Program-made: the position numbers and the translations under genes
The notes under the pieces: generated by a model
Told to the model about the DNA's origin: nothing
What the model saw: the letters and a program-made list of their open reading frames with translations, nothing else
The model's database searches: none
Assembly: GCA_004299705.1 (NCBI GenBank)
Contig: SCQS01000061.1
Location: 1 to 32,419, forward strand
Length of the DNA stretch: 32,419 nt
Origin: Rhodanobacteraceae bacterium
GTDB lineage: Bacteria > Pseudomonadota > Gammaproteobacteria > Xanthomonadales > Rhodanobacteraceae
Direction of reading: 5' to 3'
Shown here: positions 1-32,419 of the stretch, one piece after another
Layout of the letters: the number at the start of each line of letters is the position of its first letter
How positions within the stretch are numbered: the first letter of the stretch is position 1

Positions 1-78
1 CGGTGAGTGATTACGACGTGGTCTACGACTCATGGTTGGCTCCTTCTGCGGCGATCATCATCGCCGATGGGGAGCAGG

Positions 79-858
79 TCAGTCACTTACCGTGCTGTTC
101 AATTTTCCGGGGCCACTTCTCCCGTTAGTCATGTACAACTGTTCGACAACTTGCAATGTCTCTTCAAACGCCTCACGTGCTTCTTCTTTTGTGACAGTTT
201 TTCTGGCATGTAGAACAGCACAAAGGTCAGCGTATAGGTGCTGCAACCGCTTGCTTAAGTCGCCGGAAGAAACTTTGCGCCGCAGTTCGCCCCACTTAAA
301 TTCTTCGAACAGGATTACGTTCTCACCGAGGTCGGGGAAAAGCTGGCGTCGAACGCATATGTCACGAACACTTGCCTCAATCACTGCTCGGCACAACCCG
401 TACGCAGCGTCGTATTGTTGGAACGCGTAGCAGTCCTTTACCTGCCTTACCAAGCGAGACACGGCTTCACTCACCGCGCCATGGATGACCAGCGGGCGCA
501 GTTCAGCTAGTCCGCTAATGTATTCGTAGTGGCTGAACCAAGAGCTAAAAAGCTCCTCACCCAATTCATCCAGTTCATCGTAAGAGAAATCCAGAAGATC
601 TTTGTTTGCGTCGAGTTGCTTGAGAATCTTGTCGGTTGGCAGGCCCTCGCCTGTGGTGAGTTTTTGTGCCAGCGATCGAGCTTCGGGGCTGGCAATCGAT
701 ACATATGTTTGGTCAAGCAAATGTTTGCGAATACTCTTTCTGAGCTTTTGGTAAGCGTGTAGCGCAGCTGCAAGATCCTTCTGATTCGACTCCATGACGG
801 CTCGCACCGCACGCCGATCAAGTGCGGCAAGCTCAAGTAGATCGTCTTGGAGCGGCAT
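79..858 (-). CDS. Hypothetical protein with HEPN/DUF4145-like C-terminal helices
   Basis: This 259-residue soluble protein has no signal peptide or membrane segment, and I do not recognise it as a named family. The first 100 residues are charged and helical. The C-terminal 110 residues run from a helix with YGLCRAVIEASVRD, through a WGELRRKV segment and LYADLCAVLHARK, to a final helix with TKEEAREAFEETLQ. That order resembles the helical DUF4145/HEPN-like domains often found in restriction or defence proteins. The match is by eye and weak. The start at 858 has a good AAGGA ribosome-binding site 8 bases upstream. The gene stands alone, 113 bases from the next leftward gene, and that gap shows nothing notable. 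Its base composition is visibly less GC-rich than its neighbours (many TT and AA codons), which suggests recent acquisition. Function unknown. Confidence 0.7.
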   Translation of the reverse strand: MPLQDDLLELAALDRRAVRAVMESNQKDLAAALHAYQKLRKSIRKHLLDQTYVSIASPEARSLAQKLTTGEGLPTDKILKQLDANKDLLDFSYDELDELGEELFSSWFSHYEYISGLAELRPLVIHGAVSEAVSRLVRQVKDCYAFQQYDAAYGLCRAVIEASVRDICVRRQLFPDLGENVILFEEFKWGELRRKVSSGDLSKRLQHLYADLCAVLHARKTVTKEEAREAFEETLQVVEQLYMTNGRSGPGKLNSTVSD

Positions 859-971
859 AGGGCATCCTTCACGCGAGGGCTAATCCGACTGGCGTCACAG
901 TCGGAAGCGCTATCGTAGCGGCGGACGATGATGCGAAACGGGGGTAGACGCTCGTTGACGGTTTACGTTCG

Positions 972-1889
972 TCACCCCATCAACGCCGAGACATGCACCG
1001 CCACACCCTCGCGCAGCGCATCCAGATCGTAACCACCTTCCAGCGCCGACACGATACGCCCGTCGGCATGCCGATCGGCATGTTCGACGAGGCGTTGCGT
1101 GATCCACGCATAGTCGCCAGGCACGAGTAGCAGTTGCGCCAGCGGGTCGCGGGCGTCGGCGTCGAAGCCGGCCGAGATCAGCAGCAGTTGCGGGCGGAAC
1201 AGGTCGAGTTCGGGCAGCAGTCGTTTTTCCCACGCGGCGTGGAATTCGGCCGAACCTGCGCCGGGCGGTAGTGGTGCGTTGAAAATGTTGCCGGCGCCTT
1301 GTTCGCTGGCCGAGCCGGTGCCGGGGTAGAGCGGCACCTGGTGGCTGGACGCGTACAGCACACGCGGGTCGTCCCGGAAAATGTCCTGGGTGCCGTTGCC
1401 GTGGTGGACGTCGAAATCGACGATCGCGACGCGTTGCAGGCCGTGTGCCGCGAGCGCATGCGCGGTGGCGACCGCGACGCTGTTGAACAGGCAGAAGCCC
1501 ATGGCCTCGTTGCGGGTTGCGTGGTGGCCGGGTGGGCGTACCGCACAGAAGGCGCGCAACGTCTCGCCAGCAAGTACGGCGTCGGTCGCAGCGCACACCG
1601 CGCCTGCTGCGCGCAATGCGGCTTCCAGCGATCCGGGTGACATCACGGTGTCGGGGTCGAGGCGCGCGTAACCGTCGGCCGGCGCGCTCGCGAAGATTCG
1701 ATCAACGTAATCCGCATCGTGCACGCGCAGCAGCTGCTCGCGCGTCGCGCGTGGCGCTTCTATCCGTTCCAGTTCGGAGAAGCGCGGATCGTCCAATGCC
1801 TGCAGCACGGCGCGTAGCCGCGCGGGCGCTTCCGGGTGTCCGGTTCCAGGGTCGTGTTCGAGACAGGCGGGATGGGTGTAGACCCGCAT
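972..1889 (-). CDS. Histone deacetylase family protein (zinc-dependent amidohydrolase, AcuC/HDAC-like)
   Basis: This 305-residue cytoplasmic protein is a bacterial member of the arginase/deacetylase fold. Members remove acetyl groups from lysine or from polyamine-type substrates; the substrate here is unknown. The whole family signature is visible: RPPGHHA with the catalytic His pair at 122-123, DFDVHHGNGTQ with metal ligands Asp160 and His162, SAGFDAD with the third metal ligand Asp243, and LEGGYD near the C-terminus. The frame stays open upstream into the adenosyltransferase gene. I chose the ATG at 1889 because it begins the typical MRVYTHPACLEHDPG family start and has AAGG 9 bases upstream. 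It begins 5 bases after the stop of the cobalamin adenosyltransferase, so the two are co-transcribed. Length matches the family. Confidence 0.93.
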   Translation of the reverse strand: MRVYTHPACLEHDPGTGHPEAPARLRAVLQALDDPRFSELERIEAPRATREQLLRVHDADYVDRIFASAPADGYARLDPDTVMSPGSLEAALRAAGAVCAATDAVLAGETLRAFCAVRPPGHHATRNEAMGFCLFNSVAVATAHALAAHGLQRVAIVDFDVHHGNGTQDIFRDDPRVLYASSHQVPLYPGTGSASEQGAGNIFNAPLPPGAGSAEFHAAWEKRLLPELDLFRPQLLLISAGFDADARDPLAQLLLVPGDYAWITQRLVEHADRHADGRIVSALEGGYDLDALREGVAVHVSALMG

Positions 1890-1894
1890 GGGAT

Positions 1895-2467
1895 TCAGCC
1901 TTGCGGCTTGGGGCGAGGTCTTTTTTCGTGTTGCCACAGCACCTCGCCATGTCCGCTGGCGCGCGCTAGCACGCGGCACAGCACGAACAGCAGGTCGGAC
2001 AGGCGGTTCAGGTAATGCACGACTTCGGGGCGCACGCTTTCTGCGCGCGCCAGCGTCACCACGCGGCGTTCGGCGCGGCGGCAGACGGTGCGCGCGACGT
2101 GGCACTGCGCGGCGGCGATGCCGCCGCCCGGCAGGATGAATTCCTTGAGCCGCGGCAGGTCGTCGTTGTAGTGGTCCAGCGTTTGTTCGAGGCCGGTGAC
2201 GTCGGCGGCGTGGATCAATTCCATGCCCGGCACGCACAGCTCGCCACCCAGGTCGAACAGCGCGTGCTGGATGCGCACCAGCAATTCGCGGATGTCGTCG
2301 GGCACGCCATCGCAGGCCAGCAGCACACCGATCGTCGAGTTCAACTCATCGACGGTGCCGTAGGCCTCGACCCGCATGGAGTCCTTGGGCGTGCGCGAGC
2401 CGTCGCCGAGGCCGGTCGTCCCGTCGTCTCCCGTCTTCGTGTAAATCTTCGAAAGGCGATTGCCCAT
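1895..2467 (-). CDS. pduO: Cob(I)yrinic acid a,c-diamide adenosyltransferase, PduO type
   Basis: This 190-residue enzyme transfers the adenosyl group of ATP to cob(I)alamin and so makes coenzyme B12 in the cytoplasm. The PduO-type ATP-binding N-terminus is visible as TKTGDDGTTGLGDGSR, followed by YGTVDELNS. The helical bundle motifs RRAERRVV and LNRLSDLLFVL are near the C-terminus. The frame has an earlier possible start at 2485. I prefer the ATG at 2467 because MGNRLSKIYTKTGDDG is the family start and AGGAG lies 8 bases upstream. That AGGAG falls inside the left end of a MITE-like repeat. No B12 synthesis genes are nearby, so the enzyme probably serves salvage. It lies between a DUF6580-like membrane protein upstream and an HDAC-family gene 5 bases downstream. 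Confidence 0.94.
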   Translation of the reverse strand: MGNRLSKIYTKTGDDGTTGLGDGSRTPKDSMRVEAYGTVDELNSTIGVLLACDGVPDDIRELLVRIQHALFDLGGELCVPGMELIHAADVTGLEQTLDHYNDDLPRLKEFILPGGGIAAAQCHVARTVCRRAERRVVTLARAESVRPEVVHYLNRLSDLLFVLCRVLARASGHGEVLWQHEKRPRPKPQG

Positions 2468-2470
2468 CAC

Positions 2471-2575
2471 GAGACTCCTGATCAAGCCAGCCGTTCGTCC
2501 TTCGATACCTCAGGACGAACGGCTGCGTGTGGAATTCCGTTCGTGGCGAGGTATCGAACCACGAACCGAATGGAA
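2471..2575. repeat. MITE-like double-hairpin element, copy 1
   Basis: Two hairpins stand side by side. The first has a perfect 13-bp stem (2489-2501 with 2512-2524) and a 10-base loop TCGATACCTC. The second has an 8-bp stem GTTCGTGG/CCACGAAC (2539-2546 with 2559-2566). Its loop contains GAGGTATCGA, the exact reverse complement of the first loop. The same structure recurs at 8696-8816. The left end (GAGACTCCTGATCAAGCC) resembles the left end of copy 2. The right end is too diverged to place exactly. Confidence 0.8.
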
Positions 2576-2589
2576 CAGTCTCGGGATCT

Positions 2590-3195
2590 TCAGTGCGCGG
2601 CGGTCAAGCGCAACACCGTCCAGCGGCGACCCAGCAGCGCGAAGCCGCCGAACAGCAGCGCCGACCACAGCACGGTGCCGGGCAAGGTGCCGTGCTGGTA
2701 GAACGGCAGCGCGGCGACGTAGCACGCACCAAGGCCCGCCAGCGTGTGCGGATACATCGCGGTGGTCGCCCACACGAAGAAATTGGTGACAAGGTAGAAG
2801 CCGGTGGCGCCGGCCACCGCCGCAACCAGCGTGTTCCAGATGCGCACGCGTCCGCGCAGCGCGAAACCGCCGACCGCGGTGAGCGCGACGCAGCCGTAGA
2901 TCACCGGCACCATCACCAGCCATTGGGCGATTTCGGCGTGCGGCAGGGCGAATGCGATCACCACGTCGGCGCAGACCATCGCGATCAGCGGCACCGCGAT
3001 CGCAAGGCCGCGGTTGGCGAAATACGCGCCACCGAACAGCGCCATGGCTTCGACCGGGGTGAAGTTGTACGGCATCGCGCCCGCGGCGTAGTGCACCGCG
3101 AGCCGGTAGATGACGGTGAAGGCGACCATGCCGCACAGCACCAGCGTGCCGGGGGAAACAAGGTTCGATTGCGTGGGGCGTGCGGGCAGTGACAT
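2590..3195 (-). CDS. DUF6580-like integral membrane protein, ECF S-component-like
   Basis: This 201-residue hydrophobic protein has about six membrane segments. The segment with NFTPVEAMALFGGAYF, followed by a long hydrophobic stretch ending in VCADVVIAF, resembles substrate-binding S components of ECF vitamin transporters and the DUF6580 putative transport family. No ECF ATPase or T component is nearby. The frame is open further upstream. Two ATG codons compete at 3204 and 3195. I chose 3195 because GAGG lies 9 bases upstream of it but directly abuts 3204. The gene is divergent from ubiH and lies upstream of the cobalamin adenosyltransferase, separated only by the MITE-like repeat. From this context I infer, without direct proof, that it imports a cobalamin precursor. 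Confidence 0.75.
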   Translation of the reverse strand: MSLPARPTQSNLVSPGTLVLCGMVAFTVIYRLAVHYAAGAMPYNFTPVEAMALFGGAYFANRGLAIAVPLIAMVCADVVIAFALPHAEIAQWLVMVPVIYGCVALTAVGGFALRGRVRIWNTLVAAVAGATGFYLVTNFFVWATTAMYPHTLAGLGACYVAALPFYQHGTLPGTVLWSALLFGGFALLGRRWTVLRLTAAH

Positions 3196-3269
3196 GGAAT
3201 CCATCCTCGTTGCGACTGCCGCTAGTTTAGCGCAGGGCGCCCGCGCCGGGCTGACCCGCATCAACCGGC

Positions 3270-3275
3270 TATCAT
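3270..3275 (+). promoter_or_regulatory. Candidate -10 box for leaderless ubiH transcript
   Basis: TATCAT ends 6 bases before the ubiH ATG at 3282, so transcription should start at or next to the start codon. No Shine-Dalgarno sequence lies between (the bases are TCAAAA). No good -35 hexamer is seen at the usual spacing. Confidence 0.35.
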
Positions 3276-3281
3276 TCAAAA

Positions 3282-4580
3282 ATGACGGAACGCAGCGACA
3301 TCCTGATCGTGGGCGGCGGCTTGGTCGGCACCAGCCTCGCGCTGGCGCTGGATGCGGTCGGCCGCGAGGTCGCGCTGGTCGAAGCCGCGCCGCCGCGGAC
3401 TTCCACGGCAACCGGCGACGACAACGACCGCAACCTGGTGCTGGCGCATGCATCGGTGAACGCGTTGAAGGCATTGGGCGTATGGCCGCAGCTCGAAGCG
3501 GCGGCCGGCACCATCCGTCGCGTCGAAGTCAGCCGTGCGGGCGAGTTCGGCCGGGTGCGGATGTCGGCCGATGAGGTCGGCGTGGAGGCGTTGGGCCGGG
3601 TGGTGCCGGGGCGCGTGCTGGCCGCGGCGCTGGAACAACGTCTGGCCGTGTGCAAACACGTGCGGCGACTGGTGCCGGCGAAGCTCGAAAAATTGCAACC
3701 GGTCGATGCGAGCTTACCTCCTTCTCTCCCAGGCGGGCTTGGCGGAGAGGCGGCGCGAAGCGCCGAGCGCGCGGCGCTGGGTGAGGTGGCGAAGGCCGGT
3801 TGGTGCGCACGAGTTGCCACGGCCGATGACGCGTACGACATCGAAGCACGCCTCGTGGTCGGCGCCGACGGCAGCGATTCGCTGGTGCGAGCGCAGGTCG
3901 GTATTGCCGCAATGGAACACGATTACGCGCAGAGCCTGTTCGTCTGCACCGTCGCCTGCGAGCGAGACATCCAGGATTGCGCGTTCGAACGTTTCACCGA
4001 CGACGGCCCGGTTGCGTTGCTGCCGTTGCCGAACCAGCGGCGCGGACTGGTGCTCACGGTTGCCGCCGATCGCCACGCTGAAGTCGCCGCGATGGACGAT
4101 GCAGCGTTCATCGCACTGGCACAGCAACGCTTCGGCTGGAAGCTCGGCAGGCTGTCGCGGCCGGGCCGGCGCTTTCCGCACCGTATCCGGCGCGTGCTGG
4201 CGGATGCCTTGACCGCGCCGCGCGCGGTGCTGGTTGGCAACGCGGCGCAAACGGTGCATCCGATCGGCGCGCAGGGCTTCAACCTCGGCCTGCGCGATGC
4301 GCTGACCTTGGCCGAATTGATCGCGAAGGATGACGATCCGGGTGCGCCTGATTTGTTGCAGGCATACGCCGCGCGCCGGCAGCCCGATCGCACCGGCGTG
4401 CTGGCTTTCAGCCACGGGCTGATTTCGCTGGCTTGCCTTGCGCAATCCGCGTTGTCGCCGTTGCGTTCGCTGGCGATGCTGGCGCTGGATGCTGCACCGC
4501 CGCTGCGACGCGTGGTCGCGAAACACGGCATGGGTTTTCGTGGCACGCCGCCCGCCGCCGCGCTGGATGCCGGCCCGTGA
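3282..4580 (+). CDS. ubiH: 2-octaprenyl-6-methoxyphenol hydroxylase UbiH, carrying an in-frame repeat insertion
   Basis: This FAD-dependent monooxygenase adds an oxygen to the ring during aerobic ubiquinone synthesis. The FAD-binding GGGLVG lies at residues 11-16, the ADGSDSLVR motif follows the middle of the protein, and LVGNAAQTVHPIGAQGFNLG near the C-terminus is the UbiH version of the second FAD motif (Asn where UbiI/UbiF have Asp). At 432 residues it is about 30-40 longer than usual. The excess matches residues ~144-172, a Pro/Gly/Ala/Glu-rich stretch encoded by palindromic DNA between the KLEKLQPVD and CARVATADD segments. This looks like an in-frame repeat insertion. The frame is intact and all catalytic motifs remain, so the enzyme is probably active. 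The stop overlaps the GTG start of the next gene. Confidence 0.95.
   Translation: MTERSDILIVGGGLVGTSLALALDAVGREVALVEAAPPRTSTATGDDNDRNLVLAHASVNALKALGVWPQLEAAAGTIRRVEVSRAGEFGRVRMSADEVGVEALGRVVPGRVLAAALEQRLAVCKHVRRLVPAKLEKLQPVDASLPPSLPGGLGGEAARSAERAALGEVAKAGWCARVATADDAYDIEARLVVGADGSDSLVRAQVGIAAMEHDYAQSLFVCTVACERDIQDCAFERFTDDGPVALLPLPNQRRGLVLTVAADRHAEVAAMDDAAFIALAQQRFGWKLGRLSRPGRRFPHRIRRVLADALTAPRAVLVGNAAQTVHPIGAQGFNLGLRDALTLAELIAKDDDPGAPDLLQAYAARRQPDRTGVLAFSHGLISLACLAQSALSPLRSLAMLALDAAPPLRRVVAKHGMGFRGTPPAAALDAGP
3711..3797. repeat. Palindromic repeat inserted in frame within ubiH
   Basis: About 87 bases (29 codons) contain the stem CTCTCC/GGAGAG (3724-3729 with 3744-3749) and a perfect hairpin CGGCGC-GAA-GCGCCG (3751-3765). 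The style is that of the intergenic repeats elsewhere in the window. Its length is a multiple of three and it has no stop in the ubiH frame. The boundaries are estimated from where UbiH-like sequence stops and resumes. Confidence 0.65.
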
Positions 4581-5764
4581 ACGCGCGCCGTCCCGCACTC
4601 GACATCGCCATTGCCGGTGGCGGCATGGTCGGCGCCGCCTGCGCGCTGGCACTGGCGCGGCGCGGTTTTGCTGTCGCGTTGCTCGAAGCGCGTGAACCGC
4701 CGCCATGGCACGTGGACGAACCGGAAGATCTGCGCGTAATCGCGTTGGCGCCGTCCTCGACGCGGTTGCTGGACGAGTTGGGTGTTTGGGGTGGGATCAA
4801 GACGGCACGGGTATCGCCGTATGCACGCATGCGGGTGTGGGATGCAGCATCGGGCGCCGAACTTGCTTTCGATCCCGCACGCGAAGGCTACGCGCAACTC
4901 GGCTGGATCGTCGAGAACAAGCTCATTGCACGCAGGCTGTGGGACGCGCTGGAAGCGGTTGGGGTGCGTCGCATGTGCCCGGCGCATGTCGAGTCCTTCG
5001 CGCAGCGCGACGATCGCGTGGTGCTGGAATTGGGCGACGGCGAAATGCTGTCGGCGGCATTGCTGGTGATCGCCGATGGCGCGGGTTCGCGTCTGCGCGA
5101 ACAGGCCGGCATCGCGGTGCGTGGTCGGGACTACCAACAACGCGCGGTGGTCGCGCACGTGGCGAGTGAACGCGCGCACGGGCATACGGCGTGGCAACGC
5201 TTCACGCACGAAGGGCCGATCGCCTTGTTGCCGCTTGCCGACGGACGCAGCTCGATCGTGTGGTCGTTGCCGGAGTCGCGTGCGCGCGAAGTGCTGGCGC
5301 TGGACGATGCCGCGTTTTGCGAAGCGGCCGGGGTCGCATCGGATTTCCGGCTGGGCCGCGTCACCGCGACTACGCCACGCGCGTCGTTTCCGTTGCGCTT
5401 GCAGGTTGCCGAGCGGCTCGCTTCAGGGCGTTGCCTCTTGATTGGCGACACGGCGCACGCGGTGCATCCGCTGGCCGGGCAGGGCGCCAACCTGGGCCTG
5501 CGGGACGTCGCTGAACTGGCAGGCGTGTTGGGCGCTGCACGCGAGGCCGGTCGCGACTTTACTGCAGCACACGTGTTGCAACGCTATGCGCGCCGCCGTC
5601 GTTCGGCCGGCGCGCTGGATGCATGGGGCATCGACGCGATCGAACGGATGTTCGCGTGGCAGTCACCGGCGTGGGCGGCGCTGCGAGGGGTCGGGATGCG
5701 CGCGGTCAATGCAATGGGGCCGTTGAAACACCGCCTGTCTTCACACGCCCAAGGTTCTGCGTAA
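4577..5764 (+). CDS. ubiI: UbiH/UbiF/UbiI/COQ6-family ubiquinone biosynthesis FAD hydroxylase
   Basis: This 395-residue FAD monooxygenase is a second ring hydroxylase of ubiquinone synthesis. It has the Rossmann motif GGGMVG at residues 14-19, ADGAGSRLR in the middle and LIGDTAHAVHPLAGQGANLG near the C-terminus, with the Asp-containing form seen in UbiI, UbiF and COQ6. I cannot tell UbiI (C5) from UbiF (C6) by eye, so the symbol is tentative. The frame is open upstream within ubiH. I chose the GTG at 4577 because it overlaps the ubiH TGA as GTGA, puts the FAD motif at the normal distance from the start and gives the normal family length. The overlap suggests translational coupling with ubiH in a two-gene operon. 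Confidence 0.92.
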   Translation: MNARRPALDIAIAGGGMVGAACALALARRGFAVALLEAREPPPWHVDEPEDLRVIALAPSSTRLLDELGVWGGIKTARVSPYARMRVWDAASGAELAFDPAREGYAQLGWIVENKLIARRLWDALEAVGVRRMCPAHVESFAQRDDRVVLELGDGEMLSAALLVIADGAGSRLREQAGIAVRGRDYQQRAVVAHVASERAHGHTAWQRFTHEGPIALLPLADGRSSIVWSLPESRAREVLALDDAAFCEAAGVASDFRLGRVTATTPRASFPLRLQVAERLASGRCLLIGDTAHAVHPLAGQGANLGLRDVAELAGVLGAAREAGRDFTAAHVLQRYARRRRSAGALDAWGIDAIERMFAWQSPAWAALRGVGMRAVNAMGPLKHRLSSHAQGSA

Positions 5765-5780
5765 CGCAGTTGTTTTTTCT

Positions 5781-5800
5781 CCCTCCCCTGAGTGGGAGGG
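5781..5800. repeat. Short palindromic repeat CCCTCCC-6-GGGAGGG
   Basis: A perfect 7-bp stem with the loop CTGAGT lies between ubiI and the next gene. A T run precedes the stem on the + strand but none follows it, so it is not a good terminator in either direction. It resembles the C/T-rich palindromes at 6625-7010 and 15829-16004. Confidence 0.5.
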
Positions 5801-5838
5801 CTTGAAGCGCTTTCGGTCTGGAACGCAAGGAGACGACG

Positions 5839-6654
5839 ATGCGCAAGACACTCATCGCATTGCTGCTGGTGTTCGGCTTCGCATCGACCGCGCACGCCGC
5901 GATGCGCACGCAAACCGTCGATTACAGCGTCGACGGCAAGGCCATGCAGGGCGTGCTGGTGTGGGACGACGCGGTGCAGACGCCGCGGCCGGGGCTGCTG
6001 ATGGTGCCCGACTGGACCGGCATCAACGCGCGCAACATCAAGTTCGCCGAAGGCATCGCGGACAAGCAGTACGTCATCTTCATGGGCGACATGTACGGCA
6101 TCGGCGTTCGCCCGAAGGACAACCAGCAGGCAGCCACCGCGAGCGGCGTGTTGATGCACGACCGGCCGCTGCTGCGCAAACGCGTGCTCGCGGCGTTCGA
6201 CGAATTGAGGGCGCTGGCGGCGAAACACGTGGCGCCGATCGACGCTGCGAAACTCGCCGCGATCGGATTCTGTTTCGGCGGCACGTCGGTGCTCGATCTT
6301 GCGCGCACCGGAACCGACGTCGCCGCGGTGGTGAGTTTCCACGGCGGCCTTTCCACCGACGATCCCGCGCTGGCGAAACACATCAAGGCGCGCGTGCTGG
6401 CGATGAACGGCGCAGATGATCGCGGCACCATGCCGGATGCGCCGGCCTTCATGCAGGAAATGCGGCAAAGCCCCGCGCCATGGCAGTTCGTGGTGTTCGG
6501 CGGCGCGGTGCATTGCTTCGCCGAACCGTGGGCGCACTCGCCGCCGGGTTGCGTGTACGACCCGCCGGTGGCGAAGCGCGCGTTCGCGCTGATGCACGCG
6601 TGGCTGGACGAGGCGTTTGCAAAACCCTCTCCTCCTGTGCTGAAGGGAGTGTGA
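5839..6654 (+). CDS. Exported dienelactone hydrolase family protein
   Basis: This 271-residue alpha/beta hydrolase has a signal peptide (MRKTLIALLLVFGFASTAHA, cleavage after residue 20), so it acts in the periplasm or outside. The dienelactone-hydrolase triad is visible: nucleophile Cys145 in GFCFGG, an Asp at 193-194 in NGADDRG, and His225 in GAVHCF. The family hydrolyses dienelactones and other esters; the true substrate here cannot be told. The start at 5839 has AAGGAG 8 bases upstream. The last ten residues (KPSPPVLKGV) are encoded by a C/T-rich palindromic repeat that also supplies the stop codon, so the C-terminus has probably been replaced or extended by a repeat. Gene order gives no clear functional partner. 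Confidence 0.9.
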   Translation: MRKTLIALLLVFGFASTAHAAMRTQTVDYSVDGKAMQGVLVWDDAVQTPRPGLLMVPDWTGINARNIKFAEGIADKQYVIFMGDMYGIGVRPKDNQQAATASGVLMHDRPLLRKRVLAAFDELRALAAKHVAPIDAAKLAAIGFCFGGTSVLDLARTGTDVAAVVSFHGGLSTDDPALAKHIKARVLAMNGADDRGTMPDAPAFMQEMRQSPAPWQFVVFGGAVHCFAEPWAHSPPGCVYDPPVAKRAFALMHAWLDEAFAKPSPPVLKGV

Positions 6655-6876
6655 GGGTTCCGCTACTGCTTCCCCCTTCCACAGGAAGGGCGGAGCGACT
6701 ACGGCCGATTGGATCGGCCGTGAACGGCGTCAGCCGGCCCGAAGGGCGAGCGCCATGGAAGGCGCGAGTAAGCGAACGCGCGCGTAGCGCGAGAGGGGGA
6801 TGGCTTTCGTTTCGTCCTCGCGCACACACATCCCCCCAGCGCTGACGCGCTGACCCCCTTCCTGCGGAAGGAGGTG
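6625..6876. repeat. Composite palindromic repeat, copy A (enlarged), plus short unit
   Basis: The region starts with a short C/T-rich unit (6625-6657) that overlaps the end of the hydrolase gene. The main element at 6669-6876 begins CTTCCCCCTTCC, carries GGGGGATGGCTTTCGTT and TCCTCGCG in its middle, and ends GACCCCCTTCC-TGC-GGAAGG. Inside it about 105 bases are extra compared with copy B, including the perfect palindrome ACGGCCGAT-TGG-ATCGGCCGT at 6701-6721. The whole 6655-7019 gap between two convergent genes consists of such repeats; I see no gene in it. Confidence 0.75.
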
Positions 6877-6900
6877 GGCAAAGCGCGAGGCTTGGATTTT

Positions 6901-7010
6901 CTTCCCCCTTCCGCAGGAAGGGGGATTGAGGGGGGATGGCTTTCGTTCCATCCTCGCGTAAACGCATCCCCCCGCCGCTTCGCGGCGACCCCCTTCCGTT
7001 GGAAGGGGGG
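6901..7010. repeat. Composite palindromic repeat, copy B
   Basis: This 110-base unit consists of the hairpin CCCCCTTCC-GCA-GGAAGGGGG, then ATTGAGGGGGGATGGCTTTC, then CATCCCCCC, then the small hairpin GCCGC-TTC-GCGGC, and finally CCCCCTTCC-GTT-GGAAGGGGG. Copy C at 15900-16004 has the same modules in the same order. It ends 9 bases before the end of ispB. Confidence 0.8.
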
Positions 7011-7019
7011 TGAGAGATG

Positions 7020-8027
7020 TCAGTGATCGCGATTGATCGCGTAATCGGCCAAACCGGCCAGCGCGTCGCGATATTCCGACGATGGGAGTCCGGCAAGCGC
7101 CGCGTGGGCCGCATCGGCGTGCGCTTGCGCCCTGGCGCGGGTGCGCTCCAGCGCGCCGGAATCGCGGATTGCGGCGATGATGACGTCCAGCGCGGCCAGT
7201 CGCTGGCTGGTGATCGCGTTGCGCAGCAGTTCCGCCTGCATCGGCGTGGCGCGTTCGATCGCGTAGATCAGCGGCAGCGTGGGCTTGCCCTCGGCCAGGT
7301 CGTCGCCGATGTTCTTGCCCAGCGTGTCGGAATCGGAAACGTAATCCAGCAGGTCGTCGGCGATCTGGAATGCTGAACCCAGTTCCATGCCGTAACGACG
7401 CAACGCAATGCACTGCGCTTCCGGCAGGCCCGCCAGCATGCCGCCCAGTTGGGTCGCGGCCGCGAACAGCACCGCGGTCTTGCGCTCGATCACGCGCATG
7501 TACGCGGCTTCGCTGGTCTCGGCCTTGCCGATGTTCAGCAATTGCAGCACCTCGCCCTCGGCGATCGAGTTGGTGGTGTCGGCCAGGATGCGCATCACTT
7601 CCATGCGGTCCAGTTCCACCATCATCTGGAACGCGCGCGAATACAAAAAGTCGCCGACCAGCACGCTGGCGGCATTGCCCCAGGCGGCGTTGGCGGTCTT
7701 GCGTCCGCGCCGAAGGTCGGAGCCGTCCACCACGTCGTCGTGCAGCAAGGTCGCGGTGTGGATGAACTCGATCACGGCCGCGAGTTCGATGTGCGCCTCG
7801 CCGGTGTAACCCGCGGCGCGCGCCGCCAGCACGTGCAGGGTCGGACGCAGGCGCTTGCCGCCGCCGCCCACGATGTGTTCGCCGATCGCGTTGATCAGCA
7901 CCACGTCCGAATGCAGCCGCTGGCGGATCATTCCGTCCACCTGCCGCATGTCGGGCGCGGCAAGGTCGCGCGCCACGGTGAAGGCGTTGCTGACTTCGGG
8001 CGGCGGAACGGGGTGCGGGCGGTTCAT
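7020..8027 (-). CDS. ispB: Octaprenyl diphosphate synthase
   Basis: This 335-residue trans-polyprenyl synthase builds the ubiquinone side chain by adding isopentenyl units to farnesyl diphosphate. Both Mg-binding aspartate-rich motifs are present: DDVVD at 97-101 and DDLLD at 224-228. GGGGKRLRP at 54-62 is the substrate-binding Lys/Arg motif. The frame runs further upstream. I chose the ATG at 8027 (MNRPHPVPPPEVSN) because it gives the normal family length and has GGAAG a few bases upstream. The gene is divergent from ssb across 176 bases. On its strand, TACAAT at 8081-8086 could be the -10 box. It is convergent with the dienelactone hydrolase across a repeat-filled gap. Length and motifs give high confidence in the function. 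Confidence 0.95.
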   Translation of the reverse strand: MNRPHPVPPPEVSNAFTVARDLAAPDMRQVDGMIRQRLHSDVVLINAIGEHIVGGGGKRLRPTLHVLAARAAGYTGEAHIELAAVIEFIHTATLLHDDVVDGSDLRRGRKTANAAWGNAASVLVGDFLYSRAFQMMVELDRMEVMRILADTTNSIAEGEVLQLLNIGKAETSEAAYMRVIERKTAVLFAAATQLGGMLAGLPEAQCIALRRYGMELGSAFQIADDLLDYVSDSDTLGKNIGDDLAEGKPTLPLIYAIERATPMQAELLRNAITSQRLAALDVIIAAIRDSGALERTRARAQAHADAAHAALAGLPSSEYRDALAGLADYAINRDH

Positions 8028-8203
8028 GGGCTTCCGGTTCAAGGCGGGCGGCCGGTTCGAGCGGCAGGTTTGAACGGTGAATTGTACTGCGTTGCAGCAA
8101 TCGGCCGGCGCAGGCCTACACGCAGCCGCGGCGGCCGCCGGCATACGTGCCGATGTACTGGTAGCATCCTCGGTTTCAGCCGTATTGATTCGAGGGCTTG
8201 CAC

Positions 8204-8695
8204 ATGGCACGTGGCGTCAACAAGGTCATCCTGATCGGCAATCTGGGCGCGGACCCCGACACGCGCTACAGCGCGTCCGGCACCGCGATGTGCACGGTCA
8301 GCCTCGCCACTTCGGAAAGCTGGAAGGACAAGCAGACCGGCGAAATGCAGGATCGCACCGAGTGGCACCGGGTGAAGTTCTTCGGCAAGCTGGCCGAAAT
8401 CGCCGGCGAGTACCTGAAGAAGGGTCGGCAGGTGTACATCGAAGGGTCGATCCGCAGCAGCAAGTACACCGACAAGGAAGGCGTGGAACGCTGGAGCACC
8501 GACATCATCGCCAACAACATGCAGATGCTGGGTGGCCCCGGCGACAACGAATCGCGCGGCGAGGGTGGTGGCGGCTACCGCCAGCGTGCCCCGCAGCAGG
8601 GGCGGCCCTCCGGCGCACCGTCGGGTGGTGCATCACGCGCCCCCGAACCGCCGCCGCCGGACAACGGCTTCGAGGACGACGATATTCCGTTCTAG
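8204..8695 (+). CDS. ssb: Single-stranded DNA-binding protein
   Basis: This 163-residue protein coats single-stranded DNA in replication, repair and recombination. The N-terminal OB fold (about residues 1-112) starts [21 protein letters not shown] Gly/Gln/Arg/Pro-rich linker follows, and the acidic tip DDDIPF is the docking site for partner proteins. I chose the ATG at 8204 over the TTG at 8198 because GAGGG lies 7 bases upstream and MARGVNK is the family start. The TAG stop lies within the CTAG that forms the left target-site copy of the MITE-like element. Before insertion this CTAG would also have been the stop of the convergent isomerase gene. Confidence 0.97.
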
Positions 8696-8820
8696 GGGAA
8701 CTCTGATCAATCCTGCTGTTCGCCCTTCGATACCTCAGGGCGAACGGATAAGTATTTGATCCCGTTCGTGGTGAGGTATCGAACCACGAACAGCACAAAG
8801 CGAAATCAGAGGTTCCCTAG
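8692..8820. mobile_element. MITE-like element, copy 2, flanked by CTAG duplication
   Basis: A 121-base element (8696-8816) lies between two copies of CTAG (8692-8695 and 8817-8820). Its ends are imperfect inverted repeats: GGGAACTCTGAT on the left and GGAACCTCTGAT read inward from the right. The interior holds the two-hairpin core. The first stem is GTTCGCCCT/AGGGCGAAC at 8718-8745 and the second is GTTCGTGG/CCACGAAC at 8764-8791. The two loops are complementary (TCGATACCTC and GAGGTATCGA). There is no coding capacity. A CTAG target duplication is typical of IS5-family transposition (YTAR targets), so this is probably moved in trans by such a transposase. No transposase is in the window. Confidence 0.75.
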
Positions 8821-10007
8821 ACCGGACCAGCGACGACGTTGAGCACTTCGTAACACGCGCCCATGTTGTGGTAATCGGTCTTGCCGGCGTCGCTTTTCTC
8901 GTCGCTGTACTTGCGGCCGTCGCGGGTGAGGATGCGATACCAGCCACCGTGTTCGTGATCGACCAAGTGTTCCCACGCGTAGGTCCACAGGCGCCGGTAC
9001 CAGTCCCAATACTTTTGCTCGCCGGTGCGGTCGGCCAGCAGCGCCGCGCAGGCCAGTGATTCGGCCTGCACCCAGTGGTACTTGTCCGCATCGCAAATCG
9101 AACCGTCCGGTGCAAAGCCGTAGCACAGACCGCCGTATTGCGCGTCCCATGCGCGCACGACCGCGCTGTCGAACAGATGCCGCGCGGTCGGCAGCAACCA
9201 ATCCGCGTCGACGTGGCGACCGAGGATCAGCAGCAGCTTGGCCCACTCGGTCTGGTGGCCGGGCTGGAATCCCCACGGGCGAAACAGATCCTTGGGATTG
9301 TCCTTGTGGTATTCCCAGTCGATGTTCCAGTGCGCATCGTAGTGTTCCCACACCAGGCCGTCGGCCTTGGCAGCCTGCCGTCGGGTCATGTTGTCGGCCA
9401 GCGTGTACGCGCGGTCGAGCCAGCGTTGCTCACGGCTTGCCTCGAACGCGGTCAGCATCGCCTCGCACATGTGCATGTTGGCGTTCTGGCCGCGGTAGTC
9501 CGAGAAGTGCCACGCCGCATCTGCCTCGTCGCGATACAGGCCGTACTCCGCGTCCCAGTAGCGCTGCTCCAGCGTGTCCCAATGCGCGTCCATCCACGCG
9601 GCGGCTTCGTCCACGCCGGCCATGCGCGCTTGTGAGTACGCGACCAGCACGAACGCCGCACCGTAGCAATGGTTGGTGGTGTCTTCCGGCTTGCCGTCGC
9701 GCAGGAACCAGTGGTAACCGCCGGTCGCGGGGTTCAGGTGCGCGTCGCGGATGAAGGCGACGCAGTGGCGCACGCCGTCGAGGTATTCCTGTCCGCCGAA
9801 GTGGCGCGCGACCATCGCGTAGTCGAACACGAAGCGCGCGCTGCTGACCAGGTGGCGATGCACGCGGTCGTAGATCGTGCCGTCGTCCTTGTAATAGTGG
9901 AAGCAGCCGCCGGCGGGGTCGAGGCAATGCGGATGGTAGAACGCCATCGTGGCGCGGATGTGCTGGCGCAGGAAGTCGGGGGAACGAAAATCAGGCAAGG
10001 CGGTCAT
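8817..10007 (-). CDS. AGE-family sugar epimerase/isomerase, probable D-mannose isomerase
   Basis: This 396-residue cytoplasmic (alpha/alpha)6-barrel protein belongs to the N-acylglucosamine 2-epimerase superfamily. The active-site histidines and acid of the YihS/mannose-isomerase branch are visible: NMHMCEA with His179, GHQTEW with His251 and Glu254, and DYHNMGACYE with a His near 380. The neighbouring fructokinase, sugar transporter and GH92 mannosidase suggest that it converts mannose to fructose. Mannobiose or N-acyl-glucosamine epimerase activity cannot be excluded from sequence alone. The start at 10007 overlaps the fructokinase stop as ATGA, so it is the last gene of a translationally coupled operon. 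Its TAG stop lies in the right CTAG copy of the MITE-like element, and its length is normal. Confidence 0.9.
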   Translation of the reverse strand: MTALPDFRSPDFLRQHIRATMAFYHPHCLDPAGGCFHYYKDDGTIYDRVHRHLVSSARFVFDYAMVARHFGGQEYLDGVRHCVAFIRDAHLNPATGGYHWFLRDGKPEDTTNHCYGAAFVLVAYSQARMAGVDEAAAWMDAHWDTLEQRYWDAEYGLYRDEADAAWHFSDYRGQNANMHMCEAMLTAFEASREQRWLDRAYTLADNMTRRQAAKADGLVWEHYDAHWNIDWEYHKDNPKDLFRPWGFQPGHQTEWAKLLLILGRHVDADWLLPTARHLFDSAVVRAWDAQYGGLCYGFAPDGSICDADKYHWVQAESLACAALLADRTGEQKYWDWYRRLWTYAWEHLVDHEHGGWYRILTRDGRKYSDEKSDAGKTDYHNMGACYEVLNVVAGPV

Positions 10008-10984
10008 GCGTGTTGCTCCAGAAATGCTGTTACTTCGGCGCGTGTCGGCATGGCCGCGAACGAGCCGGTGCGGGTGACGGCCAGCGCGCCGCAGGCGGCG
10101 GCGAACCGCAGCGTCGCATCGCGTTTTGCGGAATCGGCAGCGAACGCCGACAGGGTTTCACTGCGCACGTCCGCCTGCACGAACCCGTGCAGGCAGCCGC
10201 CGACGAAGGCATCGCCGGCGCCGGTGGCGTCGACGGCGCGCACCGGGAAAGTCGGCGCCTTGCCTGATTGATCGCGGGTGTACCAGCGCAGCGTGTGTGC
10301 GCCGTCGGTGACCACCACGAATTGCGCGTGGCCCTGCCACACACGTTTGAGTGCGGCCGCCTCGCCGCCAACGGACGTCGCGAGGAATGCGAGTTCTTCC
10401 GCGCTCAGTTTGATGAAATCCGCGAGTGCCAGTGCTTGCCAGATGGTGGGCGCGGGATCCTCGTCGCGCCGCCACAATGCCGGGCGCAGGTTCATGTCGA
10501 AGCTCACCAGCGCGCCGGCGTCGTGCGCGCGCGCCATGCCGCGCAGGGTGGTTGCGGCCGACGCGGGCTCGGTCATGCTGCACGAACCTGCGTGGAAGAT
10601 GTTGCCGGCCGCGAAGATCGCGGGATCGAAGTCGTCGTCGCGAAACAGCAGGTCGGCGGAGGGTGGCCGGTAGAAACTGAAACTGCGGTCACCGTGCGGA
10701 TCGTGCGACACGAACGCCAGCGCGGTGTTGGCGGCATCGGTGCGGCGGGTATGGCGGGTGTCCACGCCCGCATCGGCCAAGCCCTTCAGCAGCAGGTCGC
10801 CGAACACGTCGCGGCCGAACATCCCGACGAAGGCGCTGGCGTCGCCCAGCCTTGCCACGGCCACCGCGACGTTGGCGGGCGCGCCGCCGGCGTGCGGGAT
10901 GTAGGCCGGCGGTGCATCGGCGCCACGCGATTGCTGATGGAAATCGATCAACGCCTCGCCGAAACACAGCACGTTTTTTTTCAT
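10004..10984 (-). CDS. PfkB-family carbohydrate kinase, probable fructokinase
   Basis: This 326-residue ribokinase-fold enzyme would phosphorylate fructose with ATP to fructose-6-phosphate. The N-terminal substrate signature is GGAPANVAVAVARLG (about 33-47). The C-terminal ATP signature is DATGAGDAFVGG, with the catalytic Asp. The start MKKNVLCFGEALIDF is typical of bacterial fructokinases. The reading frame extends upstream, but the ATG at 10984 overlaps the MFS transporter stop as ATGA, and the stop overlaps the isomerase start in the same way. Substrate assignment rests on the fructokinase-like sequence and on the adjacent mannose-isomerase-like gene. 2-keto-3-deoxygluconate kinase is a less likely alternative. 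Confidence 0.9.
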   Translation of the reverse strand: MKKNVLCFGEALIDFHQQSRGADAPPAYIPHAGGAPANVAVAVARLGDASAFVGMFGRDVFGDLLLKGLADAGVDTRHTRRTDAANTALAFVSHDPHGDRSFSFYRPPSADLLFRDDDFDPAIFAAGNIFHAGSCSMTEPASAATTLRGMARAHDAGALVSFDMNLRPALWRRDEDPAPTIWQALALADFIKLSAEELAFLATSVGGEAAALKRVWQGHAQFVVVTDGAHTLRWYTRDQSGKAPTFPVRAVDATGAGDAFVGGCLHGFVQADVRSETLSAFAADSAKRDATLRFAAACGALAVTRTGSFAAMPTRAEVTAFLEQHA

Positions 10985-12225
10985 GCGACGCGCGATCCCT
11001 TCAGCCCGTAATAAATGATGTAGCAATAACAAAGCAGCGGCAGCACGTAGGCGTGGTGCACGCCGACGTGGTCGGCGATCGCGCCCTGCGCGAGCGGGAT
11101 GATCGCGCCGCCCACGATTGCCATCACCAGCAGGCTCGACACCTTGCCGGTCAGCGGGCCGAAGTCCTCGATGCCGAGCGTGAAGATGTTGGGAAACATC
11201 ACCGAATTGAACAGGCCGATCGCGACCACGGTCGCGACCGCGACGTGGCCGTGCGTCAGCATCGTGGCGATCACCAGCAGCGCGGCGATGCTGGCGTTGA
11301 ACGCGAGCAGCTTGCGGGTGTCGATGCGGGTCAGCAGCGCCGAACCGATGAAGCGCCCGACCATCGCGCCGCCCCAGTACAGCGACACGAAGAACGCCGC
11401 GCGCGCTTCGGGCATGTGGCCGATTTCAGGCAGCGAAAGGTAGTTGATCATGAAGCTGCCGATCGACACTTCCGCGCCGACATACACGAAGATTGCCAGC
11501 ATGCCCAGCCACACGCGGCGCAGCTTCAGCGCGTCCGCGAAACGGTGCGTGGAGTCGTCTTCCGCTGCGCCTTCCAGCCGCGGCAGGTGGAACAGCCACA
11601 CGATGACCGCCAACGCGAACAGCACCAGCGCGATGCCGACGTAGGGGCCCTGCACGCTGTGCGCCTGTTGCAGTTTGTACGCGGCCTGCGCGGCGGGCGA
11701 CAGTTTCGCGAGTTCCGCCGCGCCCAGCACCGCGGTCGAGAGGATCAACAGGCCGCCGAAGGTCGGCGCCAGCATGGTGCCCAGTGAGTTCAGCGCCTGC
11801 GCGAGGTTCAGGCGGCTGGATGCGAGCCGCGACGGTCCGAGCAGGCTGACGTACGGATTGGCCGCAACCTGCAGCAGGGTGATGCCGCTGGCCAGCACGA
11901 AGAACGCGAACAGGAACAATCCGTACGAGCGTGCCTGCGCCGCCGGCAGGAACAGCAGCGCGCCGATGCCGGTCACGATCAGCCCGATGATGATGCTGGC
12001 GCGGTAACCGTAACGGGACAGCACCTTGCCCGAGGGCAGCGACATCAGGAAGTACGCGCCGAAGAAGGTGAACTGCACCAGCATCACCTGTGCGTAATCG
12101 AGCGTGAAGACCGACTTCAGGTGCGGGATCAGCACGTCGTTCAGGACGGTGATGAATCCCCACATGAAGAAGATCGTGCTCATCACGGCCATGGCCGTGC
12201 GGTTGCCTGCGACGCGTGCGTTCAT
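10981..12225 (-). CDS. FucP-type MFS sugar transporter (glucose/galactose/mannose:H+ symporter)
   Basis: This 414-residue inner-membrane protein has about 12 membrane helices and belongs to the FHS/FucP branch of the MFS. FFMWGFITVLNDVLIPHLK in helix 1 is the FucP/GluP signature. QVAANPYVSLLG and SRLNLAQALNSLGTMLAP follow in helices 4-5. It probably brings mannose into the cell by proton symport, inferred from the operon. The frame is open far upstream within lacI. I chose the ATG at 12225 because it overlaps the lacI stop as ATGA and MNARVAGNRTAMAVMS leads straight into helix 1. The gene stops as ATGA into the fructokinase. Confidence 0.93.
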   Translation of the reverse strand: MNARVAGNRTAMAVMSTIFFMWGFITVLNDVLIPHLKSVFTLDYAQVMLVQFTFFGAYFLMSLPSGKVLSRYGYRASIIIGLIVTGIGALLFLPAAQARSYGLFLFAFFVLASGITLLQVAANPYVSLLGPSRLASSRLNLAQALNSLGTMLAPTFGGLLILSTAVLGAAELAKLSPAAQAAYKLQQAHSVQGPYVGIALVLFALAVIVWLFHLPRLEGAAEDDSTHRFADALKLRRVWLGMLAIFVYVGAEVSIGSFMINYLSLPEIGHMPEARAAFFVSLYWGGAMVGRFIGSALLTRIDTRKLLAFNASIAALLVIATMLTHGHVAVATVVAIGLFNSVMFPNIFTLGIEDFGPLTGKVSSLLVMAIVGGAIIPLAQGAIADHVGVHHAYVLPLLCYCYIIYYGLKGSRVA

Positions 12226-13256
12226 GCGATGGTGGCCTCGCTGCTGGCGCGGATGATCAAGCGGACGGGAACGCTGCCGCGCACCGCGTCGATGTCCGGA
12301 TGCCGTACGCGTTCGAGAATGCGCGTGGCGGCTTGGTGGCCGCGCGCGCGCGGATCGCTGGCGAGCGTCGTCAGCGGGGGCGTGCTGACTGCTGCTTCGG
12401 GAATGTCGTCGAAGCCGGTAACCGCGAAGTCGCGCCCCGCGCGCATGCCGCGCGTCGCCAGACCCAGCATCAGTCCCAGCGCGACCGCGTCGTTGTAGCA
12501 AACCGCGGCGGTGGGCGCGGGATCGTGCACGAACAGCGCAGCAGTGCGCGCGGCGGCGTCGAGGCGTGTCGGTGCGGTTTCGATCAGCAGTTCCGGTTCG
12601 ACCGCGATGCCGGCCGCGGCCAGCGCGTCGGCATAGCCGCAGCGGCGTTCGCGGCAGGAACTGGAATCGGCGTGGCCGCCGAAGAACGCGATGCGGCGGT
12701 GTCCACGCTCCAGCAGGTGGTGGGTGGCCAACGCCGCGCCGCGGCGGTTGGCCAGCGCGAGATAATCCCAATGCGAGGCCGTCCATTGCACGTGCGCGGG
12801 TTCGCGGTTGAACACCAGCACCGGCACGTGCGTGCCCAATATCTGTTGCAGTTGCGCGCCATCGCTGCCTTCGGCCGGCGACAGGATGATGCCGGCCGGA
12901 TCGTGTTCCATCAACGACGTCAGCACGCGTTGCTGACGTTCCGGCGATTCGCTGGTGCTGCCGAGCAGGGTCACGTAGCCGGCGGCGCCCAGCGCTTCGT
13001 CCACGCCCGCGGCGAATTCCGCGAAGAACGGATTCGACAGGTCGTTGACCACCAGCGCCACGCTGGACGAACGGCGTTGGCGCAGGTTCGCGGCGGCGCG
13101 ATTGTAGACATAACCCTGTTTTTTCAGCTCGGCCTGCACCCGCGTGCGCGTGTCGGCCGCCGGCAACGGGCTACCGCGCAACACCAGCGAGACCGTGGCG
13201 CGCGATACCCCGCAGCCACGCGCGATGTCGGTCAAGGTGACGCGCCTGGCGCTCAC
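12222..13256 (-). CDS. LacI-family transcriptional regulator of the mannoside locus
   Basis: This 344-residue repressor has an N-terminal helix-turn-helix (VTLTDIARGCGVSRATVSLVLRG, about residues 6-28). A hinge and a periplasmic-binding-protein-like effector domain follow (SVALVVNDLSNPFFAEFAAGV, then CYNDAVALGLM, then TGFDDIPEA). The open frame reaches 13388 but has no ATG close to the HTH. I chose the GTG at 13256, which gives normal family length. The Shine-Dalgarno is weak, so the start is uncertain. It is the first gene of the operon and divergent from the GH92 gene. Two identical operators in the intergenic region are its likely targets, with mannose or a phosphorylated derivative as the likely inducer. 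Confidence 0.88.
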   Translation of the reverse strand: MSARRVTLTDIARGCGVSRATVSLVLRGSPLPAADTRTRVQAELKKQGYVYNRAAANLRQRRSSSVALVVNDLSNPFFAEFAAGVDEALGAAGYVTLLGSTSESPERQQRVLTSLMEHDPAGIILSPAEGSDGAQLQQILGTHVPVLVFNREPAHVQWTASHWDYLALANRRGAALATHHLLERGHRRIAFFGGHADSSSCRERRCGYADALAAAGIAVEPELLIETAPTRLDAAARTAALFVHDPAPTAAVCYNDAVALGLMLGLATRGMRAGRDFAVTGFDDIPEAAVSTPPLTTLASDPRARGHQAATRILERVRHPDIDAVRGSVPVRLIIRASSEATIA

Positions 13257-13287
13257 TGGGCGGGGGTCCGGCTGCTTGTGTCTGCGG

Positions 13288-13317
13288 AGTATAGGTATGG
13301 AACGGATTGGTTGTTCA
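13288..13317 (-). promoter_or_regulatory. Candidate promoter of the lacI-MFS-kinase-isomerase operon
   Basis: On the minus strand, TGAACA (13312-13317) and TATACT (13288-13293) are separated by 18 bases. The -10 is nearly perfect and the -35 matches 4 of 6. Transcription would start near 13281, 25 bases before the GTG of lacI. The upstream operator sits 7 bases beyond the -35. Confidence 0.4.
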
Positions 13318-13323
13318 TGATTA

Positions 13324-13337
13324 TTGGAACGATCCAA
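13324..13337. promoter_or_regulatory. LacI-type operator O1
   Basis: TTGGAACGATCCAA is an imperfect palindrome with a central CG, the usual form of LacI-family sites. An identical copy lies 103 bases away, close to ten helical turns, on the other side of the divergent intergenic region. This one is nearer the lacI operon promoter. Confidence 0.75.
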
Positions 13338-13426
13338 GTCCAGTATGATGCCCGCGCGGAAAATTAGTTGCATTCTGCACTGCAGCATGCTTCCGATCGC
13401 GGCGCATGCTAATTTTGGCCGATCTT

Positions 13427-13440
13427 TTGGAACGATCCAA
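13427..13440. promoter_or_regulatory. LacI-type operator O2, abutting the GH92 ribosome-binding site
   Basis: This is an exact second copy of TTGGAACGATCCAA. Its last two bases are part of AAGGA (13439-13443), the Shine-Dalgarno of the GH92 gene. Bound repressor here would block transcription into the GH92 gene, alone or by looping with O1. Confidence 0.75.
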
Positions 13441-13450
13441 GGAACTCGCC

Positions 13451-15817
13451 ATGTCTTCTTTGCACTGTCGACCGATGCGTGCCGCGCGCGGCGTCTTGCT
13501 TTGCTCGATCCTGACGCTTGCAGGTGTGGCCGGCGCGCATGCCGCGAACAACAATGGCAGCGCGGCTTGGCGTCAGGTCGATCCGATGATCGGTACCGGT
13601 GGCGCCGGGCACACGTTCCCGGGCGCGACGGTACCGTTCGGGATGATCCAGTTGAGCCCCGACACCGCGATGCCGGATTTCAAGCACGCCTACGCATGGG
13701 CGGCGGGCTATCAGTACGGCGACCACAGCATCCTCGGCTTTTCCGAGACACACTTTTCCGGCAGTGGCCACTCGGACATGGGTGACGTGTTGCTGATGCC
13801 GGGTGTCGGCAAGCTGCAGTGGGATCCGGGCGATCCCGACAAGTCGGGCAGCGGTTATCGCTCCGACTTCAGTCACCAGACCGAGGTCGCGCAGCCGGGT
13901 TACTACGCGGTCACACTCGCGACCTCCGGCGTGCGCGTGGAACTGACCGCGGGCCAGCGCGTCGGCTGGCATCGCTACACGTTTCCGAAAGGTCAGGACG
14001 CACACGTACTGTTGGACCTGCGTCCCAGCATCTACGACTACCCCGGCAAGGTGCTGTGGGCGCGCCTGCGCGTGCGCGCGGATGGCACCATCACCGGCTA
14101 CCGCGAAACGCGCGGTTGGGCGCCGGGGCGACAACTGTGGTTCGCGATCCGCTTTTCGCAGCCGATGACGCGGCACGAACTGGTGAACCGCGAAACCAAC
14201 ATCGTCTACAAGGGCTTCAAAGGGCCTGCCCCCGACCCGACCGGCGTCGATGCGGTCGCCGGCAAGCAATTGGAAGGTGAATTCGAGTTTGGCAAGCTCA
14301 CGCAGCCGCTGCTGGTGAAGGTCGCGATCTCGACGGTCAGCGCTGCCAATGCGATCGCGAATCTCGACAGCGACGGCAAAGGCTGGGATTTCGATGCGCG
14401 CCGTGCCCAGGCACGCGCGGCGTGGGAGAAGGCGCTGTCGGCCATCGACGTCGAGGCGCCATCCGGCATCGAAAAGAGTTTCTACACCTCGATGTACCAC
14501 GCGTTGATCGCGCCGAACCTCGCGATGGACGTGAACGGCGAATATCGCGGTCCCGACCACGCGGTACACACCGCCAAGGGTTTTGTGTTCTATTCCAGCT
14601 GGTCGTTGTGGGACGTGTATCGCGCCGAGATGCCACTGCTGGCTTTCATCCAGCCGCCACGACGCATCAACGATTTCGTGAATTCACTGGTCGCGGCGCA
14701 GCAGGTCAGCCCGTTCGGCATCCTGCCGGTGTGGGCGTACCAGGGACTCGAAACCTGGTGCATGATCGGCTACCACGCGGTGCCGGTGATCGCGAATTTC
14801 TACATGCAGGGTTTCCGTGGTTTCGATGCGGATGCCGCGCTGAAAGCGATGGTCGCGAGCGCGACCTATGCGCCGTACGGCGACCTTGGCGACTACATGA
14901 AGCTCGGCTACGTGCCGCAGGACCACGAAGACGAATCGGTTTCGAAGACGCTCGAATACGCCTTCGACGACTGGAGCCTCGCGCGGATGGCGCAGGCGAT
15001 GGGCCGCAAGGACATCGCGGCGAAGTTCTTCAAACGCGCCGAAAACTGGCGCAACGTGTTCAATCCGAAGACGGGCTTCGCGCAACCGCGGCTTGCCGAC
15101 GGCCGGTTCCGCGAACCGTTCAGTCCGGCCAGGGCTGGCGTGGACAGCGGCTTCACCGAGGGCAATTCGTGGCAGTACTCGTGGTACGAGCCGCAGGACA
15201 TCGGCGGCCTGATCCATGGACTCGGCGGCGATGCGGAGCTGGTGAAGAAGCTGGACGAAGTGTTCGACGCGAAGATCAGTCCGAACGCTTTCGCCGGACT
15301 CGAGGACGTCACCGGCCTGATCGGTTGGTACGCGCACGGCAACGAGCCCAGCCACCACATCGCGTACTTGTACGACTACGCGGGTGCGGCATGGAAGACG
15401 CAGGAACGGTTGGCGCAGATCATGGACAGCCAGTACGCGCCGACGCCGACCGGGCTTGCCGGCAACGACGACCTGGGCCAGATGTCGGCGTGGTACATCT
15501 TCACCGCGCTTGGCTTTTATCCGGTCGCGCCGGCCAGCAACCAGTACGTGATCGGCCGGCCGTTCGTGAGCCGCGCCGTCATGCATTTGCCCAACGGCAA
15601 GACCTTCACCATCACCACCGACGGATTGGGCAAGGACCATCCCTACGTCGGTTCGGTGGCGCTGGATGGCAAGCCGCTGGCGCGCGATTACATCACCTAC
15701 GCGGAAATCACGCGCGGCGGCACGCTGCACTTCACGATGCAGGCGCAACCGAACAAGGCCTGGGCGACACAGTCGCAGGATCAACCATATTCGATGACGG
15801 CGTATCCCGCGAGATGA
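13451..15817 (+). CDS. Secreted GH92 family alpha-mannosidase
   Basis: This 788-residue exported glycosidase removes terminal alpha-linked mannose (commonly alpha-1,2) from mannans or N-glycans. GH92 enzymes are calcium-dependent and inverting. A signal peptide occupies about residues 1-31 (hydrophobic LLCSILTLAGVAGAHA). The N-terminal domain begins VDPMIGTGGAGHTFPGA, the family hallmark, followed by GFSETHFSGSGHSDMGD. Near residue 670, GNDDLGQMSAWYIF followed by TALGFYPVAP is the conserved catalytic-domain block. HEDESVSKTLEYAFDDW is also typical. The ORF opens upstream, but the ATG at 13451 has AAGGA 7 bases before it. It is divergent from the lacI operon, which should import and metabolise the released mannose. 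Length is normal for GH92. Confidence 0.95.
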   Translation: MSSLHCRPMRAARGVLLCSILTLAGVAGAHAANNNGSAAWRQVDPMIGTGGAGHTFPGATVPFGMIQLSPDTAMPDFKHAYAWAAGYQYGDHSILGFSETHFSGSGHSDMGDVLLMPGVGKLQWDPGDPDKSGSGYRSDFSHQTEVAQPGYYAVTLATSGVRVELTAGQRVGWHRYTFPKGQDAHVLLDLRPSIYDYPGKVLWARLRVRADGTITGYRETRGWAPGRQLWFAIRFSQPMTRHELVNRETNIVYKGFKGPAPDPTGVDAVAGKQLEGEFEFGKLTQPLLVKVAISTVSAANAIANLDSDGKGWDFDARRAQARAAWEKALSAIDVEAPSGIEKSFYTSMYHALIAPNLAMDVNGEYRGPDHAVHTAKGFVFYSSWSLWDVYRAEMPLLAFIQPPRRINDFVNSLVAAQQVSPFGILPVWAYQGLETWCMIGYHAVPVIANFYMQGFRGFDADAALKAMVASATYAPYGDLGDYMKLGYVPQDHEDESVSKTLEYAFDDWSLARMAQAMGRKDIAAKFFKRAENWRNVFNPKTGFAQPRLADGRFREPFSPARAGVDSGFTEGNSWQYSWYEPQDIGGLIHGLGGDAELVKKLDEVFDAKISPNAFAGLEDVTGLIGWYAHGNEPSHHIAYLYDYAGAAWKTQERLAQIMDSQYAPTPTGLAGNDDLGQMSAWYIFTALGFYPVAPASNQYVIGRPFVSRAVMHLPNGKTFTITTDGLGKDHPYVGSVALDGKPLARDYITYAEITRGGTLHFTMQAQPNKAWATQSQDQPYSMTAYPAR

Positions 15818-15828
15818 AGCTGCTTTGC

Positions 15829-16004
15829 TTCCCCTTCGCTTGCAAAGGGGCGGGCAGAGTGAACGTGTGCGCAACGCGAGACAGAAAGGCTTTGCTTTTC
15901 TTCCCCCTTCGCTTGTGAAGGGAGATTGAGGGGGATGGCTTTTGTTGCGGGGCGAGTGGCATCCCCCCGCGCCTGCGGCGCGACCCCCTTCCTGCGGAAG
16001 GGGG
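15829..16004. repeat. Composite palindromic repeat, half unit plus copy C
   Basis: A partial unit (hairpin CCCCTT-CGCTTGC-AAGGGG near 15841) is followed by the full element at 15900-16004. The full element runs CTTCCCCC, GATTGAGGGGGATGGCTTTT, CATCCCCCC, a GC hairpin GCGCC-TGC-GGCGC, and CCCCCTTCC-TGC-GGAAGGGGG. Module order matches copy B at 6901-7010. It fills the 192-base gap between the convergent GH92 and pilR genes; no gene is seen there. Confidence 0.75.
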
Positions 16005-16009
16005 TAAAG

Positions 16010-17416
16010 TCAATCAATCCCCAGCTTCTTAAGCTTGTACCGCAGCGCGCGAAAAGTGATGCCGAGTTTCCTCGCCGCGGCGGTCTTGTTGTAACGGGTT
16101 TCCTTCAGCACCTTGAGGATGGCCTCGCGCTCGATGTTGGAGATGTAGTCGTCCAGGCCGACCGCGCCGCTGGCCGTGGGGGCGGCCACGTCTTCGTCGC
16201 CGCCGCCGTCATCGTCTTCCTCGATGTCGGCGTCATCCGCTTCGTCAACGTCGTTCCCGTCGGCGGACTCCAGCATCAGGTCCGGCGGTTCGATCAGGTC
16301 GTTTTCGCACAACGCGATCGCGCGTTCCAGCACGTTTTCGAGTTCGCGCACGTTGCCGGGAAAGTCGTAGTCGGTCAGCGCCTTCAGCGCGGCCGGTTGC
16401 AGGGCCGGTGCCGGGGTACCTGCCTGCTCGGACAATCGCTTGAGGATATGCCTGGCCAGCACCGCGACATCACCCTCGCGTTCGCGCAGCGGCGGCACCC
16501 GCAGCTCGATCACGTTGATGCGGTAATAAAGATCCTGGCGGAAGTGCCCGGTCTGGGTCAGGCGCGCAAGATCCTTGTGAGTTGCCGAAAGGATGCGCAC
16601 GTCCACCGGCACTTCGCCGCGTCCGCCGATCGGCCGCACGGCTTTTTCCTGGATCACGCGCAGCAGCTTGACCTGCATGTGCAGCGGCAGTTCGGCGACC
16701 TCGTCGAGGAACAGCGTGCCGCCGTGGGCAGTCTGGAACAGACCTTCCTTGTCGGCGTGCGCGCCGGTGAACGAGCCCTTCTTGTGCCCGAAGAATTCAC
16801 TTTCCATCAGTTCGGACGGGATCGCGCCGCAGTTCACCGGCACGAACGGGCCGGATGCACGCGGTCCCAGCTCATGGATTGAACGGGCCACCAGTTCCTT
16901 GCCGACGCCGGACTCGCCCGAAATGTAGATCGGCGCCTGGCTGCGCGCGAACTTGGTGATCCGTGCGCGCACTTCCTTCATGGCCTGCGACTCGCCGATC
17001 AGCCGGCTGGCCGTGACTTGTTCGCCATCGTCCTGCTCGGCCGCCGCCTGGCCGGCGCGCAACGCCGTCTGCACCAGCCTGCGCAGCATGTGGATGTCCA
17101 CCGGCTTGCTGACGAAGTCGAAGGCGCCGGCTTTCAATGCGTCGACCGCGGCCTCCACGTTGCCGTAGGCCGTGATCATCGCCACCGGCGTTTCGGGGTG
17201 CTCCCGCGCGATCAATTCGATCAGTTCCTGGCCGGTGCCATCGGGCAGGCGCATGTCGGTGAAGCACAGATCGTAATGCGCTTCGCCCAGCATTCTTTTC
17301 GCGTCGCCCACGTTCGCGGCGGTTTCGACATCGAGATCCATGCGCCCCAGCGTGATCGCGAGCAACTCGCGAATGTCGCGCTCGTCGTCGACAACCAGCA
17401 CCGTCTGTTTGGTCAT
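16010..17416 (-). CDS. pilR: Sigma-54-dependent response regulator PilR
   Basis: This 468-residue NtrC-type activator, phosphorylated by PilS, turns on pilin (pilA) transcription by RNA polymerase with sigma-54. The receiver domain has acidic residues Asp10-Asp11, phospho-acceptor Asp54 in FTDMRLPDG and Lys104. The AAA+ domain has Walker A GESGVGKE (167-174), the sigma-54 contact loop GSFTGA (214-219) and Walker B GGTLFLDE. The C-terminal Fis-type helix-turn-helix includes [20 protein letters not shown]. An unusually acidic Asp/Glu/Gly-rich linker (about residues 385-415) joins the AAA+ and DNA-binding domains. The ATG at 17416 has GGAGAG just upstream. It lies 73 bases after pilS. No pilin gene is in the window. 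Confidence 0.95.
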
Positions 17417-17489
17417 GCTCTCCGCCCTGCTTTCGGCCCCGTGGCGTGAGGTTAGCGCGGCGGCCGCGGCATTGCCATGTCGTGGCGCA

Positions 17490-19157
17490 TCATGTTTCCG
17501 CGCCCACCGGCATGCGCACGGGTGCGGTCAGGGTGATGCGGAAGCAGCTGCCGCCGCCCGCGACCGGCACGTATTCGAGGTTGGCCTGGTTGGCTTCGCA
17601 CATCTGCTTGGCCAGGTACAGGCCGAGCCCGGTGCCGTATTCGTGGGTGGTGAAGAACGGTTCGAAAATCTGCGCGGCCACCTTGGGCGGGATGCCGGGG
17701 CCGCGATCGATCACTTCCAGCAGCGGCGGACCGGTGTCGGTGGCGAGGCGCGCCACCACCATCACCCGCGCGGGCTCGCCGGGCAGGCGTCCGTAGCGCA
17801 GCGCGTTCTGCACCAGGTTCCACACCACTTGCTGCAGGTGCTGCGAATCGGCCAGCGCTTCGACCGGCCGCGGATACAGCAAGGGTCGCAGGCTGTCCTT
17901 GCCGACGTCGTTGGCTTCCTTGTATTCGTCGACGAAACGCGTGGCCCAATGGTTGAGATCCAGCGACTCGGGGCGTGAACGCTCGCGCCGCGACAACTGT
18001 AGGATGTTCTCTATGATCTCGTTGACGCGCCCGCAGTGGTTGTTGATGATTTCGACCATGCGCTGGTCGGCGTCGTCGAGGGTTTCCGACTCGGCCAGCA
18101 GCTGCGCGGAATAGCGGATCGCCGCCAGCGGGTTCCTGATCTCGTGCGCGATCGAGGCCGACAGCCGGCCCAGCGTGGTCAGCGTCAACTGCTCGGCGCG
18201 TTGCGACACCAGCGAGGTGTCGTCGAGGAAGATCAGCACGAACGAATCGTCGTGCGCGGACAGGCGCGTGAAGCGTGGGATGATTTCGGGCGTGCCGTCG
18301 GCCAGCGCCACCGCGCTGGGATCGTGCTCGTGGCTGCCGCGCCAGTGGTAAAGGCGGCGCGAGAGTTCCGGCGCCACCGTGCCGAGGTCGCGCTGTTCGA
18401 CGCCGGGGTTGCCCATCAGCATCCACGCCGATTCGTTGATCTGGAGGATGTGGTTGCCTTCGTCCACCAGCAACACGCCGGTTTTCATGCGGCGGATGAT
18501 CAGGTCGTTGACCTGGGCGAGGTTGGCAAGGTCGCTGCCACGTTGTTCGGCCAGCGCCTCGCTGGCGCGCATCTGGCTGCCCAGCGCGTAGCACAGCGCG
18601 GCGGTGGCGAAATAGGCCACGCCGAACAGGCCCGATTCCACTAGCGCGTGCCCGATGTCGACATCGCCGCCCACCAGCAGCGCCTGCGCGATCATGGCCA
18701 GCGTCGCCAAGGCCGCGAACAGGCCACCCAGGCGCGGCGTCAGCAACAGCGCCGCCGCACCGACGTTGATCACCAGCATCGCGGCGATGCCGGTGTGCGC
18801 GGCAGGGATGGTCACCGCGGCCAGGAACGCCGCGACCACGTCGACGCTCAGGAACGCGCTGGTGCTGACCGTGAATGCGCGCATGCTGCGCAGGCTGCGT
18901 GACAGCACGAGCAACGCAAACAGCAGGTACACCAGCGCGGTGATCCGCGCGACCAACGGGAAGCGCAGCGGCATCCAGGCAAACGCGAGGCTGCTCAACG
19001 ACAGGGCGGTGTAAACCAGCGCCTGGAATACCCGATAGATGTTGAGCACGCGCAACTCGCGCCGGATGTGATCGGTGCTGCGGGTCGCGGACGGTTTCGA
19101 GGTTGCCGGTGCTGTGGTCGCCACGCGCGGATCATGCTTTGTGCGGCGTGCCGGCAC
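17490..19157 (-). CDS. pilS: Sensor histidine kinase PilS
   Basis: This 555-residue inner-membrane kinase phosphorylates PilR. About six membrane helices span residues 45-195. A PAS-like domain (about 215-320, VLLVDEGNHILQINESA) precedes the HisKA domain with the phospho-accepting His338 in SIAHEIRNPLAA. The ATPase domain shows the N box VWNLVQNALRYG, the G1 box DRGPGIPP and the G2 box GTGLGLYLAKQM. The start is a GTG at 19157 with AGGGG just upstream. The N-terminal 35 residues are polar and poorly conserved in character, so the true start could lie slightly further in. It is transcribed with pilR. The opposite strand just upstream carries a tRNA gene. Confidence 0.94.
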   Translation of the reverse strand: MPARRTKHDPRVATTAPATSKPSATRSTDHIRRELRVLNIYRVFQALVYTALSLSSLAFAWMPLRFPLVARITALVYLLFALLVLSRSLRSMRAFTVSTSAFLSVDVVAAFLAAVTIPAAHTGIAAMLVINVGAAALLLTPRLGGLFAALATLAMIAQALLVGGDVDIGHALVESGLFGVAYFATAALCYALGSQMRASEALAEQRGSDLANLAQVNDLIIRRMKTGVLLVDEGNHILQINESAWMLMGNPGVEQRDLGTVAPELSRRLYHWRGSHEHDPSAVALADGTPEIIPRFTRLSAHDDSFVLIFLDDTSLVSQRAEQLTLTTLGRLSASIAHEIRNPLAAIRYSAQLLAESETLDDADQRMVEIINNHCGRVNEIIENILQLSRRERSRPESLDLNHWATRFVDEYKEANDVGKDSLRPLLYPRPVEALADSQHLQQVVWNLVQNALRYGRLPGEPARVMVVARLATDTGPPLLEVIDRGPGIPPKVAAQIFEPFFTTHEYGTGLGLYLAKQMCEANQANLEYVPVAGGGSCFRITLTAPVRMPVGAET

Positions 19158-19283
19158 AAGGCCCCTGGGCCCTTTGCACGATCAGGTGCATCAGGCAATT
19201 CGAGGCGTGGGTCATGCATTCCTCCCCTGTTCGAGGCGGCGGTCGGGCGTATCGGTGGCCGGTCAAACGCGCTGTCGTTCGCA

Positions 19284-19312
19284 TTGCGCCCGTGTGGGCG
19301 TCCCCTTACACT
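19284..19312 (+). promoter_or_regulatory. Promoter of tRNA-Thr
   Basis: TTGCGC (19284-19289) and TACACT (19307-19312) are exactly 17 bases apart, 15 bases before the tRNA. The GC-rich ACGCGG after the -10 box is the discriminator expected of a stringently controlled stable-RNA promoter. Confidence 0.6.
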
Positions 19313-19327
19313 ACGCGGTTCGCCTGT

Positions 19328-19400
19328 GCCGGAATAGCTCAGCTGGTAGAGCAACGCATTCGTAATGCGTGGGTCGGGGGTTCGATTCCCTCTTCCGGCA
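19328..19400 (+). tRNA. tRNA-Thr, anticodon CGT
   Basis: A 73-base cloverleaf starts with the acceptor stem GCCGGAA paired with TTCCGGC and has the D-loop segment AGCTGGTAGA. The anticodon stem ACGCA/TGCGT holds the 7-base loop TTCGTAA (anticodon CGT, reading ACG codons). The T-loop TTCGATT closes with GGGGG/CCCTC. The discriminator base is A. CCA is not encoded (TAT follows), so the end must be added by the CCA enzyme. Confidence 0.97.
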
Positions 19401-19419
19401 TATCGAGCAGTCACACGTG

Positions 19420-19447
19420 AAGGGCCGACTCCCTTGGGTCGGCCTTT
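19420..19447 (+). terminator. Rho-independent terminator after tRNA-Thr
   Basis: GGCCGAC (19423-19429) pairs with GTCGGCC (19438-19444) around an 8-base loop. AAG before and TTT after extend the stem. The T tract is short. The same hairpin could also stop the leftward transporter operon, which ends at 19475. Confidence 0.65.
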
Positions 19448-19474
19448 CGCGTTCTAGGGCTCCGGAACAACACT

Positions 19475-20863
19475 CTATTGTCCGATGTCGCGCAGGCGCT
19501 TGCCCGCCATCAGGTTGCGCTCGATCTGTTCCAGGGTCACGCCGCGGGTTTCGGGCACCAGCGCGATGGTGATGATGAGGAAGATCAGGTTGAGGCCGGC
19601 GTAGAGCCAGAACGTTCCCGCGTGCCCGACATGGTCGAGCAGGGTGAGGAAGGTCGCGCCGACGATCATGTTGGCGATCCAGTTGGTGACGGTGGAGCAG
19701 GCGATGCCGAAGTCGCGGCCCTTGAGCGGCTGGATCTCCGAGCACAGCGTCCAGATCAGCGGGCCAGCGGACATCGCGAAGCCGACGATGAAGATCAGCA
19801 GCATCACCACCGTGAACAGTTGCGCGGCGTGGGTGGTGGTCCCGAGGTGCATCATGGTGCCGACGACGCCGAGGCCGATCGCCATCACGCAGAACCCGAC
19901 GTACAGGATCGGCTTGCGGCCCCAGCGGTCGACCAGTGCGATCGCGATGAAGGTGGCCAGCACGTTGATCAATCCGACCAATGCCGTGAACCACATCTGC
20001 TGGTGGGTGGCGTAGCCCATGCTCTGGAAGATGCGCGGCGCGTAGTACATCACGACGTTCATGCCGGTGAACTGCTGCATCAGTTGCAGCAACACGCCGA
20101 GGCCGACCGAACGCCTGAAATTGCGGTTCTTGAAGAACAGCGACCAGCCGCGCTGTGGCGTCAACAACTGGTTTTCGATGTCGGCCACTTCGCGGGCGAC
20201 CACTTCCCGATCGCCGCGCAGTTTCAGCAGCACCTCGGTCGCGCGTTGCTTGTAACCGCGCATCAGCAGCCAGCGCGGGCTGCCGGGCAGCAGCAGCACG
20301 CCGAACAGGAACAGCACGCCGGGAATCGCGATCACGCCCAGCATCCAGCGCCAGTTGCCGCTGTAACTGAAGGCGGTGTCGGAGAGGAACGCGACCAGGA
20401 TGCCGATCGTGATCATCAACTGATAGGTCGAAACCATCGCTCCGCGATTGTCCTCGGCGGAGATCTCCGCGAGGTACAACGGCGCGGTGAAGGTGGCCAC
20501 GCCGATCGCGAGCCCGAGCACGATGCGCGCGCCGATCAGCAGCGACGGGGTGGGCGCGGCGGCGCACAGCAGCGAGCCGATCACGAACAGCACCGCGGCC
20601 AGGATCAGCGAGCGTTTGCGCCCGAGCCGCGCGGACAGCCAGCCGGCACCGAGCGCGCCGATCGCGGCGCCCAGCATCATCGCGCTGACGATCAGTTCGA
20701 TGGTGCGGTCGGTCACGCCGAAATCGTGTTGGATGAACTGCGTCGCCCCGGAAATCACCCCGATGTCGAGGCCGAACATCAAGCCGGCCAGCGCGGCGAT
20801 GATGCCGACGAAAACCGTCCTGGCCCGGGCGTGGGCGGGGGTTGCTGCGGCGATTGTGTTCAT
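19475..20863 (-). CDS. Sugar porter MFS transporter (GalP/XylE type)
   Basis: This 462-residue inner-membrane sugar:proton symporter has 12 predicted helices. Sugar-porter signatures are visible: LMFGLDIGVISGA in helix 1, the RLGRKRS loop between helices 2 and 3, LPGSPRWLL before the central loop, QLMQQFTGMNVVMYYAP in helix 7, LVDRWGRKP between helices 8 and 9, and VPETRGVTLEQIE at the end. It probably imports galactose for the pathway encoded upstream; arabinose is an alternative. The frame is open upstream, but the ATG at 20863 overlaps the lactonase stop as ATGA and has GGAG just upstream. It is the last gene of the dgo operon. Confidence 0.94.
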   Translation of the reverse strand: MNTIAAATPAHARARTVFVGIIAALAGLMFGLDIGVISGATQFIQHDFGVTDRTIELIVSAMMLGAAIGALGAGWLSARLGRKRSLILAAVLFVIGSLLCAAAPTPSLLIGARIVLGLAIGVATFTAPLYLAEISAEDNRGAMVSTYQLMITIGILVAFLSDTAFSYSGNWRWMLGVIAIPGVLFLFGVLLLPGSPRWLLMRGYKQRATEVLLKLRGDREVVAREVADIENQLLTPQRGWSLFFKNRNFRRSVGLGVLLQLMQQFTGMNVVMYYAPRIFQSMGYATHQQMWFTALVGLINVLATFIAIALVDRWGRKPILYVGFCVMAIGLGVVGTMMHLGTTTHAAQLFTVVMLLIFIVGFAMSAGPLIWTLCSEIQPLKGRDFGIACSTVTNWIANMIVGATFLTLLDHVGHAGTFWLYAGLNLIFLIITIALVPETRGVTLEQIERNLMAGKRLRDIGQ

Positions 20864-21813
20864 GCCGTTCTCCACGAGGGCGGTTGCGCGTGCGTATGGG
20901 ATTGCCGTGACGGGATGGGGGGCGCTCCGGCGAAGCGGGGTTCGGGGATGCCCGTGCGGGTTGTTGCCGCCACGAAAACGTTGCCTGCCTCGCCCTCCGC
21001 GTGCAGTTCGGCGGCGGTCAACCCGTGGCGTGCGCTGGTGACGTACAGCGTGTGCAGGTCTGGGCCGCCCAGCGCGGGCCGGCTTGCGAGTCGCGCCGGG
21101 ATCCGCACGCTTGCATCCGCGATGCCGTTGCGGTCGTAGCGCACGACCCGGCCGGCACCCCATAGCGCCAACCACAATCCGCCGTCGGCATCCGCGGCGG
21201 CACCGTCGGGTTCGCCGGCTGCATCACGCAGGTCGATCCATGCGCGGACTCCACGCGTCTCCCCGGCGGCGGTGTATTCGCAGCGGTAGACGATGCGGGT
21301 CGCGGAGTCGCAGAAGTACATGCTGCGACCGTCGGCGCTGAACGCGATGCCGTTGGCGATCGCGACCCTGTCCAGATCCAGTCGGTGCAAGCTCAAATCC
21401 GGATCGAGCCGGTAGAAGCTGCCGACGGGCTGTGCCGGCACGCCCGGCTCCGGTTCGTGTTTGGTGCCGAACACGAACCGACCCTCGCGGTCGCAGGCGC
21501 CATCGTTGATCCGGGTGGGCAGGTCGGGTTCGACCGCGCAGATCGCCTCGACCCTGCCACTGGACAGCTGCAGCCATGCCAGCCGCGAAGCCAGCCCCAG
21601 CAGCAGCCAGTCGTCGTCCTCGCACAGCGCGAACGAGGCGAGGCGTTCGGGCAACCGCCAGGTGTCGGTCGCGCCCGTGGCAGGGCAGTGCCGCCACAAC
21701 CTCGCCGCTTCGATGTCGGTCCAGTACAGCGCTTGCCGGCGCGCGCACCAGACGATGCCTTCGCCGAGATCGTTGCCGCAGGCCACGGCACGCGTCGCGG
21801 CAAGCTCGATCAT
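20860..21813 (-). CDS. SMP-30/gluconolactonase family sugar lactonase
   Basis: This 317-residue six-bladed beta-propeller lactonase would open galactono-lactone to galactonate. The metal-binding family residues are visible in context: Glu in GEGIVW near the N-terminus, INDGACDREGRFVFGT in the middle, and NGIAFSADGRSMYFCDS, where the second Asn and Asp reside. The start is the ATG at 21813 (MIELAATRAVACGNDLGEG). It overlaps the SDR stop as ATGA; the open frame begins 13 codons earlier, inside the SDR gene. The stop overlaps the MFS start in the same way. The role in hydrolysing the sugar lactone follows from its place between a sugar dehydrogenase and galactonate genes. Confidence 0.92.
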   Translation of the reverse strand: MIELAATRAVACGNDLGEGIVWCARRQALYWTDIEAARLWRHCPATGATDTWRLPERLASFALCEDDDWLLLGLASRLAWLQLSSGRVEAICAVEPDLPTRINDGACDREGRFVFGTKHEPEPGVPAQPVGSFYRLDPDLSLHRLDLDRVAIANGIAFSADGRSMYFCDSATRIVYRCEYTAAGETRGVRAWIDLRDAAGEPDGAAADADGGLWLALWGAGRVVRYDRNGIADASVRIPARLASRPALGGPDLHTLYVTSARHGLTAAELHAEGEAGNVFVAATTRTGIPEPRFAGAPPIPSRQSHTHAQPPSWRTA

Positions 21814-22571
21814 GTCCAACCGCCATCGATGATGAAACTTTGGCCGGTGCACATCCGGCTATCGTCGGCGGCCAGGAACAGCGCGGCGCGGGCGATGTCG
21901 TCGGCTGCAAGATAACCCGGCAGGCATTGCCGGCGCGCGATTTCCGCTTCGCCTTCCGCGTCCAGCCACAGCTTGCGTTGCTTGTCGGTGATGACCCAAC
22001 CGGGCACGAGGCAATTGATGCGGATGTGGTCGCGGCCCAGCGAGCGCGCCAGGCCGTTGACCAGCCCGTGGATCGCGGCCTTCGCGGTGGCGTACATCGG
22101 ATAGCCGGCGTTCTTGATCATCCATCCGGTCGAGCCGAGGCAGATGATGGAGCCGCCGCCAAGCCCGCGCATGTCGTCGACGACCGCCTGGGTCGCAAAA
22201 TATTGATGGCGCAGATTGACCGCGATGTTGGCGTCGAAACCCTCCGGCGTCGTGGCCGCCAGGGTGTGCCGTACATCGTTGGCGGCATTGTTGACCAGCA
22301 CGGCGATCGGCCCGATCCGCGCACGCGCCGCGGCGATGGCCTGCGCCAGGGCGGCAAGGTCGGTGACGTCGCAGGGCACGAAGATCGGTACGTTGGGGGC
22401 GTCGGCGAGTTGTTGCAGCAAGGCGTCGGCACCCGCCTTGTCGATGTCCAGGAACGCCACCCTGGCACCCTGGCGCGCGAACGCGGCCACGAAGGCCGCA
22501 CCGATGCCGGTCGCGCCGCCCGTGATCAACACGGTGCGATTCGCGAGGCTGGGGTAGCTGGCGTAGCTCAT
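21810..22571 (-). CDS. SDR-family oxidoreductase, probable D-galactose 1-dehydrogenase
   Basis: This 253-residue classical short-chain dehydrogenase has a cofactor motif at TGGATGIG (17-24), where LDID after the second strand favours NAD. NNAAN lies at 94-98, and the catalytic residues are Ser147, Tyr160 and Lys164 (YATAK). In this operon the expected job is oxidation of D-galactose to galactono-lactone; L-arabinose is a possible second substrate. The open frame begins upstream. I chose the ATG at 22571 (MSYASYPSLANRTVLITGG) because GGAG lies upstream and the Rossmann motif is at its normal distance. It starts 13 bases after dgoD and ends as ATGA into the lactonase gene. Confidence 0.92.
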   Translation of the reverse strand: MSYASYPSLANRTVLITGGATGIGAAFVAAFARQGARVAFLDIDKAGADALLQQLADAPNVPIFVPCDVTDLAALAQAIAAARARIGPIAVLVNNAANDVRHTLAATTPEGFDANIAVNLRHQYFATQAVVDDMRGLGGGSIICLGSTGWMIKNAGYPMYATAKAAIHGLVNGLARSLGRDHIRINCLVPGWVITDKQRKLWLDAEGEAEIARRQCLPGYLAADDIARAALFLAADDSRMCTGQSFIIDGGWT

Positions 22572-22584
22572 GCGGGCTCCTGCG

Positions 22585-23733
22585 TCACCACTCGGCCACG
22601 CTGCCGTCGGCATGCCGCCAGATCGGGTTGCGCCAACGGTGGCCGACCTTGGCCCGCTCCAGCACGTACGCCTCGTTGACGTTGATCCCGAGGCCCGGGC
22701 CTTCAGGGATGCCGAGGAATCCATCCTGGTACGTGAACACGCTGCGGTCGGTCACGTAGTCGAGCAGGTCGTTGCTGGTGTTGTAGTGGATGCCGAGGCT
22801 CTGCTCCTGGATGAAGGCGCTGTGGCACACGGCATCGAGTTGCAGGTTGGCGGCCAGCGCGATCGGACCCAGCGGGCAGTGCAGCGCCACGGCCACGTCG
22901 TAGGCTTCGGCCATCGCCGCGATCTTGCGGGTTTCGGTGATGCCGCCGGCGTGCGAGGGATCGGGCTGGATGATGTCGACGCCGCCGATCTGGAACACGC
23001 GCTTGAAGTCGCGGCGCGAATACAGCCGCTCGCCCAGCGCGATCGGCGCCGGTGAAATGGCCGCGAGTTCCGGGATGGCTTCGAGGTAATCCGACAGCAC
23101 CGGTTCCTCGATGAACATCAACTTGAAAGGCGTCAGTTCGTGCATCAGGACTTTCGCCATCGGTTTGTGCACGCGTCCGTGGAAATCCAGCGCCAGCCCG
23201 ACATCGGGGCCGACCGCTTCGCGCACGGCCTGCACGTTGTGCAGCACCTGCTCGACCTTGGCGTGCGAATCGATGTAATGCAGTTCCTCGGTCGCATTCA
23301 TTTTCAGCGCGGTGAATCCACGCGCGACGGCGTCGCGAGCCGCCTTGGCCGTGTCGGCCGGCCGGTCGCCGCCGATCCACGAATAGGCACGGATGCGCCG
23401 GCGCACCGGGCCGCCCAGCAGCGCGTGCACGGGTAGATTCGCGTCCTTGCCCTTGATGTCCCAAAGTGCCTGGTCGACCCCGGCGATCGCGCTCATCAGG
23501 ATCGGGCCGCCGCGATAAAAACCACCGCGGTACATCACGCTCCAGAGGTCCTCGATGTGGCGTGGATCCTGTCCGACCAGATAGTCGGACAGTTCTTCCA
23601 CCGCACTCGCGACGGTCTGGGCGCGGCCCTCCACGACCGGCTCGCCCCAGCCGCTGATGCCGGCGTCCGTGTCGATGCGCACGAACAACCAGCGGGGTGG
23701 AACCAGGAACGTGGTGAGGCGGGTGATCTTCAT
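22585..23733 (-). CDS. dgoD: D-galactonate dehydratase
   Basis: This 382-residue enolase-superfamily enzyme removes water from D-galactonate to give 2-keto-3-deoxygalactonate in the cytoplasm. It has the same length as the E. coli enzyme, and all the known residues are at the same numbers: Asp183, Glu209 and Glu235 as Mg ligands, with catalytic His185 (LDFHGRV) and His285 (HCPLGP). FYRGGPILMSAIAGVDQALW and the C-terminal SVAEW are also shared with E. coli DgoD. This rules out a fuconate or rhamnonate dehydratase as the better call. The ATG at 23733 overlaps the dgoA stop as ATGA. Confidence 0.97.
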   Translation of the reverse strand: MKITRLTTFLVPPRWLFVRIDTDAGISGWGEPVVEGRAQTVASAVEELSDYLVGQDPRHIEDLWSVMYRGGFYRGGPILMSAIAGVDQALWDIKGKDANLPVHALLGGPVRRRIRAYSWIGGDRPADTAKAARDAVARGFTALKMNATEELHYIDSHAKVEQVLHNVQAVREAVGPDVGLALDFHGRVHKPMAKVLMHELTPFKLMFIEEPVLSDYLEAIPELAAISPAPIALGERLYSRRDFKRVFQIGGVDIIQPDPSHAGGITETRKIAAMAEAYDVAVALHCPLGPIALAANLQLDAVCHSAFIQEQSLGIHYNTSNDLLDYVTDRSVFTYQDGFLGIPEGPGLGINVNEAYVLERAKVGHRWRNPIWRHADGSVAEW

Positions 23734-24371
23734 GCGTGACTCCTTGCGGTGGCAAGAAACTTCCATCGGTGCACGAAATCGTGGGCTGCGCGGGCGACTT
23801 CATCGACACTCTTGCCAGGTTTGTAAAGCGCAGACCCGATCCCGAACCCGGTGGCGCCGGCGTGGAGGTATTCGGCCATGTTTTGCAGGGTGATGCCCCC
23901 GACCGGCAAGATCGCGGTTTGCGGCGGCAACACCGCGCGCCAGGCCCTGAGCACTTTCGGTGTTACCTGTTCAGCCGGAAAAACCTTGATGGCATCGGCG
24001 CCCGCGCGCAGCGCCGCGAAGGCTTCGCTAGGTGTCGCGGTGCCGGGGGTGCAGAGCATGCCCGCGGTTTTTGCCGCGACGATGACCGCGGGGTCGGTGT
24101 GCGGCGTGACGATCAGGCGGCCGCCGGCTTGCGCCACCTCGGCGACCGCGTCGGGCGTCATCACCGTGCCGGCGCCGACCAGGCAGTCCTTGCCGAAAGC
24201 ATCGGAAAGGCGGCGGATGCTCTCGAGCGGTTCGGGCGAGTTGAGCGGCACTTCCAGGATGTGGAAGCCCGCTGTGATCAGCGCATCACCGATAGCGACG
24301 GCTTCATCCGGAGACAAGCCGCGCAGGATCGCGACGAGCGGCAACGGTTCGAGCCAATTCGTTTGCATCAT
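23730..24371 (-). CDS. dgoA: 2-dehydro-3-deoxy-6-phosphogalactonate aldolase
   Basis: This 213-residue class I aldolase of the KDPG aldolase family splits 2-keto-3-deoxy-6-phosphogalactonate into pyruvate and glyceraldehyde-3-phosphate. The Schiff-base lysine is Lys129 in AIKVFPAEQ and the catalytic acid is Glu40 in ILEVPLNSPEP. GAGTVMTPD and VTPHTD are the other family blocks. The NSPEP form after the glutamate is typical of DgoA rather than Eda. The long open frame upstream is a shadow through dgoK. The ATG at 24371 overlaps the dgoK stop as ATGA and a second in-frame ATG follows directly. E. coli often has dgoA fused or next to dgoD in the same way. Confidence 0.96.
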   Translation of the reverse strand: MMQTNWLEPLPLVAILRGLSPDEAVAIGDALITAGFHILEVPLNSPEPLESIRRLSDAFGKDCLVGAGTVMTPDAVAEVAQAGGRLIVTPHTDPAVIVAAKTAGMLCTPGTATPSEAFAALRAGADAIKVFPAEQVTPKVLRAWRAVLPPQTAILPVGGITLQNMAEYLHAGATGFGIGSALYKPGKSVDEVARAAHDFVHRWKFLATARSHA

Positions 24372-25318
24372 GACTGCTCCGGTTGCAGCAAGGCGTCGGA
24401 CGGCTTCGAATTGCGGACGGCTTCGAGGATTCGCCACAGGCCACGCGCGGAGGCGGCGGTGATGGTCGGCTGCAGCGCCAGGTCGAATAACGCAGCCGCG
24501 CGACGGTAACGCGCGCACAACGCCGCGTCTCCGACCAATGCCGGTGGCCGCCCGGCGTGCAGCCAACCCGAGGCCAGCATGCTGCGCCATTCCTCGCCGA
24601 TCAGCAGTCCGGAAAGATAGTCGGGTACCGCCGCGGTATCCATGCGTGATTCGAGCACGCGGGCGCGTGTCGAGAAAAGTTTCGTCAACGCCCCGGCGTT
24701 GCCGCTGGCATGCGCGGCGCGCACGCCGTCGTCGAAGGCATCCCCGTGCATGTCGGTTGTGTATGCCATCGACGCGCCCACCCCCAGGATCGAGTGATCC
24801 AGCAGCGTTGCGTACAGTTCGCCAGTCATCATCGTGGAGAAGCTGGCGATGCAACCGCCGCGCACGTCCACCCATTTGCTGTGGGTGCCGGGCAGGATCA
24901 ATTGGCCCGCCGTCGCGAGTTCGGGGTGTTGCGCAAGGGCGCCAAGAATCTGGGTTTCCTCGCCACGCATCACGTCGGGCTTCGCCGGGTCGCGCACACC
25001 GGGAACGATCGATATTCCACGGCCGCCAGCGGATCGGATCGGCGTGAGGTTGCCTGCGATCTTGCCGAGGTCGGCGGGCACATCGACGTAGGGTGCCTCG
25101 CGCCAGCCCTGGCGGCTGCCGACCATGCCCGCCGCCACGATCGTGCAGTCGGGCCAGCCCGCGCACACATCCGCGAGCGCCGCCTCGAAGCCGCCACTCG
25201 GAAGCTGGCGGATGCCCCACGGGCGCGTACGCGTTTCCTGCACGCAGCCATCGGCATCGAACAAGTAGGCGCGCAGGCTGCTCGTGCCCCAGTCCATCCC
25301 GATGGCCGAGGTGGGCAC
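24368..25318 (-). CDS. dgoK: 2-dehydro-3-deoxygalactonokinase
   Basis: This 316-residue kinase uses ATP to phosphorylate 2-keto-3-deoxygalactonate at C6. The N-terminal ASKHA phosphate loop is MDWGTSSLRAYLFD. AAGMVGSRQGW and LPGTHSKWVDV, followed by FSTMMTGELYATLL, are strong DgoK signatures. I chose the GTG at 25318, 5 bases after the dgoR stop, with AGGG upstream. A TTG 11 codons earlier would start inside dgoR, and the first ATG is too far in, within the phosphate loop. It is the second gene of the dgo operon and its stop is coupled to dgoA. Confidence 0.95.
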   Translation of the reverse strand: MPTSAIGMDWGTSSLRAYLFDADGCVQETRTRPWGIRQLPSGGFEAALADVCAGWPDCTIVAAGMVGSRQGWREAPYVDVPADLGKIAGNLTPIRSAGGRGISIVPGVRDPAKPDVMRGEETQILGALAQHPELATAGQLILPGTHSKWVDVRGGCIASFSTMMTGELYATLLDHSILGVGASMAYTTDMHGDAFDDGVRAAHASGNAGALTKLFSTRARVLESRMDTAAVPDYLSGLLIGEEWRSMLASGWLHAGRPPALVGDAALCARYRRAAALFDLALQPTITAASARGLWRILEAVRNSKPSDALLQPEQS

Positions 25319-25322
25319 GGTT

Positions 25323-26039
25323 TCAGCCCTTGCCCCGGCCGCGCTTGCCAAGCGCCAGGTTCTCGCGCGAATCCGTGATGATCTTCTGCATCGCGCGGTG
25401 CGCCGCCTGCGGCTGACGGCGCCGGATCGCTTCCAGCACCTTCTGATGCAAGGGCAGGGAATAGCTGAAGCTTTTCGCGGTGCGCGCCGAAAGCACCAGG
25501 AAGGTGTCGAGCGAACTCTCGACCACCGAGAACAACGACACCATCAACTCGTTGTTGGTGGCTTCCAGCACGGCCTCGTGGAAGGCGAGGTCGGCTTCGG
25601 TCCATTCCTCCAGCGAACGCGCTGCGGCCATGGCGTTGTACGCGGCATCCATCCGTTCCAGTTGCGCCGCGCTGCAACGTTTCGCTGCTGCTGCGGCGGC
25701 CGCGGGCTCGATGATCTCCCGCATCTCCGTCAATTTCTCGACGAAATCGTCGGTGGGCATGGATGCGCAGCGCCATGCGAGCACGTCGGCATCGAGCTGG
25801 TGCCAGAAGCGCGCAGCGCGCACGCGCGTTCCCACCTTGGGGCGCGATTCCACCAGACCCTTCGCGCTGAGCACTTTGAGCGCCTCCCGCAACGCGGTGC
25901 GGCTGACTTCCATCTGCTCGGCGAGCAACTCCTCACGCGGCAACACGTCACCGGGATGCAGCTCGCCCCCGACGATGCTCCGCCCCAGTTTTTGCGTCAC
26001 GTGTTCGTGCAAATTGCGCAGCATCGCGGCTTTGGGCAT
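25323..26039 (-). CDS. dgoR: GntR-family (FadR subfamily) repressor DgoR
   Basis: This 238-residue regulator of the galactonate operon has an N-terminal winged helix (about residues 12-78, with LPREELLAEQMEVSRTALRE) and an all-helical FCD effector domain with DLAFHEAVLEATNN. It probably releases DNA on binding galactonate, as E. coli DgoR does. The reading frame begins at 26090. I chose the ATG at 26039 (MPKAAMLRNLHEHV) because AGGAG lies 8 bases upstream. As first gene of the operon it should repress itself. A TTGT-N3-ACAA operator covers the predicted transcription start. Confidence 0.93.
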   Translation of the reverse strand: MPKAAMLRNLHEHVTQKLGRSIVGGELHPGDVLPREELLAEQMEVSRTALREALKVLSAKGLVESRPKVGTRVRAARFWHQLDADVLAWRCASMPTDDFVEKLTEMREIIEPAAAAAAAKRCSAAQLERMDAAYNAMAAARSLEEWTEADLAFHEAVLEATNNELMVSLFSVVESSLDTFLVLSARTAKSFSYSLPLHQKVLEAIRRRQPQAAHRAMQKIITDSRENLALGKRGRGKG

Positions 26040-26146
26040 CGGTGTGACTCCTGCTGATAGGCTGGCCTGCCCGCGCTCCTCGATGGGCATCGCAGGGTGA
26101 ATCGGCGAGGCCGGGCATGCGTGGCGGGCGTTGGTTGAATCTGATA

Positions 26147-26157
26147 TTGTCCTACAA
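26147..26157. promoter_or_regulatory. Candidate DgoR operator
   Basis: TTGTCCTACAA is an 11-base inverted repeat (TTGT-N3-ACAA), the usual shape of FadR-subfamily sites. It lies 5 bases downstream of the -10 box of the dgo promoter, over the predicted start of transcription, where a repressor blocks initiation. Confidence 0.6.
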
Positions 26158-26161
26158 ATAG

Positions 26162-26190
26162 TTTATACCAGCCTTGGCTTGTGCTGTCAC
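26162..26190 (-). promoter_or_regulatory. Promoter of the dgo operon
   Basis: On the minus strand, GTGACA (26185-26190) and TATAAA (26162-26167) are separated by exactly 17 bases. Each matches the sigma-70 consensus at 5 of 6. Transcription should start near 26155, about 115 bases before the dgoR ATG. The 464-base gap 26040-26503 also holds the GH43 regulatory region; no further gene is seen in it. Confidence 0.65.
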
Positions 26191-26404
26191 TCTAGCGTGG
26201 TTTCGCTCGCGCCGGGCGTTCGATGATTTGTCCTGCTCCGCATGGCAAGCCCGGGCCCGGTACCCTACGGTGGCGCCTGGAATCCCGCGGCCGTGCGTTG
26301 TGCATGTCACTGGTCCGGCCACCTTGCATCAAAACGATTGCGTCGACGCTCGCTGCGAAAGCGTTGCAGGCTGGTGGTCGTCGCGATGATCGTGGGGTTT
26401 TTGT

Positions 26405-26429
26405 AGCATAATATTGTATGCTTAATACA
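26405..26429. promoter_or_regulatory. Inverted repeats upstream of the GH43 gene
   Basis: An AT-rich island in the 464-base gap holds AGCATA-N6-TATGCT (26405-26422) and, overlapping it, TGTAT-GCTTA-ATACA (26415-26429). These could be a regulator site and part of the GH43 promoter, 75 bases before the start codon. No clear -35/-10 pair can be chosen. Confidence 0.35.
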
Positions 26430-26503
26430 GCGTTTTTAATCGATCGCTGGAACCGGGTGTCCATCGGCCATGTCGCGCCCGTGGCTACTTGCGGAGAGTC
26501 ATC

Positions 26504-27583
26504 ATGCAGACAAACAAGGCGCAGCGGGCAGGCAAATCTGTGCGGTCAATGCTGTGGTCATTCGCGACGACATTGACCGCCATTGCCATTGCGGCGCCGG
26601 GTTGCGGGTTGGCCCGGAATCGTGACTTGCTCAGCAATCCCTTGTTGCAGTCCGGGCCGGATCCCTGGATCGTCCAGCACGCTGGTTATTACTACTTCAC
26701 GGCTACCCTCGGCAATCGCATCGCGCTCCGCAAGACGCGCGATCTCGGGCGCCTCGCAGACGCGCCCGTCACCGTGGTTTGGCGTGCGCCGGCCAATGGT
26801 CCGGGTTCGGCGTCGGTATGGGCGCCGGAACTGCATTATCTCGACGGCAAGTGGTACATCTATTACGCCGCTGCGGACAAGGCGCACGATGACGATGCGC
26901 ATCGGCGCATCTACGTGCTGGAAGACGCGTCGGCCGACCCCACGCAAGGACATTGGGTGTCGCGTGGAGCGCTGAATATTGCGCGTCCCGGCATCGATCC
27001 CACGGTGTTTCAACTCAATGGCAAGTTGTATTTCGTCTATTCCGCATACGTGGGCGACCACAGCGACCTCGTGATCGCTCCGATGACCAATCCGTGGACT
27101 TTGGGCTCTCCCCAGGTGGACATCGCCCACCCGACCTACGCGTGGGAAATGCACGGCGGTCGCAAGATCATGGAAGGGCCGGCGTTTCTCGAAGGCCCCA
27201 CGGGCAAGTTGTTCATCACGTACTCGGCGAGCGCTTGCTGGTCCGACCATTACGCACTCGGGATGCTCAACGCGGCTGCTGGCACGAATCCGCTCGATGC
27301 CGCGTCGTGGCACAAATCGCCGCGGCCAGTGTTTGCGTCCGATCCGGCCAATGGCGTTTACGCCCCGGGCGGCAATGGCTTCTTCAAATCTCCAGACGGC
27401 AGGCAGACATGGATCGTCTATCACGCCAACAACGGACCCGGTTGGGGTTGCGGACCGCGCCGCTCGCCAAGGGTACAGATCGTGCATTGGCGCGCGAACG
27501 GTACGCCAGATTTCGGCGTGCCCGTCAAAACCGGGGTGCCGCTGCCTGCGCCATCGGACGTTGTGCCGCGCTCGCAGAGGTAG
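26504..27583 (+). CDS. Secreted GH43 family glycosidase, probable arabinofuranosidase/arabinanase
   Basis: This 359-residue five-bladed beta-propeller glycosidase is exported. Its signal peptide (about residues 15-37) ends in AAPGCGLA; the Cys gives a poor lipobox, so soluble export is more likely. The GH43 catalytic set is visible: Asp53 in GPDPW (base), Asp165 in GIDPTVF and Glu224 in IMEGPAF (acid). GSASVWAPELHYLDGKWYIYY is a family block. Similar proteins act on alpha-L-arabinofuranosides, but xylosidase or galactanase activity cannot be excluded. The ATG at 26504 has GGAGAG 7 bases upstream; a TTG 5 codons earlier overlaps that site. It is convergent with the GH93-like gene, 5 bases away. 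These two and the TonB receptor look like an arabinan utilisation locus. Confidence 0.88.
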   Translation: MQTNKAQRAGKSVRSMLWSFATTLTAIAIAAPGCGLARNRDLLSNPLLQSGPDPWIVQHAGYYYFTATLGNRIALRKTRDLGRLADAPVTVVWRAPANGPGSASVWAPELHYLDGKWYIYYAAADKAHDDDAHRRIYVLEDASADPTQGHWVSRGALNIARPGIDPTVFQLNGKLYFVYSAYVGDHSDLVIAPMTNPWTLGSPQVDIAHPTYAWEMHGGRKIMEGPAFLEGPTGKLFITYSASACWSDHYALGMLNAAAGTNPLDAASWHKSPRPVFASDPANGVYAPGGNGFFKSPDGRQTWIVYHANNGPGWGCGPRRSPRVQIVHWRANGTPDFGVPVKTGVPLPAPSDVVPRSQR

Positions 27584-27588
27584 ACCGT

Positions 27589-29184
27589 TCAACCTGAGCT
27601 GCCGCGCGCCGGGGTCTGCCCTGCGGCAGGATCGATCTGCAAATAATCGACATCCATCGCATGTTGGCCACCCGCTATCGTGATGTCGTGGTCGCCGGCA
27701 GCAATGGGCGCGCGGAAGGTCGTGATCTGCCAGCCGTCACCGTCGTCGCGGTCATTTTCACCAGCAACAGTGTGGCCGTCGATGCGCAACACCGGATGGG
27801 TCGCAAAGCCGAGATCCTGCCAGCGTACACAAAGCAGCTTGGCGCCACCCGCATCGACATGCACGTGAAAATCCAGTTGCCCCAGTGGCGCCGAAGCAAC
27901 TCGGGTCTTGCGCCCGCCGGACGCGGTAGGGTCATCGATCTGCACCGCCCAGCGCCGCGCCGCGTCTTCTGCTTCATAGCGGTCGAAACGCGCAGGTGCG
28001 CTGGCGTAAAGGATGACATTGTCGCCAGGATCCGCGGGGGCCTTGGGTGAAGACGACGAGGTGACCTGCAGCAGGTTCCCGTCGGGTTGCAGCAGCAATG
28101 CCTGCGTCCAGCCGGCATGGATATTGCCACTGAGCTTCTGCACCGGTGCCCTTGCTTCCCACCAGTGACCGCGGCCGAGATCGTTGTTCCAGTACATCGT
28201 GCGACCGCCCGGGTCACCACCACCGCCGGCTCTTCCAGCCAGCACGACCAGCACGCCCTCGGGGCCACCGACCGGCAGCCATTTCACGATCGGCGTCGCC
28301 GCCGGCCACTCGCCTGATTGCGTTTGCACCGGTGTACCGCGATCGGCGGGGTTCCCCCAGTCGAGGCCGTTGCTGCTGAATTTCAAATAGACGTGGCCAT
28401 TTTGCGGACCATCGATGTCCTCGTAGCTCATCACGTATTGCCCGTTCGGCATGTGCGTCACCACTGCCATGCCGGGACGTTCCACGCCGCCCGGGATCGC
28501 CACGTCGATGTGCTCGGGACCCCACGTGTGTCCGCCGTCGCGCGATACCTTCTGCGCGAGCAGCTGGTTGTAGCCTTCCGCCTTGTGCTGCTCGCTCGAG
28601 TAGTAGGCGACCATGAGGCCATTTTTGAGGATGCGGATGTTCGGCTCCCACACGCCGTGATTGTCGTTGGCCTCCGGCTTGCCGCCGCCTTGCACGATCG
28701 AACCGCGGTAGTGCCAGGTGCGACCGCCATCGCGCGATGCATACAGCTCCAGATCTTCTGCGACCACTTGACCTTTGCGGTTGCTGCGGGTGGCATTGGC
28801 CGCCAGCAGCACGGTGCCTGCGGGCAGCGGGCCGCTGGCGCGAGTCAGCACCGTGAGATTGGGTTGCCAACGCAACTGCCAGTCGGCTTGGCCCGCGTGC
28901 GCCTGATCGGTGACGTTCTCGACGAAGCGCCACTTGCCGCTTCCCCGGTCGCGCTCGTACAGCGGTATGCCGCCCGTTCCCTTGCGTTCGAAAGCCAGCA
29001 ACAGCCGTCCATTCCTTGACGGATCGGATTGGTAGGCAAGTTGCGTTATTGAACAGTAGCCCACGCCTTGCGCGAGAAAGGTGCCCTTGGTCGTTGCTAC
29101 CGGTGGTTGCGCGACTGAGGTAGCCGCAGGCGTCAACGCGCACGGGCCCACGAGGAAAGCGGTTACAAGGACGCGAATGCTCAT
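27589..29184 (-). CDS. Secreted sialidase-fold protein, probable GH93 exo-arabinanase with C-terminal CBM
   Basis: This 531-residue exported protein has a signal peptide of about residues 1-25. The main domain (about 30-390) is a six-bladed propeller with Asp-box-like repeats such as SRDGGRTWHY and SRDGGHTWGP. The region VWEPNIRILKNG and the lack of the sialidase arginine triad by eye suggest GH93 exo-alpha-1,5-arabinanase rather than a true sialidase. From about residue 400 (RYEAEDAARRW) to the end near VDYLQID is a CBM6/35-like beta-sandwich that binds sugar. It starts at 29184 with GGAG 13 bases upstream. It follows the TonB receptor after 159 bases and is probably in the same transcript. 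Family assignment is moderate. Confidence 0.8.
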   Translation of the reverse strand: MSIRVLVTAFLVGPCALTPAATSVAQPPVATTKGTFLAQGVGYCSITQLAYQSDPSRNGRLLLAFERKGTGGIPLYERDRGSGKWRFVENVTDQAHAGQADWQLRWQPNLTVLTRASGPLPAGTVLLAANATRSNRKGQVVAEDLELYASRDGGRTWHYRGSIVQGGGKPEANDNHGVWEPNIRILKNGLMVAYYSSEQHKAEGYNQLLAQKVSRDGGHTWGPEHIDVAIPGGVERPGMAVVTHMPNGQYVMSYEDIDGPQNGHVYLKFSSNGLDWGNPADRGTPVQTQSGEWPAATPIVKWLPVGGPEGVLVVLAGRAGGGGDPGGRTMYWNNDLGRGHWWEARAPVQKLSGNIHAGWTQALLLQPDGNLLQVTSSSSPKAPADPGDNVILYASAPARFDRYEAEDAARRWAVQIDDPTASGGRKTRVASAPLGQLDFHVHVDAGGAKLLCVRWQDLGFATHPVLRIDGHTVAGENDRDDGDGWQITTFRAPIAAGDHDITIAGGQHAMDVDYLQIDPAAGQTPARGSSG

Positions 29185-29343
29185 GGATTGGTCACGTCTC
29201 CTGCCATGAAGCGAAAGCAGGCGGGTTCGTTGGTGTCCACGCTTCGAGGCGCCGGCGTGTCCATCTATCTGGCCGCCGACAGGGGCACGGCATCGTGTGC
29301 CGTCGCGTGCACGGTATCCCGGCGCATGGTTGCCGAAGGTCGA

Positions 29344-32184
29344 CTACATCTTGAATCGTATGCCCAGTCCCACGGTGCGGTCCGTATACCTGATATCGCG
29401 TGGCCGGCTCTCACCAGAGCCCCAGTACTGGTGCAGCACCGCACCGAACAGGTTGGTCGCGTTCAGAACCACCGTGAAGCGCTTGTTCACATCGTACGCC
29501 AGTGAAAAGTCCACCCGGTTGGGCAATACGACTTCGTCGTAAACACCCGCCACGGTCGGCTGATTGAATCCGTCGATGAACCGGCTGCGGTAGTTGTATG
29601 CGAGCCGCGCAGACCACCCATGGTGCTCATACATCAACACCACGTTGCCGTTGTTCTTGGAAACGTTCTGCAGTGGGGAGATAACCGTCGGCCCGCCAAT
29701 ATATTGAGGTGACCGCGTATCGCCATTGATGTACGTGTAGTTGAACTGCAGACCCAGCCCCTTCCAGGCGCCAGGCAAGAAGTCGAAGAACTGCTGGTAG
29801 GTCAGTTCGACTCCGTCCAGGAAACCCTTGCCAGCGCTCTGTGGCGACGACAACTGATAGGCTTGACCACCTATGGTGACGTCAGTGACATAGTTCTGGA
29901 TGTAACCGTTGATCTTGCGATAGAAGAGCGCGGCGCTCGCATAGCTGGCAGGCCCGAAATACCATTCGAGAGATGCATCGAAGTTCGTCGATCGAATGGG
30001 GCTCAAGTTCGGGTTTCCACTCGCTGCAATGCCCGCCCGGTTGATAGTGCCCGGATTGAGCGAAGTGGACGGATTCAATGAGCCGAAACCTGGGTAGGTA
30101 ACGGTCTTGGCAGCGTCCAGGCGCAGCAACAAATCGTCGCGCAGATGCCAGTTGAAGCTGATGTTGGGCAAATAGACAGGTGCGTTCGTCGAATCACGTA
30201 TGGGCGTATAAATGCCTGTTGAGGTGTTGAAGGAGAATGCACGGAGGTTGCGGTTTATCCGCTCGACCCGCATCCCGATCAAGCCGTCAAAAGGCATTCC
30301 CAACAGTTGCCCCCCATATCCCAGTTGCAGATAGCCTGCATAGGACTTTTCGTCGATGTTGTAGAACCGGCCGGGGTTCTCGGGCGCGAGCCCGGGTGCA
30401 AGGCCGTACAGCGCGCGGATCGCATCGGCATTGTTGACAAGGTAGTTGTAGCAACCCGTCAACCAATTGACCGGGAGGGCCGACGTCTTGGGCATGCTGC
30501 AGAAGTAGCCATTCGGGAAACGCGCAATGACTTGATTTGCCGGATTCGGATTGAGCGCGATGTTGCCCGTGCCACCCGGCGGCGGCGTCGAGATATCGAC
30601 GCTACCACGATATTGCGCTTTGTGGTCGGCATAGCGCACTCCAAAGTCGAGGTATCGGAAGAAGTCACCGTTGAGGTCGTAGGTGCCGTCCGCGCGCCAC
30701 GCGACTTGCTTCGCACGCTGGTTGTTCCAGTCTTGAAAAAGCCCGTTGAGGTAGAAATTCGCAGGATTGGTGGCGGGGGCATCGCCCAACGACCAGTTCT
30801 GATGGTTTCCCTCGGTGCCTGTCCATACGGTCGTGATGGGACCTTTGAGAAAAGTGTCGACGATGAACGTGTTGTCTTCGAATGACGTGGAGTTGAACGT
30901 GAGGTCAGTCGACAGGTTCAGCCGGTAGCCGTGCCACTTGGCACCGATCGAATTCTGGATATCGTGCCCCCAGAGCTGGTGTGCTTGCGTACTGGTCGCC
31001 GCGTAAGTGTTGCCGTGCCAGGTGCCACCATTGGCATCGCAGATTGTCTGCCCGATGTAAGGACTCCCGGTCAGCTGATCGGCGTAGCAGGTGCTGCTCA
31101 CCGACAGGTTGGATGGCGCGACCACGCCCACCGGAAAACTGAAGAAGAACGGCTGGTCGTAGTTGTCGTGATCCCAGTCGTACAATCCCTCGACGTAGAC
31201 CTCGGTGTGCTCGTTCGGTGCCCATTGCAACGCGTAGTTGAACTCGCCCCTCTTGCGAAAGCCGATGTTGTAGTCCGCGCCGAAGCCGTTCGGTGCCGCA
31301 ATCAAGTTCCCGCTGGATGTACGGATCGGGTGTCCGGACCCATCGGTGAGCAGTTTGGGAAAGTCACCCCATACTGCGTTGTAATCGTAATGCTGTTGCA
31401 TATATCCGAAGTTGACCAGTGCTCCGACTTTTCCGATTCCGGTTTGCCAATTCTTGCTTAGCAACAGGCTGGCCGTGGGGTCGGTATGTGCGCCGTACTT
31501 GCTGTTTGTCTCAGTCAAGGTGCCGGCAACCTTGCTGTCCTTGAAATCAAACGGTCGGTAGAGCTCGATATTGACCACGCCAGCGATGCCACCATCAGGA
31601 AGACTTGCGTCACTCGTCTTGTAGACGGTCAGGGACTTCACCGCTGTCGCTGGCAAATTCTGGAACGCAAAGCTGCGACCTACGCCGCTGAAAATGTTTC
31701 GACTATTCAAGGTCGTGATGACGTTCGGCAAGCCGCGCACGACGACCGAGGTGGTTTCACTTTGAAAATCGGGCGCGACCTGCACACCAGGGATGCGTTG
31801 AAGCGCGTCGGCGACACTGTTGTCGGGAAGTTTTCCGATATCTTCGGCCACAACCGAGTCGGTGATCATGCGCGAATCGCGTTTCATCGACTCAGCACTT
31901 TGCAGACTGCCGCGGATCCCCGTCACCGTGATGGTGCCCAATGTGATAGGTTCCTGCTTCTTGCCGGGACGTTTTTTCGTGTTCTGCACGCTGTTGGCCC
32001 GGACAGTTTGATCCGACGTACTGGAAGCTTGGGTGGTCGCAGCCTGAGTAGTGCCGGCTGTGGTCTGCGCTGGTGTTGTCCGGGTGCCTGGCGCGGGTTC
32101 AGCCGCGCGGGCAGGGTAAAGGCTGAGTCCGATGGCGCTGGCGAGCAGCGTGGTTGCGAAGGAAGCCAAGATCGGATGTTTCAT
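29344..32184 (-). CDS. TonB-dependent receptor, Xanthomonas/Caulobacter oligosaccharide type
   Basis: This 946-residue outer-membrane transporter uses TonB energy to import oligosaccharides. The signal peptide ends near YPARAA (about residue 28). A Thr/Gln-rich stretch follows, then the TonB-box-like ITVTG (about 85-89), then the plug with MKRDSRMITDSVVAEDIGKL and SVADALQRIPGVQV. The rest is a 22-strand barrel. The protein ends GIRFKM, with Met instead of the usual final aromatic residue. The frame has ATGs at 32214, 32190 and 32184. The last begins a normal signal peptide, but none has a strong ribosome site. Base composition is lower in GC than the dgo and mannose genes. Its likely cargo is arabino-oligosaccharides, inferred from the neighbours GH93 and GH43. 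Confidence 0.92.
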   Translation of the reverse strand: MKHPILASFATTLLASAIGLSLYPARAAEPAPGTRTTPAQTTAGTTQAATTQASSTSDQTVRANSVQNTKKRPGKKQEPITLGTITVTGIRGSLQSAESMKRDSRMITDSVVAEDIGKLPDNSVADALQRIPGVQVAPDFQSETTSVVVRGLPNVITTLNSRNIFSGVGRSFAFQNLPATAVKSLTVYKTSDASLPDGGIAGVVNIELYRPFDFKDSKVAGTLTETNSKYGAHTDPTASLLLSKNWQTGIGKVGALVNFGYMQQHYDYNAVWGDFPKLLTDGSGHPIRTSSGNLIAAPNGFGADYNIGFRKRGEFNYALQWAPNEHTEVYVEGLYDWDHDNYDQPFFFSFPVGVVAPSNLSVSSTCYADQLTGSPYIGQTICDANGGTWHGNTYAATSTQAHQLWGHDIQNSIGAKWHGYRLNLSTDLTFNSTSFEDNTFIVDTFLKGPITTVWTGTEGNHQNWSLGDAPATNPANFYLNGLFQDWNNQRAKQVAWRADGTYDLNGDFFRYLDFGVRYADHKAQYRGSVDISTPPPGGTGNIALNPNPANQVIARFPNGYFCSMPKTSALPVNWLTGCYNYLVNNADAIRALYGLAPGLAPENPGRFYNIDEKSYAGYLQLGYGGQLLGMPFDGLIGMRVERINRNLRAFSFNTSTGIYTPIRDSTNAPVYLPNISFNWHLRDDLLLRLDAAKTVTYPGFGSLNPSTSLNPGTINRAGIAASGNPNLSPIRSTNFDASLEWYFGPASYASAALFYRKINGYIQNYVTDVTIGGQAYQLSSPQSAGKGFLDGVELTYQQFFDFLPGAWKGLGLQFNYTYINGDTRSPQYIGGPTVISPLQNVSKNNGNVVLMYEHHGWSARLAYNYRSRFIDGFNQPTVAGVYDEVVLPNRVDFSLAYDVNKRFTVVLNATNLFGAVLHQYWGSGESRPRDIRYTDRTVGLGIRFKM

Positions 32185-32307
32185 GAGCATATCCCAGTGT
32201 GTTTGTCGATGCATGGGGAACGCAACGCCGGTGCCCGACCCGCTGGCCAATGCCGCTGCCGGGATCGTTTTTTGCCGCCGGTATTGAAAACCACATTGCC
32301 CGTTTCG

Positions 32308-32332
32308 AATAGTAGTACTATTGACTAATAGT
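32308..32332. promoter_or_regulatory. Palindromic operator cluster upstream of the TonB receptor
   Basis: A perfect 15-base palindrome AATAGTAGTACTATT (32308-32322) overlaps a second inverted repeat ACTATT-GACT-AATAGT (32317-32332). This gives three half-sites in alternating orientation inside an AT-rich island, 124 bases before the receptor start. The spacing suggests binding of a dimeric repressor or activator. No regulator gene for it is in the window. Confidence 0.55.
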
Positions 32333-32419
32333 AATACCATATGAGCAACATACTATGGTCATGAAGCCTTGTCATGCGGCGATGCAGCATCGTTGCCGGT
32401 ATGTCGGTTTGGGCGTGAT

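Follow-up and report, generated by a model that had tools for sequence, protein, structure and literature searches.

The 121 bp that separate ssb from the convergent GlcNAc 2-epimerase family gene are likely a non-autonomous IS5-type MITE that inserted into a single CTAG, which was at that time the stop of both genes. The observations behind this reading are the element itself, the CTAGs flanking it, the reading frames, the IS5-type ends and the 4-bp duplications of related elements. Considering that CTAG is its own reverse complement, one such target could have ended both genes, with a four-base overlap between them. Duplication of this 4-bp target would have left an intact CTAG on each side, and neither gene would have lost its TAG or changed in length. 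We regard the insertion as an instance of a wider phenomenon, namely that stop codons are among the YTAR targets.

The ssb-epimerase junction and the element within it

The features of the junction, which lies in a stretch of 32,419 bases analysed as a whole (the window), are collected in table 1. The 3' end of ssb reads ...GTTC TAG, with TAG at 8693-8695, and the minus-strand epimerase gene ends with ...GGTC TAG, with TAG at 8819-8817. The original prediction had named these two endings (TTC TAG for ssb, GTC TAG for a convergent isomerase) and an inserted element of 121 bases with inverted ends and CTAG on either side. Both stops are read as described, the genes match the SSB and epimerase profiles PF00436 and PF07221, and the coordinates (the two CTAGs are exactly 121 bases apart) and the comparison of the ends bear out the element. 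Its location was also given correctly, but the boundaries 8685-8825 were loose, as the element together with both duplications occupies 8692-8820.

Table 1. Coordinates of the features at the ssb-epimerase junction (positions in the window).
Feature	Position	Strand	Evidence or remark
ssb	8204..8695	+	PF00436 SSB, E 2.6e-37; protein ends DDDIPF-TAG, TAG within left CTAG
Left CTAG: ssb stop, one copy of the target duplication	8692..8695	.	sequence read; congener IS duplications 8/8
IS5-type MITE, 121 bp (assigned from sequence)	8696..8816	.	ends, fold, copies, congener IS
Left terminal inverted repeat GGGAACTCTGATCAA	8696..8710	+	
REP-like hairpin A, CTGTTCGCCCTTCGATACCTCAGGGCGAACGG	8716..8747	+	read from sequence; recurs in genome
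REP-like hairpin B, CCGTTCGTGGTGAGGTATCGAACCACGAACAG, loop motif inverted relative to A	8762..8793	+	read from sequence; recurs in genome
Right terminal inverted repeat, reading inward GGAACCTCTGATTTC	8802..8816	-	
Right CTAG: epimerase stop, other copy of the target duplication	8817..8820	.	epimerase on minus strand
GlcNAc 2-epimerase family gene, ending ...VVAGPV-TAG	8817..10007	-	PF07221, E 7e-112

The element carries no transposase gene. Its ends are the inverted repeats GGGAACTCTGATC and GGAACCTCTGATT, in which 10 of the 16 outermost bases are identical without gaps, and its interior consists of two inverted REP-like hairpins (A and B). As a single strand the 121 bases form a strong hairpin, with a folding energy of -36.6 kcal/mol (z -8.4) that none of 200 shuffled sequences equalled. 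Both CTAG copies serve as stops and both are intact. The C-terminal end of the ssb protein is conserved among congeners; the tail of the epimerase (AGPV) differs from those of the 10 others compared. CTAG occurs nine times in the window, and two of these nine are the exact flanks of the element. Base composition would predict 106 occurrences, about 12-fold more than observed, and a Markov estimate 20. A simple scan for intrinsic terminators gave no site on the element and a weak one within the epimerase gene (8875-8887), and a role of the element as terminator is therefore speculative.

The family of the element was recognised from a congener (G015, a single-contig genome), in which eight pairs of ends enclose a 1186-bp insertion sequence with the ends GGAACGTCTGATTT and GGAAGGTCTGAACT. 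The 327-amino-acid transposase, identical in all eight copies, is placed in the IS5 family by NF033581 (339 bits, where the cut-off is 140; E 2e-101) and also matches PF01609 and PF05598. All eight copies have matching 4-bp flanks (CTAA six times, CTAG and CAAG once each), and seven of the eight flanks are YTAR, given in PMC10359306 as the duplication motif of IS5; for IS5 of E. coli, PMC11677980 gives C(A/T)A(G/A). The ends of both the window element and the G015 insertion sequence contain GGAANNTCTGA, and the boundaries of the two coincide when measured from the conserved TCTG. Since it shares these ends and boundaries with an insertion sequence that makes 4-bp duplications, the window element is, on sequence grounds, an IS5-type MITE whose target duplication is CTAG, in agreement with the IS5-type insertion proposed at the outset. 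It resembles IS5 family insertion sequences in its ends, which are those of the autonomous congener copy, and in its YTAR-type 4-bp duplication (PMC10359306, PMC11677980), but differs from them in lacking a transposase gene, in the REP-like doublet of its interior and in the absence of a matching transposase from the genome. The transposase of the G015 type had no match in the element's own genome, and outside G015 only a fragment in G001 matched; a search of the own genome with the PF13751 profile was likewise negative. The element would have been inserted in trans by an IS5-family transposase that now has no match in this genome but is present in a congener. In G015 two IS5-type elements also stand in tandem with one CTAA common to both (L167).

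It could be argued that no transposition took place, CTAG being part of a repeat into which the two genes grew, considering that CTAG extends the terminal inverted repeat and that a long hairpin forms. We regard this as hardly credible: related elements are flanked by direct, non-palindromic repeats such as CTAA/CTAA, TTAG/TTAG, CAAG/CAAG or TGAG/TGAG, which contradicts a CTAG intrinsic to the repeat.

The proposed ancestral stop and the junction in relatives

Without the element and one CTAG, the junction reads GTTCTAGACC, where each strand has a TAG, one closing ssb and the other the epimerase gene. If a simple insertion made both CTAGs, the earlier sequence was a shared single CTAG, and the junction before insertion, common to both genes, would have been TTCTAGACC. 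Each of the present CTAGs provides the TAG of one gene, as expected from the claim that target duplication rebuilt a stop on each side. The claim of an ancestral CTAG common to both genes is implied by simple insertion, but an empty site of the junction was not found among the 16 genomes of the genus (own included; mostly drafts).

The prediction had further been that relatives without the element would show one CTAG shared by both genes, and that CTAG would be present at all ends of other copies. No single-CTAG site was seen at this junction, the only relative seen with ssb and the epimerase gene adjacent (G015) has two separate stops (TAA and TGA, with 68 bases between them that include a hairpin), and other copies of the element carry other or decayed flanks. 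Separate stops in an adjacent-gene relative and copies without a CTAG duplication had both been named beforehand as grounds for refutation, and formally both are present. They do not refute the proposed history, because the relatives are too diverged at this locus, where other genes lie between ssb and the epimerase gene or the two genes are on different contigs.

The ssb gene was matched in all 16 genomes and the epimerase gene in 11 of 16 (own included in both counts), and both are on one contig in seven other genomes (G001, G005, G008, G009, G012, G014 and G015). The gene convergent on ssb is a GH92 gene in G012 and G014 and a GH47 gene in G005; in G008 a similar-looking gene stops 13 bases short of the ssb stop, and in G001 ssb and a convergent PF00230 (MIP) gene end in one common CTAG (L052 1498-1501). 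Considering that in most same-contig relatives other genes intervene or converge on ssb, the tail-to-tail contact of ssb and the epimerase gene is probably derived, and it may have arisen through loss of the genes lying between them in relatives.

The same arrangement allows a different history, in which two copies of the MITE, one at the ssb stop and one at the epimerase stop, recombined and the middle was deleted, so that the stop was never common. In all same-contig relatives except G015 other genes lie between the two, and these were therefore probably lost in the own lineage; two separate insertions at stops are possible since MITE ends often abut stops, and in G006 REP-like palindromes of a related kind lie just behind the stop of the epimerase gene. 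On the other hand, the 4-mer is identical on both flanks, which two independent insertions would produce only by coincidence, and no copy of the element was present behind ssb or the epimerase gene in the congener stretches inspected (330-400 bases). Recombination between two copies is therefore unlikely, and insertion into one shared stop is the preferred reading.

The ssb stop itself varies in the genus. In the 14 other readable genomes (the gene in G011 is cut by a contig end) it is TAG in four, TAA in three and TGA in seven, and it forms YTAR in seven of the 14, with Y supplied by the last codon TTC (Phe). Overlaps of four nucleotides through a CTAG stop were found in two of 52 called convergent pairs, one of them at the ssb stop in G001. 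The other pair with one common CTAG, which has no element, lies in the own genome (L020 2728-2731, contig C63). Convergent overlaps of four nucleotides through CTAA, TTAA, CTAG or TTAG are a class described in PMC2174442, and the pre-insertion state proposed here would be exactly of this class, except that the overlap has been split by a mobile element. Two further observations concern ssb: in G006 units of about 109 bases form a tandem array directly behind it (L046), and the own genome contains a second, diverged ssb gene (L060, C5:1361-1900).

A second case in which a stop is located at each end of a MITE between convergent genes was found in G015 (L171). Here an 81-bp MITE lies between a methyltransferase-like gene ending with CTAG and a GNAT gene ending with CTAA. 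The right end had been entered one base too far in the tally of ends, and CTAA was read by eye. The gene pair is convergent in all 11 fetched relatives, where the element is absent and the last aligned codons are 12 to 75 bases apart, and in none of the 11 was a stop YTAR common to both genes seen (by eye). The GNAT protein aligns to within one residue of its end in 11/11 relatives and its partner to within five in 9/11; since both proteins align almost to their ends, the gene ends in G015 are, as far as sequence tells, near the native ones. By analogy, the common CTAG at the ssb stop in G001 and the two stops of L171 lend indirect support to the shared-stop history.

Stop codons as insertion sites

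The IS5 target YTAR contains TAA or TAG, and we propose as a general rule that an insertion in a stop of the form NNY-TAR would rebuild the stop and be tolerated. Of the 30 MITE ends whose YTAR flank is intact, 20 coincide exactly with stops of called genes, against 1 of 40 MITE ends without such a flank and 1 of 16 IS ends. The coding frame leading into an element is the stop frame at 16 of 17 MITE ends (two of the 16 being the two ends of the window element) and at 1 of 4 IS ends, counting ends with at most one mismatch whose best frame is open for at least 100 codons, by which an IS end with 93 codons was left out. IS copies have identical interiors and collapse to one event, and the IS figures are therefore given per end. 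Also abutting stops, outside the 20 of 30, are L080 (TGAG/TGAG, stop TGA), L093 (TAA), L006 and L008. Genes were called by a simple ORF caller scored by the codon usage of 19 window genes; a Pfam comparison of 19 genes that abut elements or have a stop in common gave a family match at E 0.001 for every one, for the left gene of L171 only below the curated cut-offs.

Counted as events, 20 of 48 MITE insertions are at stops (p 5e-5 and 0.0015 against two backgrounds; events in different genomes may partly share descent). The backgrounds are 27 of 159 non-genic YTAR sites that are stops in the same loci, with element flanks excluded, and 10 of 46 or 7 of 34 in loci fetched for other reasons. YTAR is rare in the examined loci, and stops make up 17-22% of its non-genic occurrences. 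The pattern used to search for ends contained TAG, which enriches copies whose TAG is kept by selection; the excess of 20/48 is not taken at face value, because maintained copies are over-represented in it. Among events with a perfect terminal repeat, 9 of 30 are at stops (one-sided p 0.06 and 0.19, Fisher 0.13), a share not clearly above the background.

These counts also bear on the idea of active targeting, in which either the transposase or the gene-end DNA would favour stops beyond the YTAR motif. The 20 of 30 intact-YTAR ends, the 20 of 48 events and the 16 of 17 stop frames are what such a preference would produce, but the TAG in the search pattern favours copies kept by selection, the perfect-repeat events stand at 9/30 against 27/159 or 10/46, and IS copies are at stops at only one of 16 ends; active targeting is therefore quite improbable. 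The economical reading is that tolerated insertion suffices for the association with stops: selection would act as a sieve, by which YTAR insertions within genes are lost and those in stops survive as the duplication rebuilds the stop. In many stop-abutting elements the flank copy on the far side is altered (for example TTAG stop/TTGG and CTAG stop/CTGG), as expected if only the copy serving as stop is kept, and the TAG in the pattern also favours such pairs. No description of IS5-type insertion at stops was found among the titles and passages listed by the literature searches, and the print record may still hold one.

Two consequences would follow from this rule. First, a transposon that duplicates a stop-containing target can enter the last codon of one gene, or of two, without loss, and gene ends are therefore natural harbours for such transposons; the rule yields a prediction of the sites at which other GC-rich genomes retain IS5-type elements. 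Second, the flank copy serving as stop should stay while the other decays, which many elements here fit. The RUP and BOX elements of pneumococcus, as described in PMC3049150, are likewise short, with paired ends and a strong fold, and are over-represented between convergent genes; the window element differs in its IS5-type ends and its 4-bp target containing a stop, whereas the ends of RUP resemble an IS630 element.

Relatives of the element and the palindromes they carry

The core of the element is repeated in the own genome, with 33 BLAST matches, some of which count a single site twice, by its two halves or its two strands; a strict scan of the fetched loci distinguished 11 core doublets. 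The own genome contains a single exact copy of the 12-base right end GGGAACCTCTGA, and the exact right-end pattern was found in one stretch across the GTDB collection. The end motif scores at least 8/10 at 5 of the 22 flanks of the 11 doublets (two of the five belong to the window element), compared with 0.55% of control segments; in view of this difference some of the other doublets probably derive by decay from complete elements. In the two other copies of the own genome with both ends recognisable (L002 and L006), matching flanks are absent (by eye). With at most one mismatch, the end pattern gave 61 matches in 10 of the 16 genomes, and a reversed control gave none. Paired MITE relatives within the genus measure 81-264 bp, and the flanks match perfectly in 4 of 27 paired events (CTAG, TGAG, TTAG and CTTG) and differ in the remainder, flank similarity having been used as a tie-breaker in the pairing, which is doubtful for L201. 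A family-wide BLAST search with the copy of a congener matched 7 of 233 genomes at E 1e-8, and matches near full length, with at most three candidates scored per genome, were confined to the own genome and G006. In the alignment, 4 of 26 predicted pairs show two-sided changes.

The palindromes between the ends are of several kinds. Ends of one class (GGAANNTCTGATCAA / GGAANNTCTGATTT) surround the GTTCG doublet in G000 and G006; in G013 and G014 the palindromes between them are of the CGTCATTCC or CGTCATCCC type, and G008 has yet another hairpin there. Ends that have the outer motif in common with this class but differ in their inner bases surround a CGTC palindrome in G015 and, in G003, G007 and G008, additional hairpins. 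The bases just inside the end motif thus form at least two classes, and the ends are related, not identical. CGTC palindromes lie between end motifs in G013, G014 and G015, in a survey whose loci were chosen for having the ends. In the fetched loci 27 of 39 CGTC arms score at most 7 for the end motif, and most are without a clear adjoining end. That CGTC-type palindromes are carried by IS5-type ends here is suggestive; that such ends are a general carrier for unrelated REP-class palindromes in the genus is a tentative idea, which we hold to be rather doubtful.

A REPIN is a REP doublet mobilised by a RAYT. The window element has the two inverted REP palindromes, and the same REP flanking a RAYT gene was not found in the genome. 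An origin of the core from a RAYT was considered and rejected, as the core repeat is absent within about 1.5 kb of the three PF01797 (Y1_Tnp) loci of the genome (at most two mismatches). Like the REP doublets and REPINs described in PMC3733652, the element contains two inverted palindromes able to form one large hairpin; unlike REPINs mobilised by RAYTs, it is bounded by IS5-type ends and its core is not near the Y1_Tnp loci. According to PMC3733652 (2013), CGTC repeats are apparently without a dedicated transposase, and their movement by others is posed there as a question. The combination of IS5-type ends with REP-class palindromes bears on how palindromes without a dedicated transposase spread. 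If IS5-type ends do act as carriers, they would give CGTC-type repeats the mobiliser missing from that 2013 survey, the stop-containing YTAR target would explain REP-class palindromes exactly at gene ends, and palindromes at such places could act as terminators between convergent genes.

The window contains a second REP-like doublet (L005, 2478-2566), which has a decayed left end and is located just upstream of the start of a minus-strand gene. A doublet of G006 (L077) lies at apparently the same site, and this insertion may predate the split of the two genomes.
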